Shown: positions 1-64,000 of the stretch, piece after piece
How positions within the stretch are numbered: the first letter of the stretch is position 1
Layout of the letters: every line of letters starts with the position of its first letter
NCBI GenBank assembly: GCA_011053005.1
Contig: DRHW01000019.1
Location: 62,001 to 126,000 of the forward strand
Direction of reading: 5' to 3'
DNA: 64,000 nt
From: Methylophaga sp.
GTDB taxonomy: Bacteria; Pseudomonadota; Gammaproteobacteria; Nitrosococcales; Methylophagaceae
Position numbers and translations under genes: made by a program
Notes under the pieces: generated by a model
The model's input: only the letters and a program-made list of their open reading frames with translations
Database searches by the model: none
Told to the model about the DNA's origin: nothing

Positions 1-765
1 TTATTTGGTGCTATTCCTTTTGTTGGCGACCAATTAGCCTTATGGATTCGTGGTGATTTTGTGGTTGCCGATGCAACGTTAAATCGCTTCTTTGCTTTCC
101 ATGTTATCGCTGTTCCTTTGGTTATTCTTGGTTTAGTTGTTGCTCATATCATTGCTTTGCATGAAGTAGGCTCAAATAACCCTGATGGCGTTGAAATCAA
201 AAAACTTAAAGATAAAAATGGCATTCCACTAGATGGCATTCCTTTCCACCCATATTATTCTGTCAAAGATATTGTCGGTGTAACGGTTTTCTTGTTCATC
301 TTCTCTTTAGTATTATTTTATGCACCTGAGATGGATGGTTGGTTTTTAGAGCATGCTAACTTTGTGCCTGCAAATCCACTTAAAACACCGTTACATATTG
401 CTCCCGTATGGTATTTCACGCCTTTCTATGCGATTTTAAGAGCAGTACCGAGCATTGCAGGTTCATCCTTCCCTGGTGTGGTCGCAATGGGATTATCCAT
501 CGTATTTTTATTCTTATTACCTTGGTTAGACCGTAGCCCAGTTAAATCGATTCGCTATCGCGGTATTTACTTCCGTACAGCCATTGTATTATTTGTCATT
601 AGCTTTATTGGATTAGGCTTTCTTGGTACGCAACCTGTCACACCGTTGTACACATGGTTAGCAAGAATTTTCTCAATCATTTATTTTGCATTTTTTATAC
701 TAATGCCTATTTATACTAAACATGATAATGATAAACCGGTACCAGAAAGGGTGACATTCAAATGA
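1..765 (+). CDS. petB: cytochrome b of the bc1 complex (3' part)
   Basis: Membrane quinol-oxidising subunit of respiratory complex III. The reading frame is open from base 1, so only the C-terminal half is present; an internal GTG at 61 is not the true start. Visible are a heme-ligating helix with FHVIAVP, the HPYYSVKD segment typical of the family after the helix-D region, the quinol-site motif in the form PVWY followed by FTPFYAILRAVPS, and four or five hydrophobic helices. The usual motif is PEWY; PVWY is, as I recall, a variant found in some beta- and gammaproteobacterial complexes. The stop overlaps the cytochrome c1 start (ATGA), the normal pet operon order; petA would lie upstream outside the window. 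Confidence 0.95.
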   Translation, partial: LFGAIPFVGDQLALWIRGDFVVADATLNRFFAFHVIAVPLVILGLVVAHIIALHEVGSNNPDGVEIKKLKDKNGIPLDGIPFHPYYSVKDIVGVTVFLFIFSLVLFYAPEMDGWFLEHANFVPANPLKTPLHIAPVWYFTPFYAILRAVPSIAGSSFPGVVAMGLSIVFLFLLPWLDRSPVKSIRYRGIYFRTAIVLFVISFIGLGFLGTQPVTPLYTWLARIFSIIYFAFFILMPIYTKHDNDKPVPERVTFK

Positions 766-1475
766 GAACTTTAATCTTTGCATTATTCTTCGGCTACATA
801 GCGGCGATTTCTGGTCAGGTTATGGCGAGTTCTGAAGGCATTCATCTTGATGATGTTGAAGTGGATTTATCTGATAAGGCATCATTACAACGTGGTGCCA
901 AAACATTTGTTAATTACTGTTTAAGCTGTCATCAAGCATCTTATATGCGCTATAACCGCATGGCGAAGGATCTTGGTTTAACTGATGCTCAAGTGAAAGA
1001 TAACTTAATGTTTGCCTCAGAAAAAGTGGGTGACACAATGACCGTTGCCATGCGTGCTGAAGATGCTCAAAAATGGTTTGGTGTAGCGCCTCCTGATCTT
1101 TCTGTTATTTCTCGCTCTCGTGGCACAGCGTGGTTAAATACCTACTTACGCACCTTCTTTCTTGATGATACCAAACCCGTTGGGACTAATAACTTAGCAT
1201 TCAAAGATGTGGGTATGCCCCATATTTTGTGGAAACAACAAGGTTATTTAACCCATGATGAAGAAACCGGGCATCTAAGCCCAGCTAGTGAAGGTTCACT
1301 CTCTAAATACGATTACGATGTTATGGTCGCAGATCTGGTTAACTTTCTAGCATACATCGGTGAACCATCCAAAATTCAACGCTTAGAACTTGGTAAATGG
1401 GTATTATTGTATCTATTCCTATTCTTCCTTGTTGCCTACCCAATGAAAAAAGCATTTTGGAGAGATATACACTAA
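762..1475 (+). CDS. petC: cytochrome c1 of the bc1 complex
   Basis: Heme-bearing subunit of complex III that accepts electrons from the Rieske protein and passes them to soluble cytochrome c. The 237-residue product has an N-terminal signal sequence ending near VMA, a CLSCH heme c motif at residues 53-57, a conserved PPDLS segment, a probable distal methionine region and a C-terminal anchor helix (about 213-230) followed by basic residues. Size and order match the family. Its start overlaps the petB stop by four bases, implying translational coupling, and a strong terminator follows. Confidence 0.96.
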   Translation: MRTLIFALFFGYIAAISGQVMASSEGIHLDDVEVDLSDKASLQRGAKTFVNYCLSCHQASYMRYNRMAKDLGLTDAQVKDNLMFASEKVGDTMTVAMRAEDAQKWFGVAPPDLSVISRSRGTAWLNTYLRTFFLDDTKPVGTNNLAFKDVGMPHILWKQQGYLTHDEETGHLSPASEGSLSKYDYDVMVADLVNFLAYIGEPSKIQRLELGKWVLLYLFLFFLVAYPMKKAFWRDIH

Positions 1476-1501
1476 CTCCCACTGCTTATTTGAAACTTAA
1501 A

Positions 1502-1530
1502 GAAAGGGAGCCTGCTCCCTTTCTTTTTTT
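1502..1530 (+). terminator. intrinsic terminator after petC
   Basis: A perfect 9-bp stem (GAAAGGGAG / CTCCCTTTC) with a CCTG loop is followed by seven T. It closes the pet operon and separates it from sspA. Confidence 0.92.
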
Positions 1531-1591
1531 CAGAATAACTAATAACCCACAGATATTTTGCACTTAAAATATTTTTAGGAGCATGAGCCAA

Positions 1592-2212
1592 ATGGCTAAT
1601 AGTAATCGCCGTTCGATGATGACCTTATATTCAGACCCATCATGTCCATTTAGCCACCGTACACGCATCGTAATACACGAAAAAAATATCGCGGCAAATA
1701 TTGAAGATTTGATCGATGGACATTGGCCAGAAGAGGTTGCAGCAGCCAATCCATATGGAACGAGTCCAATACTTATGGATCGTGATCTGACTTTATATGA
1801 TGCTAATATTATTGTTAATTATTTTGATGAACGATTTCTGCACCCGCCATTAATGCCAATTGAGCCTGCATCTCGTGCTAAAGCGAGATTGATGTTGCAT
1901 CGCATTGATAAAGATTGGTATTCTTTGTGGCCAGTACTTACTGGCACTGAAAAGAGTAAAATAAGCAAGGCACGTAAAATTATTCAAGAAGATCTTACGG
2001 TATTAGCGCCGCTATTTGAAGAATCAGCTTTTTTTATGAGCGATGAATTTTCTTTGCTGGACTGTAGTTTAGCCCCACTATTATGGCGACTACCAATATT
2101 AGGAATAAAACTCCCGACCAACGCTAAAGCAGTCGAAGCATACGCTGAGCGAATTTTTACTCGAGAAAGCTTTAAAGCAAGCTTGAGTGATGTTGAACGA
2201 GACATGAGATAA
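1592..2212 (+). CDS. sspA: stringent starvation protein A
   Basis: GST-fold protein that binds RNA polymerase and modulates transcription in starvation. The N-terminal thioredoxin-like part runs MTLYSDPSCPFSHRTRI and contains the NPYGTSPIL cis-proline region; the rest is a helical GST C-terminal domain. An upstream in-frame ATG lies at 1583, but the AGGAG at 1577-1581 is only one base from it and is ten bases from the ATG at 1592, and homologues begin close to the NRRSMMTL segment, so 1592 is chosen (206 residues). It follows petC and precedes sspB, the usual gammaproteobacterial arrangement. CPFS keeps a cysteine where E. coli SspA has none, so residual thiol chemistry is possible. Confidence 0.93.
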   Translation: MANSNRRSMMTLYSDPSCPFSHRTRIVIHEKNIAANIEDLIDGHWPEEVAAANPYGTSPILMDRDLTLYDANIIVNYFDERFLHPPLMPIEPASRAKARLMLHRIDKDWYSLWPVLTGTEKSKISKARKIIQEDLTVLAPLFEESAFFMSDEFSLLDCSLAPLLWRLPILGIKLPTNAKAVEAYAERIFTRESFKASLSDVERDMR

Positions 2213-2216
2213 GCTA

Positions 2217-2594
2217 ATGACACCACAAAAACCCTACCTTATTAGAGCAATATATGAGTGGTTACTCGATAATAATATGACGCCTCATTTATTAGTAAAT
2301 ACATCATATGATGGTGTACAGGTACCTCGGGAATATATAAATGACAATAAAATCGTATTAAATATTTCGGATGGTGCTGTACAAAATTTCCATGCAGATA
2401 ATGAATGGATTAGTTTCTCTGCCCGTTTTTCAGGAAAACCAATGGAATTATTTATTCCTATCATTGCTGTGCAATCGATTTACGGCAAAGAAAATAACGA
2501 GGGTATGTTCTTTCCTAGTGATGATACGCCGCCACCAAAACGGCCACTACAATCTGTGAAAAAAGAACGACCAGGACTCAAAATAGTTAAATAA
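2217..2594 (+). CDS. sspB: ClpXP adaptor SspB
   Basis: Adaptor that delivers ssrA-tagged proteins to the ClpXP protease. The 125-residue protein has the folded N-terminal tag-binding domain (PYLIRAIYEWLLDN, then a conserved QNFHADNEWISFSARF core), a flexible acidic and proline-rich linker, and the C-terminal ClpX-binding tail RPGLKIVK, which closely matches the known XB motif. It starts four bases after the sspA stop, so the two are probably co-transcribed. It converges with the response regulator gene, with no clear terminator in the 12-bp gap. Confidence 0.95.
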   Translation: MTPQKPYLIRAIYEWLLDNNMTPHLLVNTSYDGVQVPREYINDNKIVLNISDGAVQNFHADNEWISFSARFSGKPMELFIPIIAVQSIYGKENNEGMFFPSDDTPPPKRPLQSVKKERPGLKIVK

Positions 2595-2606
2595 TCATCC
2601 GTTATT

Positions 2607-3995
2607 TTACAATTTGTATTTATCCATACGATAACGCATCGCCATGCGAGTAAGGCCTAATGCCCTTGCTGCTTGAGACACATTGTTTGCTGTCCGTTGT
2701 AGCGTTCGTTCTATCAGATATTTCTCAACTTCATCTAAAGTCATATTTTCCAGCCCATTTAGAATAGGCGAAGCTATGTCATTAGATTTATCTGGCGCAT
2801 CAATTTTTAACACTAAATCGTTAGCCAGAATTTCATCATTTCGACATAACATAACGGCACGCTCAAGCACATGTTGTAGTTCTCTAATATTTCCAGGCCA
2901 TGAATAAAGCTGCAATGCTTGTAATGCATCACCGAATAATTCCGGCGGCTTTAATCCATAACGACGGGCAATTTTTTCTATAAAATAATGGGCTAAAAGT
3001 GAAATATCCTCATTACGCTCACGTAATGGAGGAAGCTCTAACTCTAATACATTTAGGCGAAAATATAAGTCTGAACGAAATAATCCTTCAGCAACCATAC
3101 GATCTAAATTACGATTTGTCGCGGCGACAAAGTGCGCTAATACAGGGTATTCTTTGGTCGCGCCTATCCGTCTGGCAACCCGTCGCTCAATGACATTTAA
3201 TAATTTTGCTTGCAAAGCCAGTGGTAACTCACCCACCTCGTCTAAAAATAGCGTGCCTTCTTCTGCAACTTCAATTAAACCAGCTTTCGCTTGATGCGCA
3301 TTAGTAAATGCACCACGCTCATAACCAAATAATTCAGCTTCAATCAATTCACTTGGTAGTGAAGCACAATCGACATGCACAAAGGGCTGCACATGCCAAT
3401 CACCAAGCTGATGATACAAACGTGCCGCTACATCTTTGCCTGTCCCCGTTTCTCCTCGAATTAAAATAACAGGATGGCTATCACTACTATTACCCACTAA
3501 TTTTGCAATTCGACCAAGATGATGACGAACATTATCAGCAGCCTGACTCGTTCCAATCATCTCAATAGCATCTACTGATTGACGATCACGAACATGTGAA
3601 TAGGTTAATTGCTGTTTGAGTTGCTGAGTTGCTAATACTTTAGATATGGTTAGAACCAAGTCATCAAGATCAACCGGTTTTTTTAAATAATCTGTCGCAC
3701 CTAATTTCATCGCCGAAATAGCATCATCTAATTCGCCATAAGCAGTCATTACAATCACGGGTAAAGATTTCCAAGACGCATCATCTCGGAATCTAATATC
3801 AGCTAATAAGTCGAGGCCATTACCATCGGGTAATCGAATATCTAACAGTAAAAGATCAGGCAGTGCTGTATTTATTGAATGATGTGCATCTGCTATTGTT
3901 GAAACAATATTGCCGTTGTATCCCTCTTTTTCTAAGCGCCTCAATACTGATTTGGCGAATAGCATTTCATCTTCCACTAACAATATATTTATCAT
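2607..3995 (-). CDS. NtrC-family sigma-54 response regulator
   Basis: Bacterial enhancer-binding protein. Domains in order: receiver (acidic pocket E8/D9, phosphoacceptor D52, K105), AAA+ domain (Walker A GETGTGKD at 181-188, sigma-54 contact loop GAFTNA at 228-233 instead of the usual GAFTGA, Walker B LFLDEVGEL, arginine-finger region FRSDLYFRL) and a C-terminal Fis-type helix-turn-helix (VSQAARALGLTRMAMRYR). The frame extends to a TTG at 4022, but ATG at 3995 gives the typical receiver N-terminus MINILLVEDE and is preferred; the ribosome site is weak for either. It lies 15 bp downstream of a histidine kinase gene, its likely partner. The signal and targets are unknown. Confidence 0.9.
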   Translation of the reverse strand: MINILLVEDEMLFAKSVLRRLEKEGYNGNIVSTIADAHHSINTALPDLLLLDIRLPDGNGLDLLADIRFRDDASWKSLPVIVMTAYGELDDAISAMKLGATDYLKKPVDLDDLVLTISKVLATQQLKQQLTYSHVRDRQSVDAIEMIGTSQAADNVRHHLGRIAKLVGNSSDSHPVILIRGETGTGKDVAARLYHQLGDWHVQPFVHVDCASLPSELIEAELFGYERGAFTNAHQAKAGLIEVAEEGTLFLDEVGELPLALQAKLLNVIERRVARRIGATKEYPVLAHFVAATNRNLDRMVAEGLFRSDLYFRLNVLELELPPLRERNEDISLLAHYFIEKIARRYGLKPPELFGDALQALQLYSWPGNIRELQHVLERAVMLCRNDEILANDLVLKIDAPDKSNDIASPILNGLENMTLDEVEKYLIERTLQRTANNVSQAARALGLTRMAMRYRMDKYKL

Positions 3996-4037
3996 AAAGT
4001 CATTTTCCGTCTTATTCCTCAATGGTTAGCAACTATT

Positions 4038-5477
4038 TTAGCGCGGGATCGTTATGGTAACCGAGGTACCGCCAGTCCTAGAGTTGTCATATTCTAAGCT
4101 GCCACCATGTTGCTTAATTATTTTCAGTGAAAATGGGATGCCTAAACCACAACTTAAATGCTTAACTTCACCATCCGTTACTTGTTCTACCACCGGATCA
4201 AATGTCATACCTCGTCCCTGATCACGAATAGTTAACAATACTTTATCTTTATCTTGATGATAGATAAGCTGAATAACATTACTTGGAAAAGAAGCTTCCA
4301 ATGCATTCTGAACTAAATTAAAAATAGCTTGTTCAAATAAATGAATATCAAGTAATAGTGAGACTGGCTTTGACTCCCAGCCTAACCTTTCCAAAGAAAT
4401 ATTGTTATCAGCCAACTGTAACTCAATCAGCGATAAAGCATTGTCCGTCACCGCAACTAATGTGGTGTCACTCAAATGAGGTTTGATGGGATGCAAATAA
4501 CGCAATAATGAGGTCACCCATCGTTCTAAGCGATCTACGGCCACCATAATATCGGTCAACGTATCTCGCGTGGAGTTCGAAATATCTTCATCTCGTGCGA
4601 CCTGTGAAGCCGCCCTAATGCCCGCTAAAGGATTTCTAATATTATGTGCTACCAAAGGAACTAACTCGCCTAATGCAGCTTGTTTCTTGGTTTCAATCAA
4701 CCTGTCGTGACTACTAGATAAGTCAGTCGCCATGCGATTGATGGCTTCCGATAATTGGACTAAATTTGATACACCGATAAGTGGCACTTTATGATTCAAA
4801 TCCCCTTTGCTTATTAATCTAGCACCTTGAACAAGCTCTCTAAGCGGATACACTACATTTTTACGTACAAAACGTCGCGCAAGTAGTAATAAACTAATCG
4901 CCAATAATACGGGAATGGGGGCAAGCCAACTTAAACGTTCTGACCATTGTTTTTTTGATTGCGATAAAGCTTCTTGTTTGTTATTGAGTAATAGGTCTAA
5001 ATTTTCAAACGCTTGTTCTAATTGAACAAAAGTATATTTTTCTAGCTCTTGATCAAGCACTTTTTGGCGGTCGATAATCGTATTATTACGACGAATCAGT
5101 TGCTCAGTTTTAGTATGAAAATCATCATAAGCATTATCGACAAGCTGAACGGCTTGTAACTCTTGTTCATCATTCGCAAGTACAGTTAAATCGAGCAGGT
5201 AAGCCCGTATTGTCTCGGTGTAAGCAAGATACTCTTTAGGTGCATCATGATCAGATAAAAAAGTCGCATCAAATACTTCTTTTAATTGTCGATAAACATC
5301 ACCACGAATACTCTGCATGACCGTATTCATCGATCCTATTCGCAAAGATTCTTCTGAACTATTTTGCCAAGATACCGACCAGATAACGCCCACTGCCCCG
5401 GAAATTAATACCAGTAAAATAAAACTCAGCTCATGTAAAAGCAGCGTTGATTGTAAGGAATTAAAACGCTTAAACAT
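4038..5477 (-). CDS. membrane sensor histidine kinase
   Basis: Likely partner of the adjacent sigma-54 regulator. Two transmembrane segments (about 12-35 and 184-203) bracket a helical, coiled-coil-rich periplasmic region of about 145 residues without a recognisable ligand domain. A HAMP linker (about 204-258) leads to the dimerisation domain with phosphoacceptor H278 in VAHNIRNPLAG, then the ATPase domain with N-box FNLVQNALEA (N387/N391), G1 DQGRGM and G2 CGLGIPFS. This H-box style is seen in NtrB/AtoS-like kinases that pair with sigma-54 activators. No good Shine-Dalgarno precedes the ATG, and a terminator for the upstream gene ends just before it, so promoter placement is unclear. Confidence 0.9.
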   Translation of the reverse strand: MFKRFNSLQSTLLLHELSFILLVLISGAVGVIWSVSWQNSSEESLRIGSMNTVMQSIRGDVYRQLKEVFDATFLSDHDAPKEYLAYTETIRAYLLDLTVLANDEQELQAVQLVDNAYDDFHTKTEQLIRRNNTIIDRQKVLDQELEKYTFVQLEQAFENLDLLLNNKQEALSQSKKQWSERLSWLAPIPVLLAISLLLLARRFVRKNVVYPLRELVQGARLISKGDLNHKVPLIGVSNLVQLSEAINRMATDLSSSHDRLIETKKQAALGELVPLVAHNIRNPLAGIRAASQVARDEDISNSTRDTLTDIMVAVDRLERWVTSLLRYLHPIKPHLSDTTLVAVTDNALSLIELQLADNNISLERLGWESKPVSLLLDIHLFEQAIFNLVQNALEASFPSNVIQLIYHQDKDKVLLTIRDQGRGMTFDPVVEQVTDGEVKHLSCGLGIPFSLKIIKQHGGSLEYDNSRTGGTSVTITIPR

Positions 5478-5493
5478 AGATGCAATATTAAAA

Positions 5494-5512
5494 ACGGGCT
5501 ATTAAGCCCGCT
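5494..5512 (-). terminator. terminator after the secreted protein gene
   Basis: Read on the minus strand, GCGGGCTTAATAGCCCG forms a short GC-rich hairpin followed by TTTTTAATATT. It separates the unknown secreted protein gene from the kinase gene. Confidence 0.75.
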
Positions 5513-5538
5513 TTATAACGACCATCATAAAATACGTT

Positions 5539-6225
5539 TTATAAATTGTCAGAACCACTAAAAGTCAGCGTTTCTTCAGTAAGAATAGCATCGCCTTCTT
5601 GCCAAGTTTTGCCATCAGGAACAATCGTTCTCACTTGATAAATTTCTCCAGGAACCGCTTCAGACATAGTGAAAATATAATATTTACTAGCGTATAAAGG
5701 ATACCGCGAGTTTTTAGGGTCATTGATAAAAGGCTGAATAATATATTGCACTGCTTTTACTTTCTGACCTTGATACTCGATCTCGGTCTCTTTTTTATCT
5801 GCACCTTGGGCTAAAGCCCAGCGTATTTTACGCTGAAAATAACGCCAATCCCCTCCCGTTAATCGCTTCAATTCATGTACATCAAATTCAAGAAAGAAAA
5901 CAAATACACTGTTTCCTTGCTGATTTTCTCTATCTTGATATGGACGCTTATTCTCGCCAGTAAAAAACTCAAAATGAGTATCTTTACGTCCAGTGTTACG
6001 TACATTACTGACCACAACATCTACCGTGTCTTCACGAGGGCCATCAACAAAACTAGTTCGTTTGTATTTGTAATGCAAAACGGTCGGTTGTGTAATATTT
6101 TTTAAATGTGCTTTATCAAACAGCTCATTATTAATATCAGAATATCCTGCTACGGCAAATGCATTGACGGTAAAACCCATCAATAAGCAGATCGAAATCA
6201 CCGAAAACCATATTTTTTGTATCAT
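5539..6225 (-). CDS. secreted protein of unknown function
   Basis: Not recognised. The 228-residue product has a clear signal peptide (MIQKIW, hydrophobic core, AFA cleavage site) and no further membrane segment, so it should be periplasmic. The mature part is rich in beta-type, aromatic and charged residues; notable stretches are TVLHYKYKRTSFVDGPRE, SVFVFFLEFDVHELKRL and GGDWRYFQRKIRWAL. It has no cysteine in the predicted mature chain, arguing against heme or disulfides. ATG at 6225 is chosen over GTG at 6228 because AGGA lies five bases ahead of it. It is divergent from a DUF302 lipoprotein gene and sits between the two-component pair and the xox genes, which hints at a role around methanol oxidation; that is inference. 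Confidence 0.75.
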   Translation of the reverse strand: MIQKIWFSVISICLLMGFTVNAFAVAGYSDINNELFDKAHLKNITQPTVLHYKYKRTSFVDGPREDTVDVVVSNVRNTGRKDTHFEFFTGENKRPYQDRENQQGNSVFVFFLEFDVHELKRLTGGDWRYFQRKIRWALAQGADKKETEIEYQGQKVKAVQYIIQPFINDPKNSRYPLYASKYYIFTMSEAVPGEIYQVRTIVPDGKTWQEGDAILTEETLTFSGSDNL

Positions 6226-6286
6226 CACATTCCTCTTTCATTTTAATGTTATTCTTAACGTTGTATCCATTTTACAGTAAAGTTTA

Positions 6287-6754
6287 ATGATGAATATCAA
6301 ACGATTTGTAACGCTTCCTATTTTATGCACATTAGCAATTATTACTATAACTGGTTGCTCAAAAAATAATGGGGTTAATGTATATCAACAGGTGAGTGAG
6401 TATAATTTCGAAGAGACATTATTGAATCTTGATATCGCTATCTCAGAATACAATTATCGAATCATTCATCGCAGTCAAATTGGTCAAGCTATACGAGATC
6501 GTGGTGAAAAAAACTTTCCCTTGTCCACCATCACTAATTTTTGCAATATTACTTACGCTAAAGAGATGATGGAAATCAATTCCGATCTCATTAACGAAAT
6601 GCCATGCACTATCGCAGTTAGAGAAGAAACCGTGCAAGGCATTATTGTAAGCACCAGATTGATGAATGAACACACTGCAAATGAAAAACAAAATCAATTT
6701 GCAGTCAAAATCAATAATAATCTTAAATCAATTATCGCAGCCACCGTTGAATAA
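6287..6754 (+). CDS. DUF302-family lipoprotein
   Basis: Small probable lipoprotein (155 residues) with a signal sequence ending in ITGC, lipidated cysteine C24. The mature part resembles the DUF302 family: SEYNFEETLLNLDIAI, then NYRIIHRSQIG, then FCNITYAKEMMEINSDL with MPCTIAV close behind, the conserved cysteine-containing core of that family. DUF302 function is not established; members are often found near sulfur or redox proteins. It has its own divergent promoter region of about 60 bp shared with the secreted protein gene, and converges on xoxJG with a 24-bp gap. The ribosome site is weak and ATG at 6290 is an alternative start. Confidence 0.8.
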   Translation: MMNIKRFVTLPILCTLAIITITGCSKNNGVNVYQQVSEYNFEETLLNLDIAISEYNYRIIHRSQIGQAIRDRGEKNFPLSTITNFCNITYAKEMMEINSDLINEMPCTIAVREETVQGIIVSTRLMNEHTANEKQNQFAVKINNNLKSIIAATVE

Positions 6755-6778
6755 GTAGCCACGATAATCTTCTACATT

Positions 6779-8029
6779 TTATTTTTTGATTTGTTCCGGA
6801 GCATCTTCACCTAAAGCACCGTCTGAACGTGCTTTTAAATAAGCGTACAGATCACTAATATGTGGACGGATATTCGGTTCATCAGACCATGTTGGCATTT
6901 TAAATTCTGCAGCGGCTTTTTCACCAGCAACTTCATTCAAGAAATTTTGACGACGTGCAGGATCATCCAAATTCACCTTGCCAAAGTAACGATGTAACAT
7001 CGTTTTTCTAAATTTAAACTCACTTACACCTTCAAGACGCGTTAATAAATTTGGCGCGATATCTGTTCCCGTTGCATTTTGTCCATGACAAACGAAACAG
7101 GTTGAATTAAACAAACGCCAACCTGCGTATGTTTTACTATCAACCTTACCATCTTCAACGGTATAAGCTGCTTTCTTTGTATGAGCAGATGATTTTACAT
7201 TGGCTAATGACGGCATATTATATTTTGCGATAATTGCAGCAATATCATCTTTGCGTTTTTCTAAGATTTTATCGAGCAGATCTCTCCATGCCGTATCCTG
7301 TTGTCGAACGCCCATACCAAAGTTGAACACATAGTGTGAGCCATATTCATTAAGCGGAACGGTAGTCATTGCCACATCTGTTTGAGTGGGATAAAAACCG
7401 GCGATAGGTCCCCATGCAAATGCAACATCAATATCACCCGATGCTAATGCTTCAGTAATGATTCGACCACTATTAACGCGAGCATCACCGGTCATCATTT
7501 GGAAGTATTCAATCTGATCTTCAAGTCCATCTTTAATCAAAAACTCTGTCGCTAACGCGCGATCAAATAAGCCAATTTTAAGTTTTTTACCTTGTGCTTT
7601 TAATTTAGCAATATCAGCAATTTCATGTAATTCATAGCCTTCACCTTTACGATAAACCATTGAATCTATCGAGCTAAAATAAGGTTTTGTCGGTAAATAC
7701 ATGCCACGTTCTGCAGGAATACTCATCGCAACATCACATAGAAACTTGCCAGTTTCAGGGTCTACTTTTTTAATTGTATTTCGGCTAAACCCTATTCGCT
7801 GTGGAAACCAATAATATTCTACTGGCAAGCCTAGTTCTTCACCCACGATAGCGGCAATTTTATTATCAAACCCTTCTAATTCTTTATTCGAATAGGGTAA
7901 GTTAAATGCGTCAGCACAGACGCGTACTGCAGTTTGTCCCGGCAAAGGTTCAAAGTCAGCTGCTTGGGCCATCGTAATCGAGCTGATTAGACCTACAAAG
8001 AGGTATGAGAATACCCTAGTTATTGTCAT
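6779..8029 (-). CDS. XoxJ-like binding protein fused to cytochrome c (XoxJ-XoxG fusion)
   Basis: A single 416-residue exported polypeptide joins two parts that are normally separate. Residues 1-23 are a signal peptide (cleavage after AQA). About 30-275 is the periplasmic substrate-binding-protein fold of the quinoprotein-associated MxaJ/XoxJ family, with VCADAFNLPYSN and a second conserved Cys in FLCDVAM (C38, C98; likely disulfide). About 295-400 is a class I cytochrome c with CFVCH at 311-315 and FKMPTW supplying a likely distal ligand M378. The frame extends to 8071, but AGGAA sits seven bases before the ATG at 8029 and the signal peptide starts there. It lies downstream of xoxF on the same strand behind a terminator. 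XoxG accepts electrons from XoxF and XoxJ is thought to help activate it; here one protein may do both. Confidence 0.9.
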   Translation of the reverse strand: MTITRVFSYLFVGLISSITMAQAADFEPLPGQTAVRVCADAFNLPYSNKELEGFDNKIAAIVGEELGLPVEYYWFPQRIGFSRNTIKKVDPETGKFLCDVAMSIPAERGMYLPTKPYFSSIDSMVYRKGEGYELHEIADIAKLKAQGKKLKIGLFDRALATEFLIKDGLEDQIEYFQMMTGDARVNSGRIITEALASGDIDVAFAWGPIAGFYPTQTDVAMTTVPLNEYGSHYVFNFGMGVRQQDTAWRDLLDKILEKRKDDIAAIIAKYNMPSLANVKSSAHTKKAAYTVEDGKVDSKTYAGWRLFNSTCFVCHGQNATGTDIAPNLLTRLEGVSEFKFRKTMLHRYFGKVNLDDPARRQNFLNEVAGEKAAAEFKMPTWSDEPNIRPHISDLYAYLKARSDGALGEDAPEQIKK

Positions 8030-8092
8030 TATTAATTCCTTATTCAGTTTAATTAGAAGTGTAATATCCACTAATGTAATGTGACCATAGTG

Positions 8093-8129
8093 ATTAACTA
8101 AAAATCCCTCTCTATAGATCTTAGTTAAT
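8093..8129. promoter_or_regulatory. inverted repeat upstream of xoxJG
   Basis: Perfect 9-bp arms ATTAACTAA and TTAGTTAAT are separated by 19 bases that hold a further small palindrome TCTATAGA. GACCATA is repeated directly on either side, at 8082-8088 and 8132-8138. It lies about 65 bp before the xoxJG start; an operator is plausible but unproven. Confidence 0.35.
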
Positions 8130-8146
8130 AGCGACCATAATAATCA

Positions 8147-8177
8147 TAAAAAAAAGCCCGACACAAGTGCCGGGCTT
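8147..8177 (-). terminator. terminator between xoxF and xoxJG
   Basis: Read on the minus strand, AAGCCCGGCACTTGTGTCGGGCTT is followed by a run of T. It should end most xoxF transcripts before xoxJG, allowing unequal expression or a separate promoter. Confidence 0.9.
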
Positions 8178-8222
8178 CTTTATTAAGATTTATCTATTAA
8201 AAAAGATTAATAAATAAAGGTC

Positions 8223-10001
8223 TTATAGGCTAAATACGCTTAAAACACCGCCTAAGTTAGTCCAGCTAGATAGCGCTTTGTAAGCACCTACCGCACCAAG
8301 ACCATCTGTTGAGTTTTCTAAGCTAGGGATCGCCATACCGATACCAGCCCAACCACCGACACCAGACAAGATTGAGATGAACTGTTTGCCATCATGCTTG
8401 TAAGTATTTACGTTACCGATAATACCTGATGCAGTTTTGAATCTCCAAAGCTCACGACCTGAGTTTCCATCTACCGCTTTGATATACCCTTCTAATGTGC
8501 CGTAGAACACGACATCAGTAGCAGTTGCTAAAGCACCAGACCATGCAGAGAAACGTTCTGGGTTAGACCATACGATCTTACCTACACGTGCATCCCAAGC
8601 AATGAAGTTACCTAAGTGTGTGCCACCTGGAGCTGGGTACATGTTCAATGTCGCACCAACATAAGGTTGACCTGATGTGTATTCAACTTCAAACGGTTCA
8701 TAATCCATACATACGTGGTTTGTTGGAACATAGTACAAACCGGTACGTGGAGAATAAGCCGCAGGTTGTTGATCTTTAGAACCTAATGCAGCAGGACAAA
8801 TACCGGTTGTGTTTACATCTTCACCGTTACGTGCTGTTGAGTATTTAGCCACACGATCATGTAGACCTGTTTTAAGATCAACGCCGTTAGACCAGTTTAC
8901 TGCTGGATCAAATTTTTGAGCGACTAACAATTCACCACTAACACGGTCCATTGTGTAACCAAAACCGTTACGATCGAAATGCACTAATGTTTTACGCATT
9001 TTGCCGTTTACTTTTTGCTCAGCAAGAATGTTTTCATTGATACCATCATAATCCCATTCATCAAATGGTGTCATTTGGTAAACCCATTTCGCCATACCGG
9101 TGTCTAAATCACGACCAAATAAAGACATTGACCATTTGTTATCACCAGGACGTTGTGCAGGGTTCCATGTAGATGGGTTACCTGAACCGTAGTAGAACAT
9201 GTTCAAATCAGGATCGTAAGAATACCAACCCCATGTTGTACCACCACCAATTTTCCATTGGTCGCCTTTCCAAGATTTCAAAGAAGAATCTTTACCAACT
9301 GGTTTAAGCATAGACATTGTTTTTTCTGGATCGAAACCCATTTCAGCATCAGGACCTGTGCTGTAAACTTGCCATTTTTCTTTACCCGCTAAGTCATACG
9401 CTTTGATGTAACCACGTACGCCGAACTCACCACCCGAAATACCAACTAAAATTTTATCTTTAAATACGTGTGCTGCAGCAGTACTTGTTGCACCTGTTTT
9501 AGCATCATCACGTTTGTGAGACCATACAACAGCACCACTCTTCATGTCTAAAGCGACTAATGTCGTATCTGCTTGGTTCAAAAAGATTTTACCGTCACCG
9601 TATGCTAGACCACGGTTAACCGTGTCACAACACATAACTGGCACAGTTTCATCGTAGTTTTGTTTTGGTTCATATTTCCATTTGATCGCGCCGTCATTGT
9701 TTAAGTCAAGAGCAAACACGATGTTAGGAAAGGCAGTATGTACATACATAGTACCGTCGATAACTAATGCGTTACCTTCGTGACCACGTAAAACACCTGT
9801 TGAAAATGTCCAAGCCATTTTCAAATCTTTAACGTTATCTTTGTTGATTTGAGTCAGTTCGCTGTAACGTTGGTTGTTATAGTTACCTGCAGCAGATACC
9901 CAGTTGTCTGCATTTTTTTGCATATCTAGGATTTCATCAGCATTAGCTACGCCAGTAGCGGCTAATGCCATCATTGCGATTGATAATGTTTTCAGCTTCA
10001 T
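8223..10001 (-). CDS. xoxF: lanthanide-dependent PQQ methanol dehydrogenase XoxF
   Basis: Periplasmic quinoprotein that oxidises methanol and passes electrons to a cytochrome c. The 592-residue product has a signal peptide (cleavage after ANA, residue 21), the eight-bladed propeller with tryptophan-docking repeats, the vicinal disulfide CC at 124-125 that stacks on PQQ, and DEWDYDGIN with catalytic D317 and the extra D319 that marks lanthanide enzymes (calcium MxaF has Ala there). E192 and N275 occupy the other metal-ligand positions. By motif it fits the XoxF5 type best. AGAGGAAA precedes the ATG at good spacing. No mxaF, mxaI or pqq genes are in this window. The 305-bp upstream region carries two dyad elements. 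Confidence 0.97.
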
Positions 10002-10035
10002 TAAAATTTCCTCTAATTGCTTATAGTTATTTTAC

Positions 10036-10069
10036 GTCACGTGTGAACTCATTGAGCTCCATGCGTGAT
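10036..10069. promoter_or_regulatory. imperfect dyad just upstream of xoxF
   Basis: GTCACGTGTGAACTCA and the reverse complement of TGAGCTCCATGCGTGAT match with a few mismatches and a one-base offset around the CTCATTGAG core. The element lies 35-68 bp before the xoxF start, where a regulator of its promoter could bind. A minus-strand pair TTCACA-16-TATAAG overlaps this area but would leave a very short leader. Confidence 0.3.
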
Positions 10070-10140
10070 GAAACATTAATCGTCTCGAAACAGATAGTCA
10101 AGCATCTCTCCCTGTTTTTACGAGAGTTTCTCCATATTAT

Positions 10141-10162
10141 TTTCGGGAAAAACTTCCCGAAA
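10141..10162. promoter_or_regulatory. perfect inverted repeat upstream of xoxF
   Basis: Arms TTTCGGGAA and TTCCCGAAA are perfect over 9 bp with a 4-base spacer. No T run follows on either strand, so it does not look like a terminator for gltX. An operator about 140 bp ahead of xoxF, or an mRNA hairpin, is possible. Confidence 0.4.
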
Positions 10163-10306
10163 CCATAAACTATTGATACAAAAGAATTATTTCCGACATA
10201 GGCTTTATTTAATATTTTGAGAAATTCTGATCGCTATAAGCAGAGTCTTACTAAATGTGCGCTCATTCACATAATTAAAATAAAAAATCCCTAGGTTTTA
10301 ATCATG

Positions 10307-11713
10307 CTATTTAACGTTATCTTTTATCCATACTATTGCTAGCATGATGGCTGATAAAGTACGTTCACGTCCTAATAGTTCTAATGTTAAATCAAGCGGT
10401 GGTGACATGGTGTTCCCCGTAATCGCTACTCGTATTGGTTGGGCTACTTTGCCCATGCCCACTTCTCTTGCGACTGAGCAATCTTTTATTTCAGTATGAA
10501 TAGGTTCTGCTAACCATTCTGGTAATGCTGATAAACGATTTAGCATATCTTCCAGTAGCACTAAACTATCTATGGTGAGATTTTTACTCGCTGCTTTTTC
10601 ATCAAACTCGGTTATTTCTTTGTAAAAAAACAAACTATTTGCAGCCATTTCAACCAAGGTTTTTGCCCGTTCTTGTTGCAACACCACGACTTTAGTTAAT
10701 TCAGGGCCCTGTGTTGGATCAATACCCATTTCACCCATATGCCAACTTAAATGATGAGCAACATGTTCTGGCGCACTTGTTTTGATATATTGCTGGTTAA
10801 GCCACAATAATTTATCCGTATTGAAGCTTGATGCTGATTTATTGACATCTTCGATATCAAAAAACTGCACCATTTCATCAATAGAGAAAATTTCCTGATC
10901 GCCATGCGACCAGCCAAGCCGCACTAAATAATTCAATAATGCTTCAGGCAAAAATCCTTGATCACGATAATTCATTACGCCGACAGCACCGTGACGTTTT
11001 GACAATCGTGCTCCATCATCACCCAAAATCATTGGAAGATGAGCAAACACTGGCGGCTCAGCACCTAATGCTTTAAAAATATTAATTTGTCTTGGCGAGT
11101 TATTTAAATGATCGTCACCACGAATAACATGGGTCATCGTCATATCTAAATCATCAACCACAACGGTCAGATTATAGGTAGGCGTGCCATCAGGACGTGC
11201 AATGACTAAATCATCTAATTCGCTATTTTGAAATTCAACATTGCCTCTGACGACATCTTTCACAATTACGCTACCTTCAAGCGGATTCTTAAATCGAATA
11301 ACAGGCTTTACACCTTCTCGAGGTGATGTCAGATGACGACAACGTCCATCGTAGCGCGGCTTTTCTTTATTCACACGCTGTTGTTCACGCATTGTTTCGA
11401 GCTCATCTTTTGAGCAATAGCAATGATATGCATCACCTTGTGATAATAGCTGAGCAATAATTTCTTTATAACGATCGAAACGACGTGTCTGATAAAAAGG
11501 GCCTTCATCATAGTCAAGACCAAGCCAGGTCATGCCTTCTAATATCGCGTTAACAGACTCTTCGGTTGATCGTTCTAAATCGGTATCTTCTATTCTTAAA
11601 ATAAATGTTCCACCATGTTTACGAGCATAGAGCCATGAAAAAAGCGCTGTGCGTGCGCCACCTACATGTAGGTAACCGGTAGGACTAGGAGCAAATCGTG
11701 TGCGAATGGTCAT
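10307..11713 (-). CDS. gltX: glutamyl-tRNA synthetase
   Basis: Class I aminoacyl-tRNA synthetase that charges tRNA-Glu. The 468-residue length is normal for the bacterial enzyme. The nucleotide-binding motif appears as [20 protein letters not shown] (HIGH equivalent HVGG) and the KMSKS equivalent as RLSKRHGA; a zinc-type CYCSKDELE / CRH cluster is present in the insert. The C-terminal anticodon-binding helical domain is complete. It is a housekeeping gene inserted between xoxF and the relay genes, and no strong terminator follows, so read-through into the xoxF region is possible. Confidence 0.97.
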
Positions 11714-11797
11714 GTATTAATCTCTCAAACTGGAATATGATTTCAAATATCGGTTATTGTACCAGCAAGTACTCTCTATATATGGTTGTTGATTACG

Positions 11798-12727
11798 ATG
11801 AAAACTCTTTCAAATATTCTAGGTTTATGCGCTTTTGTCTTTTTAAGCGTTGGCTGTGCTGACGAGCATTATTCTGTCTCGGAAGTCACCACCGGTATTT
11901 TTTATCATCAAGGTGTTGATGAAGATGCAACAGAAAGCAATATCGGTGCAATTGCTAATGTGGGCTTTATCATCGGTGAAAAATGTGTCGCCGTAATTGA
12001 TAGTGGCGGGAGTTATCTTGAGGGCAGGTATTTACGCCGTGAAATCAAAAGTCATACTGATTTACCTATTTGTTATGTGATCAATACGCATGTTCACCCC
12101 GATCATATTCTAGGTAATGCCGCGTTTAAAGAAGATGCTCCTGAGTTCATAGGTCATGAAAAACTACCTGCGGCCATCGCCGCTCGACAAAGTTATTTTG
12201 CTAAAACATTTCAGCAAATATTAGGCAAAGCTTATGTCGGCACAGAATTTATCGATCCATCACTGACCGTTTCCGTTGGTGAACCCATCACCATCGATCT
12301 TGGGAATAGAGTGTTAACGCTTACCGCCTATTCAACCTCTCACACTGACAATGATTTAACCGTATTGGATAACACAACAAAAACCTTATGGACTGGCGAC
12401 TTGCTATTTATAAAACGCATTCCAGCCCTCGATGGCAGTATTAATGGCTGGCTTAAAACTATGCACCAACTACAAACCATGGATCTTAACTTTGTCATTC
12501 CTGGTCATGGCAAAGCAGGAAGCAAGCAATGGCAACAAGGTTTGATTGATCAAATAAGATACTTTACGGTATTGCGAACTGAGATTCGAAAAATCATCGA
12601 TAATATGGGTACGATTGATGAAGCAACGGAAACAGTAGGACTTGAAGAAGCTAAAAACTGGGAACTTTTCCCGTTATACCATCGTCGTAACATCACTGCC
12701 TCATTCGTTGAACTTGAATGGGAATAA
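11798..12727 (+). CDS. quinoprotein-relay-type metallo-beta-lactamase-fold hydrolase
   Basis: Exported MBL-fold protein of 309 residues. The zinc site is intact: THVHPDH gives H98, H100, D102 and H103, with further ligands expected in STSHTDND, TGDLLF and IPGHGKAG. The N-terminus has a signal sequence with a possible, non-ideal lipobox (FLSVGC, C20). It resembles the SoxH-like zinc metallohydrolases that travel with PQQ dehydrogenases and SoxYZ-like carriers (the 'quinoprotein relay system' families); substrate unknown. The frame opens at TTG 11786, but ATG 11798 begins the signal peptide and is preferred. The next gene starts 23 bases after the stop, so the two form an operon. Confidence 0.85.
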   Translation: MKTLSNILGLCAFVFLSVGCADEHYSVSEVTTGIFYHQGVDEDATESNIGAIANVGFIIGEKCVAVIDSGGSYLEGRYLRREIKSHTDLPICYVINTHVHPDHILGNAAFKEDAPEFIGHEKLPAAIAARQSYFAKTFQQILGKAYVGTEFIDPSLTVSVGEPITIDLGNRVLTLTAYSTSHTDNDLTVLDNTTKTLWTGDLLFIKRIPALDGSINGWLKTMHQLQTMDLNFVIPGHGKAGSKQWQQGLIDQIRYFTVLRTEIRKIIDNMGTIDEATETVGLEEAKNWELFPLYHRRNITASFVELEWE

Positions 12728-12750
12728 TAATAAAAAACCGGAGAGAAACC

Positions 12751-13548
12751 ATGTTTAGTCGAATATTTAACCTTCTTTTCATCAGTTTGGGTCTGATGTC
12801 TTTTGGGATGACCAGTTATGCTGCCACACCGACCGAACCATTATGGCCAACATTAAAAATAGCTTATTTTGGTGATAAAGTAATTGAAGAAGATGCTAAT
12901 GATCTATTGGTCATCGAAGCACCTAAACGTGCAGAAGATGCTGCAATCGTCCCCATTACAGTCAAATCGCTGGTCCCTCAATCTGCCGATAAATACATTA
13001 AAAATATTCACATTGTAATAGACAATAATCCTGAACCTTACTCGGCTAACTTTCACCTTTCACCAGAATTAGGTCTGATTGATATTTCTACACGTATGCG
13101 AGTTGATCAATACACGTTTGTACGTGCAATTGCTGAAATGAATGATGGTTCGTTACATATGGTATCTCGCTTTGTTAAAGCATCAGGCGGTTGTAGTGCG
13201 CCAGCCGGTAAAGATGCGGCAGCGGCTTTAGCTCGTTTAGGTAAGATGCAAATTCGGATGCGTACACCGACAATTGGTGAGTCTGTCCAAGCACAAGTCA
13301 TCATTAGTCACCCAAATTATAATGGCTTACAATTTGACCAAGCTAGTCGCCGATATATTCCTGCACATTATGTGAAAAAAATTAACATTACATATAATGA
13401 GAAACCTATCATTTCCGTTGATGCGGGCATCTCTATTAGTGAAGATCCAAGCGTGAGGTTTACTTTCACCCCCACTGAAAATGGAATCTTAAAAGCTGAT
13501 GTGGTAGATAGTCAAGGTCAGACTTTCAGCCAACAAAAAGAGCTTTAA
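12751..13548 (+). CDS. quinoprotein dehydrogenase-associated SoxYZ-like carrier
   Basis: Exported 265-residue fusion of SoxY- and SoxZ-like domains. After a signal peptide (cleavage near SYA), residues 30-145 form a SoxY-like domain ending in SGGCSAPAG, whose C148 corresponds to the carrier cysteine of SoxY; residues about 165-265 form the SoxZ-like beta domain (KMQIRMRTPTIGESV, ISHPNY, FTPTENG). True SoxY carries the Cys at its very C-terminus, whereas here it lies in the inter-domain linker. GGAGAG before ATG 12751 decides the start over an upstream frame opening. It is co-transcribed with the metallohydrolase. No other sox genes are present, so thiosulfate oxidation is unlikely; the cargo carried for the quinoprotein is unknown. 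Confidence 0.87.
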   Translation: MFSRIFNLLFISLGLMSFGMTSYAATPTEPLWPTLKIAYFGDKVIEEDANDLLVIEAPKRAEDAAIVPITVKSLVPQSADKYIKNIHIVIDNNPEPYSANFHLSPELGLIDISTRMRVDQYTFVRAIAEMNDGSLHMVSRFVKASGGCSAPAGKDAAAALARLGKMQIRMRTPTIGESVQAQVIISHPNYNGLQFDQASRRYIPAHYVKKINITYNEKPIISVDAGISISEDPSVRFTFTPTENGILKADVVDSQGQTFSQQKEL

Positions 13549-13580
13549 TTCACTTATTATTAGCATCAAACTTTCAAAAA

Positions 13581-13612
13581 AAAGGCCGTATCAAATACGG
13601 CCTTTATGTTTT
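13581..13612. terminator. bidirectional terminator
   Basis: Perfect 11-bp arms AAAGGCCGTAT / ATACGGCCTTT with a CAA loop; T-rich on the right and A-rich on the left. It serves both the SoxYZ gene and the convergent small secreted protein gene. Confidence 0.93.
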
Positions 13613-13629
13613 TATTTGAAACAATCTTA

Positions 13630-13983
13630 TTAGCGCATGCGACAGCTGTCATAGGCTTCTGCATGAGCTTTTTTAAAGTGGTCTATACCATCCACGACAT
13701 CAGCATCATCTCTGAACATGGCACCTCGGTCACCAGGTAAGTTACGATATTTAAACCCTGTATCAGCGTCTTCAAATTCAGTTTCTGTAAACGACTCTGC
13801 TAATTTATCAACTACACATGAACACTTATTGGTTGCTTCGTAAATATTCATTTTACCTTGATTAGAAGCAATACAATCCTGTACATATTGTACCCGCGTC
13901 AGTGTTGAAAAATCATTGGCTGCACTTAGACCCGGAATCCCAAGCAATCCAGCCATTAACAATGTTATTCCCGCTTTATTCAT
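13630..13983 (-). CDS. small secreted cysteine-containing protein
   Basis: Not assigned to a family. 117 residues with a clear signal peptide (cleavage near LSA). The mature chain has four cysteines: one in YVQDCIASN, a CSC pair in TNKCSCVVDKL and one near the C-terminus in YDSCRMR. The spacing does not fit a heme c motif; two disulfides or a metal site are more likely. The sequence is acidic and helix-rich. A ribosome site (AGGAG) precedes the ATG. It converges on the SoxYZ gene and sits between it and the H4MPT genes, so a role in periplasmic C1 oxidation is possible but only by neighbourhood. Confidence 0.75.
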   Translation of the reverse strand: MNKAGITLLMAGLLGIPGLSAANDFSTLTRVQYVQDCIASNQGKMNIYEATNKCSCVVDKLAESFTETEFEDADTGFKYRNLPGDRGAMFRDDADVVDGIDHFKKAHAEAYDSCRMR

Positions 13984-14243
13984 TAAGTAACTCCTAAATT
14001 ATTCTGCGTTAAGATTTATGTGACTGACATTCAAACTTTATAGTTCCACAAGCAGATTGACACATAATTTTGCATCATACCCGAACTTTTATCATTCGTA
14101 TTCATCTAGCAAAGGAATAGCATCAATAATTTTATGGTCAACAACATGATAAGTTAAAGCAATTAAGGTAAACTTTATATTCTTAAAAATAACACCTTCA
14201 TACTAATAATACATACCTAAATACAACTAGGCAGGAGAGACCT

Positions 14244-15107
14244 ATGAAAAAATTGTTACTTCATCTTGATACAGATCCTGTGGTGAGCGCATTTGACCAA
14301 GCAGTTGCATACGATGCAGGTGTCGATAATATCATGGCCTACGGTGGCGCAACTCGCGATAATGTGACGGCTCATGTTCATGGCATGATATTCACACGGG
14401 GCGGAAAAAACTTAAAAAATAGTGCTATTTTTATTGGTGGCTCTAATGTAGCAGCAAGTGAACTGGTCGGCAAAGCGGTCAAAAAAGCCTTTTTTGGCCC
14501 TGTTCGTGTATCAGTCATGCTTGATCCAAATGGCTCTAATACGACCGCTGCTGCTATCGCTCGTAAAGTAATGACTAACTATGATGTTACGGGTAAAAAA
14601 GTTGTAATCCTAGGTTCTGGCCCAGTCGGACAACGTTCTGCACTTTACTTTTTAAAAGAAGGCGCCAGCGAAGTAGTTATTACTTCTCGTAGTTTATCAC
14701 GTTCAAAAGTAATAACAGATCAAATGAAAACTGCTTATGGCGTAGATATTACGCCAGGTGAGAGTCGTAGCGATGAAGCCGTCAAAGAGTTATTAAAAGA
14801 TGCACATGTTGCTATTGCTAGTGGTCCAGCGGGCGTTTGTGTTTTACCAAAATCAGCATGGTCATCAAGTGAAACATTAGAAGTTATTGCCGATGTGAAT
14901 GCTGTGCCACCGCTGGGTGTTGAAGAAATTGAAGTGATGGATAATGGTAGCGAAAAACAAGGTATTAAGTTTTACGGTGCAATTGCTATTGGTAACTTTA
15001 AAATGAAAGTTCATCGTGATTCTGTATCGTCTTTATTTGAATCAAATGATCAGTTTTTAGATGAAACAACAATCTACGATATTGCATGCAAGATTGACAG
15101 CGAATAG
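14244..15107 (+). CDS. mtdA: methylene-H4F/H4MPT dehydrogenase, MtdA-like
   Basis: NAD(P)-dependent dehydrogenase acting on methylene-tetrahydrofolate and/or methylene-H4MPT in the cytoplasm. The 287-residue protein resembles Methylobacterium MtdA as I recall it (start MKKLLLHLDTDP, IFTRGGK, FFGPVRVSVMLDPNGSNTTA), with a Rossmann motif VVILGSGPVGQRSA and the active-site segment DVNAVPPLG. MtdC enzymes share this fold, so H4F versus H4MPT use cannot be settled here. AGGAGAG precedes the ATG. The stop overlaps the RFAP synthase start (TAGTG). Placement next to mtdB and H4MPT biosynthesis genes, and away from fch, suggests an H4MPT role. Confidence 0.82.
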   Translation: MKKLLLHLDTDPVVSAFDQAVAYDAGVDNIMAYGGATRDNVTAHVHGMIFTRGGKNLKNSAIFIGGSNVAASELVGKAVKKAFFGPVRVSVMLDPNGSNTTAAAIARKVMTNYDVTGKKVVILGSGPVGQRSALYFLKEGASEVVITSRSLSRSKVITDQMKTAYGVDITPGESRSDEAVKELLKDAHVAIASGPAGVCVLPKSAWSSSETLEVIADVNAVPPLGVEEIEVMDNGSEKQGIKFYGAIAIGNFKMKVHRDSVSSLFESNDQFLDETTIYDIACKIDSE

Positions 15108-16141
15108 TGATATCAAAGCAACACGATTATACTCACCCAAACAAATTCGTGCGGGTGAGCACCCCAGCTAGACTCCATTTAGGTTTCCTTGATCTTAACG
15201 GTGATTCAGGCAGAAAATTTGGCAGTATTGGGCTTGCGATAAATAGTTTTCATACCACAATTAGCGTGCAAAAAACCTCGCTTTCACAAATTATAAGTGA
15301 CTGCGCTAATGCTCAGATGATTAAAAAAACTGAAGCATTATTAGCCAAGTTCTATCAAACTCTTGGTTCAAACATTAAAAAATCAGCTCAAAATGTCACC
15401 GTGACGATAGAACATCTGATTCCAGATCACTCTGGGTTTGGTTCAGGCACACAATTAGCTTTAGCCATTGGCACTGCACTGTGTCGTTTACATAACATCG
15501 ACGCAACAACAGCAGAAATAGCTCAACAATTAGGTCGAGGTAAACGCTCAGGTATTGGTATAGCAACCTTTGAGCTCGGTGGTTTTATTGTTGATGGTGG
15601 TAACAAACCTAATCACGGCACGCCACCGCCATTATTGGCACATCATCAATTGCCTAATGACTGGCGAATGGTGATTATTATGGATCCCGAATACAAAGGT
15701 GTGCATGGTCAACAAGAAAAAGAGGCTTTCACTACCCTTCCTAAATTTCCATTAGCAAATTCACAGGCTATTTGCCACTTATGCTTAATGCAATTATTGC
15801 CCGCTTTGGTCGAAAAAGATCTCGGTCAATTTGGTGATGCCGTAACTAAAATTCAAGGCTTGATCGGTGATCATTTTGCCCCCGCACAAGGTGGTCGTTA
15901 TACCAGTGATAACGTGGCTCGCGTGCTTGAACAGTCGCTTATTCTAGGTCACACCGGTATCGCACAAAGTTCTTGGGGCCCGACAGGCGTTGTTTTTGTG
16001 GACAGTGAAATTGCCGCGACAGCACTGGTCAACGATTTAACAACCTATGCTCAATCAGCATTGCAAGCAGATAATAAACTCACTTTTAGCATTGCTCAAG
16101 CAGATAAGCAGGGTGCAATTATTGAAACGACATGCGAATAA
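15107..16141 (+). CDS. beta-ribofuranosylaminobenzene 5'-phosphate synthase
   Basis: First committed enzyme of H4MPT biosynthesis, joining phosphoribosyl pyrophosphate and 4-hydroxy/aminobenzoate. The 344-residue product has GHMP-kinase-superfamily features: STPARLHLGFLDLNG near the N-terminus, a glycine-rich loop PDHSGFGSGTQLALAIG and GRGKRSGIGIATFELGG. It corresponds to orf5 of the Methylobacterium C1 cluster. The start is GTG, overlapping the mtdA stop by one base and lacking a strong ribosome site, so translation is probably coupled. It lies between mtdA-like and mtdB genes, making a functional H4MPT block. Confidence 0.9.
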   Translation: MISKQHDYTHPNKFVRVSTPARLHLGFLDLNGDSGRKFGSIGLAINSFHTTISVQKTSLSQIISDCANAQMIKKTEALLAKFYQTLGSNIKKSAQNVTVTIEHLIPDHSGFGSGTQLALAIGTALCRLHNIDATTAEIAQQLGRGKRSGIGIATFELGGFIVDGGNKPNHGTPPPLLAHHQLPNDWRMVIIMDPEYKGVHGQQEKEAFTTLPKFPLANSQAICHLCLMQLLPALVEKDLGQFGDAVTKIQGLIGDHFAPAQGGRYTSDNVARVLEQSLILGHTGIAQSSWGPTGVVFVDSEIAATALVNDLTTYAQSALQADNKLTFSIAQADKQGAIIETTCE

Positions 16142-16191
16142 CGATTATGATGTCGGTACACCACAATAAAAACTACATTTAAGGAATAAAC

Positions 16192-17097
16192 ATGTCAAAA
16201 CGTTCGATTGTTCATATGCTTGACCCTATGGTTCATAACAGTCCATTTGATATCAATATGGCGGTAGATGCTGGCTACGAAGTAGTCATTCCTTACAGCA
16301 ATGTTAAATTAGAAGAAGTAGCAGCTTTAACGCAGGATGCCATTTTCTCGCGCGGTCCAGCTGGCGTGAAAAAAACCGGTATGTTTATCGGCGGTCGTGA
16401 TATTGGTCTAGCAATGGACATGTTAGACGCCGCTAAAAAAGCGATGGTGCCACCTTTCGAAGTCTCTGTTTTTGCAGATCCAAGTGGTGCATTCACTACG
16501 GCTGCAGCTTTAGTTGCTTGTGTCGAACGTGACTTGAAGAAAAACTTTGATCTGCCTTTATCAGGCATGCGTGCAATTGTCTTTGGTGGAACTGGACCTG
16601 TTGGTTTGGCAACAGCAGTCATCGTTGCTCAACAAGGTGCGGATACAACCATTGTTGATCATTTTTCAATTGATACTGCATTGGACTTTGCCAAAGAAGC
16701 TAAGACACGTTATGGCGTGGACTTGCATTCTACTACTGCCGCATCTGATGCTGATAAAGCACGTTTATTATCGAATGCAGATCTCGTATTTTGTACTGCA
16801 AAAGCGGGAATTCAGGTATTGAATGCTTCGGTGCTTGAAGATGCAAAACAACTCAAAGTAGCTGGTGATGTTAATGCTGTTGCCCCATTAGGTATTGAAG
16901 GTTTAGGTATCATGGACTCAGGTGAACCGTTAACTCATGCCATTAACTCAAAAGGTGCCGTTGGTATTGGTGCACTTGCAGTAGGTAATGTTAAATACAA
17001 ACTACAAAATGCGCTATTAAAAGAAACACTCGATTCTGAAAAATCTGTTTACCTTGATTTCCGTAACGCGTTTGACGGTGCTCGTAAACTGGTTTAA
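16192..17097 (+). CDS. mtdB: NAD(P)-dependent methylene-H4MPT dehydrogenase
   Basis: Oxidises methylene-H4MPT to methenyl-H4MPT in formaldehyde oxidation. The 301-residue product matches the MtdB pattern: HMLDPMVHNSPFDINMAVDA at the start, DAIFSRGP, FADPSGAFTTAAA, nucleotide-binding VFGGTGPVGLATA, then DVNAVAPLGIEG and a conserved VGIGALAVGNVKY tail. AAGGAATAAAC precedes the ATG. It is a paralogue of the MtdA-like gene 1.1 kb upstream, sharing the fold and DVNA motif but clearly diverged. mch and the fhc genes needed for the next steps are not in this window. Confidence 0.93.
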   Translation: MSKRSIVHMLDPMVHNSPFDINMAVDAGYEVVIPYSNVKLEEVAALTQDAIFSRGPAGVKKTGMFIGGRDIGLAMDMLDAAKKAMVPPFEVSVFADPSGAFTTAAALVACVERDLKKNFDLPLSGMRAIVFGGTGPVGLATAVIVAQQGADTTIVDHFSIDTALDFAKEAKTRYGVDLHSTTAASDADKARLLSNADLVFCTAKAGIQVLNASVLEDAKQLKVAGDVNAVAPLGIEGLGIMDSGEPLTHAINSKGAVGIGALAVGNVKYKLQNALLKETLDSEKSVYLDFRNAFDGARKLV

Positions 17098-17111
17098 CTA
17101 AAACTAACTTG

Positions 17112-18254
17112 ATGCAAACTCAGTCTATTCCGGTACTGATATTTGCACATAGCGGACGCTTTTTAGCACAAGCAGCCACTCAAGCGGGTTATAACGTTTG
17201 GGTGGCTGATTGCTATGGTGATATCGATTTATTAGCCGTTGCCGATCGTTGGCAATCACTCCCCGCTTTTTCAAAACTGACTCATGATCATATTTTCAGG
17301 ACCTTGTCAGATCTGACCAGAGGTGAACAATGCCTGTTGATTTGTGGTGGAGGCATTGAACAGTGTTATCACTTACTTCTCCCTCTACCCCCCAATATCA
17401 AGCTTATTGGCAATACGCCAGACATCATAGCGTCTATAAAAACTCCCTCTGCGTTTTTTAAATTGTTAGACGACAATGCCATTAACTTTCCTGAAACTCG
17501 GTTTAAAGTACCTTCCAATAAATTCGGTGATATAACGTGGTTAAAAAAAGAGGCTGCAGGCTTAGGCGGCGCGCATATACAATTTGCAGCATTAACTAGA
17601 AATGAAATTGACGCTCAATATTATTATCAACGATTTATTTCCGGTGTTAGCGGTTCATGCCTATTTTTAGCGAGTGGTGATAACGTGCAATTAATGAGTA
17701 TCAACCAGCAACATCTATCTCCCACTCGCCAAGCCCCTTTTCGCCTAGGTAGAATAGAATCTGCTTGGCCAATCTCAGCGACTCACCGTGATGACTTACA
17801 CAAAATCGTCCGACGACTAACCGAGGCATCAGGCTTAATCGGATTAAACAGTTTAGATTTTGTGATTTCAGATAGAAATGAGCTGTTAGTTATTGAAGTT
17901 AACCCTCGCGTCAGTGCTTCAGCAGAACTTATAAGCAATCGTGCGCTTTTATTTCAACAACATATGGATGGATGCTTGAATCAGCATCGGATATCGCAAA
18001 GCCCTGTAAATTCAAACGCTACGTCATTGTTCTATCATTATGCAAAGATGAATCTTATTGTTCCTGAAAACATGCAATGGCCAGCAGAATGTCATGATAT
18101 TTCCGCTGCCGGAGTGGTTATCAAGCAAGATGAACCTATCTGCACATCTGTCGTTGAAGTCGATGAACCTCATTTAGCAATGCAACAACATGATGTTATT
18201 GAAAATAAAATCCTCGCTCAACTCAAGACTTTAAATACTAGCGAAGCAATGTGA
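17112..18254 (+). CDS. ATP-grasp protein of the H4MPT gene cluster
   Basis: Likely carboxylate-amine/thiol ligase of the ATP-grasp superfamily, 380 residues. An N-terminal preATP-grasp-like part with an acidic loop (AGYNVWVADCYGDID) precedes the ATP-grasp core; WLKKEAAGLGGAHI is the glycine loop and LVIEVNPRVSAS carries the metal-binding E and N. It resembles the OrfY protein of methylotroph C1 clusters, predicted to act in H4MPT biosynthesis, but the acceptor is not known. ATG at 17112 is preferred to TTG at 17109; the ribosome site is poor. It follows mtdB by 14 bases, consistent with one operon. Confidence 0.75.
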   Translation: MQTQSIPVLIFAHSGRFLAQAATQAGYNVWVADCYGDIDLLAVADRWQSLPAFSKLTHDHIFRTLSDLTRGEQCLLICGGGIEQCYHLLLPLPPNIKLIGNTPDIIASIKTPSAFFKLLDDNAINFPETRFKVPSNKFGDITWLKKEAAGLGGAHIQFAALTRNEIDAQYYYQRFISGVSGSCLFLASGDNVQLMSINQQHLSPTRQAPFRLGRIESAWPISATHRDDLHKIVRRLTEASGLIGLNSLDFVISDRNELLVIEVNPRVSASAELISNRALLFQQHMDGCLNQHRISQSPVNSNATSLFYHYAKMNLIVPENMQWPAECHDISAAGVVIKQDEPICTSVVEVDEPHLAMQQHDVIENKILAQLKTLNTSEAM

Positions 18255-18283
18255 TACAGAAAGTGTATTTTTTAAAAATTCTT

Positions 18284-20374
18284 TTATAAATCATCATCTG
18301 CAAAGTTATAATCTGGCGTATCTGATGGCTTATGTATGTAAAAACCCATCGCATAATCCACTCCTAAACGCCATAACAGAGCCAAACTATTGGCATCAGA
18401 AACAAACTCTGCAATACATTGTTTACCAGCCTGATTACTCATTTCGATAATTGCTTTCACAGCCGCTTGATTTTCTGAATCTTGTGCCATATTTTCAACA
18501 AATGAGCCATTAATCTTTAGATAATCAACATCTAATACACTCAAGCTATATGAAAAGTCCAAGCCTGATCCAAAGTGCTCCAAGCCAAATTCACAACCAA
18601 TTTCTCTTAACTTAATAATCACCGCTTGGGCATGTTCTAAATTTTCTAATGCGGCCGTTTCACTAATTTCAAACACTAATGCCGAGCCTTCTAATTGATG
18701 ACCCTGTAATAAAGCAACCAGCCAATCAACAAAGTCTAGTTTTGCTAACATAGGTTTTGATAACTTAATAAAAAAACGTGTTTTAGGATGTAGCTTGCGA
18801 TGCTCAACTAAACTAGCTAAAGCTTCAGCAATCACCCATTCATCAATGCCTAACATTAACGTATCATTATCAGCATGGCTCATGAAGTCTTCAGCCATGA
18901 TCGTTTGACCATCGTCACCTTTCATTCGAATGAGCACATCATAAAGCTCTTGCTCTTTACCATGAAGACTGACAATTGGTTGATAATTAAGCATAAATCG
19001 ATTATTGGTTAAGGCATCACGAATATTATCTTGCCAAAATAACGCTTCATCATTATTCGTATCATCATCGTGAGTTTTAGCAGCTTGATAACGTGCAATA
19101 CTATTACCGCCTTTTTTCTGCACTTGCATACAGGCCTTATTGGCATGCTCTAAAATAACTTCTATTGAAAAACTTTCGGTGATCCGACTAATACCGATAC
19201 TGCATTTTAAATCGACCATTTTGCCATTCGCATGAGAGACAAATGCTTCAATAGCCTCTCTATAAGCTTCTGCACGGTCATCAATATGAGCGTTATCGCC
19301 ACTCGAAATAATAATGGTGAAAGCTTGATCGGAATATCTCGCCAATAACTCATTATCTTCTAAGATATTGCTCAATAATCCAGCGGCTTCTTTTAATACA
19401 TCATCACTCGCCGCTAAACCTACATCTTCTTTAATCTGTTTGAAGTTATCAAACTCTAAGTACAATAATGCAGAAATACCTTTACCATCACTCGCTGCGC
19501 TCACCTTAAGGGCAAGCTCATCCATGAAGCGAATACGGCTAAACAGCCCCGTTAAAACATCATAATCACGTAGCAATAATAATTTTTCGTCTGATACCGC
19601 AGCTTGTGCATTTTCATCACGAATAATGACTTGAACACAGGCTTCGCCTTCAACTTCAGCATGCGTAAACTCAATATTGGCAGGGAAACTATTGTCATCC
19701 GCTTTCATACACAACACAGGTAATGGCGGAAATTTGGTATTTTTTTGTTCTGTAAACTGCTTAAAAAAGGCTTTAAATGTTGCATGGTCATCTAATGACA
19801 CCATATCTAACATCGGTAAACCATCAACGTCTTCAGATTCTTCATAACCAAATAAGGTCAAATACGCTTGGTTTACATAGATATGCATGCCTTCGTGCAT
19901 ATAAGCAACCGCATCTCGCGAACTATCTAATAATAGTTTTGAACGCTTTTCACTTTCACGTAATGCCTTCTCATTGCGTCGACTTGAGCGACGAACAAAC
20001 AAGCTTTTCAGCTCCCTTGCCACAGCAAATTTCAGATGCTCAGAATCATCAAATCTAATCACGTCTTGGGCGCCGATATGATAATAATTTGCTATATCAT
20101 CATGGCTGGTTGTAAGCACGATACAAGGAATATCTCTTCCTAAGCGATGTATTAAATTCAGTACATCTCGAGGCGAAACGTCAGCTAAAGTATCCCGACA
20201 CAAGACTAAATCCCACGATGTTTCAGTCAATGCAAGCTCAATACCTGCCAACATTTCTTGACGTGCGCCCCTAACCGTATGACCTGCACTTCGAAGTACA
20301 TTGGTAATATTATCGGCATCAGTCAGTGAGTCGTCGACTAACATTAGCCGTAAAATGCCTTCCGCTTTATCCAT
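18284..20374 (-). CDS. FimX-like REC-PAS-GGDEF-EAL protein (degenerate)
   Basis: Probable c-di-GMP receptor controlling type IV pili, like Pseudomonas FimX in size (696 residues) and architecture. Order: receiver-like domain (LRLMLVDDS), PAS (about 140-255), GGDEF-like domain (about 265-430) and EAL-like domain (about 450-690). The diguanylate cyclase motif reads RYSDQAF and the EAL motif DVL, so both enzymatic sites appear lost; binding of c-di-GMP by the EAL fold is the likely remaining function. The receiver has LCRD at the phosphoacceptor position. ATG 20374 is chosen over GTG 20383 because AAGG lies eight bases upstream. It overlaps the plsC stop, so it is the last gene of a gmhB-plsC-fimX run. 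Confidence 0.85.
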   Translation of the reverse strand: MDKAEGILRLMLVDDSLTDADNITNVLRSAGHTVRGARQEMLAGIELALTETSWDLVLCRDTLADVSPRDVLNLIHRLGRDIPCIVLTTSHDDIANYYHIGAQDVIRFDDSEHLKFAVARELKSLFVRRSSRRNEKALRESEKRSKLLLDSSRDAVAYMHEGMHIYVNQAYLTLFGYEESEDVDGLPMLDMVSLDDHATFKAFFKQFTEQKNTKFPPLPVLCMKADDNSFPANIEFTHAEVEGEACVQVIIRDENAQAAVSDEKLLLLRDYDVLTGLFSRIRFMDELALKVSAASDGKGISALLYLEFDNFKQIKEDVGLAASDDVLKEAAGLLSNILEDNELLARYSDQAFTIIISSGDNAHIDDRAEAYREAIEAFVSHANGKMVDLKCSIGISRITESFSIEVILEHANKACMQVQKKGGNSIARYQAAKTHDDDTNNDEALFWQDNIRDALTNNRFMLNYQPIVSLHGKEQELYDVLIRMKGDDGQTIMAEDFMSHADNDTLMLGIDEWVIAEALASLVEHRKLHPKTRFFIKLSKPMLAKLDFVDWLVALLQGHQLEGSALVFEISETAALENLEHAQAVIIKLREIGCEFGLEHFGSGLDFSYSLSVLDVDYLKINGSFVENMAQDSENQAAVKAIIEMSNQAGKQCIAEFVSDANSLALLWRLGVDYAMGFYIHKPSDTPDYNFADDDL

Positions 20375-21116
20375 CTGTTGCACCTTGTTTTGCTGAAATG
20401 GTTGCTTGCTGACCTTCCAAAGTGGTCATTTGACTTGTCATCCATTGCTGAACAAGTTGATTAAGCTCTGTCGGTGTTTTATCGCAACTATTAATTTCGG
20501 GGCCAATGACCAATTTAATAACACTAGGATATTTAATAAAACCATGTCGTGGCCATGCTTTACCTGCATCATGAGCGATAGGCACAACAGGCACACCAGC
20601 TTCAACCGCAAGCTTCGCACCGCCAATCCCAAATCGACCCATTTTTCCAGAGGGTATACGAGTGCCTTCAGGAAATACAACAACCCAGTAACCAGCCGAT
20701 AATCGTTTTTTGCCTTGCTCAATAATTTGGCTTAACGCTTGTCTTCCGGCGCTACGGTCAATGGCAATTGGCTTTAAAGAAGCTAAGCCCCAACCGAAAA
20801 AAGGTATCCATAATAATTCGCGTTTCAATACCCATACTTGCGGTGGAAATACGGCTTGTAAAGCCAGTGTTTCCCACGACGATTGATGTTTACATAAAAT
20901 AACGCTTGCTTGGTCTGAAATATTTTCTCGACCTACAACCTCGTAACGCACGCCACAAATTTTGTCTAACAACCACAAATTCAGCACTGCCCAACGGCTA
21001 ACGGCGTAGTAACGCCATTTGAAGGGCAAAGGCCAAAGCAAAACACCGAGCAATGAAAATATAACCGCCGTTACAATATGAAAAAAAACGAAAATTAAGG
21101 AGCGAAATAACAACAT
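20367..21116 (-). CDS. plsC: 1-acyl-sn-glycerol-3-phosphate acyltransferase
   Basis: Membrane enzyme that makes phosphatidic acid. 249 residues with an N-terminal hydrophobic region (about 5-30), the catalytic motif as KHQSSWET (HX4E rather than the common HX4D), the substrate-binding motif VFPEGTRIPSG and a later PVVPIAHDAG region. The Glu for Asp change keeps an acid and is likely functional. It is directly joined to gmhB (shared base at 21116) and overlaps the next gene. This gmhB-plsC pairing is common beside glyS in gammaproteobacteria. Confidence 0.93.
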   Translation of the reverse strand: MLLFRSLIFVFFHIVTAVIFSLLGVLLWPLPFKWRYYAVSRWAVLNLWLLDKICGVRYEVVGRENISDQASVILCKHQSSWETLALQAVFPPQVWVLKRELLWIPFFGWGLASLKPIAIDRSAGRQALSQIIEQGKKRLSAGYWVVVFPEGTRIPSGKMGRFGIGGAKLAVEAGVPVVPIAHDAGKAWPRHGFIKYPSVIKLVIGPEINSCDKTPTELNQLVQQWMTSQMTTLEGQQATISAKQGATDG

Positions 21117-21655
21117 TAAATTATAGGGTCCAATAATGCATCAACAACTGCAGCCAAATCATCATAAACAGCAACACCTTTAGGAATACCTTTTTCCAGC
21201 AGCTTTGCACCCTTACCAGTTCGCACTAAAATCGGCGTAGCACCCGCGGATTGAGCCGCCGTAATATCTCGTAAAGAATCCCCCACAGCCGGCACATCTT
21301 TAAGTGTAATGCGAAGACGATGAGATAGTTCAGAAAATGAGCCATCCTGAGGTTTACGGCATAAACACTCATCTTCAGGACCATGAGGGCAAAATAAAAT
21401 AGCTTCTATTTTGCCACCGACTTGTGCCAGCATTCGGCTCATTTTACTGTGAATATGATTCAGCGTTTCAACATCTAACAGTCCACGCGTAATGCCCGGT
21501 TGATTAGTAATAACAATCACTCGGTAACCCGCATAATTTAAGCGGGCGATCGCTTCTAAACTGCCTTCAATAGGTTTCCATTCCGCGGGTGACTTAATAA
21601 AGTCATCCGAGTCATGGTTAATCACCCCATCTCGATCCAGAATTATCAGCGCCAT
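21116..21655 (-). CDS. gmhB: D-glycero-beta-D-manno-heptose 1,7-bisphosphate 7-phosphatase
   Basis: HAD phosphatase in ADP-heptose synthesis for lipopolysaccharide core. 179 residues starting MALIILDRDGVIN with nucleophile D8 and general acid D10, the second motif VITNQPG, and a zinc-binding cluster CPHGPEDECLCRKP typical of GmhB. It follows glyS by 15 bases with a good ribosome site (AAGGAG) and is followed without gap by plsC, so glyQ-glyS-gmhB-plsC-fimX-like may be one transcription unit. Confidence 0.94.
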   Translation of the reverse strand: MALIILDRDGVINHDSDDFIKSPAEWKPIEGSLEAIARLNYAGYRVIVITNQPGITRGLLDVETLNHIHSKMSRMLAQVGGKIEAILFCPHGPEDECLCRKPQDGSFSELSHRLRITLKDVPAVGDSLRDITAAQSAGATPILVRTGKGAKLLEKGIPKGVAVYDDLAAVVDALLDPII

Positions 21656-21670
21656 TACGTTGTTCTCCTT

Positions 21671-23758
21671 TTATTCCTGCAAACAGGAAATATCAGCCAC
21701 GCCGAGGAATAATGCTCGCGTTTGATTAAGCAAGGCTAGACGATTATTTCGCACGGCAAGATCATCTGCCATCACCATCACTTGGTCAAAAAAGCCATCA
21801 ACCGTATCTCGCATACCTGCCAAATTCTTTAATACACCAGCATAATCCGCTTTCAACAATAAAGGCTCAATCGCCGACTGCACAGCTTGTAATTTTTCGG
21901 CTAAGGCTTGTTCTGCCGCTTCCACTAATAATGTCTTATCAATCTTCGCGACATTATTTTCAGCATCATTCTTACGCAAAATATTGCCAATACGTTTATT
22001 ACCTGCGGCTAATGCTTCGGCTTGCTCTAGCTGACGAAATTCCGCTACCGCATCCAATCTTGCCATAAAATCGAGTGGTCGTGATGGTTGCACGGCAAGC
22101 ACAGATTCAAATACATCGGCTTTGAATCCTTGATCAGACGCATAACCACGTAAACGATCATATAGATAACGCATGACCTGTGTTGTGACATCTTTTTCAG
22201 TCAATGTAACATCAAAGCCTTGTTGAGCATGTTCCAGCAATGATGCCAAATCAATATCGAGTTTATTCTCAATCACCACACGTAATGCGCCTAAAGCAGC
22301 ACGACGTAAAGCGAAAGGATCTTTCACCCCTGTTGGCGGCTGACCAATACCAAACAAGCCCACTAAGGTATCGAGTTTTTCAGCCAAACTGACCGCTTGA
22401 CCGGTTTTTGTTTGTGGCAATTTATCGCCTGAAAAACGCGGTAGATATTGTTCATCTAATGCTTCAGCAACTTCAGTATGCTCGCCATCTAAACGTGCAT
22501 AATAACGTCCCATAATGCCCTGTAAATCAGGGAATTCGCCGACCATTTCCGTTACTAAGTCACACTTTGCTAATAATGCAGCTCGTTCTGCTAAGGCAGA
22601 ATCACCACCAATTTCATTCGCGATAACACCTGCTAATTTTGCGACACGAGCGGACTTATCAAACACCGTTCCCAATTTATTTTGGAATACGATGGTTTTT
22701 AATTGTGCTTGGCGATCTGCCAAAGGTCGTTTGCGATCGGTATCCCAAAAGAAGGCCGCATCACTTAAACGAGGCAAAATAACTCGCTCATTACCGGCAA
22801 TAACTTGCGCTGGATCACGACTTTCAATATTACAAATAGTAATAAAATATGGCAGTAATGCGCCTGATTTATCTCGTACGGCAAAATATTTTTGATGTTC
22901 TTCCATTGAAGAAATCAATGCTTCTGCAGGTAATTCAAGAAAGCGTTTGTCAAAAGAGCCGGACAAGGCAACAGGCCATTCAACTAAACCTGTGACTTCA
23001 TCTAATAAGTCTTCGTTAAGAACAGCTTGACCGCCTAATTGCGTTGCTAATTCTAAAACTTGACCATGAATAGCCGCACGCCTTGCAGCCATATCAACGA
23101 CGACATGACCTTCTGTTTGTAATTGCGGCGCATACGTTTGTGCCGTATCAATACGAATATTAGCCGGATGGTGGAAACGATGACCGCGACTTTCACGACC
23201 CGATGTTACACCCAGCACATCTGCCGGAATCACCTCATCACCAAACAATAAAACCAACCAATGTACTGGGCGAACAAATTCACCCGGCAACGCGCCCCAA
23301 CGCATCCGTTTAGGTATAGGTAAATCATTCAGCGATTGCTGCAAGATATCCACAATTAAACTCGCGGTATCGGCGCCTTTTTGTTCTTGTTTAAAGACTA
23401 ACCACGTGCCTTTATCTGTTTCTAATTTTTCCAAATCATCAACCGTCGCACCGCATGAGCGGGCAAAACCTTGTAGGGCTTTTGTTGGATTACCGTCCTC
23501 ATCAAATGCTGCTGCAATAGCAGGCCCGCGACGCTCAACCAAGCGATCTTGTTGGCGTACAGCTAAACCATCAACAACAACCGCCATGCGGCGTGGCGCG
23601 GCATATGAACGAATCGCATCAAAACTCAATTCGGCTTTTTCTAAACCTTGTTTAATACCTGCTTCAAATGCGTAGATCAGTTTTTTCAGTGCTTTTGGTG
23701 GTAGTTCTTCTGTACCCAATTCAATCAATAAATCGCGCTTATCCGTCATATTGCTCAT
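21671..23758 (-). CDS. glyS: glycyl-tRNA synthetase beta subunit
   Basis: Beta chain of the tetrameric bacterial GlyRS. 695 residues with the diagnostic N-terminus [16 protein letters not shown], the [11 protein letters not shown] segment and an HD-like core with a C-terminal tRNA-binding domain. The length is normal. Its ATG overlaps the glyQ stop (ATGA), giving tight coupling of the two subunits. Nothing unusual. Confidence 0.97.
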
Positions 23759-24693
23759 GATTGCGCCTCCTTATTAACCGACGTACACATTGGAAAGCCT
23801 AAGGATTCTCGACGATCATAATAAGCTTGTGCCACCGAGCGCGCCAAAGTACGTACACGCAAAATAAACCGTTGACGTTCAGTGACTGAAATCGCTTTAC
23901 GGGCATCTAATAAATTAAAAGTATGTGAGGCTTTTAAGACTAATTCATAAGCAGGCAAAGGTAATCCAGCTTCAATCATCCGAGCGCTTTCACGTTCGTA
24001 GTTATCAAAGTTGGTAAACAAGCTATCCACATCAGCATGATCAAAATTGTATTCTGACATTTCGACTTCATTTTGGTGGAAAACATCGCCATAGGTCACT
24101 TTACCCATCGGGCCATCAGACCAAACAAGATCGTAAACACTACTCACGCCTTGCAAATACATCGCAATACGTTCTAAACCGTAGGTGATTTCGCCAGAAA
24201 CAGGGCTACATTCTAGTCCGCCTACTTGCTGAAAGTAGGTAAATTGAGTGACTTCCATACCGTTGAGCCAAATTTCCCAACCCAAGCCCCACGCACCTAA
24301 TGTTGGTGATTCCCAGTTATCTTCAACAAAACGCACGTCATGAATCGACGTGTCTAAACCCAACATATGCAATGAGCCGAGGTATAACTCTTGAATATTA
24401 ATCGGCGATGGTTTTAACACCACTTGGAATTGATAATAATGCTGTAAACGATTTGGATTTTCACCATAACGACCATCTGTCGGGCGACGTGATGGCTGAA
24501 CATAAGCAGCGCTCCAAGGCTCAGGACCTATCGCACGCAAGAATGTTGCAGGGTGAAATGTACCCGCGCCCACCTCCATATCATAAGGTTGAAGCAAGAC
24601 ACAGCCTTGTTCTGCCCAATATTGTTGAAGCCGCAGGATCAGTTCCTGAAAAGTTTTTGGCGTTTCTGCCACGGTTACTGCTGAAGTCGTCAT
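23755..24693 (-). CDS. glyQ: glycyl-tRNA synthetase alpha subunit
   Basis: Catalytic alpha chain of GlyRS. 312 residues with class II features: [39 protein letters not shown], then [20 protein letters not shown]. The C-terminal helical region is complete. A consensus TATAAT lies about 40 bp upstream of the ATG on the same strand and is the likely -10 of this operon. Confidence 0.97.
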
Positions 24694-24730
24694 TTATTAC
24701 ACATCACAATCTAAAATCAAAAACTCTGTG

Positions 24731-24736
24731 ATTATA
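24731..24736 (-). promoter_or_regulatory. candidate -10 box for glyQS
   Basis: The minus strand reads CGCTATAATCACAG here, a perfect TATAAT about 40 bp before the glyQ start. No good TTGACA-like -35 lies at 16-18 bp. Confidence 0.45.
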
Positions 24737-24739
24737 GCG

Positions 24740-24775
24740 AATATCCAGCTTGCTTGTTGCAGCAAACTGGATATT
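24740..24775. terminator. hairpin between the sortase gene and glyQ
   Basis: Arms AATATCCAG / CTGGATATT continue with an imperfect inner stem (TTGCT / AGCAA). No long T run follows, so termination after the sortase gene would be weak or factor-assisted. Confidence 0.45.
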
Positions 24776-24785
24776 TAATGGCTAA

Positions 24786-25379
24786 TTAGGCTGAAATATC
24801 AGGTAAAGATATCGCTCGCACAACATAACGCAACGGACCGCCAGCTTGAATTGCATCAAATGGATAACAGGTCGCCAGGGTCAGTTGATATTGAGCCTTG
24901 TCGATATTCAACCAAGCGACATCATCTTTATCAACAATTGTCATATCATGAACAACATAATGACGCTGCGTGCCTTGTCGGTCATAAAGAGTAATGACTT
25001 CGCCCTTTTTTAGATCTTTCAAAAAAGAAAAATGGGTATCACGATGAGCAGCAATAATCGTATTGCCTAAGGCTGTCGGCGCGGCTGAAGCAAAGACATA
25101 ACCCGGTCCAAATGCCAGCGACTCGCCACTGACTCCCGCCAGCACATATTGATCAATATTATGTTGCGGCACAACCAATCTTGCCACTGGCCATGTATCT
25201 GCCCACGGCCAAGGTTTTATTTGCGTTGTGCTGTTCTCTTGTTGTTGCCACGCGTCGGCGATTAAATATTGAGCAACACCTGCTTTAAGATGAATATAAC
25301 TCCCTTGGCCGAGTTGCCAACTGGCTAAACATAACAAAATCGCGGGTAGAATTAACTTGGCGGATAGTTTCAGTTTCAT
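24786..25379 (-). CDS. class GN sortase
   Basis: Gram-negative-type sortase, a membrane-anchored transpeptidase. 197 residues with one N-terminal signal-anchor helix (about 8-25) and the catalytic set H112 (AAHRDTHFSFL), C171 (LATCYPF) and R184 (GPLRYVVRA). In marine proteobacteria this class travels with one dedicated substrate, and that partner is the overlapping upstream gene (ATGA junction). Because Gram-negative cells lack a cell-wall acceptor like that of Firmicutes, the product of the reaction is unclear. Confidence 0.92.
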   Translation of the reverse strand: MKLKLSAKLILPAILLCLASWQLGQGSYIHLKAGVAQYLIADAWQQQENSTTQIKPWPWADTWPVARLVVPQHNIDQYVLAGVSGESLAFGPGYVFASAAPTALGNTIIAAHRDTHFSFLKDLKKGEVITLYDRQGTQRHYVVHDMTIVDKDDVAWLNIDKAQYQLTLATCYPFDAIQAGGPLRYVVRAISLPDISA

Positions 25380-27490
25380 GCTCGGCGTCTCTGAACCAAG
25401 TTCACCAACAAGGCAGATAACAATAACAAGATACCTAATAACAACTGAAAAGTCGCTGAAGTCGCTGTTTGTGGAAATTGTCCTAAAGTCGAACCGGCAG
25501 GTAAATTACTTGCAATGGCTTCGCTATTTAACGTTTGTTCATTAGGTCTGACAGGTGTTTTATCAACGGCCACTAACGAAGTGAATTGACTCACCAAATG
25601 ATGTTCCAATGCGACGTCTACTATCTCTTGTTTAATAGTTTCATCTTGATTTTCTAATCGGTAATCGTCCATCAATCCGGCAATTTTACGTCTAGCCCAC
25701 AATACCGACACCGCTTCTGATTGTTTGCCACCTTTTAAGGTCACCGTGGTTTGCCATGGCGTTAAACCAAAATGACCACTAATGGTAATCGTTTCAGGCA
25801 ATGCTTCGGACTTTAAAGCCAGCATTAATGGTTCACCTTGATATAAATCGGGTATGGTTTGCGGCCATTGTTCTAAAAACTGATCACCAGCCAAATTAAT
25901 CTGAATATCAGTCAACACCGGATGCGCTAACTTGCTAAACAAAGCCTGCATTTTTTGTCTGACTTCCGCCTGCTCACCAATATAACTGTGACTGCCGCGA
26001 CCATATTGCGCAGCCCGATTCATAAAATGACTATTCGGCGCTGAACCAATGCCAACCGTGAATAATCGACTAGCACCTAAATGTTGTTCGATTAAGCTAA
26101 ACAATTCATCTTCATTGCCCACGCTGCCATCTGTCAAAAATACAATTTGTCGTAAACCCTGCGTAGTACTTTTTCCAGATAATGCTAATTTCAACGCCGG
26201 CGCCATTTCGGTGCCACCATCTGCACGCAGCCAATCAACAAAATCATGAGCAATATCAATATTTTTTTGCGTAGCTAATCGTGCTTGTTGAAATAAACTT
26301 TCAGTATCGTCGCTAAACCGAATGATGTTAAAACTATCTTGTGGGCGCAATTGATCAAGCCCATATTGCAGAGCTTGGCGTGCTTGTTTGATTGATGTGC
26401 CATCCATCGAACCCGATGTATCAATCACAAATATTAATTCGCGAGCAATCGTTTTTTGCAAGGCATGCTGACTCGGTGGATTTAACATCAACAAGGCATA
26501 ATCTTGACCATTAAGCCGCTGTTTAAATAATGCAGCTTGTGGCGATTGTGATGCTTTGGCTTGCCACACTAATTCAAAATCACGATCGGCAGGCACTGTA
26601 TTGGCCAATGTAATTAATCTATCGCCATTGTCTAAAATCGCTTGCTTTACATCATGATAAGCACTTTCAACCGTTGCTAGAGGAAAGCCTGCCGCTAAAT
26701 GAACCTTGAGTGTGATGGGGTTTTTATCGGTTACTGTCACTGGCGGCGTGATGTGTGAAGCATCAGGCACTTGATCGGTATTAACCGCCCAACCATTGCC
26801 ATTGAAATCTCGTACTTCAGCTGTATTGGTTATTGCTTTTCCGGGAATATATCGAGGTGTTATCGCCATAGGAAATCGTAAACTAAATGCATTTTGGTTT
26901 TGAGTAACGGTTTGTTGATATTCGATAACCACAGTGATTTTATCGCCAGGTGCAATATTGGCGACCGAACTGGTAAACATGTTTGGCCGTTGTTGCTCAA
27001 TTAAACTGGCTCGTTTGCCGGCTGATTTAGCTTGTTGATAAATCTTTCTGGCTTCTTGTTTAGGTTTGATTTCACCTTCAATAATCCGTTCACCGACTTT
27101 CATTCGTAAATGATCAACCGCCGCGGTTTCTGGCAATGGAAACACATAAATACCTTCTTGCCATTGCGACGTCGGGTTCAAGAATGATTGACTCACTGTC
27201 ACTCGAGCCAATAAACCCGTCACCTCTATGTCAACATCAGTATCAACACCCGTGCTCGTTAAATAATGACCATCAGCAGCGCGAAAGACTAACTGACCAG
27301 AATCCAGATCAGATAAGCGTTCAACTCTCGCTAACTTATCTTCATCTACCGCAGCATGAGCCGTTCCCGTTAATAAAACCAAGCAAATTAAGGCAAAACT
27401 AATCACAATGCCTGCACCTGCGCCATATGCTAAACAGTTGACCAAACTGTTCAATATGCTGTCACCAGTATTATGCGTTGACCTACTCAT
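25376..27490 (-). CDS. VIT/VWA sortase target protein
   Basis: Large exported protein (704 residues) of the marine proteobacterial sortase-target type. An N-terminal hydrophobic segment (about 22-46) serves as export signal. A VIT domain (about 55-190) precedes a von Willebrand A domain (about 330-520) with intact MIDAS motif DTSGSMDG. The C-terminus has a sorting signal: FPQTATS, then a hydrophobic helix LLLGILLLLSALLVNLV and RRRA. The pentapeptide starts with F where LPxTG-like signals have L. The overlap with the sortase gene supports a dedicated enzyme-substrate pair. Possible adhesin or metal-dependent surface function is inference. Confidence 0.9.
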   Translation of the reverse strand: MSRSTHNTGDSILNSLVNCLAYGAGAGIVISFALICLVLLTGTAHAAVDEDKLARVERLSDLDSGQLVFRAADGHYLTSTGVDTDVDIEVTGLLARVTVSQSFLNPTSQWQEGIYVFPLPETAAVDHLRMKVGERIIEGEIKPKQEARKIYQQAKSAGKRASLIEQQRPNMFTSSVANIAPGDKITVVIEYQQTVTQNQNAFSLRFPMAITPRYIPGKAITNTAEVRDFNGNGWAVNTDQVPDASHITPPVTVTDKNPITLKVHLAAGFPLATVESAYHDVKQAILDNGDRLITLANTVPADRDFELVWQAKASQSPQAALFKQRLNGQDYALLMLNPPSQHALQKTIARELIFVIDTSGSMDGTSIKQARQALQYGLDQLRPQDSFNIIRFSDDTESLFQQARLATQKNIDIAHDFVDWLRADGGTEMAPALKLALSGKSTTQGLRQIVFLTDGSVGNEDELFSLIEQHLGASRLFTVGIGSAPNSHFMNRAAQYGRGSHSYIGEQAEVRQKMQALFSKLAHPVLTDIQINLAGDQFLEQWPQTIPDLYQGEPLMLALKSEALPETITISGHFGLTPWQTTVTLKGGKQSEAVSVLWARRKIAGLMDDYRLENQDETIKQEIVDVALEHHLVSQFTSLVAVDKTPVRPNEQTLNSEAIASNLPAGSTLGQFPQTATSATFQLLLGILLLLSALLVNLVQRRRA

Positions 27491-27665
27491 ATCCCTACTC
27501 CTTACAATGAACTATCAGAGTGTTCATTACAGCAAGTAAGCAAGGAATTTCTAGGGCAAGATACCGACAATCTGCCGATCAATTGTGGCAAAAAAATGGC
27601 AGGCAAGCCCCCAGTGGAATTTTCAGGTAAAATTCACCCTCAATTCACAGCATGAGTAACACAGC

Positions 27666-28613
27666 ATGAGTCGACATATTGGCATCGTAATGGATCCTAT
27701 TTCAGCGATTAATATTAAAAAAGACAGTAGTTTTGCCATGTTATTAGCGGCACAAGCCAAGGGCTGGTCGCTGTATTACATGGAACAGCAGGATTTATTT
27801 TTGCATCAAGACACTGTTTCTGCAGAAATGAAACCGCTACGTGTCTTCCAAAATGTTGATAAATGGTTTGAGTTGGATGAAACCCAAACTCGACCTTTAG
27901 CCGATCTTGATGCGATTTTGATGCGTAAAGATCCACCGTTTGATATGGAATATATCTACAGCACCTATTTATTAGAACAAGCTAAAGCAGCCGGCGTACT
28001 CATCGTTAATAACCCACAAAGTCTGCGCGATGCCAATGAAAAGTTATATACGGCTTGGTTTCCACAATGTTGCCCGCCGACTTTAGTGACACGAAAAAAA
28101 CATCTTATTCGTGAATTCCACCAGCAGCATCAAGATATTATTCTCAAACCACTTGATGGCATGGGCGGTGCGTCAATTTTTAGAGTGAAACAAGACGATC
28201 CTAATTTCAGCGTGATTATCGAAACACTAACTGAACATGGCCGTAAATCAGTGATGGCTCAAAAATTTATTCCTGAAATCGTCGATGGCGATAAGCGGAT
28301 CTTAATGATCAATGGCGAACCTGTCCCGTATGCCTTGGCACGTATTCCTGCCGAAGGTGAAACGCGTGGCAATCTCGCAGCCGGAGGACGCGCCGAAGGA
28401 CGACCACTAACCGAGCGTGATCGCTGGATCTGCCAACAAGTAGGACCAACGTTACGCGAAAAAGGCTTATTATTTGTTGGCCTAGATGTTATCGGCAACT
28501 ATCTGACTGAAATCAATGTCACAAGCCCGACCTGTATCCGCGAGTTAGATACTCAATTTAACCTTAATATTGCAGCAGATTTAATGGACTGCATCGAGCA
28601 ACAATTATCATGA
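27666..28613 (+). CDS. gshB: glutathione synthetase
   Basis: ATP-grasp enzyme joining gamma-glutamylcysteine and glycine. 315 residues with the family start HIGIVMDPISAINIKKDSS, LMRKDPPFDMEYIY, the glycine loop KPLDGMGGASIF and the C-terminal metal site LTEINVTSPT. Normal length. Glutathione is also used in formaldehyde detoxification, but the link here is only general. Its stop overlaps the apbE start (ATGA), and tonB follows. Confidence 0.97.
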   Translation: MSRHIGIVMDPISAINIKKDSSFAMLLAAQAKGWSLYYMEQQDLFLHQDTVSAEMKPLRVFQNVDKWFELDETQTRPLADLDAILMRKDPPFDMEYIYSTYLLEQAKAAGVLIVNNPQSLRDANEKLYTAWFPQCCPPTLVTRKKHLIREFHQQHQDIILKPLDGMGGASIFRVKQDDPNFSVIIETLTEHGRKSVMAQKFIPEIVDGDKRILMINGEPVPYALARIPAEGETRGNLAAGGRAEGRPLTERDRWICQQVGPTLREKGLLFVGLDVIGNYLTEINVTSPTCIRELDTQFNLNIAADLMDCIEQQLS

Positions 28614-29659
28614 CCTTATTACGCTTTTTTCTATTGGCCTGCCTTTTAACATTAAGCGCCTGTAGTAGCGATGAAGACAAAGCATTACAAGCTAAATTTG
28701 ATGCGTTTGGCACCGAAATTGACGTTAGTTTATATGGTGTCGATGCCGCCACTGCTGATAAAACAGTGGGGCTTTTAGAAGAATCTTTTTCTGGCGTTAA
28801 CAATACATGGCACGCTTGGCACCCTAGCGTTCTGATGACGATTAATAAAGCGATTAGCGAAGGCCAACCGATTGCAGTTACGCCCGGTGTTGCTGCCTTA
28901 ATTAATCAAGCGAAGACACTGGCCATTGCTAGTCATAACTTATTTAATCCCGCCGCTGGCAAGCTCTTTGAATTATGGGGTTTTCACCAAGATGACTGGT
29001 TTGTTTCACATCCGCCGCCCAGTGATGCCGAGATTAAACAATGGTTAAGTAATATTCCTACCATGAACGATATTCATATTAATAATGGCGAACTCACGAG
29101 TGATAACCCTAAAGTTAAACTGGGCTTTGGTGGTTTTGCCAAAGGATATGCCGTTGATGCTGCGATCACTATTTTACAAAACTTAGGGATCAACAATGCC
29201 ATCATTAATATTGGTGGCGATCTACGCGTTATCGGTTCACATGGTGACCGTCCTTGGATCATCGGCATTCGTCACCCTCGCAAGGATGGCATGATGGCTT
29301 CTATCGCATTAAAAGGCGATGAAAGCGTATTTACTTCCGGCGATTATGAACGTTTTTTTGAATACGAAGGTAAACGTTATCAACATATTCTTGATCCAAG
29401 AACAGGATTTCCAGCACATGATGCAACATCTGTCACGGTGTTACATAATAATGCGTCAGAAGCAGATGCTGCTGCAACGGCATTAGTGGTTGCAGGCAAA
29501 GACTGGCCTGAAATCGCAGCGGCAATGGGCATTGACCGTGTGATGTTGGTTCGACCAGATGGTCAGATAGAGCTGAGCCCTAAAATGGTGGAGCGTGTTC
29601 GACTGATCAATAATGCAACACCGCCGATTATTCGTGAAATAGTGAAACAGACACCTTAA
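28610..29659 (+). CDS. apbE: FAD:protein FMN transferase (ApbE/Ftp) lipoprotein
   Basis: Periplasmic flavin transferase that attaches FMN to threonine of target proteins such as Nqr or Rnf subunits. 349 residues with a lipoprotein signal (LTLSACSS, lipid Cys about residue 18), the flavin-binding GFGGFAKGYAVDAA and NIGGDLRVIG motifs, and HILDPRTGFPA near the metal site. Gene order gshB-apbE-tonB suggests one operon. No flavinylated target gene is visible nearby. Confidence 0.93.
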   Translation: MTLLRFFLLACLLTLSACSSDEDKALQAKFDAFGTEIDVSLYGVDAATADKTVGLLEESFSGVNNTWHAWHPSVLMTINKAISEGQPIAVTPGVAALINQAKTLAIASHNLFNPAAGKLFELWGFHQDDWFVSHPPPSDAEIKQWLSNIPTMNDIHINNGELTSDNPKVKLGFGGFAKGYAVDAAITILQNLGINNAIINIGGDLRVIGSHGDRPWIIGIRHPRKDGMMASIALKGDESVFTSGDYERFFEYEGKRYQHILDPRTGFPAHDATSVTVLHNNASEADAAATALVVAGKDWPEIAAAMGIDRVMLVRPDGQIELSPKMVERVRLINNATPPIIREIVKQTP

Positions 29660-29662
29660 AAA

Positions 29663-30676
29663 ATGGCAAATATGGGCACAATTACCGCTGTTGACCGGCT
29701 TATTTTCACCCTAGTATTTTCAGTCATTATTCATTTGGCGATTATATTAGGAGTGAGTTTTAATGCGACATCGCCGCCCAAAAATGATCCCTTAATCAGT
29801 CTTGATATTACTTTAGCTAAACAACAAAGCCAGTTAGTGCCGGAACAAGCAGATTATTTAGCACAAGTTAATAACGAAGGTGGTGGCGAAACGGAGGAGA
29901 AATCACCGGAACCAAGTCCTGATGCGCCGATTCCAGCAGCAAAAGCAGCCTCATTAGCCCCGGCAAAAGTCTCACCTACTCCTGTACCTGAAGTAAAACC
30001 AATGCCACAACCCGCACCTGTAATTGCTAAAGTTGCTGATAAAAAACCCGAACCTGCAAAACCGGCGCCCCCAAAACCAGTACCAGTGAAGAAACCTGTG
30101 CCCGTTAAACCAGAGCCTCCTGCGAAGCAGATTAAAATGGTAACCCAAAAAAAAGCTGAGCAGAAAGTTGAACAAACGGATATTGCAGATAAGACCGAGG
30201 AAGCCAAGGCCACGCCAACATTATCTGCCAGCGAACTGATGTTTCAGGCAAGAAATGAAATCGATAGTTTGCAGGAACAACTCGATAAAGATGCAAAGGC
30301 CTACAGTAAACGACCTAAAAAACGACGGATTTCAGCCTCAACGAAAGAATATGCCGCCGCCGCTTATATGAAGTCATGGGAAATGAAAATCGAACGCATC
30401 GGTAATATGAATTATCCACAAGAGGCCAAACGTGACGGACTAAATGGCAACTTAATGTTATCAGTAGATATCAATCCGGATGGCAGTGTACCGCCCAACG
30501 GTATTGTGATTTCACGTTCTTCCGGTCACAAAGTGCTTGATGATGCTGCAGTCAAAATTGTCCGTCTAGGTGCGCCTTACGCGGCGATTCCTGAAGATGT
30601 ATTAAAAAACAACGATATGCTAACGATTATTCGTACCTGGAAATTTGAAACCAATCGCGGTTTATCAACACGTTAA
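29663..30676 (+). CDS. TonB-family energy transducer
   Basis: Inner-membrane protein transmitting proton-motive force to the envelope. 337 residues: one N-terminal helix (about 11-30, with SVIIHLAIILG), a long Pro-, Lys- and Ala-rich periplasmic stretch (about 70-190) and a TonB C-terminal domain (about 245-335, with YPQEAKRDGLNGNLMLSVDI and SSGHKVLDDAA). It resembles the TonB3-type gene next to gshB in Pseudomonas aeruginosa, which is tied to twitching motility; no exbB/exbD accompany it. The ribosome site is weak and ATG at 29672 is an alternative start. Confidence 0.88.
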   Translation: MANMGTITAVDRLIFTLVFSVIIHLAIILGVSFNATSPPKNDPLISLDITLAKQQSQLVPEQADYLAQVNNEGGGETEEKSPEPSPDAPIPAAKAASLAPAKVSPTPVPEVKPMPQPAPVIAKVADKKPEPAKPAPPKPVPVKKPVPVKPEPPAKQIKMVTQKKAEQKVEQTDIADKTEEAKATPTLSASELMFQARNEIDSLQEQLDKDAKAYSKRPKKRRISASTKEYAAAAYMKSWEMKIERIGNMNYPQEAKRDGLNGNLMLSVDINPDGSVPPNGIVISRSSGHKVLDDAAVKIVRLGAPYAAIPEDVLKNNDMLTIIRTWKFETNRGLSTR

Positions 30677-30697
30677 TCATTGTGAATACTTACAACT

Positions 30698-31312
30698 TTA
30701 TTGTTTAATTAGTTGGTAGCCCATTTTCGCTTTGCTGGTGTTATTTGGGCTTACCGGTAATTGTCGTTGAAGCTCATTAGCCAGCAGACTTAAATACGCG
30801 ACATCGCCCGCTTTTAATTCCAGCTCTATTTCATGAATGGCTTGCCTTGCTTCGCCCGCAATCACCCAACCGCGATCATAAGCCAATTCAATTTGCGTAC
30901 CGTCATCTAAGCCCAGCTGTAATGTTTTACGTTCAAAGTCCGTCGTAAATATTGGCCGTATTTTTGACCAAATAGCAGGATTTTCGATGATCGTTGCTAG
31001 TGGTGTTTGTTTTAATTTATCTAAATCCCATTCGGCGAAAGCTAGCGGATGTTCCCATTCCTCACGTTGATGCAAACCATCTTGCACATAACCGGATGTT
31101 TTAACAGTTTGCATCCACTTACCATCGCTTTGCCGCATCCGTAAACCGACTTTTTGTGAGGCAAGATATAATTCATTGGTGTCAAAATAGGTGCTGACTA
31201 AATGTGTGGTCATCATTTCGCCATCAATTTTATAATTTGGCAAAACTAATGCAGATAAATCTATATCTATATCACCATTAACAACCAATTTTAATTCTTG
31301 CTCTAAAGCCAT
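30698..31312 (-). CDS. CYTH-domain phosphatase
   Basis: Probable inorganic triphosphatase-like protein, 204 residues. The signature EQELK (ExExK) opens the chain, followed by alternating basic and acidic strands (TYFDTNELYLASQKVGLRMR, WMQTVKTSG, HQREEWE, IHEIELELKAG) forming the CYTH tunnel. It matches the N-terminal domain of E. coli YgiF but lacks the CHAD domain. The start overlaps the stop of the upstream GGDEF/EAL gene (TAATG), so expression is coupled. The substrate is not deducible. Confidence 0.85.
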   Translation of the reverse strand: MALEQELKLVVNGDIDIDLSALVLPNYKIDGEMMTTHLVSTYFDTNELYLASQKVGLRMRQSDGKWMQTVKTSGYVQDGLHQREEWEHPLAFAEWDLDKLKQTPLATIIENPAIWSKIRPIFTTDFERKTLQLGLDDGTQIELAYDRGWVIAGEARQAIHEIELELKAGDVAYLSLLANELQRQLPVSPNNTSKAKMGYQLIKQ

Positions 31313-34300
31313 TAGCGCGTGATCTCCGAATGAATAAGCTGTTCCATGTTTTCAAAAAGTAGTCGAAGTTGTGTCAGCCCCAAACGTGCCTCTTCCCATT
31401 GATCATTTTCATATTTCAACAATAAATCATTGGCTAGTAAGTGCATCTCATGGTGTGTATCTTCAAACGCCGTTAACCAATTATCACTAAAAATGTCATC
31501 TTGTCTTGCACGTTTAATCCACGTTCCACACTGACATTTGTTTTTTACCATAATCGGCCAATATTCTATTTGAGCAGGCATTGATAAAATGTTTTTTTCA
31601 AAATAACGTTGCCATTGCTGTATAGCCAAGGTTAGTAGGTTCAGTTGAATCTCTTTAGCCGTTAAAGATTGATTGGCCATCGTTAACCATTGTTGATTTG
31701 GCTGGTATTGAGCAAGCCACGGTGCTATTTCGCTCGCAGGCATTGGCCTTGCTATGCCATAACCCTGAGCCTGATGACATCCCATGATTAATAACATTAA
31801 TCCGTGTTCCGTCGTTTCCACACCTTCAGCAATCACTTCGCGATTAAAGGAATCTGCCAAGCCAATAACACTATTAATAATGGCGTAATCGCTAGGATCA
31901 TCAAGCATATCACGTACAAAACTTTGGTCTATTTTGATCGTTGTTATTGCTAGGCTTCGTAGATGGGTTAATGATGAATAACCAGTACCAAAATCATCCA
32001 AGGCAATTTTAACGCCTAAACGATCCCGGCAATGTTTGATAATTCGATTGATCGTCTGAATATCACCAAGTGCACTACTTTCTAAAATTTCCAGCTGAAA
32101 ATATTTTGCATTTATTGCAGGCACAAGCTCTAAAGCAGTATCAAGCTGTTCCATAAATCGTTTATCAAGTAAATGATAAGATGAAACATTGATACTCACT
32201 TCAAGTTCGATACCCTGCTGCCACCATTTCGACATTTGTTGTAATGCTTGATTTGCTACCCATTCACCTACTTGAATTTCTAAATCTGTACCGGAAATTA
32301 TCGGCAGAAAATCTAACGGCGGCACCAGACCTTTTTCGGGATGTTGCCAGCGAATAAGTGCCTCAACACCGAATACTTTACCGGTTTTCATATTCACTTT
32401 TGGTTGATAATACAACTGTAACTGGTCATTAACTAAGGCTTGATGTATTTCATGTAGCTTATTTTGGTGCTGAATAGTTTTTAAATCATCTTCGGCATTA
32501 AATATTTGATAACGATTCCTGCCTGCCAGTTTGGCTTGATACATGGCTTGATCAGCATGACGCAATAAGGTGTCAATATCACTATTATCAGATGGATAAA
32601 CCGTTACGCCACTCGAGGCACCAATGGTGAGGACATGACCATCAATCAGGTAAGGTTGGGCAAGCGAATAATGTAACCGTGTCAATAATGGGCCGCACTC
32701 TTCGACCGATGATAAGTCTTTTAATAACAAAGCAAATTCATCACCACCTTGTCTGGAAACCGTATCTTCTTCTCTTAATTCGGCTGTTATCCGTTTGGCC
32801 ACTTCGATTAATAATAGATCACCAACACCATGACCATAGAGGTCATTCACCGGCTTGAAATTATCTAAATCAAGAAAACAAATTGCCAACAATGTTTCAT
32901 TCCGCTTGCTCAACGAAACGGCTTGAGAAAACCTATCGGCAAATAAAGTGCGGTTTGGTAATTGCGTCAGCACATCATAATGTGCCATTAAATGTAGCTT
33001 TTCTTGTTGCTGCTTAGTTTGAGTCACATCAGAAAACATGCCCAAATAATTCAAAATATTGTCATGCTCATCTTTTAATGACGAAAGGGTCAATAACTCA
33101 ATGTAAGCCGCACCATTTTTCTTGCGACTTGAAACTTCACCATGCCAAAAACCTTCTGCGTGCACTTGTTTCCATAGCTCAGCATAAAACTCAGGCCCAT
33201 GCTTACCTGAACTCAACATACTGTGATTCTCACCGAGAACATCATCACGTTGATAGCCTGTAATATCAGTAAAAGCAGGGTTAATATTGATAATATTGCC
33301 GTTTACGTCGGTTAACATAATGGCTTCATGACTATCGTTAAATACACGTGCAGCTAAAGCTAATTGCTTACCTGACTCTATGCGCTCCAACTCAATCGCT
33401 GCCCGTACTGCAAGACTATTTAATAAACTTTCAGCATGTTTACTTTTGCTCATTGGTGCATCATCAAGAATAGCAAGCAAGCCAATCGCTTTACTCTGAC
33501 TATTTTTTAGCACTATTCCTTGATAACTGACTGCGCCCATTTCCACCAGCAATTGATCATCAGGAAATAAGGTTTGAATATTATCAGGATAAAAACAAAT
33601 ACCTTCCATGGTTACATTTTGGCAAGGCGTACCTTTCAAAGAATAAGAAAAATTGTCACGATAACTGCCATCAGCCCAGACAGCAAACGTGTCGATTTGA
33701 TTTTCAATTGTCTCGCTAAGCATCGCAATAAAGGCATAACGACTATTTTGTGATTGTGCGAGTTGTTTAACCATCAGCTGAAAAATAGTTTCATCACCCA
33801 CATCACCACTTTCTGCTAATAATCGAAGTACCTGTTCATTCTGTTTTCGTTCGGTAATATCTGCATGTATGCCAATGATACGTGCGGGCTTATCGTCACC
33901 ATCACGCTCAACCACTTCGCCGATAGAATGTAGCCAAATCCATTGGCCATTTTTACGCTTTCTACGGTATTCGAATTCAACTGATTCATTACTCGCTAAC
34001 ATTTGCTTAAACATCGCTTGAACAGCTAATTTGTCATCAGGATGGATATTTACTTGCCAAGTTTGCAGAAAAGGATGGAATTCTGCAGGCTCATAACCTA
34101 GCATTCGTGCATATTCTTCACCAACCTTAATCTCACCTGTCTGCGGATTTAAATCAAACCAACCTTGATGCGCCACCTTAAGCGCGTAATTTAGCCGCTC
34201 TTCATTTAAAATTAATTTTTCGGTTTGTTGATGAACTTTTTCTTCTAACTCTTTGGCAAACTGCTTTGCTTTTCGCATTGAAAATGCAAACAACGGATAG

Positions 34301-34908
34301 GCAAAAAACAGAAATAAAACGGCAACTAATAAAGTCTTAATAAGACGCTGGCGTAACTCGGCATTAATATCATCAATTGAGATATCGGCCGCAGTAACAA
34401 ACAAGCTACCATCGGCAGAATGCTGAGGAATATAAATACTGCGAAAGGTACCCCATTGATCGCTATATTCTACAAAACGAGTTTTTTCAGTACTGAAAAC
34501 GTGATAAACCTGAGGGTCAACATCTTTATATTCATCAAAAAAAGCGGTCAATCCTTTCCCTGTTTCTCGCTCTCCCTTGGTGGCGCTCGACGAGGTAAAA
34601 AATATCTTGTTATCGCGTAAAACAAGCGTGTAAATATATTTAACACCCGCATTATCAGTCAGTTTAGAGAGCTTAAGAATATTGTTGAAATTTTGTTGAG
34701 ACGTTAATGCCTTTTTCGCCAATCGCTCATGATGTAAGTTTTCAGGCAATAATACTGGCGTAATGAGCGCTGCATTCTCGAGTTGTTTATCTATTGAATG
34801 ATATAAACGCTCTTTTTCAAATTTATAATCAAAATAGGCATACGCCATCACCCAAATAACATAAAGAATGATTGAAAAGCGTATGCCATGTTTCTGATAA
34901 TAAGCCAT
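31312..34908 (-). CDS. multi-sensor GGDEF/EAL protein with C-terminal CZB-like domain
   Basis: Large membrane c-di-GMP enzyme (1198 residues). Order by approximate position: TM helix 9-27, periplasmic sensor 28-190, TM 192-211, coiled coil, PAS 235-355, GAF-like 370-510, PAS 515-640, GGDEF 645-805 with intact RQGGDEF, EAL 815-1065 with intact FGVEALIRW, and a C-terminal helical segment 1080-1198. That last segment has CQCGTWI and HHEMH, resembling the chemoreceptor zinc-binding (CZB) family, although the first ligand His seems replaced in AIQQWQRYF. Both catalytic motifs look active. It begins one base from the uvrA stop and shares a base with the CYTH gene. Confidence 0.88.
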   Translation of the reverse strand: MAYYQKHGIRFSIILYVIWVMAYAYFDYKFEKERLYHSIDKQLENAALITPVLLPENLHHERLAKKALTSQQNFNNILKLSKLTDNAGVKYIYTLVLRDNKIFFTSSSATKGERETGKGLTAFFDEYKDVDPQVYHVFSTEKTRFVEYSDQWGTFRSIYIPQHSADGSLFVTAADISIDDINAELRQRLIKTLLVAVLFLFFAYPLFAFSMRKAKQFAKELEEKVHQQTEKLILNEERLNYALKVAHQGWFDLNPQTGEIKVGEEYARMLGYEPAEFHPFLQTWQVNIHPDDKLAVQAMFKQMLASNESVEFEYRRKRKNGQWIWLHSIGEVVERDGDDKPARIIGIHADITERKQNEQVLRLLAESGDVGDETIFQLMVKQLAQSQNSRYAFIAMLSETIENQIDTFAVWADGSYRDNFSYSLKGTPCQNVTMEGICFYPDNIQTLFPDDQLLVEMGAVSYQGIVLKNSQSKAIGLLAILDDAPMSKSKHAESLLNSLAVRAAIELERIESGKQLALAARVFNDSHEAIMLTDVNGNIININPAFTDITGYQRDDVLGENHSMLSSGKHGPEFYAELWKQVHAEGFWHGEVSSRKKNGAAYIELLTLSSLKDEHDNILNYLGMFSDVTQTKQQQEKLHLMAHYDVLTQLPNRTLFADRFSQAVSLSKRNETLLAICFLDLDNFKPVNDLYGHGVGDLLLIEVAKRITAELREEDTVSRQGGDEFALLLKDLSSVEECGPLLTRLHYSLAQPYLIDGHVLTIGASSGVTVYPSDNSDIDTLLRHADQAMYQAKLAGRNRYQIFNAEDDLKTIQHQNKLHEIHQALVNDQLQLYYQPKVNMKTGKVFGVEALIRWQHPEKGLVPPLDFLPIISGTDLEIQVGEWVANQALQQMSKWWQQGIELEVSINVSSYHLLDKRFMEQLDTALELVPAINAKYFQLEILESSALGDIQTINRIIKHCRDRLGVKIALDDFGTGYSSLTHLRSLAITTIKIDQSFVRDMLDDPSDYAIINSVIGLADSFNREVIAEGVETTEHGLMLLIMGCHQAQGYGIARPMPASEIAPWLAQYQPNQQWLTMANQSLTAKEIQLNLLTLAIQQWQRYFEKNILSMPAQIEYWPIMVKNKCQCGTWIKRARQDDIFSDNWLTAFEDTHHEMHLLANDLLLKYENDQWEEARLGLTQLRLLFENMEQLIHSEITR

Positions 34909-37728
34909 TTATTTCAACAACGGCGCTAAATAATGCCCGGTATGGGAGGCAGAATTGTTAGCCACTTCTTCAGGTGTTCCAAATGCCACGACCATGCCGC
35001 CTCCTGAGCCACCTTCTGGCCCCATATCGATAATCCAATCTGCTGTTTTTATAACATCTAAATTATGTTCAATAACAACAATAGTATTGCCGCGCTCACG
35101 TAGTCTTTGCAATACTTTCATCAATTGTTCGATATCAAAAAAATGTAAGCCCGTTGTCGGTTCATCAAGCACGTATAAGGTTTTACCAGTATCACGTTTC
35201 GATAACTCTTTTGCCAACTTGATCCGTTGCGCTTCACCGCCTGATAATGTTGTCGCATTTTGACCCAGTTGAATATAAGTTAGGCCAACATCAATCAAGG
35301 TTTCAAGCTTTTTAGCCACGACGGGAATATTGGTGAAAAATTCCATCGCTTCCTCGATCGTCATAGCTAACACGTCGGTAATTGTTTTACCTTTATAACG
35401 AATATCTAAGGTTTCACGATTATAACGCTTGCCTTGGCACACATCACATGGGACATAAATATCGGGCAAAAAGTGCATTTCAACTTTAATTAAACCATCA
35501 CCCTGGCAGGCTTCGCAACGACCGCCTTTGACGTTAAAACTAAATCTTCCTGGCGTGTAACCTCGTGACCGAGCTTCTGGCGTACCGGCAAATAATTCAC
35601 GAACAGGTGTAAAAATACCGGTATAAGTCGCAGGATTAGATCGTGGCGTTCGTCCGATAGGGCTTTGATTAATTGCCACCACTTTATCAAGTTGTTCCAA
35701 TCCTAAAATATCGCTATGTGGCGCAGCCTCTTCAGAAGCACCATTCAGTGTTTTAGAGACCATTTTCAACAACGTATCATTTATCAATGTTGATTTGCCT
35801 GAGCCAGATACGCCGGTCACACAGGTTAATAAACCAATAGGAATATCTACATCAACATTTCTCAAGTTATGGCCCGTAGCACCACGCACTGAAATAGCCC
35901 GACCGGTATGATAAGGCACTCGTTTTTTAGGTACTGCAATCTTGCGCTTACCAGATAAATATTGTCCCGTTAGTGAATCCTTACTATCCATAATGTCTTT
36001 TGGTGTACCACGCGCTACAATTTCACCACCATGAACACCCGCACCCGGCCCAATATCTAATACATAGTCCGCCGCGCGAATAGCATCTTCATCATGCTCA
36101 ACCACTATCACGGTATTACCCAAATCTCTTAGGCGAGTCAATGTGCCCAATAATCGTTCGTTATCACGTTGATGCAAACCAATCGAAGGTTCATCAAGAA
36201 TATACATCACACCGACTAAGCCGGCACCAATTTGGCTCGCAAGTCTTATTCGCTGAGCTTCACCGCCAGATAAGGTATCGGCGCTACGAGATAACGATAA
36301 ATAGTCCAAACCCACGTTGACCAAAAAGCTTAAACGCTGAGAAATTTCAATAACAATCTTGCTGGCAATTTCACCTCGGTTGCCCGGCAAACTTAAGTTT
36401 TCAAAAAACTGTGTCGCCTCACCAATTGGCATTTCGCTAACCGCAGGTAATGAGGTTTTACCTAGAAATACATGACGAGATGCTTCATTTAACCGCGTTC
36501 CCTGACAATCTGGACACGCCCGTACCGTATGGTATTTAGCTAAATCCTCTCGCACGCTATTTGATTCCGTTTCATGATAGCGGCGTTGCATATTAGGGAT
36601 CACACCTTCAAAAGGATGACTACGCACTACATTTTTACCGCGATCGCTGATGTAACTAAAATCAATTTTTGTGCGACCACTCCCGTATAACACTGCTTTT
36701 CGGACTTGATCTGATAATTGTTCAAAAGGCGTTTCTAAATCAAATTGAAAATGCTCGGCTAATGAGATTAGTAACTGATGATAATAAGCATTACGACGAT
36801 CCCAACCACGCACTGCACCAGCGTTTAAGCTTAATTCTGGATGCGCAACGACGCGCGCCGGATCCACAAATTGTTTAATCCCTAAACCATCGCACGTTCC
36901 ACAAGCACCAGCGGGATTATTAAAAGAAAACATTCGAGGCTCAAGCTCGGCAATTGAATAACCACAGCTAGGACAAGAAAAACGTGATGAAAATAAAGTG
37001 AAATTTTTGTCATCATCCATTGAAACAACAAGTGCAACACCATCACTCATTAATAAAGCGGTTTCGAACGATTCTGCCAAACGTTGTTGTAAGTCATCAC
37101 GTACTTTAAAGCGATCAACTACCGCTTCAATAGTGTGTTTTTTTCGCAGCTCAAGTTCAGGTGGGGTATCAAGCTCAATCACTTCACCATTTACCCGCGC
37201 ACGAACAAAACCTTGCGCACGTAAATTATCCAATACATCTTTATGTTCACCTTTGCGATCTTGTACCACTGGCGCCAGTAACATCATACGTTCGCCATCA
37301 GGCATCGCTAAGACCATATCAACCATTTGACTAACGGTTTGTGCTGCTAAAGGCTGATCATGCGTCGGACAACGTGGCTCGCCAGCTCGCGCGAATAATA
37401 AACGTAAATAATCATAAATCTCAGTAATCGTGCCCACTGTAGATCGTGGATTATGTGAGGTTGATTTTTGCTCTATGGAAATGGCAGGGGACAAGCCTTC
37501 AATATGATCAACATCAGGTTTTTCCATCATCGATAAAAACTGCCTCGCATACGCCGATAAGGACTCGACATAACGACGCTGTCCTTCTGCATAAAGCGTA
37601 TCGAAAGCAAGTGATGACTTGCCCGATCCGGACAAGCCGGTGATGACGATGAGAGAATCGCGAGGTAAGTCTACGTCAATATTTTTTAAGTTATGGGTGC
37701 GTGCACCGCGTATACTTATACTTTTCAT
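34909..37728 (-). CDS. uvrA: excinuclease ABC subunit A
   Basis: Damage-recognition ATPase of nucleotide excision repair. 939 residues, normal length, with two ABC cassettes (Walker [10 protein letters not shown] and GVSGSGKST; signatures LSGGEAQRI twice) and zinc-finger cysteines in CPSCGYS/CGTCDG and [15 protein letters not shown]. The final residues are complete. It heads a run with the GGDEF/EAL and CYTH genes. The divergent transporter gene starts 27 bp upstream. Confidence 0.97.
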
Positions 37729-37755
37729 GCATATTCCGTATCAATAATCTGACGG

Positions 37756-39177
37756 ATGAATATACGCCAACCGACTACTATGACGCAAAAACAAAACACC
37801 AGCTCAGCAATGACTTCTTTAGAAAAACGCAGCATCGCAGGTTTATCAAGCATCTTTGCCCTGAGAATGTTGGGTTTATTTATGATTTTGCCGGTCTTTT
37901 CGCTAGCTGCGACGCAATATAATGGTGCCACGCCGATACTGATTGGCTTAGCAATCGGCGCTTATGGTCTGACACAAGCCTTATTACAAATTCCTTTTGG
38001 GATGCTATCCGATCGGATTGGCCGTAAACGCGTCATCACTATCGGCTTACTGTTGTTTGCTGCTGGTAGCATAGTCGCCGCTACAGCTGATTCTATTTAT
38101 ATGGTTATTGCTGGGCGACTATTACAAGGTAGTGGTGCAATCGCAGCCGCCATTATGGCGCTGACCGCTGACCTCACTCGTGATGAACATCGCACAAAAG
38201 CGATGGCGAGTATAGGCATTAGTATTGGCCTGTCATTTTCTGTTGCTTTAGCCGCGGGAGCGGCCTTAGAACATTGGGTCGGTTTATCAGGGATTTTTTG
38301 GTCTACTGCAGTTTTGGCACTCGTCGGTATCGCTATTTTACATTTATGGGTGCCCACGCCGACTCGCCTGATGAGTCACCGTGACATGGAACCAGTACCC
38401 AAACAGTTTCTTAAAGTATTTCGCAATCCAGACATTATGCGCATGGTGTTCAGTATCATGATTTTACATTGCTTACTGACAATTAACTTTTATGCACTCC
38501 CGATTGCCTTACTCCAACATGCAGGATTACCGAAAGACCAACATGCACTCGCCTATTTACCGATATTAGTGCTCGCATTCATTGCTATGGTGCCATTTAT
38601 CATCATCGCTGAAAAATATCGTAAAATGAAACCGGTCTTTTTAGGTGCGATTGTCACATTGATTATTGCTGAGCTAGGATGGAGTCAATTATCTTATTCA
38701 ATTGCTGGCATGTTGTTTTGTTTATGGCTGTTTTTTACCGCTTTTAATATACTAGAAGCCAGTTTGCCGTCATTAATGTCAAAGCTTAGTCCGCTTGCTA
38801 ACAAAGGCACAGCGATGGGTATTTATTCTACAGCCCAATTTGTCGGCGCTTTTATCGGTGGCGCATCGGGCGGTTTAATTTTCAGTCAATTAGGCATGTC
38901 GGGCGTTTTTATTGCAGCTGCAGTGTTATCAGCCATCTGGTTATTGATTGTCTTGCCGATGAAACCGCCCAAACATTTGTCTACCCGCATCATTCATTTA
39001 CAGAGCGTTTCGACCAGTAATGCCAACGGTATCGCTCAACAGCTTAATACCATTAAGGGCGTTATCGAAACGGTGATTGTAGTTGAAGAATCTGTCGCTT
39101 ATGTTAAATTTTCACCTGATGAAATCGATAGCGATGTATTGGATGAACTTATTGCCCAAGCAATTCATCCATCGTAA
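37756..39177 (+). CDS. MFS transporter with C-terminal YAM-like domain (YajR-like)
   Basis: Twelve-helix major facilitator of 473 residues. The motif A region reads GMLSDRIGRKRVI, and the final 65 residues after the last helix (IIHLQSVSTSNANGIAQQL to the end) look like the ferredoxin-like YAM domain that marks E. coli YajR. The transported compound is unknown. Start choice is uncertain: ATG 37756 has only GACGG directly ahead; ATG 37780 (MTQKQ) is an alternative closer to homologues. Divergent from uvrA. Confidence 0.87.
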   Translation: MNIRQPTTMTQKQNTSSAMTSLEKRSIAGLSSIFALRMLGLFMILPVFSLAATQYNGATPILIGLAIGAYGLTQALLQIPFGMLSDRIGRKRVITIGLLLFAAGSIVAATADSIYMVIAGRLLQGSGAIAAAIMALTADLTRDEHRTKAMASIGISIGLSFSVALAAGAALEHWVGLSGIFWSTAVLALVGIAILHLWVPTPTRLMSHRDMEPVPKQFLKVFRNPDIMRMVFSIMILHCLLTINFYALPIALLQHAGLPKDQHALAYLPILVLAFIAMVPFIIIAEKYRKMKPVFLGAIVTLIIAELGWSQLSYSIAGMLFCLWLFFTAFNILEASLPSLMSKLSPLANKGTAMGIYSTAQFVGAFIGGASGGLIFSQLGMSGVFIAAAVLSAIWLLIVLPMKPPKHLSTRIIHLQSVSTSNANGIAQQLNTIKGVIETVIVVEESVAYVKFSPDEIDSDVLDELIAQAIHPS

Positions 39178-39223
39178 AATAAAACCAGCTTAAACATTCA
39201 TTTCGCTAAAGGAGCACAGCACC

Positions 39224-39718
39224 ATGTCAGTAAATAAAGTAATTCTTGTAGGAAGACTCGGCGCAGAGCCAGAAAGTCGCGCCTTTCCTAATGGTGGCTC
39301 CATTTGTAACTTACGCCTAGCGACATCTGAAAGCTGGAAAGATAAACAAACGGGCGAGCGTAAAGAACGTACTGAATGGCACCGTGTGACGCTTAATAAC
39401 CGTCTAGGTGAAATTGCTCAACAATATTTGCATAAAGGCTCACAAATTTATATCGAAGGCCGCATTCAAACCCGTAAATGGCAAGACCAAAGCGGTCAAG
39501 ATCGTTATTCAACAGAGATCGTCGGTGATTCAATGACGATGCTTGATTCAAAAGGTGGCGCGTCAGGCGGTTCATCTGGCGATTATCAACAAAACGCCCC
39601 TCAACGAAATCAATCACCGCAACAAGGTTATGCACCACAGCCCGCATCACCTTCTGCTGGCCCTGATTATGGCTCACAGGGCGGGGCTGATTATTTGGAT
39701 GATGACATTCCATTCTAA
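39224..39718 (+). CDS. ssb: single-stranded DNA-binding protein
   Basis: 164 residues: OB-fold (residues 1-110, starting [17 protein letters not shown]), a flexible Gly/Gln/Pro-rich linker and the acidic C-terminal tip YLDDDIPF that recruits repair proteins. Strong AGGAG lies eight bases before the ATG. It is next to an MFS gene and near uvrA, a common neighbourhood in gammaproteobacteria. Confidence 0.97.
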
Positions 39719-39751
39719 AAAGCACCCTCAAATAAACGTCAACATGTATCT

Positions 39752-39778
39752 CAAAGACCACGTTATACGTGGTCTTTG
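39752..39778 (+). terminator. hairpin terminator after ssb
   Basis: Perfect 11-bp arms CAAAGACCACG / CGTGGTCTTTG around TTATA. The T run is short, but position and stem strength fit a terminator. Confidence 0.75.
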
Positions 39779-39797
39779 AATATCTCTGAGCCTCAAT

Positions 39798-42700
39798 ATG
39801 TTTAATGCGAAATACTTATTTCATACAATATTAGCTATCGCTGGGTTAGCACTCGCCTATTATTTAGCCGCGCTCATTAGTCATCCTCTTGCTGCGCCAG
39901 ACAGCAATGCTTGTGCATTTTGGCCCGCAGCAGGCATCTCATTAGCTTTAGTATTAAAGTATGGTCCTAAATTACTTCCTGGCGTTTTCATCGCTAATAT
40001 CTACGTAAGTATTGATTTTTATGGCTTAGATATACTCCAGTCAACCACTTCATCCCTCTTATTATTTGCCGCTATTTCATTAAGTAGCACGTTATTTATT
40101 TACTTGGGATTTAAGCTGATCAAAAAATATACGCTCTATCCTGATCCCTTAATTTCAGAAATCACTATTTTCAAGTTCTTAGTTCTTGGGGGCCCAGTCG
40201 CAGCCATAATTCCAACATTAATCAGTATTAGTATATTAACTGGTTCTGGCATTATTTCACTTAATGATGCTTTATTTAATGGTTTTAGTTGGTGGATAGG
40301 GGACAGTTTAGGGGTAATAATTATCACTCCGTTAGTCTTGCTTTTTACCGATATGCCAGGGAAAACAGATCGCAATCGAAAATGGTATGTCACAATTCCT
40401 GTTTTCATCGCTTTCTTAATCACTATTAGCTTATTTAAGAACAGTGTTGATAGTGAAAATCAGCGCCTTCAACTGGACTTAGATTACCAAGCAAAGACGA
40501 TAGGCGCCGAGCTTTATCAAGAAATTAGTACTCATATCAATCTGACTCAACATTTACGAGATACCATTGTAATAAATGGTTTTATCGAGCGAGAAAACTT
40601 CTTCACTGCCACTCATTCTATTCAGCAATTACATCCCGACATTCAAGCGATTACATGGGAAGTGCTTGTTAAAGCAGAGGAAAGATTGGTATTTGAAAAG
40701 ATGATGCAAAACATTCATCATCTCGACTACCAAATCACTAAAAGAAGTAATCAAGGTAATATCATTCGTATTGAAGATAAACCTGTATACGCGACAATTG
40801 CCTATGTATCGCCTTATAAAACCAATGAAAAAGAATTAGGGTTTGATCCCACCTCCGATCCAAAACTCGCTTCACTCTTTTATGCCGCGCGTGATTCAGG
40901 ACATGCAATGCTCTCTAGCCGTATCAATCTTATACAAGACGAGAAGAATCGCACCGGCATCATTAACTATTTACCTATTTACCGACAAGGTCATTTAACC
41001 AATACCGTCACTCAGCGTCAAAATGCTTTTATTGGTAACTTGGCGAGCGCTTATTACCTTGATGAAATTATTGCTAATGATTTAAATGCCTACCCTCTTA
41101 ATGACACCGCTCTGGTCATTCTAGACGTCACGCAACAAGAAAAACCCGTTACGCTTTACTCCTCAGCAGCCGTTCCAGCAACAGATAATGAATTCACCAC
41201 TCATTATGCTGTGCACATTGCCAATCGAATATGGCACGTTAAAATTACCCCTTCAGACAGTTATTTTAAAAATAATTATTCTGACAACGTCTGGATAGTG
41301 CTTTTCATCGGTATGTTATTCACTGCGACAATGATGGTTGGTCTACTCATTTCAACTGGCCGACGGGCACGTATTGAAGAAATTGTAAGCGAGCGAACAA
41401 TAAGCTTACATAAAGCTAAAGATGAGCTGAGGCTACTCGCTATCACCTTTAATTCGCACGAAGCCATCATGATTACCGATAATAACAACAATATAATGCG
41501 TGTGAATCAAGCCTTTATAAAGATGACTGGCTATAAACAACAAGAAGTATTAGGTAAAAACCCTCGGATTTTATCTTCAGGGAAACATAGCGCTTCGTTT
41601 TATCAAAATATGTGGCAGCAGCTCAATGAAAATGGCAGCTATGAGGGTGAAATCTGGAATCGCCGCAAGAATGGTAAAGTGTATCCAGAACGCCACACCA
41701 TTACATCTATTTCTGATGACGATGATAATGTCATCAACTATGTCTCCGTTTTTTCAGATATCACCAATCAAAAAGCACACGAAGATCGTATTCAACACCT
41801 TGCTTTTTATGATCAGCTCACTTCATTGCCTAATCGACGTTTATTACTTGAACGTTTGCAATACAATTTATCCCTGTCACAACGCAATAAAACCTATGGC
41901 GTGGTGATGTTTCTTGACCTCGATGATTTTAAAAAGATTAATGATTCTCTTGGTCACGAGGTGGGAGATGAGCTTTTGCAACAAGTCGCCACGCGTATCC
42001 AGCAAATGGTTAGAAGAGTTGATACAGTTGCACGTTTAGGCGGTGATGAATTTGTGATTTTAGTCGCCAATCAAGCATTAAAAGATAATGCATTAATCGA
42101 ATTTTCTTCCAACCTAGCATCAAAAATCATTGATGCTTTTCAACAATCTTTTGTTATTAAAGGTTATGAGCATCATATTTCCACCAGCATCGGCATTACA
42201 ATCTTTTCGCCAGAAAATCAAACGGCCATTTCAATCTTAGGCCAAGCTGATACGGCGATGTATAAATCTAAAAATACGGGTAAAAATACTTTCTGCTTTT
42301 ATGAACAAGCGATGCAAAAAATTGCTGAGGCTAAATTAGCCTTAGAACATGATTTAAGACAGGCAATTGAACAACAACAGTTCAGCTTAAACTTTCAACC
42401 GCAAGTCGATAATTCAGGAAAAATAATTGCGGTTGAGGCACTGGTTCGCTGGCAACATCCAGAGCGTAGCTGGGTTTCACCGGCAGAATTTATTCCCCTT
42501 GCTGAAGATTCAGGTCTAATTATTCCTATTGGTCAGTGGGTATTGGTTAACGCTTGCATCCAGCTAAAATCTTGGCTACGGCAGGGGGTTGAGCTTCAAC
42601 ATGTTTCCGTGAATGTCAGTCCTAAACAATTTCGTCAGACCGATTTTATCGCGAATATTAAATCAGCATTGGATGAATCCGGTTTAACGGCAAACAAACT

Positions 42701-43100
42701 GATGTTAGAAATAACTGAAGGTATTGTTTTAGATAATGTTGAAGATACGATTCAGAAAATGGGCACCTTAAAACAAATGGGTATCCAATTTTCTATTGAT
42801 GATTTTGGTACTGGTTATTCTTCGCTATCGTATCTCAAACGCTTACCAATAGATGAGCTCAAAATCGATCAAAGTTTTGTTCGCGATATTGCTACAGACA
42901 AAGATGATGCAGCGATCGTCACCACCATTATCGCCATGGCGAGACATTTAAACTTAACCGTGGTCGCTGAAGGGGTGGAAAACTTCCAGCAGCTCAATTT
43001 CTTAATGGAAAACGGCTGTACGTTATTCCAAGGTTATTATTTCAGTCGTCCGCTTTCTCCTAACGATTTAAAGTCTTTTATACTAACCAATAAAACATAA
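39798..43100 (+). CDS. MASE1-CHASE-PAS-GGDEF-EAL protein
   Basis: Membrane c-di-GMP enzyme of 1100 residues. N-terminal MASE1-type multi-helix sensor (about 1-215, with CAFWPAAGISLALVL), a periplasmic CHASE domain (about 230-470), a helix (about 495-515), PAS (about 545-655), GGDEF with intact ARLGGDEFVIL (about 665-825) and EAL with intact AVEALVRW (about 835-1095, with DDFGTGYSSL). Both sites look competent, so either activity is possible. It is a single gene between two terminators. Its PAS-GGDEF-EAL half parallels the 1198-residue protein nearby. Confidence 0.92.
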   Translation: MFNAKYLFHTILAIAGLALAYYLAALISHPLAAPDSNACAFWPAAGISLALVLKYGPKLLPGVFIANIYVSIDFYGLDILQSTTSSLLLFAAISLSSTLFIYLGFKLIKKYTLYPDPLISEITIFKFLVLGGPVAAIIPTLISISILTGSGIISLNDALFNGFSWWIGDSLGVIIITPLVLLFTDMPGKTDRNRKWYVTIPVFIAFLITISLFKNSVDSENQRLQLDLDYQAKTIGAELYQEISTHINLTQHLRDTIVINGFIERENFFTATHSIQQLHPDIQAITWEVLVKAEERLVFEKMMQNIHHLDYQITKRSNQGNIIRIEDKPVYATIAYVSPYKTNEKELGFDPTSDPKLASLFYAARDSGHAMLSSRINLIQDEKNRTGIINYLPIYRQGHLTNTVTQRQNAFIGNLASAYYLDEIIANDLNAYPLNDTALVILDVTQQEKPVTLYSSAAVPATDNEFTTHYAVHIANRIWHVKITPSDSYFKNNYSDNVWIVLFIGMLFTATMMVGLLISTGRRARIEEIVSERTISLHKAKDELRLLAITFNSHEAIMITDNNNNIMRVNQAFIKMTGYKQQEVLGKNPRILSSGKHSASFYQNMWQQLNENGSYEGEIWNRRKNGKVYPERHTITSISDDDDNVINYVSVFSDITNQKAHEDRIQHLAFYDQLTSLPNRRLLLERLQYNLSLSQRNKTYGVVMFLDLDDFKKINDSLGHEVGDELLQQVATRIQQMVRRVDTVARLGGDEFVILVANQALKDNALIEFSSNLASKIIDAFQQSFVIKGYEHHISTSIGITIFSPENQTAISILGQADTAMYKSKNTGKNTFCFYEQAMQKIAEAKLALEHDLRQAIEQQQFSLNFQPQVDNSGKIIAVEALVRWQHPERSWVSPAEFIPLAEDSGLIIPIGQWVLVNACIQLKSWLRQGVELQHVSVNVSPKQFRQTDFIANIKSALDESGLTANKLMLEITEGIVLDNVEDTIQKMGTLKQMGIQFSIDDFGTGYSSLSYLKRLPIDELKIDQSFVRDIATDKDDAAIVTTIIAMARHLNLTVVAEGVENFQQLNFLMENGCTLFQGYYFSRPLSPNDLKSFILTNKT

Positions 43101-43101
43101 A

Positions 43102-43135
43102 AAAAGCCCCGATATTGATTTATATCGAGGCTTTT
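43102..43135. terminator. bidirectional terminator
   Basis: Arms AAAAGCCCCGATAT / ATATCGAGGCTTTT with one mismatch and a 6-base loop, A-rich left and T-containing right; it serves both the GGDEF/EAL gene and ilvD. Confidence 0.88.
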
Positions 43136-43156
43136 AAATTTTTAAAACTTGAACGA

Positions 43157-45010
43157 TTATTTGCGTTTTAACTGTTCTAAATCGCGAACCGCACCTTTTG
43201 ATGCTGAAGTGGTTAATGCCGCGTAAGCTTGTAATGCTAAGCTCACTTTACGGTCGCGCTTAACAGGCTGCCAAGCAAGATGTCCTTTTGCTTCCATATG
43301 TTCACGACGATCTGCTAATACTGCATCAGACACATCAACCTTAATAATGCGGTTAGGGATATCAATCACAATCATATCACCCTCTTCTACTAAGCCTATA
43401 TTACCGCCTTCTGCAGCTTCTGGTGAAGCATGACCAATCGATAAACCTGATGTACCACCCGAGAATCGCCCATCCGTTAACAAAGCGCACGCTTTACCTA
43501 AACCTTTTGATTTCAGGTAACTGGTTGGATACAACATTTCCTGCATACCTGGACCACCTTTTGGTCCTTCGTAACGAATAATAACCACATCGCCAGCGAC
43601 AACTTGTTCCGTCAAAATAGCGGTGACGGACGCTTCTTGAGATTCAAATATACGCGCAGGGCCTGTAAAAGTAAGGTTAGAATCATCAACACCAGCCGTT
43701 TTAACAATACAGCCTTCTAAAGCGATATTACCGTATAGCACTGCTAGTCCACCATCTTGGCTATAGGCATGCTCAATATCACGAATACAGCCTTTTTCAC
43801 GATCTAAATCCAAACTCGGCCAACGGGTGCTTTGGCTAAAAGCTGTTTGGGTTGGAATACCCGCTGGGCCTGCTAAATAACGTTGCTTAGCGACTTCGCT
43901 ATCGCTACGCTTAACATCCCATTTTGCTAACGCATCACCCAATGTCGCACTATGAACGGTTGGTAAATGCGTATGCAATAAACCACCTGCCGCTAATTCA
44001 GCCAATATACTCATCACGCCACCAGCACGATGCACATCTTCCATATGATATTCTGGTGTCGCAGGTGCCACTTTACATAAGTTAGGAATGTGGCGAGACA
44101 TACGATCAATATCCGCCATCGTAAAATCAACTTCAGCCTCATGTGCTGCTGCTAATAAATGTAATACGGTATTCGTTGAGCCGCCCATCGCCACATCTAA
44201 AGCGATAGCATTTTCAAAAGCCGCTTTAGACGCAATAGAACGTGGCAAAGCAGATTCATCATCTTGTTCGTAATAACGCTTTGCTAATGAAACGATTGTG
44301 CGACCCGCTTCTAAAAATAATTCTTCACGATCTGCATGGGTCGCTAATAATGAACCATTTCCTGGTAACGATAAACCTAAAGCCTCGGTCAAACAGTTCA
44401 TTGAGTTAGCCGTGAACATGCCTGAACATGAACCGCAGGTTGGACAAGCGCTACGTTCAACTTGCGCTACATCTTCATCACTGACACGTTCATCTGCCGC
44501 TTGCACCATCGCATCGACTAAGTCTAACTTGACATCTTTCCCTGCCAGTTTAGTTTTACCCGCCTCCATTGGGCCACCCGATACAAAGATCACCGGCACA
44601 TTCAAACGTAATGCTGCCATCAACATGCCGGGAGTGATTTTGTCGCAGTTTGAAATACATACAATTGCATCTGCACAATGTGCATTGACCATGTATTCAA
44701 CCGAGTCAGCAATAATGTCGCGAGATGGTAAGCTATACAACATGCCGCCATGACCCATCGCAATACCGTCATCGACCGCAATAGTATTAAATTCTTTCGC
44801 AACACCGCCCGCACGTTCAATTTCACGCGCAACTAATTGCCCCATATCTTTTAAATGTACATGGCCCGGTACAAATTGGGTAAACGAGTTAGCAATGGCA
44901 ATAATCGGTTTACTAAAATCTTCATCCTTCATACCTGTAGCTCGCCACAAGGCGCGTGCACCCGCCATATTTCGGCCGGCGGTAGAAGTTCTCGATTTAT
45001 ATTCAGGCAT
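43157..45010 (-). CDS. ilvD: dihydroxy-acid dehydratase
   Basis: Iron-sulfur enzyme of branched-chain amino acid synthesis. 617 residues, beginning [21 protein letters not shown]; cluster and metal region [11 protein letters not shown] and [20 protein letters not shown]-terminal [14 protein letters not shown] substrate loop. Full length and ordinary. A monocistronic unit with its own upstream region of about 120 bp facing argA. Confidence 0.97.
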
Positions 45011-45131
45011 GTTCGTTCTCCAAACAAATATTATAGTGTTTCGTCGCTGAGCTTTCGTTTACCAGCAATTTATACCAGAGATTTTACACGCAACTTTGCA
45101 ACCTTGCTGAGACTAGGATAAAAAGAGCGTT

Positions 45132-46442
45132 ATGAAAACACTAAACGACACCCTCATAGCCAGCAATTCCGCCACCACAACTAGTTGGTTTCGTACCGCG
45201 GCGCCTTATATTCATGCGCATCGTGGCGCGACATTTGTGATCGCCTTTGATGGTGAAACGATTGAAACTTCGGGCTTTGATAGTCTCGTACATGACTTAG
45301 CATTGCTGAGTAGTTTAGGCATAAAACTCGTCCTTGTTTACGGTGCTCGACCACAAATCGAACAGCAGTGTCACAGCCAAAATATTGAAGTTCACTATCA
45401 TCAAGGACTCCGTGTTACCGATAATGCCAGTCTTAAAATAGCTAAATCCGTGATGGGGGAATTACGGATTAATATTGAAGCAAAGCTTTCGTTTGGCCTG
45501 CCACATACTCCGATGGCGCATGCTCGTATTCGTTGTACTAGCGGCAATTTAATTACAGCACGACCTGTTGGCATTAGGGATGGCATTGATTTTGGTCATA
45601 CAGGTGAAGTCCGTCGGGTGGACATTCAGGGCATTAACGATCAACTGACTTTGGGCAATATGGTATTATTACCGCCTTTAGGCTATTCACCAACCGGTGA
45701 AATATTCAACCTTGCCGCAGAAGATATTGCCACGGCAGTTGCCACCGCATTAACCGCCGATAAGCTTATCTTTATAGGCGAAAGTACTCATGGTCTACCG
45801 CGAGAATTAACCGTTGAACAAGTTGAACAGTTGTCACCAGAAACGGCAACACATCATCCTTTCAACGCCGCACTTCGTGCCTGTAAATCGGGGGTAAAAC
45901 GCGTCCATTTACTTGACCGTTCGCAAGATGGTGCATTACTTCAAGAATTATTTAGTCGCGATGGTGCTGGCACATTAATTACCGCTAAATCATTTGAAAG
46001 AATTCGTCAGGCCAATATAGATGATGTCGGCGGTATTCTTGATCTAATCCAACCTTTAGAACAAAACGGGACCTTAGTAAAACGTTCGCGCGATCTATTG
46101 GAAGTCGAAATCGGCCATTTCACCGTGATGGAGCGAGATGGATCAGTCGTTGCCTGCGCCGCTCTTTATCCTTATCCACATAGCGATGTTGCTGAGCTTG
46201 CTTGTCTTGCAGTATCTAAAGACTATCAAAGTTTAGGCCGAGGCGACCGCCTATTATCAGCCATCGAACAACAAGCAACTGTTCTTGGTTTAAGTGCACT
46301 TTGTGTGCTGACAACCCAAACCGCTCATTGGTTTATTGAACATGGGTTTAGTGCGGCCGAAATTCGCGATTTACCAATGGAAAAACAAGCCTTATATAAC
46401 TATCAGCGCAACGCCAAAGTATTCAAGAAAATACTTAATTAA
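45132..46442 (+). CDS. argA: N-acetylglutamate synthase
   Basis: First step of arginine synthesis. 436 residues with an N-terminal amino-acid-kinase-like domain ([30 protein letters not shown]) and a C-terminal GNAT acetyltransferase domain (about 295-436, with [19 protein letters not shown]). This is the classical gammaproteobacterial ArgA layout, normally feedback-inhibited by arginine. Its 3' end overlaps the convergent rppH gene by four bases. Confidence 0.95.
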
Positions 46443-46948
46443 AATTTTCGCTGACTATCAATCCGTTTTTTATATTCAGGGAATAATAGCGGCGCTAATT
46501 CATGCAAAGCTTTTTCGTAAACACGGCGTTTGAAAAACACGATTTCTTTCGCCGGCTGCCAATAATTTTCCCAGCGCCAATCATCGAACTCAGGTTTATC
46601 ATGTCGCGTTAAATTAACATCGGATTCGCTGCCCGTTAAGCGCAATAAAAACCAGCGTTGTTTTTGACCAATACACAGCGGCTTATTGCCATATCGTAAA
46701 TAACGTTTAGGTAATCGATAGCGCAACCAACCACTAGTCATGCCAAGTAATTGCACATGTTCGGGGGCTAAACCAACCTCTTCCATTAATTCACGATAGA
46801 CAGCTTGTTCTGGCGTTTCATCTGCCTTTATTCCGCCTTGCGGAAACTGCCATGAGTCATGCTGCGCACGTTGCGCCCACAAAACCTCATTATTATCGTT
46901 GCAGAGAATTATCCCCACATTAGGCCTAAAGCCATCTTTATCAATCAC
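46439..46948 (-). CDS. rppH: RNA pyrophosphohydrolase
   Basis: Nudix hydrolase that removes 5' pyrophosphate from mRNA to start decay. With a GTG start at 46948 the product has 169 residues and begins [15 protein letters not shown], as in E. coli RppH; AGGA precedes at short spacing. The longer frame to 47032 adds 28 residues unlike the family. The Nudix box [22 protein letters not shown] is present (its G-x5-E-x7-REUxEExG spacing is intact), with SWQFPQGG ahead of it. No ptsP follows; the gene overlaps argA tail to tail. Confidence 0.93.
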
Positions 46949-47084
46949 AGTCCTACATCTCTCGTTAAAAGAAGCAAGCACTTCTATAACGTCATAATTT
47001 GTCAATACTCGATAGGTTATCACGGTATTCAATCGATTTTGCCTTACAATAGTGACTATTTTTTAATTAGTGATGTGAATCGTA

Positions 47085-47741
47085 ATGGCATTAGCAATCT
47101 TTGACTTGGATAACACGCTACTTGGTGGCGATAGTGATTATTTGTGGGGTGAGTTTTTAGTCGAAAATAACTTAGTGGACGCCGAAAGTTATCAGCAGTC
47201 TAACCAAGATTTTTATGACCAATACCTTGCGGGAACAATGGATATTTTTGAGTTTTCTGCATTTCAACTTAAACCGCTAGCCGATAATACTCCTGCTGAT
47301 TTAATACGCTGGCGCACCCAATATCTTGCTGAGAAAATTGACCCAATTATCTTACCTGCCGCACAAAAACTGATTGAACATCATCGTCAATGTGGTGATA
47401 CCTTGCTGATCATTACCGCAACAAATAACTTTATTACTACGCCAATCGCTAAAAAATTAGGTATTCCACATTTAATTGCAACCGAAGCTGAAATGGTAGA
47501 TGGCTTGTACACCGGGCATGTTACTGGCACGCCTTCTTATCAACAGGGCAAAGTAGAACGCTTGCAAGAATGGTTAGGCACTCAAAACCAAACCTTAGCC
47601 GGTAGCTATTTTTATAGTGATTCTCACAATGATTTACCACTATTAAATATGGTTGAACATCCGGTCGCCGTTGATTCTGATCCTAAATTATTCGCGATCG
47701 CTCAACAGCAAGGCTGGCAAACGATTAGTTTGCGGACCTAA
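47085..47741 (+). CDS. HAD-IB phosphatase
   Basis: 218-residue HAD hydrolase of the SerB-like IB subfamily: motif I FDLDNTLLGGDSD (nucleophile and acid Asp), motif II IITATNNF, motif III K and motif IV YSDSHNDLPLL. Relatives include Pseudomonas histidinol-phosphate phosphatase and phosphoserine phosphatase-like enzymes, so histidinol phosphate is one candidate substrate. Divergent from rppH, which is often its neighbour in gammaproteobacteria. Confidence 0.88.
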   Translation: MALAIFDLDNTLLGGDSDYLWGEFLVENNLVDAESYQQSNQDFYDQYLAGTMDIFEFSAFQLKPLADNTPADLIRWRTQYLAEKIDPIILPAAQKLIEHHRQCGDTLLIITATNNFITTPIAKKLGIPHLIATEAEMVDGLYTGHVTGTPSYQQGKVERLQEWLGTQNQTLAGSYFYSDSHNDLPLLNMVEHPVAVDSDPKLFAIAQQQGWQTISLRT

Positions 47742-47830
47742 AGAATAAATTGAAGCGGTTTACGATCTAGGTAAAGCCTACTAATAGTTGATACAATTCT
47801 CCTTTTAAATTCTTAATCAGGCCGTCAATC

Positions 47831-49273
47831 ATGGAATGGGAAGTTGTTATTGGGTTAGAAATTCACGCCCAACTCGCCACCAAAACTAAGATATTTTCTG
47901 GTGCACCGACCACTTATGGCGCGGAAGCTAATACCCAAGCTTGCGCGGTAGATCTTGGATTTCCTGGCGTATTACCCGTACTGAATCAAGAAGCGGTAAA
48001 AATGGCGATTAAATTTGGCTTGGCGGTGGATGCTGAGCTGACTGATCACTCAGTATTTGCTCGTAAAAACTACTTCTATCCTGACTTGCCGAAAGGTTAC
48101 CAAATCAGTCAACTTGATTTGCCGATTGTTGGCAAAGGCCAGTTGTCGATTGAACTTGAGGACGGTTCTGAAAAAATGATCGGCATTACACGTGCTCATT
48201 TAGAAGAAGATGCTGGTAAATCGTCACATGAAAACTATCCTGGCCAAACCAGTGTGGATCTTAATCGTGCCGGCACACCATTATTAGAAATCGTTTCCGA
48301 ACCTGATCTAAGCAGCGCAAAGGAAGCGGTTGCTTATATGAAAAAAATCCACTCTTTGGTGCAATACATCGAGATCTGTGACGGAAATATGCAAGAAGGT
48401 TCTTTTCGCTGTGACTCTAATGTATCTGTCCGCCCGAAAGGTCAAAAAGAATTAGGAACCCGCGCCGAGCTTAAAAACATCAACTCATTCCGTAATGTTG
48501 AGCGCGCGATTAATATTGAAATAGAACGTCAAATTGAATTGATCGAAGATGGCGGCACCGTCGTTCAAGAAACCCGTTTATATGATGCCGATAAAAATGA
48601 AACACGGTCAATGCGTAGTAAAGAAGAAGCTAATGATTATCGCTACTTCCCTGATCCAGACTTATTGCCTGTTGTTTTAGATCCTGAAGTCATCGAACAA
48701 ATTAGAGCATCACTACCAGAATTACCGAACGCTAAACGTGATCGCTTTATTAATGAGATGAATTTATCACGTTATGATGCCTCGGTACTGACCAGCAGTC
48801 GCCAACTTGCCGATTATTTTGAAGCGGTGTTAGTCGCATCAAATAATCAAGATCCAAAATTGTGTGCTAACTGGATCATTACCCAATTATCAGGGGCATT
48901 AAACAAGGCGAGTTTAGAAATCACTGAGTCACCGGTCAGCGCAGAGCAATTAGGCGGATTATTGGTACGTATTAGCGACAACACCATCTCAGGAAAAATT
49001 GCTAAACAGATTTTTGATAGCTTGTGGAATGGTGAAGGCAGCAATGTCGATAGTATTATCGAAGAAAAAGGCTTGAAACAGGTCACCGATTCAGGTGCGA
49101 TTGAAGCGATTATTGATGAAGTCATTGCCAATAATCAGGGACAAGTTGAACAATATCGTGATGGCAAAGAACAGTTATTTGGCTTCTTTGTTGGCCAAGT
49201 GATGAAGGCATCAAAAGGTCAAGCAAACCCTGCACAGGTTAATGATTTATTAAAAGCCAAACTGGTTGGCTAA
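47831..49273 (+). CDS. gatB: aspartyl/glutamyl-tRNA amidotransferase subunit B
   Basis: Kinase-type subunit of the amidotransferase that converts misacylated Glu-tRNA-Gln and Asp-tRNA-Asn. 480 residues with [23 protein letters not shown]-type start (residues 2 onward), [38 protein letters not shown] and a C-terminal YqeY-like tail domain. gatC and gatA, normally adjacent, are not in the window, so the operon is split here. The ribosome site is weak. Confidence 0.96.
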
Positions 49274-49297
49274 TTTTTAAATCATTCAATCTATAAT

Positions 49298-49334
49298 AAA
49301 GGCTGTGTTCATTATTGAACACAGCCTTTTTTTT
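49298..49334 (+). terminator. intrinsic terminator after gatB
   Basis: Perfect 14-bp arms AAAGGCTGTGTTCA / TGAACACAGCCTTT with a TTAT loop and a run of eight T; it may also serve the convergent DUF1097 gene. Confidence 0.94.
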
Positions 49335-49348
49335 AAAATTATCTGGTG

Positions 49349-49867
49349 TTAATTTTGGCCAGAAATCATCGCAGCTACTTTACCCGAAACCATACCGAAT
49401 AGAGCCCCGACAATAAATGACAGTGAAATAACGATAACCGGATTTGAAAAATCCATTGCTAAGGTATTACCAGCCGTTGATAACTCAGGACCTGCATGAA
49501 TGGCATAAGCTGCTGTTGCCGCAAAGCCATAAACAGCGGTAGGAATAACTGAAAATGCAGGAATAGTTGCGCCCATTACTAATACAAATACCGCTAAACC
49601 AACCCAAACAGCAGCATTAACGGCTAATGGCGTACCTTGACCCAAACCCACTTTTGTAATTAAGGCAAAGGCAATACCAGCAAGCACGGAACCAAAAATA
49701 CCGCACACGATTGTATTTTTTAATGCTGCAGTATTAGCACCATTATGAAAATAAGCCCCCCAAGCAATAAAAATTGCCCATATTGTCACCATACCTGCTA
49801 GCGGGCTGAGTGACAGCCACGTAGCGATTCCACCTAATACACCTATACTTAATGCTAATGCGAACAT
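49349..49867 (-). CDS. DUF1097-family membrane protein
   Basis: 172-residue integral membrane protein with five or six predicted helices and a conserved WGAYFHNGAN segment after the second helix, resembling DUF1097 (E. coli YcdZ). Function unknown; small-solute permeability has been guessed from related folds but nothing here proves it. AGAGAGAAAATT precedes the ATG. It stands alone, with a 438-bp intergenic region upstream. Confidence 0.8.
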   Translation of the reverse strand: MFALALSIGVLGGIATWLSLSPLAGMVTIWAIFIAWGAYFHNGANTAALKNTIVCGIFGSVLAGIAFALITKVGLGQGTPLAVNAAVWVGLAVFVLVMGATIPAFSVIPTAVYGFAATAAYAIHAGPELSTAGNTLAMDFSNPVIVISLSFIVGALFGMVSGKVAAMISGQN

Positions 49868-50305
49868 AATTTTCTCTCTCTTTCTATTATGAAGTTAATG
49901 TTATTTTTAAATACAGTCCTGTCTGCATTTTGCGTAATGCTTATTTTTGTCACTGTATTAAAAACGATTTGATGGGCACTAAAATTTAGTCAATAGGCCC
50001 GAGCGGTAATTAAGCATACTTCTTAATATTATTCAATCATCATGATAGTAGGCTCTCTAATTGCTAACTAGAAAATTGCCACTACGTCTTTTTTAAATAT
50101 GATGTTTTTATTTTTCTTCATTAAAACTAACACATCAAAACGTAGATAAAATCTCACTTCTATCCATTATTTTCGATAATACTATTTTTACCATCCGTCT
50201 TCCCCTAGCACAATAAAGTAAGGTAGTATCCGTTTACTATTTCGGCGGGACATAACATTTTTATGTGTCGGAAATATTTCACTGGCAATTTAGGCGTAAG
50301 TAAAC
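49868..50305. other. 438-bp intergenic region
   Basis: AT-rich sequence between divergently read DUF1097 and FIST genes. It should hold both promoters, but I see no convincing consensus pair, RNA gene or repeat. Confidence 0.5.
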
Positions 50306-51451
50306 ATGAAGTTTCAGCAAGAACACCTTTCATCCAAAATGACCCTAAAGTCATTGCCCTCAACATCGCCCCTGCCAGAAGCAAACTGGGTGTTAGTGTT
50401 TGGCTCAATAACTCGATTTAAAGAACGTAACTTTGGCAGCATCTTACAAAAACGCTACCCTAATGCTCAAATAATCGGTTGTACAACCTCGGGAGAAATC
50501 ACTGAAGATGGTGCTCACGATGATAGCCTGCACATTACAGCGATGCTTTGGGAACGAAGTCTGCTCAAATTTGTTGTTAAACCAGTAAATAGCATGGCTC
50601 AATCCCATGCTCTCGGTGCACAAATAGCAAATGAACTCACTCAAAATGATCTTAAGGGCGTATTTGTATTAAGCGATGGCTTAAACGTGAATGGCTCCGA
50701 ATTGGTCGAAGGTTTACAAGAAGTATTACCTGAAATACCGATAACTGGCGGTCTTGCCGGTGACAATGCAGCATTCACTCAAACATTATTGTTAAATAAT
50801 GACAAAGTGCAAGACAAAGTAGTTATTGCCGTCGGTATTTATGGCAAAGATGCAGTGGTAACAAGTGGTGCATTAGGTGGTTGGAGCCCTTATGGACCGC
50901 CTCGTAAAATTACTCGCTCACTCAAAAATGTCGTGTTTGAATTAGATAACAAACCCGCCCTGCCACTTTACAAAATGTACATTGGTTATTACGCCAATAC
51001 CTTACCTGCATCAGGTCTTAACTTCCCGTTTGCAATAATGTCTGAAGACAAAAAAATAACGGTCATTCGTACGCTATTAGGTGTTGATGAGAAAAATAAC
51101 AGCCTCACCTTTGCAGGGAATGTTGCCGAAGGTTCAACCGTACGTTTTCTAAAGTCAGATCATGATCAATTGGTCAACGGTGCCAGTGATGCTGCTCGCC
51201 AAATCTTAAACAAAGACATTAATATTAATGATCGAGCGTTGGCAATTTGCGTGAGTTGTGTCGGTCGTAAATTGGTGATGCAAGAACAGGTTTCGGATGA
51301 AGTTTTTGCCGTACAACGTTTATTGGGCGTACAAACCGGCATTACCGGTTTTTATTCAAATGGTGAAATTTGCTCAGGAGAACGTGATGGTGAAAGCATG
51401 TTACATAATCAAACGATGACGATCGCTTATTTAAGCGAACACATGAGCTAG
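50306..51451 (+). CDS. FIST-domain sensor protein
   Basis: Cytoplasmic 381-residue protein with FIST_N (about 30-215; IIGCTTSGEIT, GVFVLSDGLNVNG, ITGGLAGDN) and FIST_C (about 220-365; LPLYKMYIGYYA, GFYSNGEICSG) domains. FIST proteins bind small ligands, possibly amino acids, and are often linked to signalling genes. Here it stands next to gshA and the pil-chp cluster with no fused output domain, so any output must pass through partners. No signal peptide. The ribosome site is weak. Confidence 0.9.
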   Translation: MKFQQEHLSSKMTLKSLPSTSPLPEANWVLVFGSITRFKERNFGSILQKRYPNAQIIGCTTSGEITEDGAHDDSLHITAMLWERSLLKFVVKPVNSMAQSHALGAQIANELTQNDLKGVFVLSDGLNVNGSELVEGLQEVLPEIPITGGLAGDNAAFTQTLLLNNDKVQDKVVIAVGIYGKDAVVTSGALGGWSPYGPPRKITRSLKNVVFELDNKPALPLYKMYIGYYANTLPASGLNFPFAIMSEDKKITVIRTLLGVDEKNNSLTFAGNVAEGSTVRFLKSDHDQLVNGASDAARQILNKDININDRALAICVSCVGRKLVMQEQVSDEVFAVQRLLGVQTGITGFYSNGEICSGERDGESMLHNQTMTIAYLSEHMS

Positions 51452-51459
51452 TTCAACGT

Positions 51460-51497
51460 TAAGCCGCTTGCTTTAAACCCCATAAGCAAGCGGCTTA
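51460..51497. terminator. bidirectional terminator between FIST gene and gshA
   Basis: Perfect 14-bp arms TAAGCCGCTTGCTT / AAGCAAGCGGCTTA with a 10-base loop; T run weak. Confidence 0.8.
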
Positions 51498-51524
51498 TGA
51501 CTTATCTTAAATCTTACATTAGTC

Positions 51525-52799
51525 TTAAACTAACTCTCTCGCCGCGGCTAGTAGCGCCAAGCGTGCAATAACACCATAAGCATAAAAGCGGTTGGGTTCA
51601 GCATCTGGCTTTTCAGACTTATCGGGCGAGTTACATGGTTGAGCAAAAGCTAATGGCTCAAAATGCATGCCAGGCGCATTTAAGTTCTCATTAACACCGC
51701 GTCCGGTATGCACACGATAAAAACCACCAACAACGAAGTGATCAATCATATATATAACGGGCTCAGCTACCGCGTTTTCTTCTCCTAGTGTTTCAAAGGT
51801 ATAAACACCTTCTTGTATCAATACATTTTCAACACTCATGCCTTCTTTTGCTGATGACATTTTAGTACGTTGTTTGCGATTCAAGTTGATTATTTCATCA
51901 GCACTTTTCACCATCATAATGCCCATTCCATAAGTACCCGTGTCTGACTTCACCACGACAAATGGCTCTCTATCAATGCCATATTCATCATACTTTTGCT
52001 GGATCGATGCCAACATGTTTTCAACATTTTTGGCCAAACATTCATTGCCAAGGCGTTCCATAAAATTCACTTCACCGCACTGTAATGACAGTGGCGAAAT
52101 CAACCACGGATCAAGCCCTACTTGTTTAGCAAACTCTGTCGTCACATCGTGATAATGTGCGAAGTGATCTGATTTTTTACGGTTAGACCATCCCGCCGAT
52201 AATGGCGGCGTTAATACTTGTTCTAAATTTTCTAGAATAGTGGGCCGTCCACCAGAAAGATCATTATTTAACAAAACAAGACAGGGTGAAAAATCACCCA
52301 CCGCCACGCGATTTCCAACACGTATTAACGGTTCAATAACACAGCGCTTTCCAGACGGTAAATCAATCGAAGTCGCTTCCGTTAAATCGTCACGCAAGCT
52401 GCCTATTCTGGCTTCTAGTCCTGCCTTTTCAAAAATTGAACGTAAGGTTTCGAGGCTTTCTAAATAAAATAAATTTCGCGTGTGGTTTTCAGCGACGATC
52501 AATACTTTTCTAGCACGTGGACAGGCCCGCTCAACCGCCGACTGGACCGCTTGTATACATAGCGGCATAAAGGCTGGGTTAAGATTGTTAAATCCCGCTG
52601 AAAATAAATTAGTATCAACAGGCGCTAATTTAAAACCTGAATTTCGAAGATCAACAGAAGCATAAAAAGGAGCTGGGGTTAATAACCACTGCTCACGTAA
52701 CCAAGTTTCAACTTCGGCTTGATGTGTTAATAAATGAGACTCAAGCTGTAATAAAGGGCCTTTCCATGCTGTGGTTAAATGTGGAACACCTGAAATCAT
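51525..52799 (-). CDS. gshA: glutamate-cysteine ligase, Acidithiobacillus type
   Basis: First enzyme of glutathione synthesis in the non-E. coli form found in many sulfur-oxidising and methylotrophic gammaproteobacteria. 424 residues, with DLRNSGFKLAPVDTNLFSAGFNNL near the N-terminus (20-residue core SGFKLAPVDTNLF), FVVVKSDTGTYGMGIMMVKS resembling an ATP-grasp loop, and a conserved LAPGMHFEP-like NAPGMHFEPLA close to the end. AGGTAAAG precedes the ATG. Together with gshB 24 kb away it completes the pathway. Divergent from pilG. Confidence 0.92.
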   Translation of the reverse strand: MISGVPHLTTAWKGPLLQLESHLLTHQAEVETWLREQWLLTPAPFYASVDLRNSGFKLAPVDTNLFSAGFNNLNPAFMPLCIQAVQSAVERACPRARKVLIVAENHTRNLFYLESLETLRSIFEKAGLEARIGSLRDDLTEATSIDLPSGKRCVIEPLIRVGNRVAVGDFSPCLVLLNNDLSGGRPTILENLEQVLTPPLSAGWSNRKKSDHFAHYHDVTTEFAKQVGLDPWLISPLSLQCGEVNFMERLGNECLAKNVENMLASIQQKYDEYGIDREPFVVVKSDTGTYGMGIMMVKSADEIINLNRKQRTKMSSAKEGMSVENVLIQEGVYTFETLGEENAVAEPVIYMIDHFVVGGFYRVHTGRGVNENLNAPGMHFEPLAFAQPCNSPDKSEKPDAEPNRFYAYGVIARLALLAAARELV

Positions 52800-52951
52800 A
52801 ATAATCTTTACCTGTTAGCAAAAACGATTTTGACGATCGATTAATAAGCAGCTTAAAAACCATCAAAATATTATTTTGTCTTTAAGAAAGTGAGATATTC
52901 ATTTTCTTATGTAAGCCCCCTATCAGGCAAGGATTAAGTTTTATTAAAATA

Positions 52952-52980
52952 TTGACTACCCACTAGCCGGATAATAAAAA
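52952..52980 (+). promoter_or_regulatory. weak candidate promoter for pilG
   Basis: TTGACT and TAAAAA are separated by 17 bases, about 65 bp ahead of the pilG start. The -10 match is poor; offered only as the best visible candidate. Confidence 0.2.
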
Positions 52981-53044
52981 ATGGGTTATCTTCCTAGCCT
53001 GACTATTTTGTCAGCATTATTATAGATAATAGGTATGTTTTAGA

Positions 53045-53452
53045 GTGAATGATGTCCAAAACGAATTTTCCGGATTAAAAGTCATGGTGATCGACGATAG
53101 CAAGACAATTCGTCGCACAGCGGAAACGCTACTCAAAAAAGCGGGATGTGATGTACTCACGGCTGAAAATGGCTTTGAGGCCCTACCCATTATTAGTACC
53201 CAACATCCAGACATTCTATTTATCGATATTATGATGCCTCGTCTGGATGGTTACCAAACCTGTTCTTTGATAAAAAATAATGCCAAATTTCAAAATACAC
53301 CGGTCATTATGCTATCAAGCAAAGATGGACTCTTTGACCGAGCAAAAGGCCGTGTCGTTGGAGCCGAACAATACTTAACGAAACCATTTACTCGTGAAGA
53401 TCTTCTCGGCGCTATTCGTACACACCTCATCAACAAAACCAAGGATGCGTAA
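53045..53452 (+). CDS. pilG: response regulator PilG
   Basis: Single-domain CheY-like regulator of the type IV pilus chemosensory system. 135 residues with VMVIDDSKTIRRTAETLLKK, phosphoacceptor D in LFIDIMMPRLDG, and KPFTREDLL with the conserved lysine. The extended N-terminus and gene order with pilH identify it as PilG, which promotes pilus extension in Pseudomonas. The start codon is GTG. First gene of the cluster, five bases before pilH. Confidence 0.93.
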   Translation: MNDVQNEFSGLKVMVIDDSKTIRRTAETLLKKAGCDVLTAENGFEALPIISTQHPDILFIDIMMPRLDGYQTCSLIKNNAKFQNTPVIMLSSKDGLFDRAKGRVVGAEQYLTKPFTREDLLGAIRTHLINKTKDA

Positions 53453-53457
53453 TAAAT

Positions 53458-53832
53458 ATGGCTCTAATCCTGATTGCAGATGATTCACCAACTGAGATTT
53501 TTGTTGTCAAAAAGATGTTGGAAAAACATAACCATGACGTTATTAGCGCCGAAGATGGCTTACAAGCAATTGAACAAGCCTTAAGTGAAAAACCAGATCT
53601 TATTATTATGGATGTGGTGATGCCTAACTTAAATGGTTTTCAAGCCACTCGTCGTCTTAGCAAAGACCCGGCAACACAAGATATTCCCATCATTATCGTT
53701 TCCTCGAAAAATCAAGAAACAGATAAATTATGGGGTTTTAGACAGGGTGCTAAGGGTTATTTATGTAAACCGGTCAATGAAGATCAGCTACTGACTGAAA
53801 TTAATGCACTGCTAACGACACCAACATTATGA
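53458..53832 (+). CDS. pilH: response regulator PilH
   Basis: Second CheY-like protein of the cluster, 124 residues: LILIADDSPTEIFVVKKML, phosphoacceptor in LIIMDVVMPNLNG, and CKPVNEDQLL. PilH in Pseudomonas opposes PilG and favours retraction. Its stop overlaps the pilI start by four bases. Confidence 0.93.
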   Translation: MALILIADDSPTEIFVVKKMLEKHNHDVISAEDGLQAIEQALSEKPDLIIMDVVMPNLNGFQATRRLSKDPATQDIPIIIVSSKNQETDKLWGFRQGAKGYLCKPVNEDQLLTEINALLTTPTL

Positions 53833-54377
53833 ACAGCACCTTTTGTCCTGCGGATGTCATTTCATTATTACGTGATATCCAGCAGCGTAGTCTGCAAAGT
53901 GCTGCGAATGCATCCCAACTAGATTCTTTTCATGGAACTTGGACCGCGATCGGCTTTAGAATCGCCCAAGAAAACCTACTCATTCCGCTCAATGAAGCAC
54001 GAGAAGTATTTATTGTGCCTTCACAGATTAGTCCCGTACCTCGCGCTCAGCCTTGGGTTTTTGGTATTGCCAATCTACGAGGTGAGTTATTACCCTTGTT
54101 TGACCTTAAGTATTTTCTATATGGTCAACCGACAAAAGTAAACAAACGCAGTCGTATCGTGGTGACTAATAACACTCAGCTTTATGCCGGATTATTACTC
54201 GATGAGGTATTTGGCTTGAAACATTTTCAACATGAGCCAACATTAAGCAATACCAACGATGAAACAGCTATCTCACCTTATATAACGAGCAACATAAATC
54301 AACACGATATGCACTGGGATATTTTTAGCTTTAACAAACTCGCCGTTGATCAACGATTTTTGAATGCGGCCGCATAA
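53829..54377 (+). CDS. pilI: CheW-like adaptor PilI
   Basis: 182-residue CheW-domain coupling protein linking receptor PilJ and kinase ChpA. The family core is [42 protein letters not shown] and a late [10 protein letters not shown]. Overlaps pilH (ATGA) and is followed by pilJ after 23 bases. Confidence 0.92.
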
Positions 54378-54400
54378 CTCTTTGGTTTAGGACGAACTCT

Positions 54401-55663
54401 ATGAATCCAACAAGCACGCTTTTTCTCTCCGCTTTAGTTGCGAAAAACAATGTAATAAACTTAATTTTTGCTGTTGCATTTACCGCCGCAGCCTTAGTAG
54501 GTGTTTGGTTACTGGCTACCAATCAGTATCAACTCATACATGAAAATGGCTTAATATTTTCAGCTGGTATCGCCATATCAATGATCCTTGCGATCATCAT
54601 GTTCCTTCGTCTGAGTTATTTACCCCACAAAACCGTTAGCTCTGCATTAGCAACGATGGAGATACAAAACCGCCATAACCAAGATGCTATCCTGCAGTTA
54701 CTCGATGAAATGGGCGATCTTGCCGATGGCGATCTCACCACATCCGCCACCGTAACAGAAGATATTACTGGCGCGATCGCAGATTCGGTCAACTACACCA
54801 TCGATGCTTTGCGTGACTTAGTAGAAAATATTAACAATACAACATTACAAGTAGCATCAGCGGCCCAAGAAACTCAAGCAACCTCTTTGCATCTTACCGA
54901 TGCAAGTGAGCATCAAGCACAACAAATTAGCGAAGTAAGTAGTGCCATTAATGAAATGGCTGGTTCTATTGAGCAAGTATCTCAAAATGCCAGCCAATCA
55001 TCAGATGTTGCGAAACAATCTGTAAAATTAGCCGCAGAAGGTAACGTAGCGGTGAAAAAAGCCATTACAGGTATGGATGCCATTCGTGAACATATCCAAG
55101 AAACCTCAAAACGAATTAAACGTTTAGGTGAAAGTTCGCAAGAAATCGGTGATATTGTGGAACTTATCAACGACATTGCTGAACAAACCAACATTTTGTC
55201 GCTTAATGCTGCTATTCAAGCCACGATGGCCGGTGAAGCAGGTCGAGGTTTTGCGGTTGTTGCCGATGAAGTACAACGTTTGGCCGAACGTTCAAGTAAA
55301 GCGACTAAACAAATTGAAGCCATCGTAAGAACTATCCAAAGCGATACCAACGAAGCAATAAGCTCGATGGAACAAAGTACGACAGGGGTGGTATTGGGTG
55401 CACAATTATCACAAGATGCAGGAACATCACTTGAACAAATTGAAACCGTATCTAATCAGCTCGCCGCGTTAATTGATAATATTTCTAATGCGGCAAAACA
55501 ACAAGCTAAGGCGGCTATCAGCACCTCTGACAGTATGAATGTTATCCAAGAAATAACCATGCAAACGTCAACTGGAACCTACGAAAGTGCTGCGTCTATC
55601 GGTCGATTATTAGAACTGACCAATGAGCTACGTAAATCTGTTTCCGGTTTTAAATTGCCATAA
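54401..55663 (+). CDS. pilJ: short PilJ-type methyl-accepting chemoreceptor
   Basis: Chemoreceptor of the pilus system, 420 residues against about 680 in Pseudomonas PilJ. Two helices (about 20-40 and 51-69) are separated by only about ten residues, so the periplasmic sensor is essentially missing. A HAMP-like stretch (about 95-140, [19 protein letters not shown]) leads to a full signalling domain with hairpin tip [20 protein letters not shown] (tip variant) and [19 protein letters not shown]. The reading frame is intact and upstream space is only 23 bases, so no lost exon or frameshift explains the size. Methylation helices are present, yet no cheR- or cheB-like gene follows. Confidence 0.9.
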
Positions 55664-55734
55664 GTTGACGTTTTATTATCATGATATTTTTGTTGATTAA
55701 AAATATTTTTCCCATTTTTGTTGCGGAGTAACAA

Positions 55735-58700
55735 ATGGCACGGACTAATAGTGGCAATTATGACGCTCTTGCTTGGGTTCAGGACGAAGTTCAAAAATCT
55801 TTAGCTGATGCCCTACAAGCACTAACAAAGGCCGTTGATTCTCCCGATGATAATACTGCCATCGCGCTATGTATTACTCAGATACATCAAATCATCGGCA
55901 CCATGGAAATGTTAAACCTGCAAGGTCCGAAGCTATTAGCGACTGAAATGCTTGCTTCTGCCATTGCACTTCGTGACAAAAAAATCCCAGACATTACGAC
56001 CGCTCAAGATAGTTTATTAAAAAGCCTCTTATTGTTACCCAATTATTTGAAATTGGTCGGTACGTCGTTACAAGATCATCCGTTAAGACTTATAGATACG
56101 ATGAATGAATTACGCAAAACACGAAGCGTATTGGCCTTGGAGGAACTTGATTTATTCAAACCATCGCTATTAGTTCATTTGCCCACTGAAATAAGTCCAG
56201 ATCCACATCAGACCTCACCGAATATTGATATTCCAGTCAATAAACTCAGTCAAATTTTTCAAATTTCATTATTAAGCTGGTTTAAAACTAATGAACTCGC
56301 TAGCTTACAAAAAATGGCAAAAATTGTTCACTATCTACGCCTTAGCTGTATTCATGAGCGTACGATTATTCTATGGTGGGCTGCTGAAGGCGTCCTTGAA
56401 GCGCTTTTAGATAACGGTCTTGCTGCAACGCCAGCAACCAAAATTAAAATCGGTACATTAAATCAATCAATCAAACTGTTTTCTAAGCAAGATGAACAAC
56501 AGTTTTTATCTGTGTTTCCTAAAGAATTAGTACATAACTTATTGCTGCTAGTCGCTCACTCCACCAGCAGCGGAAAATACGTCAGTTCATTAAAAGAAGC
56601 CTTTCACTTAGACTTTTTTGATACCTTGCAGCAGCAAAAAATTTATAGTTTTTCAGGCAATGTATTATCAGAAGTACATTCCGAATTATTGTTTCAGCTT
56701 CAAGAAATAAAAGAACATACCGATAGACTCGCGCTTAATGATAGTTACTCGCCCGATATCACCGGAGCAATTATTGAAAAATTATCGAGTATGTCAAATA
56801 CCTTACAATTGTTGGAAGAGCTGGATGCATGCGCACTACTAAAAGACCAACTCCAGCGATTCCAAGCGTTAGCGAGTCAAGAACAAGCTGCTAATGACGA
56901 GCAATTGATGGCGCTGGCGAATGATTTATTAGAAATCGAAAATTTACTACAAGCAGAAAATCAATATTCTTCCGAAAGTTCTAACGAACATTTTCAGCTT
57001 CAACACTCGGTTATTACAGAATGTCAGCATGAACTGGTCACTGTTAAAGAAACATTATCTTTATTAGTCGAGCGTCCCGAAGGTTCATCTCAATCATTAT
57101 CAGACATCGCAAGTCAATTACAATTAATTGCTGGCAGTCTATCAATGTTGAATCTTCATGCGGCAGCTAGCTTGTTTGAAAATACCGTTCGTCAAATTGA
57201 ACAAACAAAAGCAGAACAGCACTTTGTTACCAGTAATGAGCTCAATTTATTTGCCGACATCATTGCCGCTGCTGAGCTTTATATGGACAACTTACTGCGC
57301 CGTGGCTCAGAACAATCTAGCTTATTGCAGGGTGCCCAGTATATTCTTGATAATTTTGAACAAGCGAAGTCAGTCAATGCTAATAGCGCCGAACCAACAA
57401 TAACTGAAGATGCAGGTTCATCTCACCTATCAGCAGTCACCAGTGTTCAACGATATATTGACCAACAAGCAGAATTAGACGCGCCTGCACCTCAAAATGC
57501 GACAAGTTCGTCCTTACCACTTACAACAAGTGTTCAGCGTTATATTGATCAGCAATTATTAGTCACTCCGACAACTGAAACATCATCAGTAACCGGCGTT
57601 CAACGCTATATTCACCAACAAACAAAATCCGTAGATCATGCTCCCGAAAAGCAGCTAAACATTCCGGAACAATTACAAACAAGCGTCCAGCGTTACATTG
57701 ATCAACAAGCACTAGGCTCGCCGCTAACTGACACATCAATAACGACCAGCGTTCAACGCTATATTGATCAGCAATCAGAATTAACATCGGCAATATCGAG
57801 CACGACACACTTTGCTGATGGCATTGATAGTGAAATTGCTGAAATTTTTATTGAAGAAGCTAACGAAGTGCTAGTCGAGCTACGACATTTACTCCCTAAT
57901 TGGCATGATCAAGGCAACATTGACGTCTTAGCTATCATTCGCCGTCACTTCCATACACTAAAAGGAAGTGGCTATATGGCTGGCGCTAATGTCATTGCTG
58001 ACTTGGCAAAAGCGATCGAATATCTACTCAATAACGTGTTAGAAGGGAAGCTTGCAACCCCATCACCACTCTCGTCTCTTTTAGCTGACTGTGTTGGGCT
58101 GATTCCTGAGTTACTGACTCACTTCACTAATGGTGAGATGGACGTAAATAATAAGGCTACCAAGCTCACTCAAACAGCTATACATTTATTAGAAACAGAA
58201 ACAGAAACAGAAACAGAAACAGAAACAGAAACAGAAAATAATGTTTCCGAAGAGGATGAGTTGCAACAGATATTTAATATGGAAGCAACGCAGCATATTG
58301 CGACATTTAAAATAGCATTAAGTGAATCACCCTCACACTTCATCATCGATAAAGAATTATTGCGAGCTGCACACTCATTGAAAGGCTGTGCGAATATCGC
58401 TAACGTTATTCCCGTTGCTGAACTTGCAACACAATTAGACCTATCCCTGCGCGAACGTTATGAATTAGATCCAACATTAAATGAACAGCAGCGCGAAATT
58501 TTATCATCGGCGATAGAGGGTCTCGATCGCTATGTTGAATACATAAAGTTTCCACAAACAACTTCTCAGCCTGACATTTCTTCATTTACCGAAATCTTGC
58601 AACAACTTTTACCAACTGATGATGAAAAAGCACAACCACAACGCCTTATCGACCCTGAGTTTCTTGCCGTATTTATTGAAGAAACAGATGAATTATTATC

Positions 58701-61365
58701 ATTGTATGAAGAACAACTTCAGCAGTTTAAACATCAAACAGATAATTCAGAAATCAAAGCCGTGCTGCAACAAACGCTTGCCACATTACGTGATAATGCA
58801 CAGATACTGAATCTTGGCACGCTGAGCGAGCTATATCAATTACTCATTGAACTGACCTTGCATGCTGATGGCAAAAACAATAATGATTTAATGTTATTAG
58901 AGCTAGGTAGTGAAGAGATTAACCTTCAAGTCGAAAGCTTACTGCAAAACAAAATCAGCCCGGATATAGATGAATTCAAACAAAATGTTGATAGGACTTT
59001 AACTCAAACTCCTATTCCAGAAACAGTGATTAATGAGCACTTATTTAGTATTCCAAATGATGATCCTGAATTATTAGAGGCGTTTACTGAAGAATGTGCA
59101 GAACTGCTTAAATCAAGTGGTGAAGCCATTAAACATTGGACCAACGATCAGAATGCCCAAGATGCGGTTGCACAATTACAACGAGAACTTCACACCCTTA
59201 AAGGTGGTGCACGTCTGGCAGGCATTACGCCGATTGCAGATCTTACGCATCAGATCGAATCATTAGTATTCCAAGTCACTGAAGCTACAACAGCACCTGA
59301 ACCCGCTTTTTTTGGTTTATTACAGCGTAGTCAAGATCGCTTGTCCGATATGCAGGAATTACTCGCTCGACAAGAGAGTTTTAAGTTTGCTGATGATTTG
59401 ATGACTGAAATTACCGCCTTTTCTCATCAATCCCTATCTGTTCCTGCTCCTCAAGAGCCAACGGTTGATCCTGTTACGCCAGCCACTACATCACAGGAAC
59501 CCAATACAACACCGCAACATAGTGATCAGATACGTGTTCGTACTGATTTACTCGATTTTTTATCGAACTTCGCCGGTGAAGTAAGTATTTCTCGTGATCG
59601 GGTCGGTCAACAAAACTCCGCAATTAAACAACAATTAGCAGAGATGGAAGGCACCCTTTCTCGGCTACAAGATCAATTACGTAATCTTGAAATAGAAACT
59701 GAAACACAAATTCTATTTCGCTACGATGATGAAGCACTTAAACAAGAATCTGAATTTGATCCTCTCGAATTAGATCGCTTTTCGATGATTCAACAATTAT
59801 CGCGTAGTTTGACCGAAACGGTTGGCGATATGCATGAAATCAGTCAATCACTTGAATTATTAGTACAAGAATCCGATGGTATTTTATTGCAACAATCGCG
59901 GCTCAGTACGGACTTACAACAGGGGTTGATGCATACCCGACTGATTCCATTTCAAGGTTTAGTTCCGCGGTTTGAACGTATTGTTCGACAAACAAATTCA
60001 GAATTAAATAAACAATCTGAATTAATTATTCATGGTGCTGAACGAGAATTAGACCGAACAATTATTGACCGCATTGTGGCACCTATTGAGCATTTGCTTA
60101 GAAACGCCATAGGTCATGGTATTGAATCGGTCGAAAGTCGTCTGGCCTCAGGTAAAAAGCCCGTGGGCACACTCACACTGACCATAAGCCGAGAAGGTTC
60201 AGAAGTGCTGATTTCTTTATCTGATGATGGCCAAGGCATTAACATTGAAAAAATCCGTCAAAAAGCGCTCGATCAACACCTGATAACTCATAACAATATG
60301 CCGCGTGATGAAGAATTGATTCAACTCATTCTTTCATCTGGTTTTAGTACTGCTGATAAAGTTTCACAACTTGCTGGACGTGGCGTGGGTATGGACGTAG
60401 TCAGTAATGAAATTCGCGCCCTAAAAGGTCGGTTATCAATCCAATCCGTTCCAGGTAAAAGTACTACTTTCAATATTCGGTTACCGCTGACCTTATCGAT
60501 CATGCAAGCATTACTTGTCAGCAGCCACGATCATCAATATGCGATTCCTCTTACTGCTGTTCATGCTGGTGACCGAATTGCAGTAAGTAATGTTAAAGAA
60601 CTTCTAAAACAACAAGCAGAACCGCGTTATGAAGCTAATGGTGAGTATTATCGATTCTTGCCTTTAAGTACTTTGCTTGATTTGCCACTCATTCTTCCCG
60701 AAGATCCGAAAGTGCAGTTACCCTTATTATTATTCCGTTACGGCGATATGCATATCGCTTTATTAGTTGATTCCATTAATAGTAATCGAGAAATTGTGCT
60801 TAAACCGGCGGGCGAGCAATTTAGCCATATCACTTCAATTACTGGCGCAACGATTCTTGGTGATGGCCAAGTTGTGTTTATTTTGGATATTCCTGCCCTT
60901 GTTGAAACTATTGATAGTGAAATAACAAATAATAGCAATGAATTAGCGGCGTTGAATCAAAACACGGCATTGACTCACACACCTGTTGCCATGGTGGTTG
61001 ATGATTCGATTACGATGCGAAAAGCGTCCAGTAATTTACTTAAACGGCATGGTTTTGATGTCATTACCGCGCGAGATGGTATCGATGGCGTGGCACAATT
61101 GAACGAACAAATACCCGATATTATCTTGCTGGATGTTGAAATGCCACGAATGGATGGTTTTGAGTTTGCAACATTAATTAGAAATACAGAGCACTATAAA
61201 CACATACCCATCATCATGATAACGTCACGTACAGGTTCTAAACATCGGGATCGAGGAATAAGCATCGGCGTTAACGCTTATATGGGCAAGCCGTATCAAG
61301 AACTAGAACTCGTTGAAACGATGAAAAACTTACTGGGTATACGCTATCCACATGTAGATCAATAA
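55735..61365 (+). CDS. chpA: hybrid histidine kinase ChpA with multiple HPt modules
   Basis: CheA-type kinase of the pilus chemosensory system, 1876 residues. The N-terminal half contains degenerate HPt-like modules (for example IHQIIGTMEML near residue 57) and a linker with five VQRYIDQQ motifs (residues 569-680). HPt modules with intact phosphoacceptor His follow: H740 (HTLKGSGYM), H880 (HSLKGCANI) and H1153 (HTLKGGARL), the first two separated by an ET repeat (820-834). Then come dimerisation (about 1265-1340), ATPase (HLLRNAIGHGIE, DDGQGI, GRGVGMDVV), a CheW-like domain (about 1590-1735) and a receiver (VDDSITMRKA, LDVEMPRMDG, GKPYQ). Pseudomonas ChpA has more active transfer modules. The ribosome site TGCGGAG precedes the ATG. 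Confidence 0.95.
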   Translation: MARTNSGNYDALAWVQDEVQKSLADALQALTKAVDSPDDNTAIALCITQIHQIIGTMEMLNLQGPKLLATEMLASAIALRDKKIPDITTAQDSLLKSLLLLPNYLKLVGTSLQDHPLRLIDTMNELRKTRSVLALEELDLFKPSLLVHLPTEISPDPHQTSPNIDIPVNKLSQIFQISLLSWFKTNELASLQKMAKIVHYLRLSCIHERTIILWWAAEGVLEALLDNGLAATPATKIKIGTLNQSIKLFSKQDEQQFLSVFPKELVHNLLLLVAHSTSSGKYVSSLKEAFHLDFFDTLQQQKIYSFSGNVLSEVHSELLFQLQEIKEHTDRLALNDSYSPDITGAIIEKLSSMSNTLQLLEELDACALLKDQLQRFQALASQEQAANDEQLMALANDLLEIENLLQAENQYSSESSNEHFQLQHSVITECQHELVTVKETLSLLVERPEGSSQSLSDIASQLQLIAGSLSMLNLHAAASLFENTVRQIEQTKAEQHFVTSNELNLFADIIAAAELYMDNLLRRGSEQSSLLQGAQYILDNFEQAKSVNANSAEPTITEDAGSSHLSAVTSVQRYIDQQAELDAPAPQNATSSSLPLTTSVQRYIDQQLLVTPTTETSSVTGVQRYIHQQTKSVDHAPEKQLNIPEQLQTSVQRYIDQQALGSPLTDTSITTSVQRYIDQQSELTSAISSTTHFADGIDSEIAEIFIEEANEVLVELRHLLPNWHDQGNIDVLAIIRRHFHTLKGSGYMAGANVIADLAKAIEYLLNNVLEGKLATPSPLSSLLADCVGLIPELLTHFTNGEMDVNNKATKLTQTAIHLLETETETETETETETENNVSEEDELQQIFNMEATQHIATFKIALSESPSHFIIDKELLRAAHSLKGCANIANVIPVAELATQLDLSLRERYELDPTLNEQQREILSSAIEGLDRYVEYIKFPQTTSQPDISSFTEILQQLLPTDDEKAQPQRLIDPEFLAVFIEETDELLSLYEEQLQQFKHQTDNSEIKAVLQQTLATLRDNAQILNLGTLSELYQLLIELTLHADGKNNNDLMLLELGSEEINLQVESLLQNKISPDIDEFKQNVDRTLTQTPIPETVINEHLFSIPNDDPELLEAFTEECAELLKSSGEAIKHWTNDQNAQDAVAQLQRELHTLKGGARLAGITPIADLTHQIESLVFQVTEATTAPEPAFFGLLQRSQDRLSDMQELLARQESFKFADDLMTEITAFSHQSLSVPAPQEPTVDPVTPATTSQEPNTTPQHSDQIRVRTDLLDFLSNFAGEVSISRDRVGQQNSAIKQQLAEMEGTLSRLQDQLRNLEIETETQILFRYDDEALKQESEFDPLELDRFSMIQQLSRSLTETVGDMHEISQSLELLVQESDGILLQQSRLSTDLQQGLMHTRLIPFQGLVPRFERIVRQTNSELNKQSELIIHGAERELDRTIIDRIVAPIEHLLRNAIGHGIESVESRLASGKKPVGTLTLTISREGSEVLISLSDDGQGINIEKIRQKALDQHLITHNNMPRDEELIQLILSSGFSTADKVSQLAGRGVGMDVVSNEIRALKGRLSIQSVPGKSTTFNIRLPLTLSIMQALLVSSHDHQYAIPLTAVHAGDRIAVSNVKELLKQQAEPRYEANGEYYRFLPLSTLLDLPLILPEDPKVQLPLLLFRYGDMHIALLVDSINSNREIVLKPAGEQFSHITSITGATILGDGQVVFILDIPALVETIDSEITNNSNELAALNQNTALTHTPVAMVVDDSITMRKASSNLLKRHGFDVITARDGIDGVAQLNEQIPDIILLDVEMPRMDGFEFATLIRNTEHYKHIPIIMITSRTGSKHRDRGISIGVNAYMGKPYQELELVETMKNLLGIRYPHVDQ
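57439..57774 (+). repeat. five VQRYIDQQ peptide repeats within chpA
   Basis: Coding repeat with copies beginning at 57439, 57526, 57592, 57679 and 57745. The peptide is T-S-V-Q-R-Y-I-D-Q-Q, with small changes in copy 3 (TGVQRYIHQQ). Start-to-start spacing alternates 29, 22, 29, 22 residues, giving a 51-residue (153-bp) period. Codons for the shared residues differ between copies. Confidence 0.92.
58192..58233 (+). repeat. in-frame GAAACA hexanucleotide repeat in chpA
   Basis: Seven perfect tandem GAAACA units encode (Glu-Thr)7 between two HPt modules. Slippage would change linker length without shifting the frame. Confidence 0.95.
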
Positions 61366-61380
61366 GGCAGGAATTCTTTT

Positions 61381-61845
61381 ATGGCTGACAATAATACAGA
61401 CTTCGTGCCCTGCATGATTATTCCCTTACAACATCATTATTTATTGCTGCCAAATAGTACGCTTGCTGAGGTTATTCCCTCTCCTCGCCTCATTAATACC
61501 GATGCCTCAAAGCCAGATTATTGGATTGGTCAGTGCCAGTGGAATGCTCAAAGCATTCCCATTATTGATCTCGAAAGTTTAGTTACGAAAAATACATCTA
61601 ACACAGCTGATGCCAGCAAACTTTGCGTACTTCGAGGCATCAACCCAGCGAGTAATATCAGTATTTATGGTTTACCGTGTTATGGTGTACCTCAACTAAT
61701 TCATTTGACTGAATCGGCATTGAAACAAGCAGAACAGAGCATCGAATCTGATTATGTCCATTATCAAGTTCAAATAGGCAATAAAGTTGCTTATATCCCT
61801 AATTTGGATGCGATCGAAACTATGCTTAGTCAGCAAATACAATAA
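61381..61845 (+). CDS. chpC: CheW-like protein ChpC
   Basis: 154-residue CheW-domain protein at the end of the cluster, starting 15 bases after chpA. Core segments are MIIPLQHHYLLLPNSTLAEVI, YWIGQCQWNAQSIPIIDLE and the late YIPNLDAIETML. By position and size it matches ChpC of Pseudomonas, an alternative coupling protein that may link other receptors to ChpA. chpB (methylesterase), which sits between chpA and chpC there, is absent. Confidence 0.85.
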   Translation: MADNNTDFVPCMIIPLQHHYLLLPNSTLAEVIPSPRLINTDASKPDYWIGQCQWNAQSIPIIDLESLVTKNTSNTADASKLCVLRGINPASNISIYGLPCYGVPQLIHLTESALKQAEQSIESDYVHYQVQIGNKVAYIPNLDAIETMLSQQIQ

Positions 61846-61957
61846 GCAGTAAGATAGCGTTATCTTGCCTTGTTAAACTCGATTTCAGGATGACCTATGA
61901 ATAGATTTTCTTCAACGCCGTTTCATACCCTCATTTTCATTTAGAACACTTAACTTA

Positions 61958-63883
61958 ATGTCTACTATAAAATCTGTATTTATTTTCAGTCTTTTACTTG
62001 CCTTTTCTACTGTCAATGTTGCGAGTGATAACACGCAACTTGCTCAGCAACGCACGATATTTCAACAAGCTAAAAAAGCATTAGAAACTCAGCAGTTAGC
62101 TCAGTTTACATCGCTACGAAATAAACTTAATGACTATCCTTTACAGCCCTATTTAGATTATCTGTATTTACTACATCGACTTAATTCAACCGATAACAGA
62201 ACCATTATTCAATTCATACAAAAAAATTCAGGTACGTTTTATGGCGATAGATTACGTAATCGCTGGCTTTCTCAACTAGCAAAGAATAAACAATGGTCGC
62301 TATTTTTGAATCATTTACCCGCGTCGACTTCAACATCTCAGCAATGTTTACGTTTAGATGCGCTGATTGCAACAGGTCAAACTCAACAAGCTTTAGCGGA
62401 AACAAAGGCGCTGTGGTTAGTCGGTCATTCACAAGATAATAACTGTGATTCTGCTTTTAAATATTGGCAAGCTCGCGGCTTATTGACGAATGATCTTCGT
62501 TGGCAGCGGATCCAACTTGCGCTGCATGAAAATCAATTTAATTTGGCTAAGTATTTAGCTAAATCACTCGACAGTCATCATTTAGCTCACACTTGGATCC
62601 CACTTTGGGAACAAAGTTATAACGATCCACGTCGCTTATTACAAGGACTTTCGACCAGCTATCTGAAGAAAGACCAGCCTGTGAGCCGCGACATTATTAA
62701 ACATGCGATTCAACGCTTATCACGTAAATCTACCGATCAAGCTTATGCTTATTGGCAAGCGATTCAGCCTAAATACAAATTTAGTCAACAAGATCAAAAT
62801 AGTATTCGAAGCACTATTGCCAATCGCTCAGCACTAAATCGCGAACAACGCGCATTGGAATTCTTTGGTAATCTTCCTAATGAAGAATGGCGAGTTCGCG
62901 CCGCACTTTGGCAACAAGACTGGTTCGCCGTGCAAAAAGCTGTATTCAGCTTAGACAAAGAAGAACAGTTATCGACTCGCTGGCAATATTGGTTAGGTAG
63001 AAGTCAGGCTGAACTAGGCAATAAACTCGCAGCGAAACAAACATTCGAAAATATTATTAATCAACGAGATTATTATTCCTTTTTGGCGTCGGACCAGTTG
63101 GGTAAGCCGTACCACATGAATCACCATCCCATTGTTTTAAAAAAAGCGGAACTTGAAGCATTTTCACAGCGTCCAGCCGTTGCTAGATTACGCGAGTTTT
63201 ACGTGATGGACATGCAGTTAGAGTCACATCGCCAAGCATATGAACTCAAACAATCGATGACCCCGAGAGAATTACAACTACTTGCAACGCTGACGCATCA
63301 GTGGCAATGGCATAATCAAACCATTGCTTTACTGGGTAAAGCGCAATATTGGGATGCCTTGGATTTGCGTTTCCCTGTTCTTTACGACGCTGCAATCATA
63401 CAAGCAGGTAAAACGAATGGTGTAGATCCTTCTTGGTTATTTGGTATAGCTCGTCAAGAAAGTGCTTTTAATCCGCATGCTCATTCCCCTGTTGGTGCAT
63501 CAGGATTAATGCAATTGATGCCAAAAACAGCCACACAAATCGCTAAGGATATTAATCAACCACTAAAATCTCAATCTGAACTTTTAAACCCAACTAGAAA
63601 TATTCAACTGGGCAGTGCATATTTGAGACAGGTCTATGATCAAAACCAACAAAACCCTGTACTAGCGACCGCATCCTATAATGCTGGGCCCTATCGTATT
63701 TCGCGCTGGTTACCCGATAAAGCGATGCCAGCTGATATTTGGATTGAAAATATTCCTTATAATGAAACCCGTGGTTACGCGACCAGTGTTTTGAGTTATG
63801 CGGCTATTTTTGATTACCAACGCAAACAACCCATCATTCCGTTATCGAAACGTATGCCAATGGTCAAACCAAAGACCCCCTAA
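61958..63883 (+). CDS. slt: soluble lytic murein transglycosylase
   Basis: Periplasmic enzyme cleaving peptidoglycan glycan strands to anhydro-muropeptides. 641 residues: signal peptide (cleavage near VAS), a long alpha-helical superhelix (about 30-440) and a C-terminal catalytic SLT domain (about 470-620) with catalytic Glu in [11 protein letters not shown], then [16 protein letters not shown] and ASYNAGPYR. Length and order match Slt70. The ribosome site is weak; a 15-codon frame with a better site ends 13 bases upstream. Confidence 0.95.
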
Positions 63884-63890
63884 AGTAACT

Positions 63891-64000
63891 ATGAAAACAT
63901 ATCTCGTTGGCGGCGCTGTCCGCGATAAATTACTTGGGTTAACAATTAAAGATCGCGACTGGGTGGTGGTAGGCAGTAGTCCACAAGAGATGATGGCCGA
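63891..64000 (+). CDS. cca: CCA tRNA nucleotidyltransferase (5' part)
   Basis: Only the first 36 codons are present, cut by the window end. They read [16 protein letters not shown] and [15 protein letters not shown], the nucleotidyltransferase signature GGAVRDxLLG of the gammaproteobacterial CCA-adding enzyme. It starts seven bases after the slt stop, a common neighbour pair, but has a weak ribosome site. Confidence 0.93.

Follow-up and report, generated by a model that had tools for sequence, protein, structure and literature searches.

The stretch of DNA analysed here (the window) comprises 64,000 nucleotides of a Methylophaga sp. genome and contains, on its minus strand, a frame of 416 aa that runs from an ATG at 8029 down to 6779 with no internal stop (Table 1). 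The plus strand across 6779-8029 is full of stops. The preliminary description of the locus reported a single uninterrupted 416-residue frame without giving its strand; we established the minus strand and confirmed that no stop separates the domains. It also described a signal peptide, an XoxJ-type domain with a Cys pair and a cytochrome c domain with a CFVCH haem site and a likely Met ligand, and all of these are present, the signal peptide being judged by eye. By the same judgement, one signal peptide serves the whole chain. The genome carries one copy of the fusion.

The fusion gene lies downstream of a xoxF gene across a gap of 193 bases. The encoded XoxF contains the motif WDYDG, the second Asp of which we take to mark lanthanide-type enzymes. 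Where the fetched stretch of a relative reaches far enough, the order xoxF, J gene or fusion gene, convergent DUF302 gene and 229-aa gene recurs, as recognised by eye. The 229-aa protein had no Pfam or NCBIfam match and is a candidate part of xox clusters; in Massilia, a protein that by eye is similar to it in sequence follows xoxJ. Also close to xoxF in the window, at 11786-13548 on the plus strand, are a quinoprotein relay hydrolase (TIGR04559) and a quinoprotein-associated SoxYZ-like carrier (TIGR04557).

Table 1. Features of the fusion locus and of related genes elsewhere. Positions are those of the window unless preceded by a locus name.
Feature	Position	Strand	Basis or remark
Fusion gene, XoxJ domain + linker + cytochrome c, 416 aa	6779..8029	minus	open frame; family matches; stop codon included
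Signal peptide, about residues 1-24	7958..8029	minus	judged by eye; helix 3-19 in the model; exact cut approximate
XoxJ domain (periplasmic-binding-protein-like), residues 25-275	7205..7957	minus	TIGR03871; model; invariant Cys38 and Cys98
Linker, residues 276-296 (about 21 aa)	7142..7204	minus	between matched domains; faster-evolving
Cytochrome c domain, residues 297-416, long loop from haem His to Met	6782..7141	minus	TIGR03874 below cut-off; XoxG 6onq; loop and clade
Haem site CFVCH, residues 311-315	7085..7099	minus	both Cys and His invariant in 15/15 fusions
Met378, likely axial ligand	6896..6898	minus	invariant in 15/15; putative ligand role
xoxF, 592 aa, with WDYDG	8223..10001	minus	TIGR03075, 715.5 bits; best PDB sequence matches XoxF 6oc5, 6dam
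Intrinsic-terminator-like hairpin in the xoxF/fusion gap	8150..8181	minus	14-pair stem; T-rich stretch after it (coding strand)
Convergent DUF302 protein	6287..6754	plus	neighbour in relatives read, recognised there by eye
229-aa secreted-looking protein	5539..6228	minus	neighbour of xoxF/xoxJ in family relatives read
Further XoxF-type genes of the window's genome	L047:6785-8563, L048:6922-8592, L049:6279-8069	minus	94, 78 and 77% identical to the window XoxF; all WDYDG
Stand-alone long-loop cytochromes c	L164:7060-7560, L165:7210-7761, L166:7974-8495, L182:1339-1857, L183:1312-1860	plus	kin of the fused domain

The N-terminal domain is of the XoxJ type by family score, by the two-lobed binding-protein fold of the predicted model and by the position of the gene adjoining xoxF. 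Residues 35-275 match TIGR03871 (XoxJ/MoxJ_2) at 212.8 bits, a narrow pass over the cut-off of 212.15, and cover positions 2-232 of the 232 in the profile, indicating a full-length J domain. A search of PDB sequences recovered XoxJ 6onp (E 4e-33, residues 20-277). The structure model was built from 56 sequences (mean pLDDT 83.2) and has its J domain at high confidence; an earlier model from 15 sequences was poor (pLDDT 52.6) and its structure search was left unused. Superposition of the predicted model placed residues 34-276 on XoxJ 6onp (Z 24.6, rmsd 2.0, 208 aligned), residues 34-275 on MxaJ 5sv6 (Z 24.3, rmsd 2.4, 230 aligned) and residues 33-276 on the MxaJ of 9ISM, chain B (Z 21.1, rmsd 2.5, 227 aligned). 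The cytochrome of the model falls partly below pLDDT 50, with low confidence around the haem site, and we claim no domain geometry from it. The Cys pair of the XoxJ domain is invariant in 56/56 alignment rows. In the window's genome, rated 99.96% complete, the fusion is the only XoxJ besides MxaJ, which is 28% identical to it and lies in the mxa cluster. MxaJ of the Ca-dependent system (5sv6, 9ISM chain B) thus shares the fold of the fusion's J domain but belongs to TIGR03870 and carries no attached cytochrome. Going by its entry, 9ISM is a solved MxaF/MxaJ complex; a search of the literature for a paper on this complex found none.

Like an XoxG, the C-terminal domain has a c-type haem site and a likely Met ligand, and a signal peptide precedes them in the chain. 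Its residues 287-412 match TIGR03874 (methanol-related cytochrome) at 64.1 bits, well below the cut-off of 161.75; scores for the fused cytochrome range over 64-68 bits, and the Massilia XoxG encoded beside xoxF also falls below the cut-off at 51.5 bits. The PDB sequence search returned XoxG 6onq (E 3e-10, residues 291-412), a match about 18 residues shorter than the fused domain (104 vs 122 residues). The XoxG (6onq) and XoxJ (6onp) of Methylorubrum extorquens AM1 are thus sequence relatives of the two fused domains but, unlike these, were deposited as two separate proteins. The spacing from haem His to Met is 59-63 in the fused cytochromes, 37-46 in XoxG-like rows and 66-71 in five stand-alone relatives, the Met of the conserved MP motif being taken where there were several candidates. 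A tree was built from those columns that have residues in 50% or more of the rows, a filter that should exclude the loop. In it the fused and long-loop cytochromes form one clade (support 98/93) apart from the 36 other rows; the program warned of adjoining long branches, of which two belong to long-loop rows. The fused domain does not group with the XoxG encoded beside xoxF and the stand-alone XoxG-like cytochromes of the family. On sequence grounds, it is separate from the lineage's XoxG-like cytochrome and sits in its own long-loop clade, and its equation with the lineage's XoxG is not supported.

Of the five stand-alone long-loop relatives, three (G335, G402, G180) were found among 369 genomes of the class and two (G655, G774) among 398 genomes of the phylum. 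They resemble the fused domain in the long haem-Met loop and the shared clade and differ from it in being separate genes; the closest found, in G335, is 48% identical over residues 4-130 of 132. No NCBIfam model scored over cut-off in the four of them that were scanned, and the libraries searched gave no dedicated model over cut-off for the clade, which matches general Pfam cytochrome c domains only. None of the five lies beside xoxF or xoxJ in the stretches read, and G335 has an ordinary xoxF-xoxG-xoxJ cluster with its long-loop cytochrome elsewhere. In G774, neither XoxJ nor a PQQ alcohol dehydrogenase was found. These genomes could be read to mean that the fused cytochrome works with some other partner, or shuttles electrons among periplasmic cytochromes, and merely has XoxJ as its carrier, since its relatives are unlinked from xoxF in the stretches read and G774 has such a cytochrome but neither XoxJ nor a PQQ alcohol dehydrogenase. 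Both XoxJ and a PQQ alcohol dehydrogenase are present in 4/5 of the same genomes, however, and the fusion itself adjoins xoxF, so that we consider this reading quite improbable. In the class sample, XoxJ occurs in 36/369 genomes; a cytochrome match at E ≤ 1e-9 occurs in 10/369, all among the 36 with XoxJ (own genome included), and six of the ten matches are short-loop.

The preliminary description made no judgement on how widespread such fusions are and proposed a search for the same two-domain order in other genomes. Our genus survey searched 59 genomes, 29 of them of the window's genus, and found the whole fusion in 15/29 (own included), with 65-83% identity to the window protein. A close stand-alone XoxJ occurs in 3/29 (G013 twice, G017, G020), and neither the fusion nor a close XoxJ at that level in 11/29, some of these genomes being incomplete. 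Other genera of the family have stand-alone XoxJ (53-67%) in 6/7 genomes and none in one. A family-wide search of 57 genomes with the cytochrome domain recovered the fusion from these 15 again. Among named genomes, a scan kept 80 of 204 relatives, of which 13 are fusions, from records titled Methylophaga sp., Piscirickettsiaceae, Gammaproteobacteria or Pseudomonadota MAGs; the survey and the scan largely cover the same genomes, and their counts are not additive. Methylophaga sulfidovorans, aminisulfidivorans and thiooxydans have the stand-alone form, which, in these and other congeners, resembles the fusion in its place beside xoxF and in J identity (about 60-69%) but lacks the cytochrome; its chain terminates in a short tail of mostly acidic residues. 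In Massilia, Methylibium, Herbaspirillum and others, matches spanned most of the query but were rejected as fusions, as the J frames there lack CxxCH; the frames read among them are separate genes in the order xoxF-xoxG-xoxJ. Within the searched genomes, the range of the fusion is one genus of the Methylophagaceae, to which the published Methylacidiphilum fusion is to be added.

Two side observations concern XoxJ more widely. The XoxJ of L089, from a record titled Klebsiella pneumoniae MAG, groups with that of an environmental gammaproteobacterium at 100/100, and the label is probably wrong. Two congeners (L044:2822-4522, plus strand; L045:2119-3774, minus strand) carry a second XoxJ-type domain, this one followed by ankyrin repeats at the C-terminal end of fused proteins of 551-566 aa; the neighbouring genes encode a PQQ alcohol dehydrogenase, a cytochrome c and a YVTN-type protein. 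Seven genomes of the 59-genome survey, two of which were read, gave J matches in frames of 567-584 aa, and long J frames also occur in G127, G362 and G180. XoxJ seems to be a recurrent fusion partner.

Cys38, Cys98, the CxxCH site (311-315) and Met378 are identical in 15/15 fusion proteins. Across eight close pairs, dN/dS was 0.04-0.10 for the J domain, 0.03-0.17 for the cytochrome domain (seven pairs, undefined in the eighth) and 0.04-0.37 for the linker, which exceeds both domains in 6/8; the values are rough, with dS above 1 in several of the pairs. Both domains of the fusion are under purifying selection. An assembly artefact or a decaying gene might be suspected from the J genes without a cytochrome that stand among fusion alleles in the J tree (below). 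Given the presence of the gene in 15/29 genomes of the genus, the invariance of its haem site and Met, and dN/dS values mostly no higher than 0.1 in either domain, an accident of assembly or decay has next to no likelihood.

We traced the history of the fusion with a J-domain tree of 35 rows, from which L080 and the frame-broken L087 were left out. On this tree, the fusions need 5 changes, at least 4 of which are forced by well-supported branches, and an AU test rejects a single fusion clade (p 0.003). Architecture defined the group tested, although a tree of 64/81 rows, which agrees with the 35-row tree, had been inspected before the test. J genes without the cytochrome module are nested among the fusions. 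A single gain of the fusion followed by purely vertical descent of J is thereby rejected. Several independent fusions are disfavoured as well, given that the fused cytochromes form one clade and their linker is alignable. Since a single fusion clade is rejected for J but found for the fused cytochromes, the cytochrome module, as far as the trees tell, probably became joined a single time, with several losses or exchanges afterwards. The sequences fit both a single gain with multiple losses and an exchange of the 3' module among congeners. Most well-supported groups of fused cytochromes match the J tree, but the pair L025/L027 (86/85, 92/90; the same genomes as L060/L063) does not. Three stand-alone J proteins inside the fusion part of the tree have visible ends, and these (L066, L068 and L069) end in KDDDD, ADD and KDND, like relatives outside it. 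These acidic tails, together with the absence of the L025/L027 pair from the J tree, favour exchange of the 3' module.

The window's genome also encodes two stand-alone XoxG-like cytochromes away from xoxF, of 259 aa on contig C5 and 167 aa on contig C44. At least one further XoxG-like cytochrome match in a separate frame was found in 15/15 fusion genomes, the matches being mostly weak and local at E ≤ 1e-4. As described for Methylomonas XoxG4 (PMC5874918), the gene for a gammaproteobacterial XoxG can be located away from xoxF, and the same is true of the stand-alone cytochromes here. Because such cytochromes accompany every fusion, the fused cytochrome may be dispensable. A separate, complete xoxG that alone serves XoxF had been named beforehand as speaking against the fusion's proposed role; stand-alone XoxG-like genes do exist, which goes half of the way towards that finding, and one or more of them may serve XoxF.

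The gap between xoxF and the fusion gene contains an intrinsic-terminator-like hairpin. Terminator-like sites number 5 in 3.7 kb vs 2.5 ± 1.3 in shuffles, and none of the others approaches the hairpin at 8150-8181 in length. The intergenic RNA is also much more stably folded than its shuffles (z -5.4), and 13/15 loci gave a similar hairpin in a simple search, comprising 8/9 fused (not L015) and 5/6 non-fused (not L037). Between this terminator and the fusion gene, no sigma-70-like site was detected. For its one fusion, the genome has four XoxF-type genes and one MxaF; beside the other three XoxF-type genes, one of which (C37) lies at a contig end, no J or cytochrome gene was recognised among the listed ORFs. 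Because of the terminator between the genes and the four XoxF-type genes per fusion, XoxF is probably in excess over the fusion, and a 1:1 stoichiometry of the two appears unlikely on these sequence features. The ratio suggested earlier would hold for J to cytochrome but hardly for XoxF to fusion. Taken whole, the earlier picture was of the lineage's own XoxG joined to XoxJ, as the sole acceptor of XoxF and at a constant ratio to it. The gene does adjoin xoxF, its haem site and Met are intact and the genome has no other XoxJ. Against this stand the different cytochrome clade, the two stand-alone XoxG-like cytochromes, the terminator and the four xoxF-type genes, and we judge that picture clearly unlikely.

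Fusions of this general kind have been described previously. As far as the accessible parts of the papers go, Methylacidiphilum strains SolV, Kam1 and V4 have cytochrome cGJ (XoxGJ, xoxG:J) fusions (PMC8498564, PMC6688271, PMC8170126, PMC5623727); the SolV protein was purified (PMC8779874) and named cytochrome cGJ (PMC8546591), XoxG:J was described as the electron partner of XoxF (PMC8498564), and the J part is truncated with a separate xoxJ present (PMC6688271, PMC8498564). Going by these descriptions, cGJ resembles the window's fusion in joining an XoxG-type cytochrome and an XoxJ part in one chain within a xoxF cluster, whereas the window's fusion covers the whole J profile, has no separate XoxJ that we found and belongs to another phylum. 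In the literature searched, which included few subscription journals, we found no report of an XoxJ-cytochrome fusion in the Methylophagaceae. An XoxG:J fusion as such is already known; the one in the window carries a cytochrome different from the lineage's XoxG-like one.

All of the above supports a secreted chain, encoded next to xoxF, that combines a domain of the XoxJ family with a c-type cytochrome. As to its role, the reading that we prefer, and to which we would give an even chance, is that of an XoxF-docking protein with its own tethered electron acceptor, accessory to the soluble XoxG-like cytochromes. The N-terminal XoxJ domain would dock on XoxF as MxaJ may do on MxaF, judging from homology and the title of entry 9ISM, and the linker of about 21 residues would carry the His/Met mono-haem cytochrome c to the docked XoxF. 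The tethered haem would take electrons from the XoxF held by J and then pass them to soluble cytochromes. The fusion would be made below the level of XoxF, would be common to the four XoxF copies and would not replace the stand-alone cytochromes. Because an MxaF/MxaJ complex has been solved, going by the entry for 9ISM, tethering an acceptor to the protein that binds the dehydrogenase is plausible; this much of the original proposal stands, though not with the lineage's XoxG as the acceptor.

For the tethered acceptor we count the XoxJ identity by family, sequence and model, the invariant haem site and Met, purifying selection, the place beside xoxF in relatives whose contigs reach, the status as sole XoxJ besides MxaJ, the 10/10 class genomes in which a cytochrome match at E ≤ 1e-9 goes with XoxJ, and, from the parts of the paper available, the precedent of Methylacidiphilum XoxG:J as the electron partner of XoxF (PMC8498564). 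Against it we count the stand-alone XoxG-like cytochromes in 15/15 fusion genomes, the J genes without cytochrome nested among the fusions, the long-loop relatives away from xoxF in the stretches read, and G774 with its lack of XoxJ and PQQ alcohol dehydrogenase.

Some of these facts would also suit a redox-active maturase, the main rival to an accessory acceptor. The long-loop cytochrome would do its work during the time that immature XoxF is held by XoxJ: at activation it would set the redox state of PQQ or of the Cys-Cys ring, and its part in steady turnover would be small. XoxJ and MxaJ have been proposed, in the portions of the papers at hand, to help in cofactor insertion or activation (PMC8170126, PMC12997753), and the MxaF/MxaJ complex listed as 9ISM is compatible with such contact. 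The terminator, which suggests that the fusion is made below XoxF, and the XoxG-like cytochromes kept for turnover also argue for a role in maturation. Non-fused congeners, however, manage without the cytochrome. To our knowledge, no redox step is known in XoxF activation, which further counts against this alternative, and we rate it as possible though unlikely. If it were true, a genus in which the module has repeatedly been lost or exchanged would offer natural pairs with and without it.

Whether accessory acceptor or maturase, the fusion bears on the debated role of MxaJ and XoxJ, seen in the parts of the papers available either as activation helpers (PMC8170126, PMC12997753) or, in a proposal for MxaJ of the marine Methylophaga aminisulfidivorans, as an adapter between dehydrogenase and cytochrome (PMC9728263). 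Here a natural XoxJ-cytochrome chain, under selection and in the same family as M. aminisulfidivorans, ties both partners together, and it points to a long-loop clade of cytochromes c. The question of the XoxJ role is made testable by close relatives, some of which have the cytochrome and some of which lack it.
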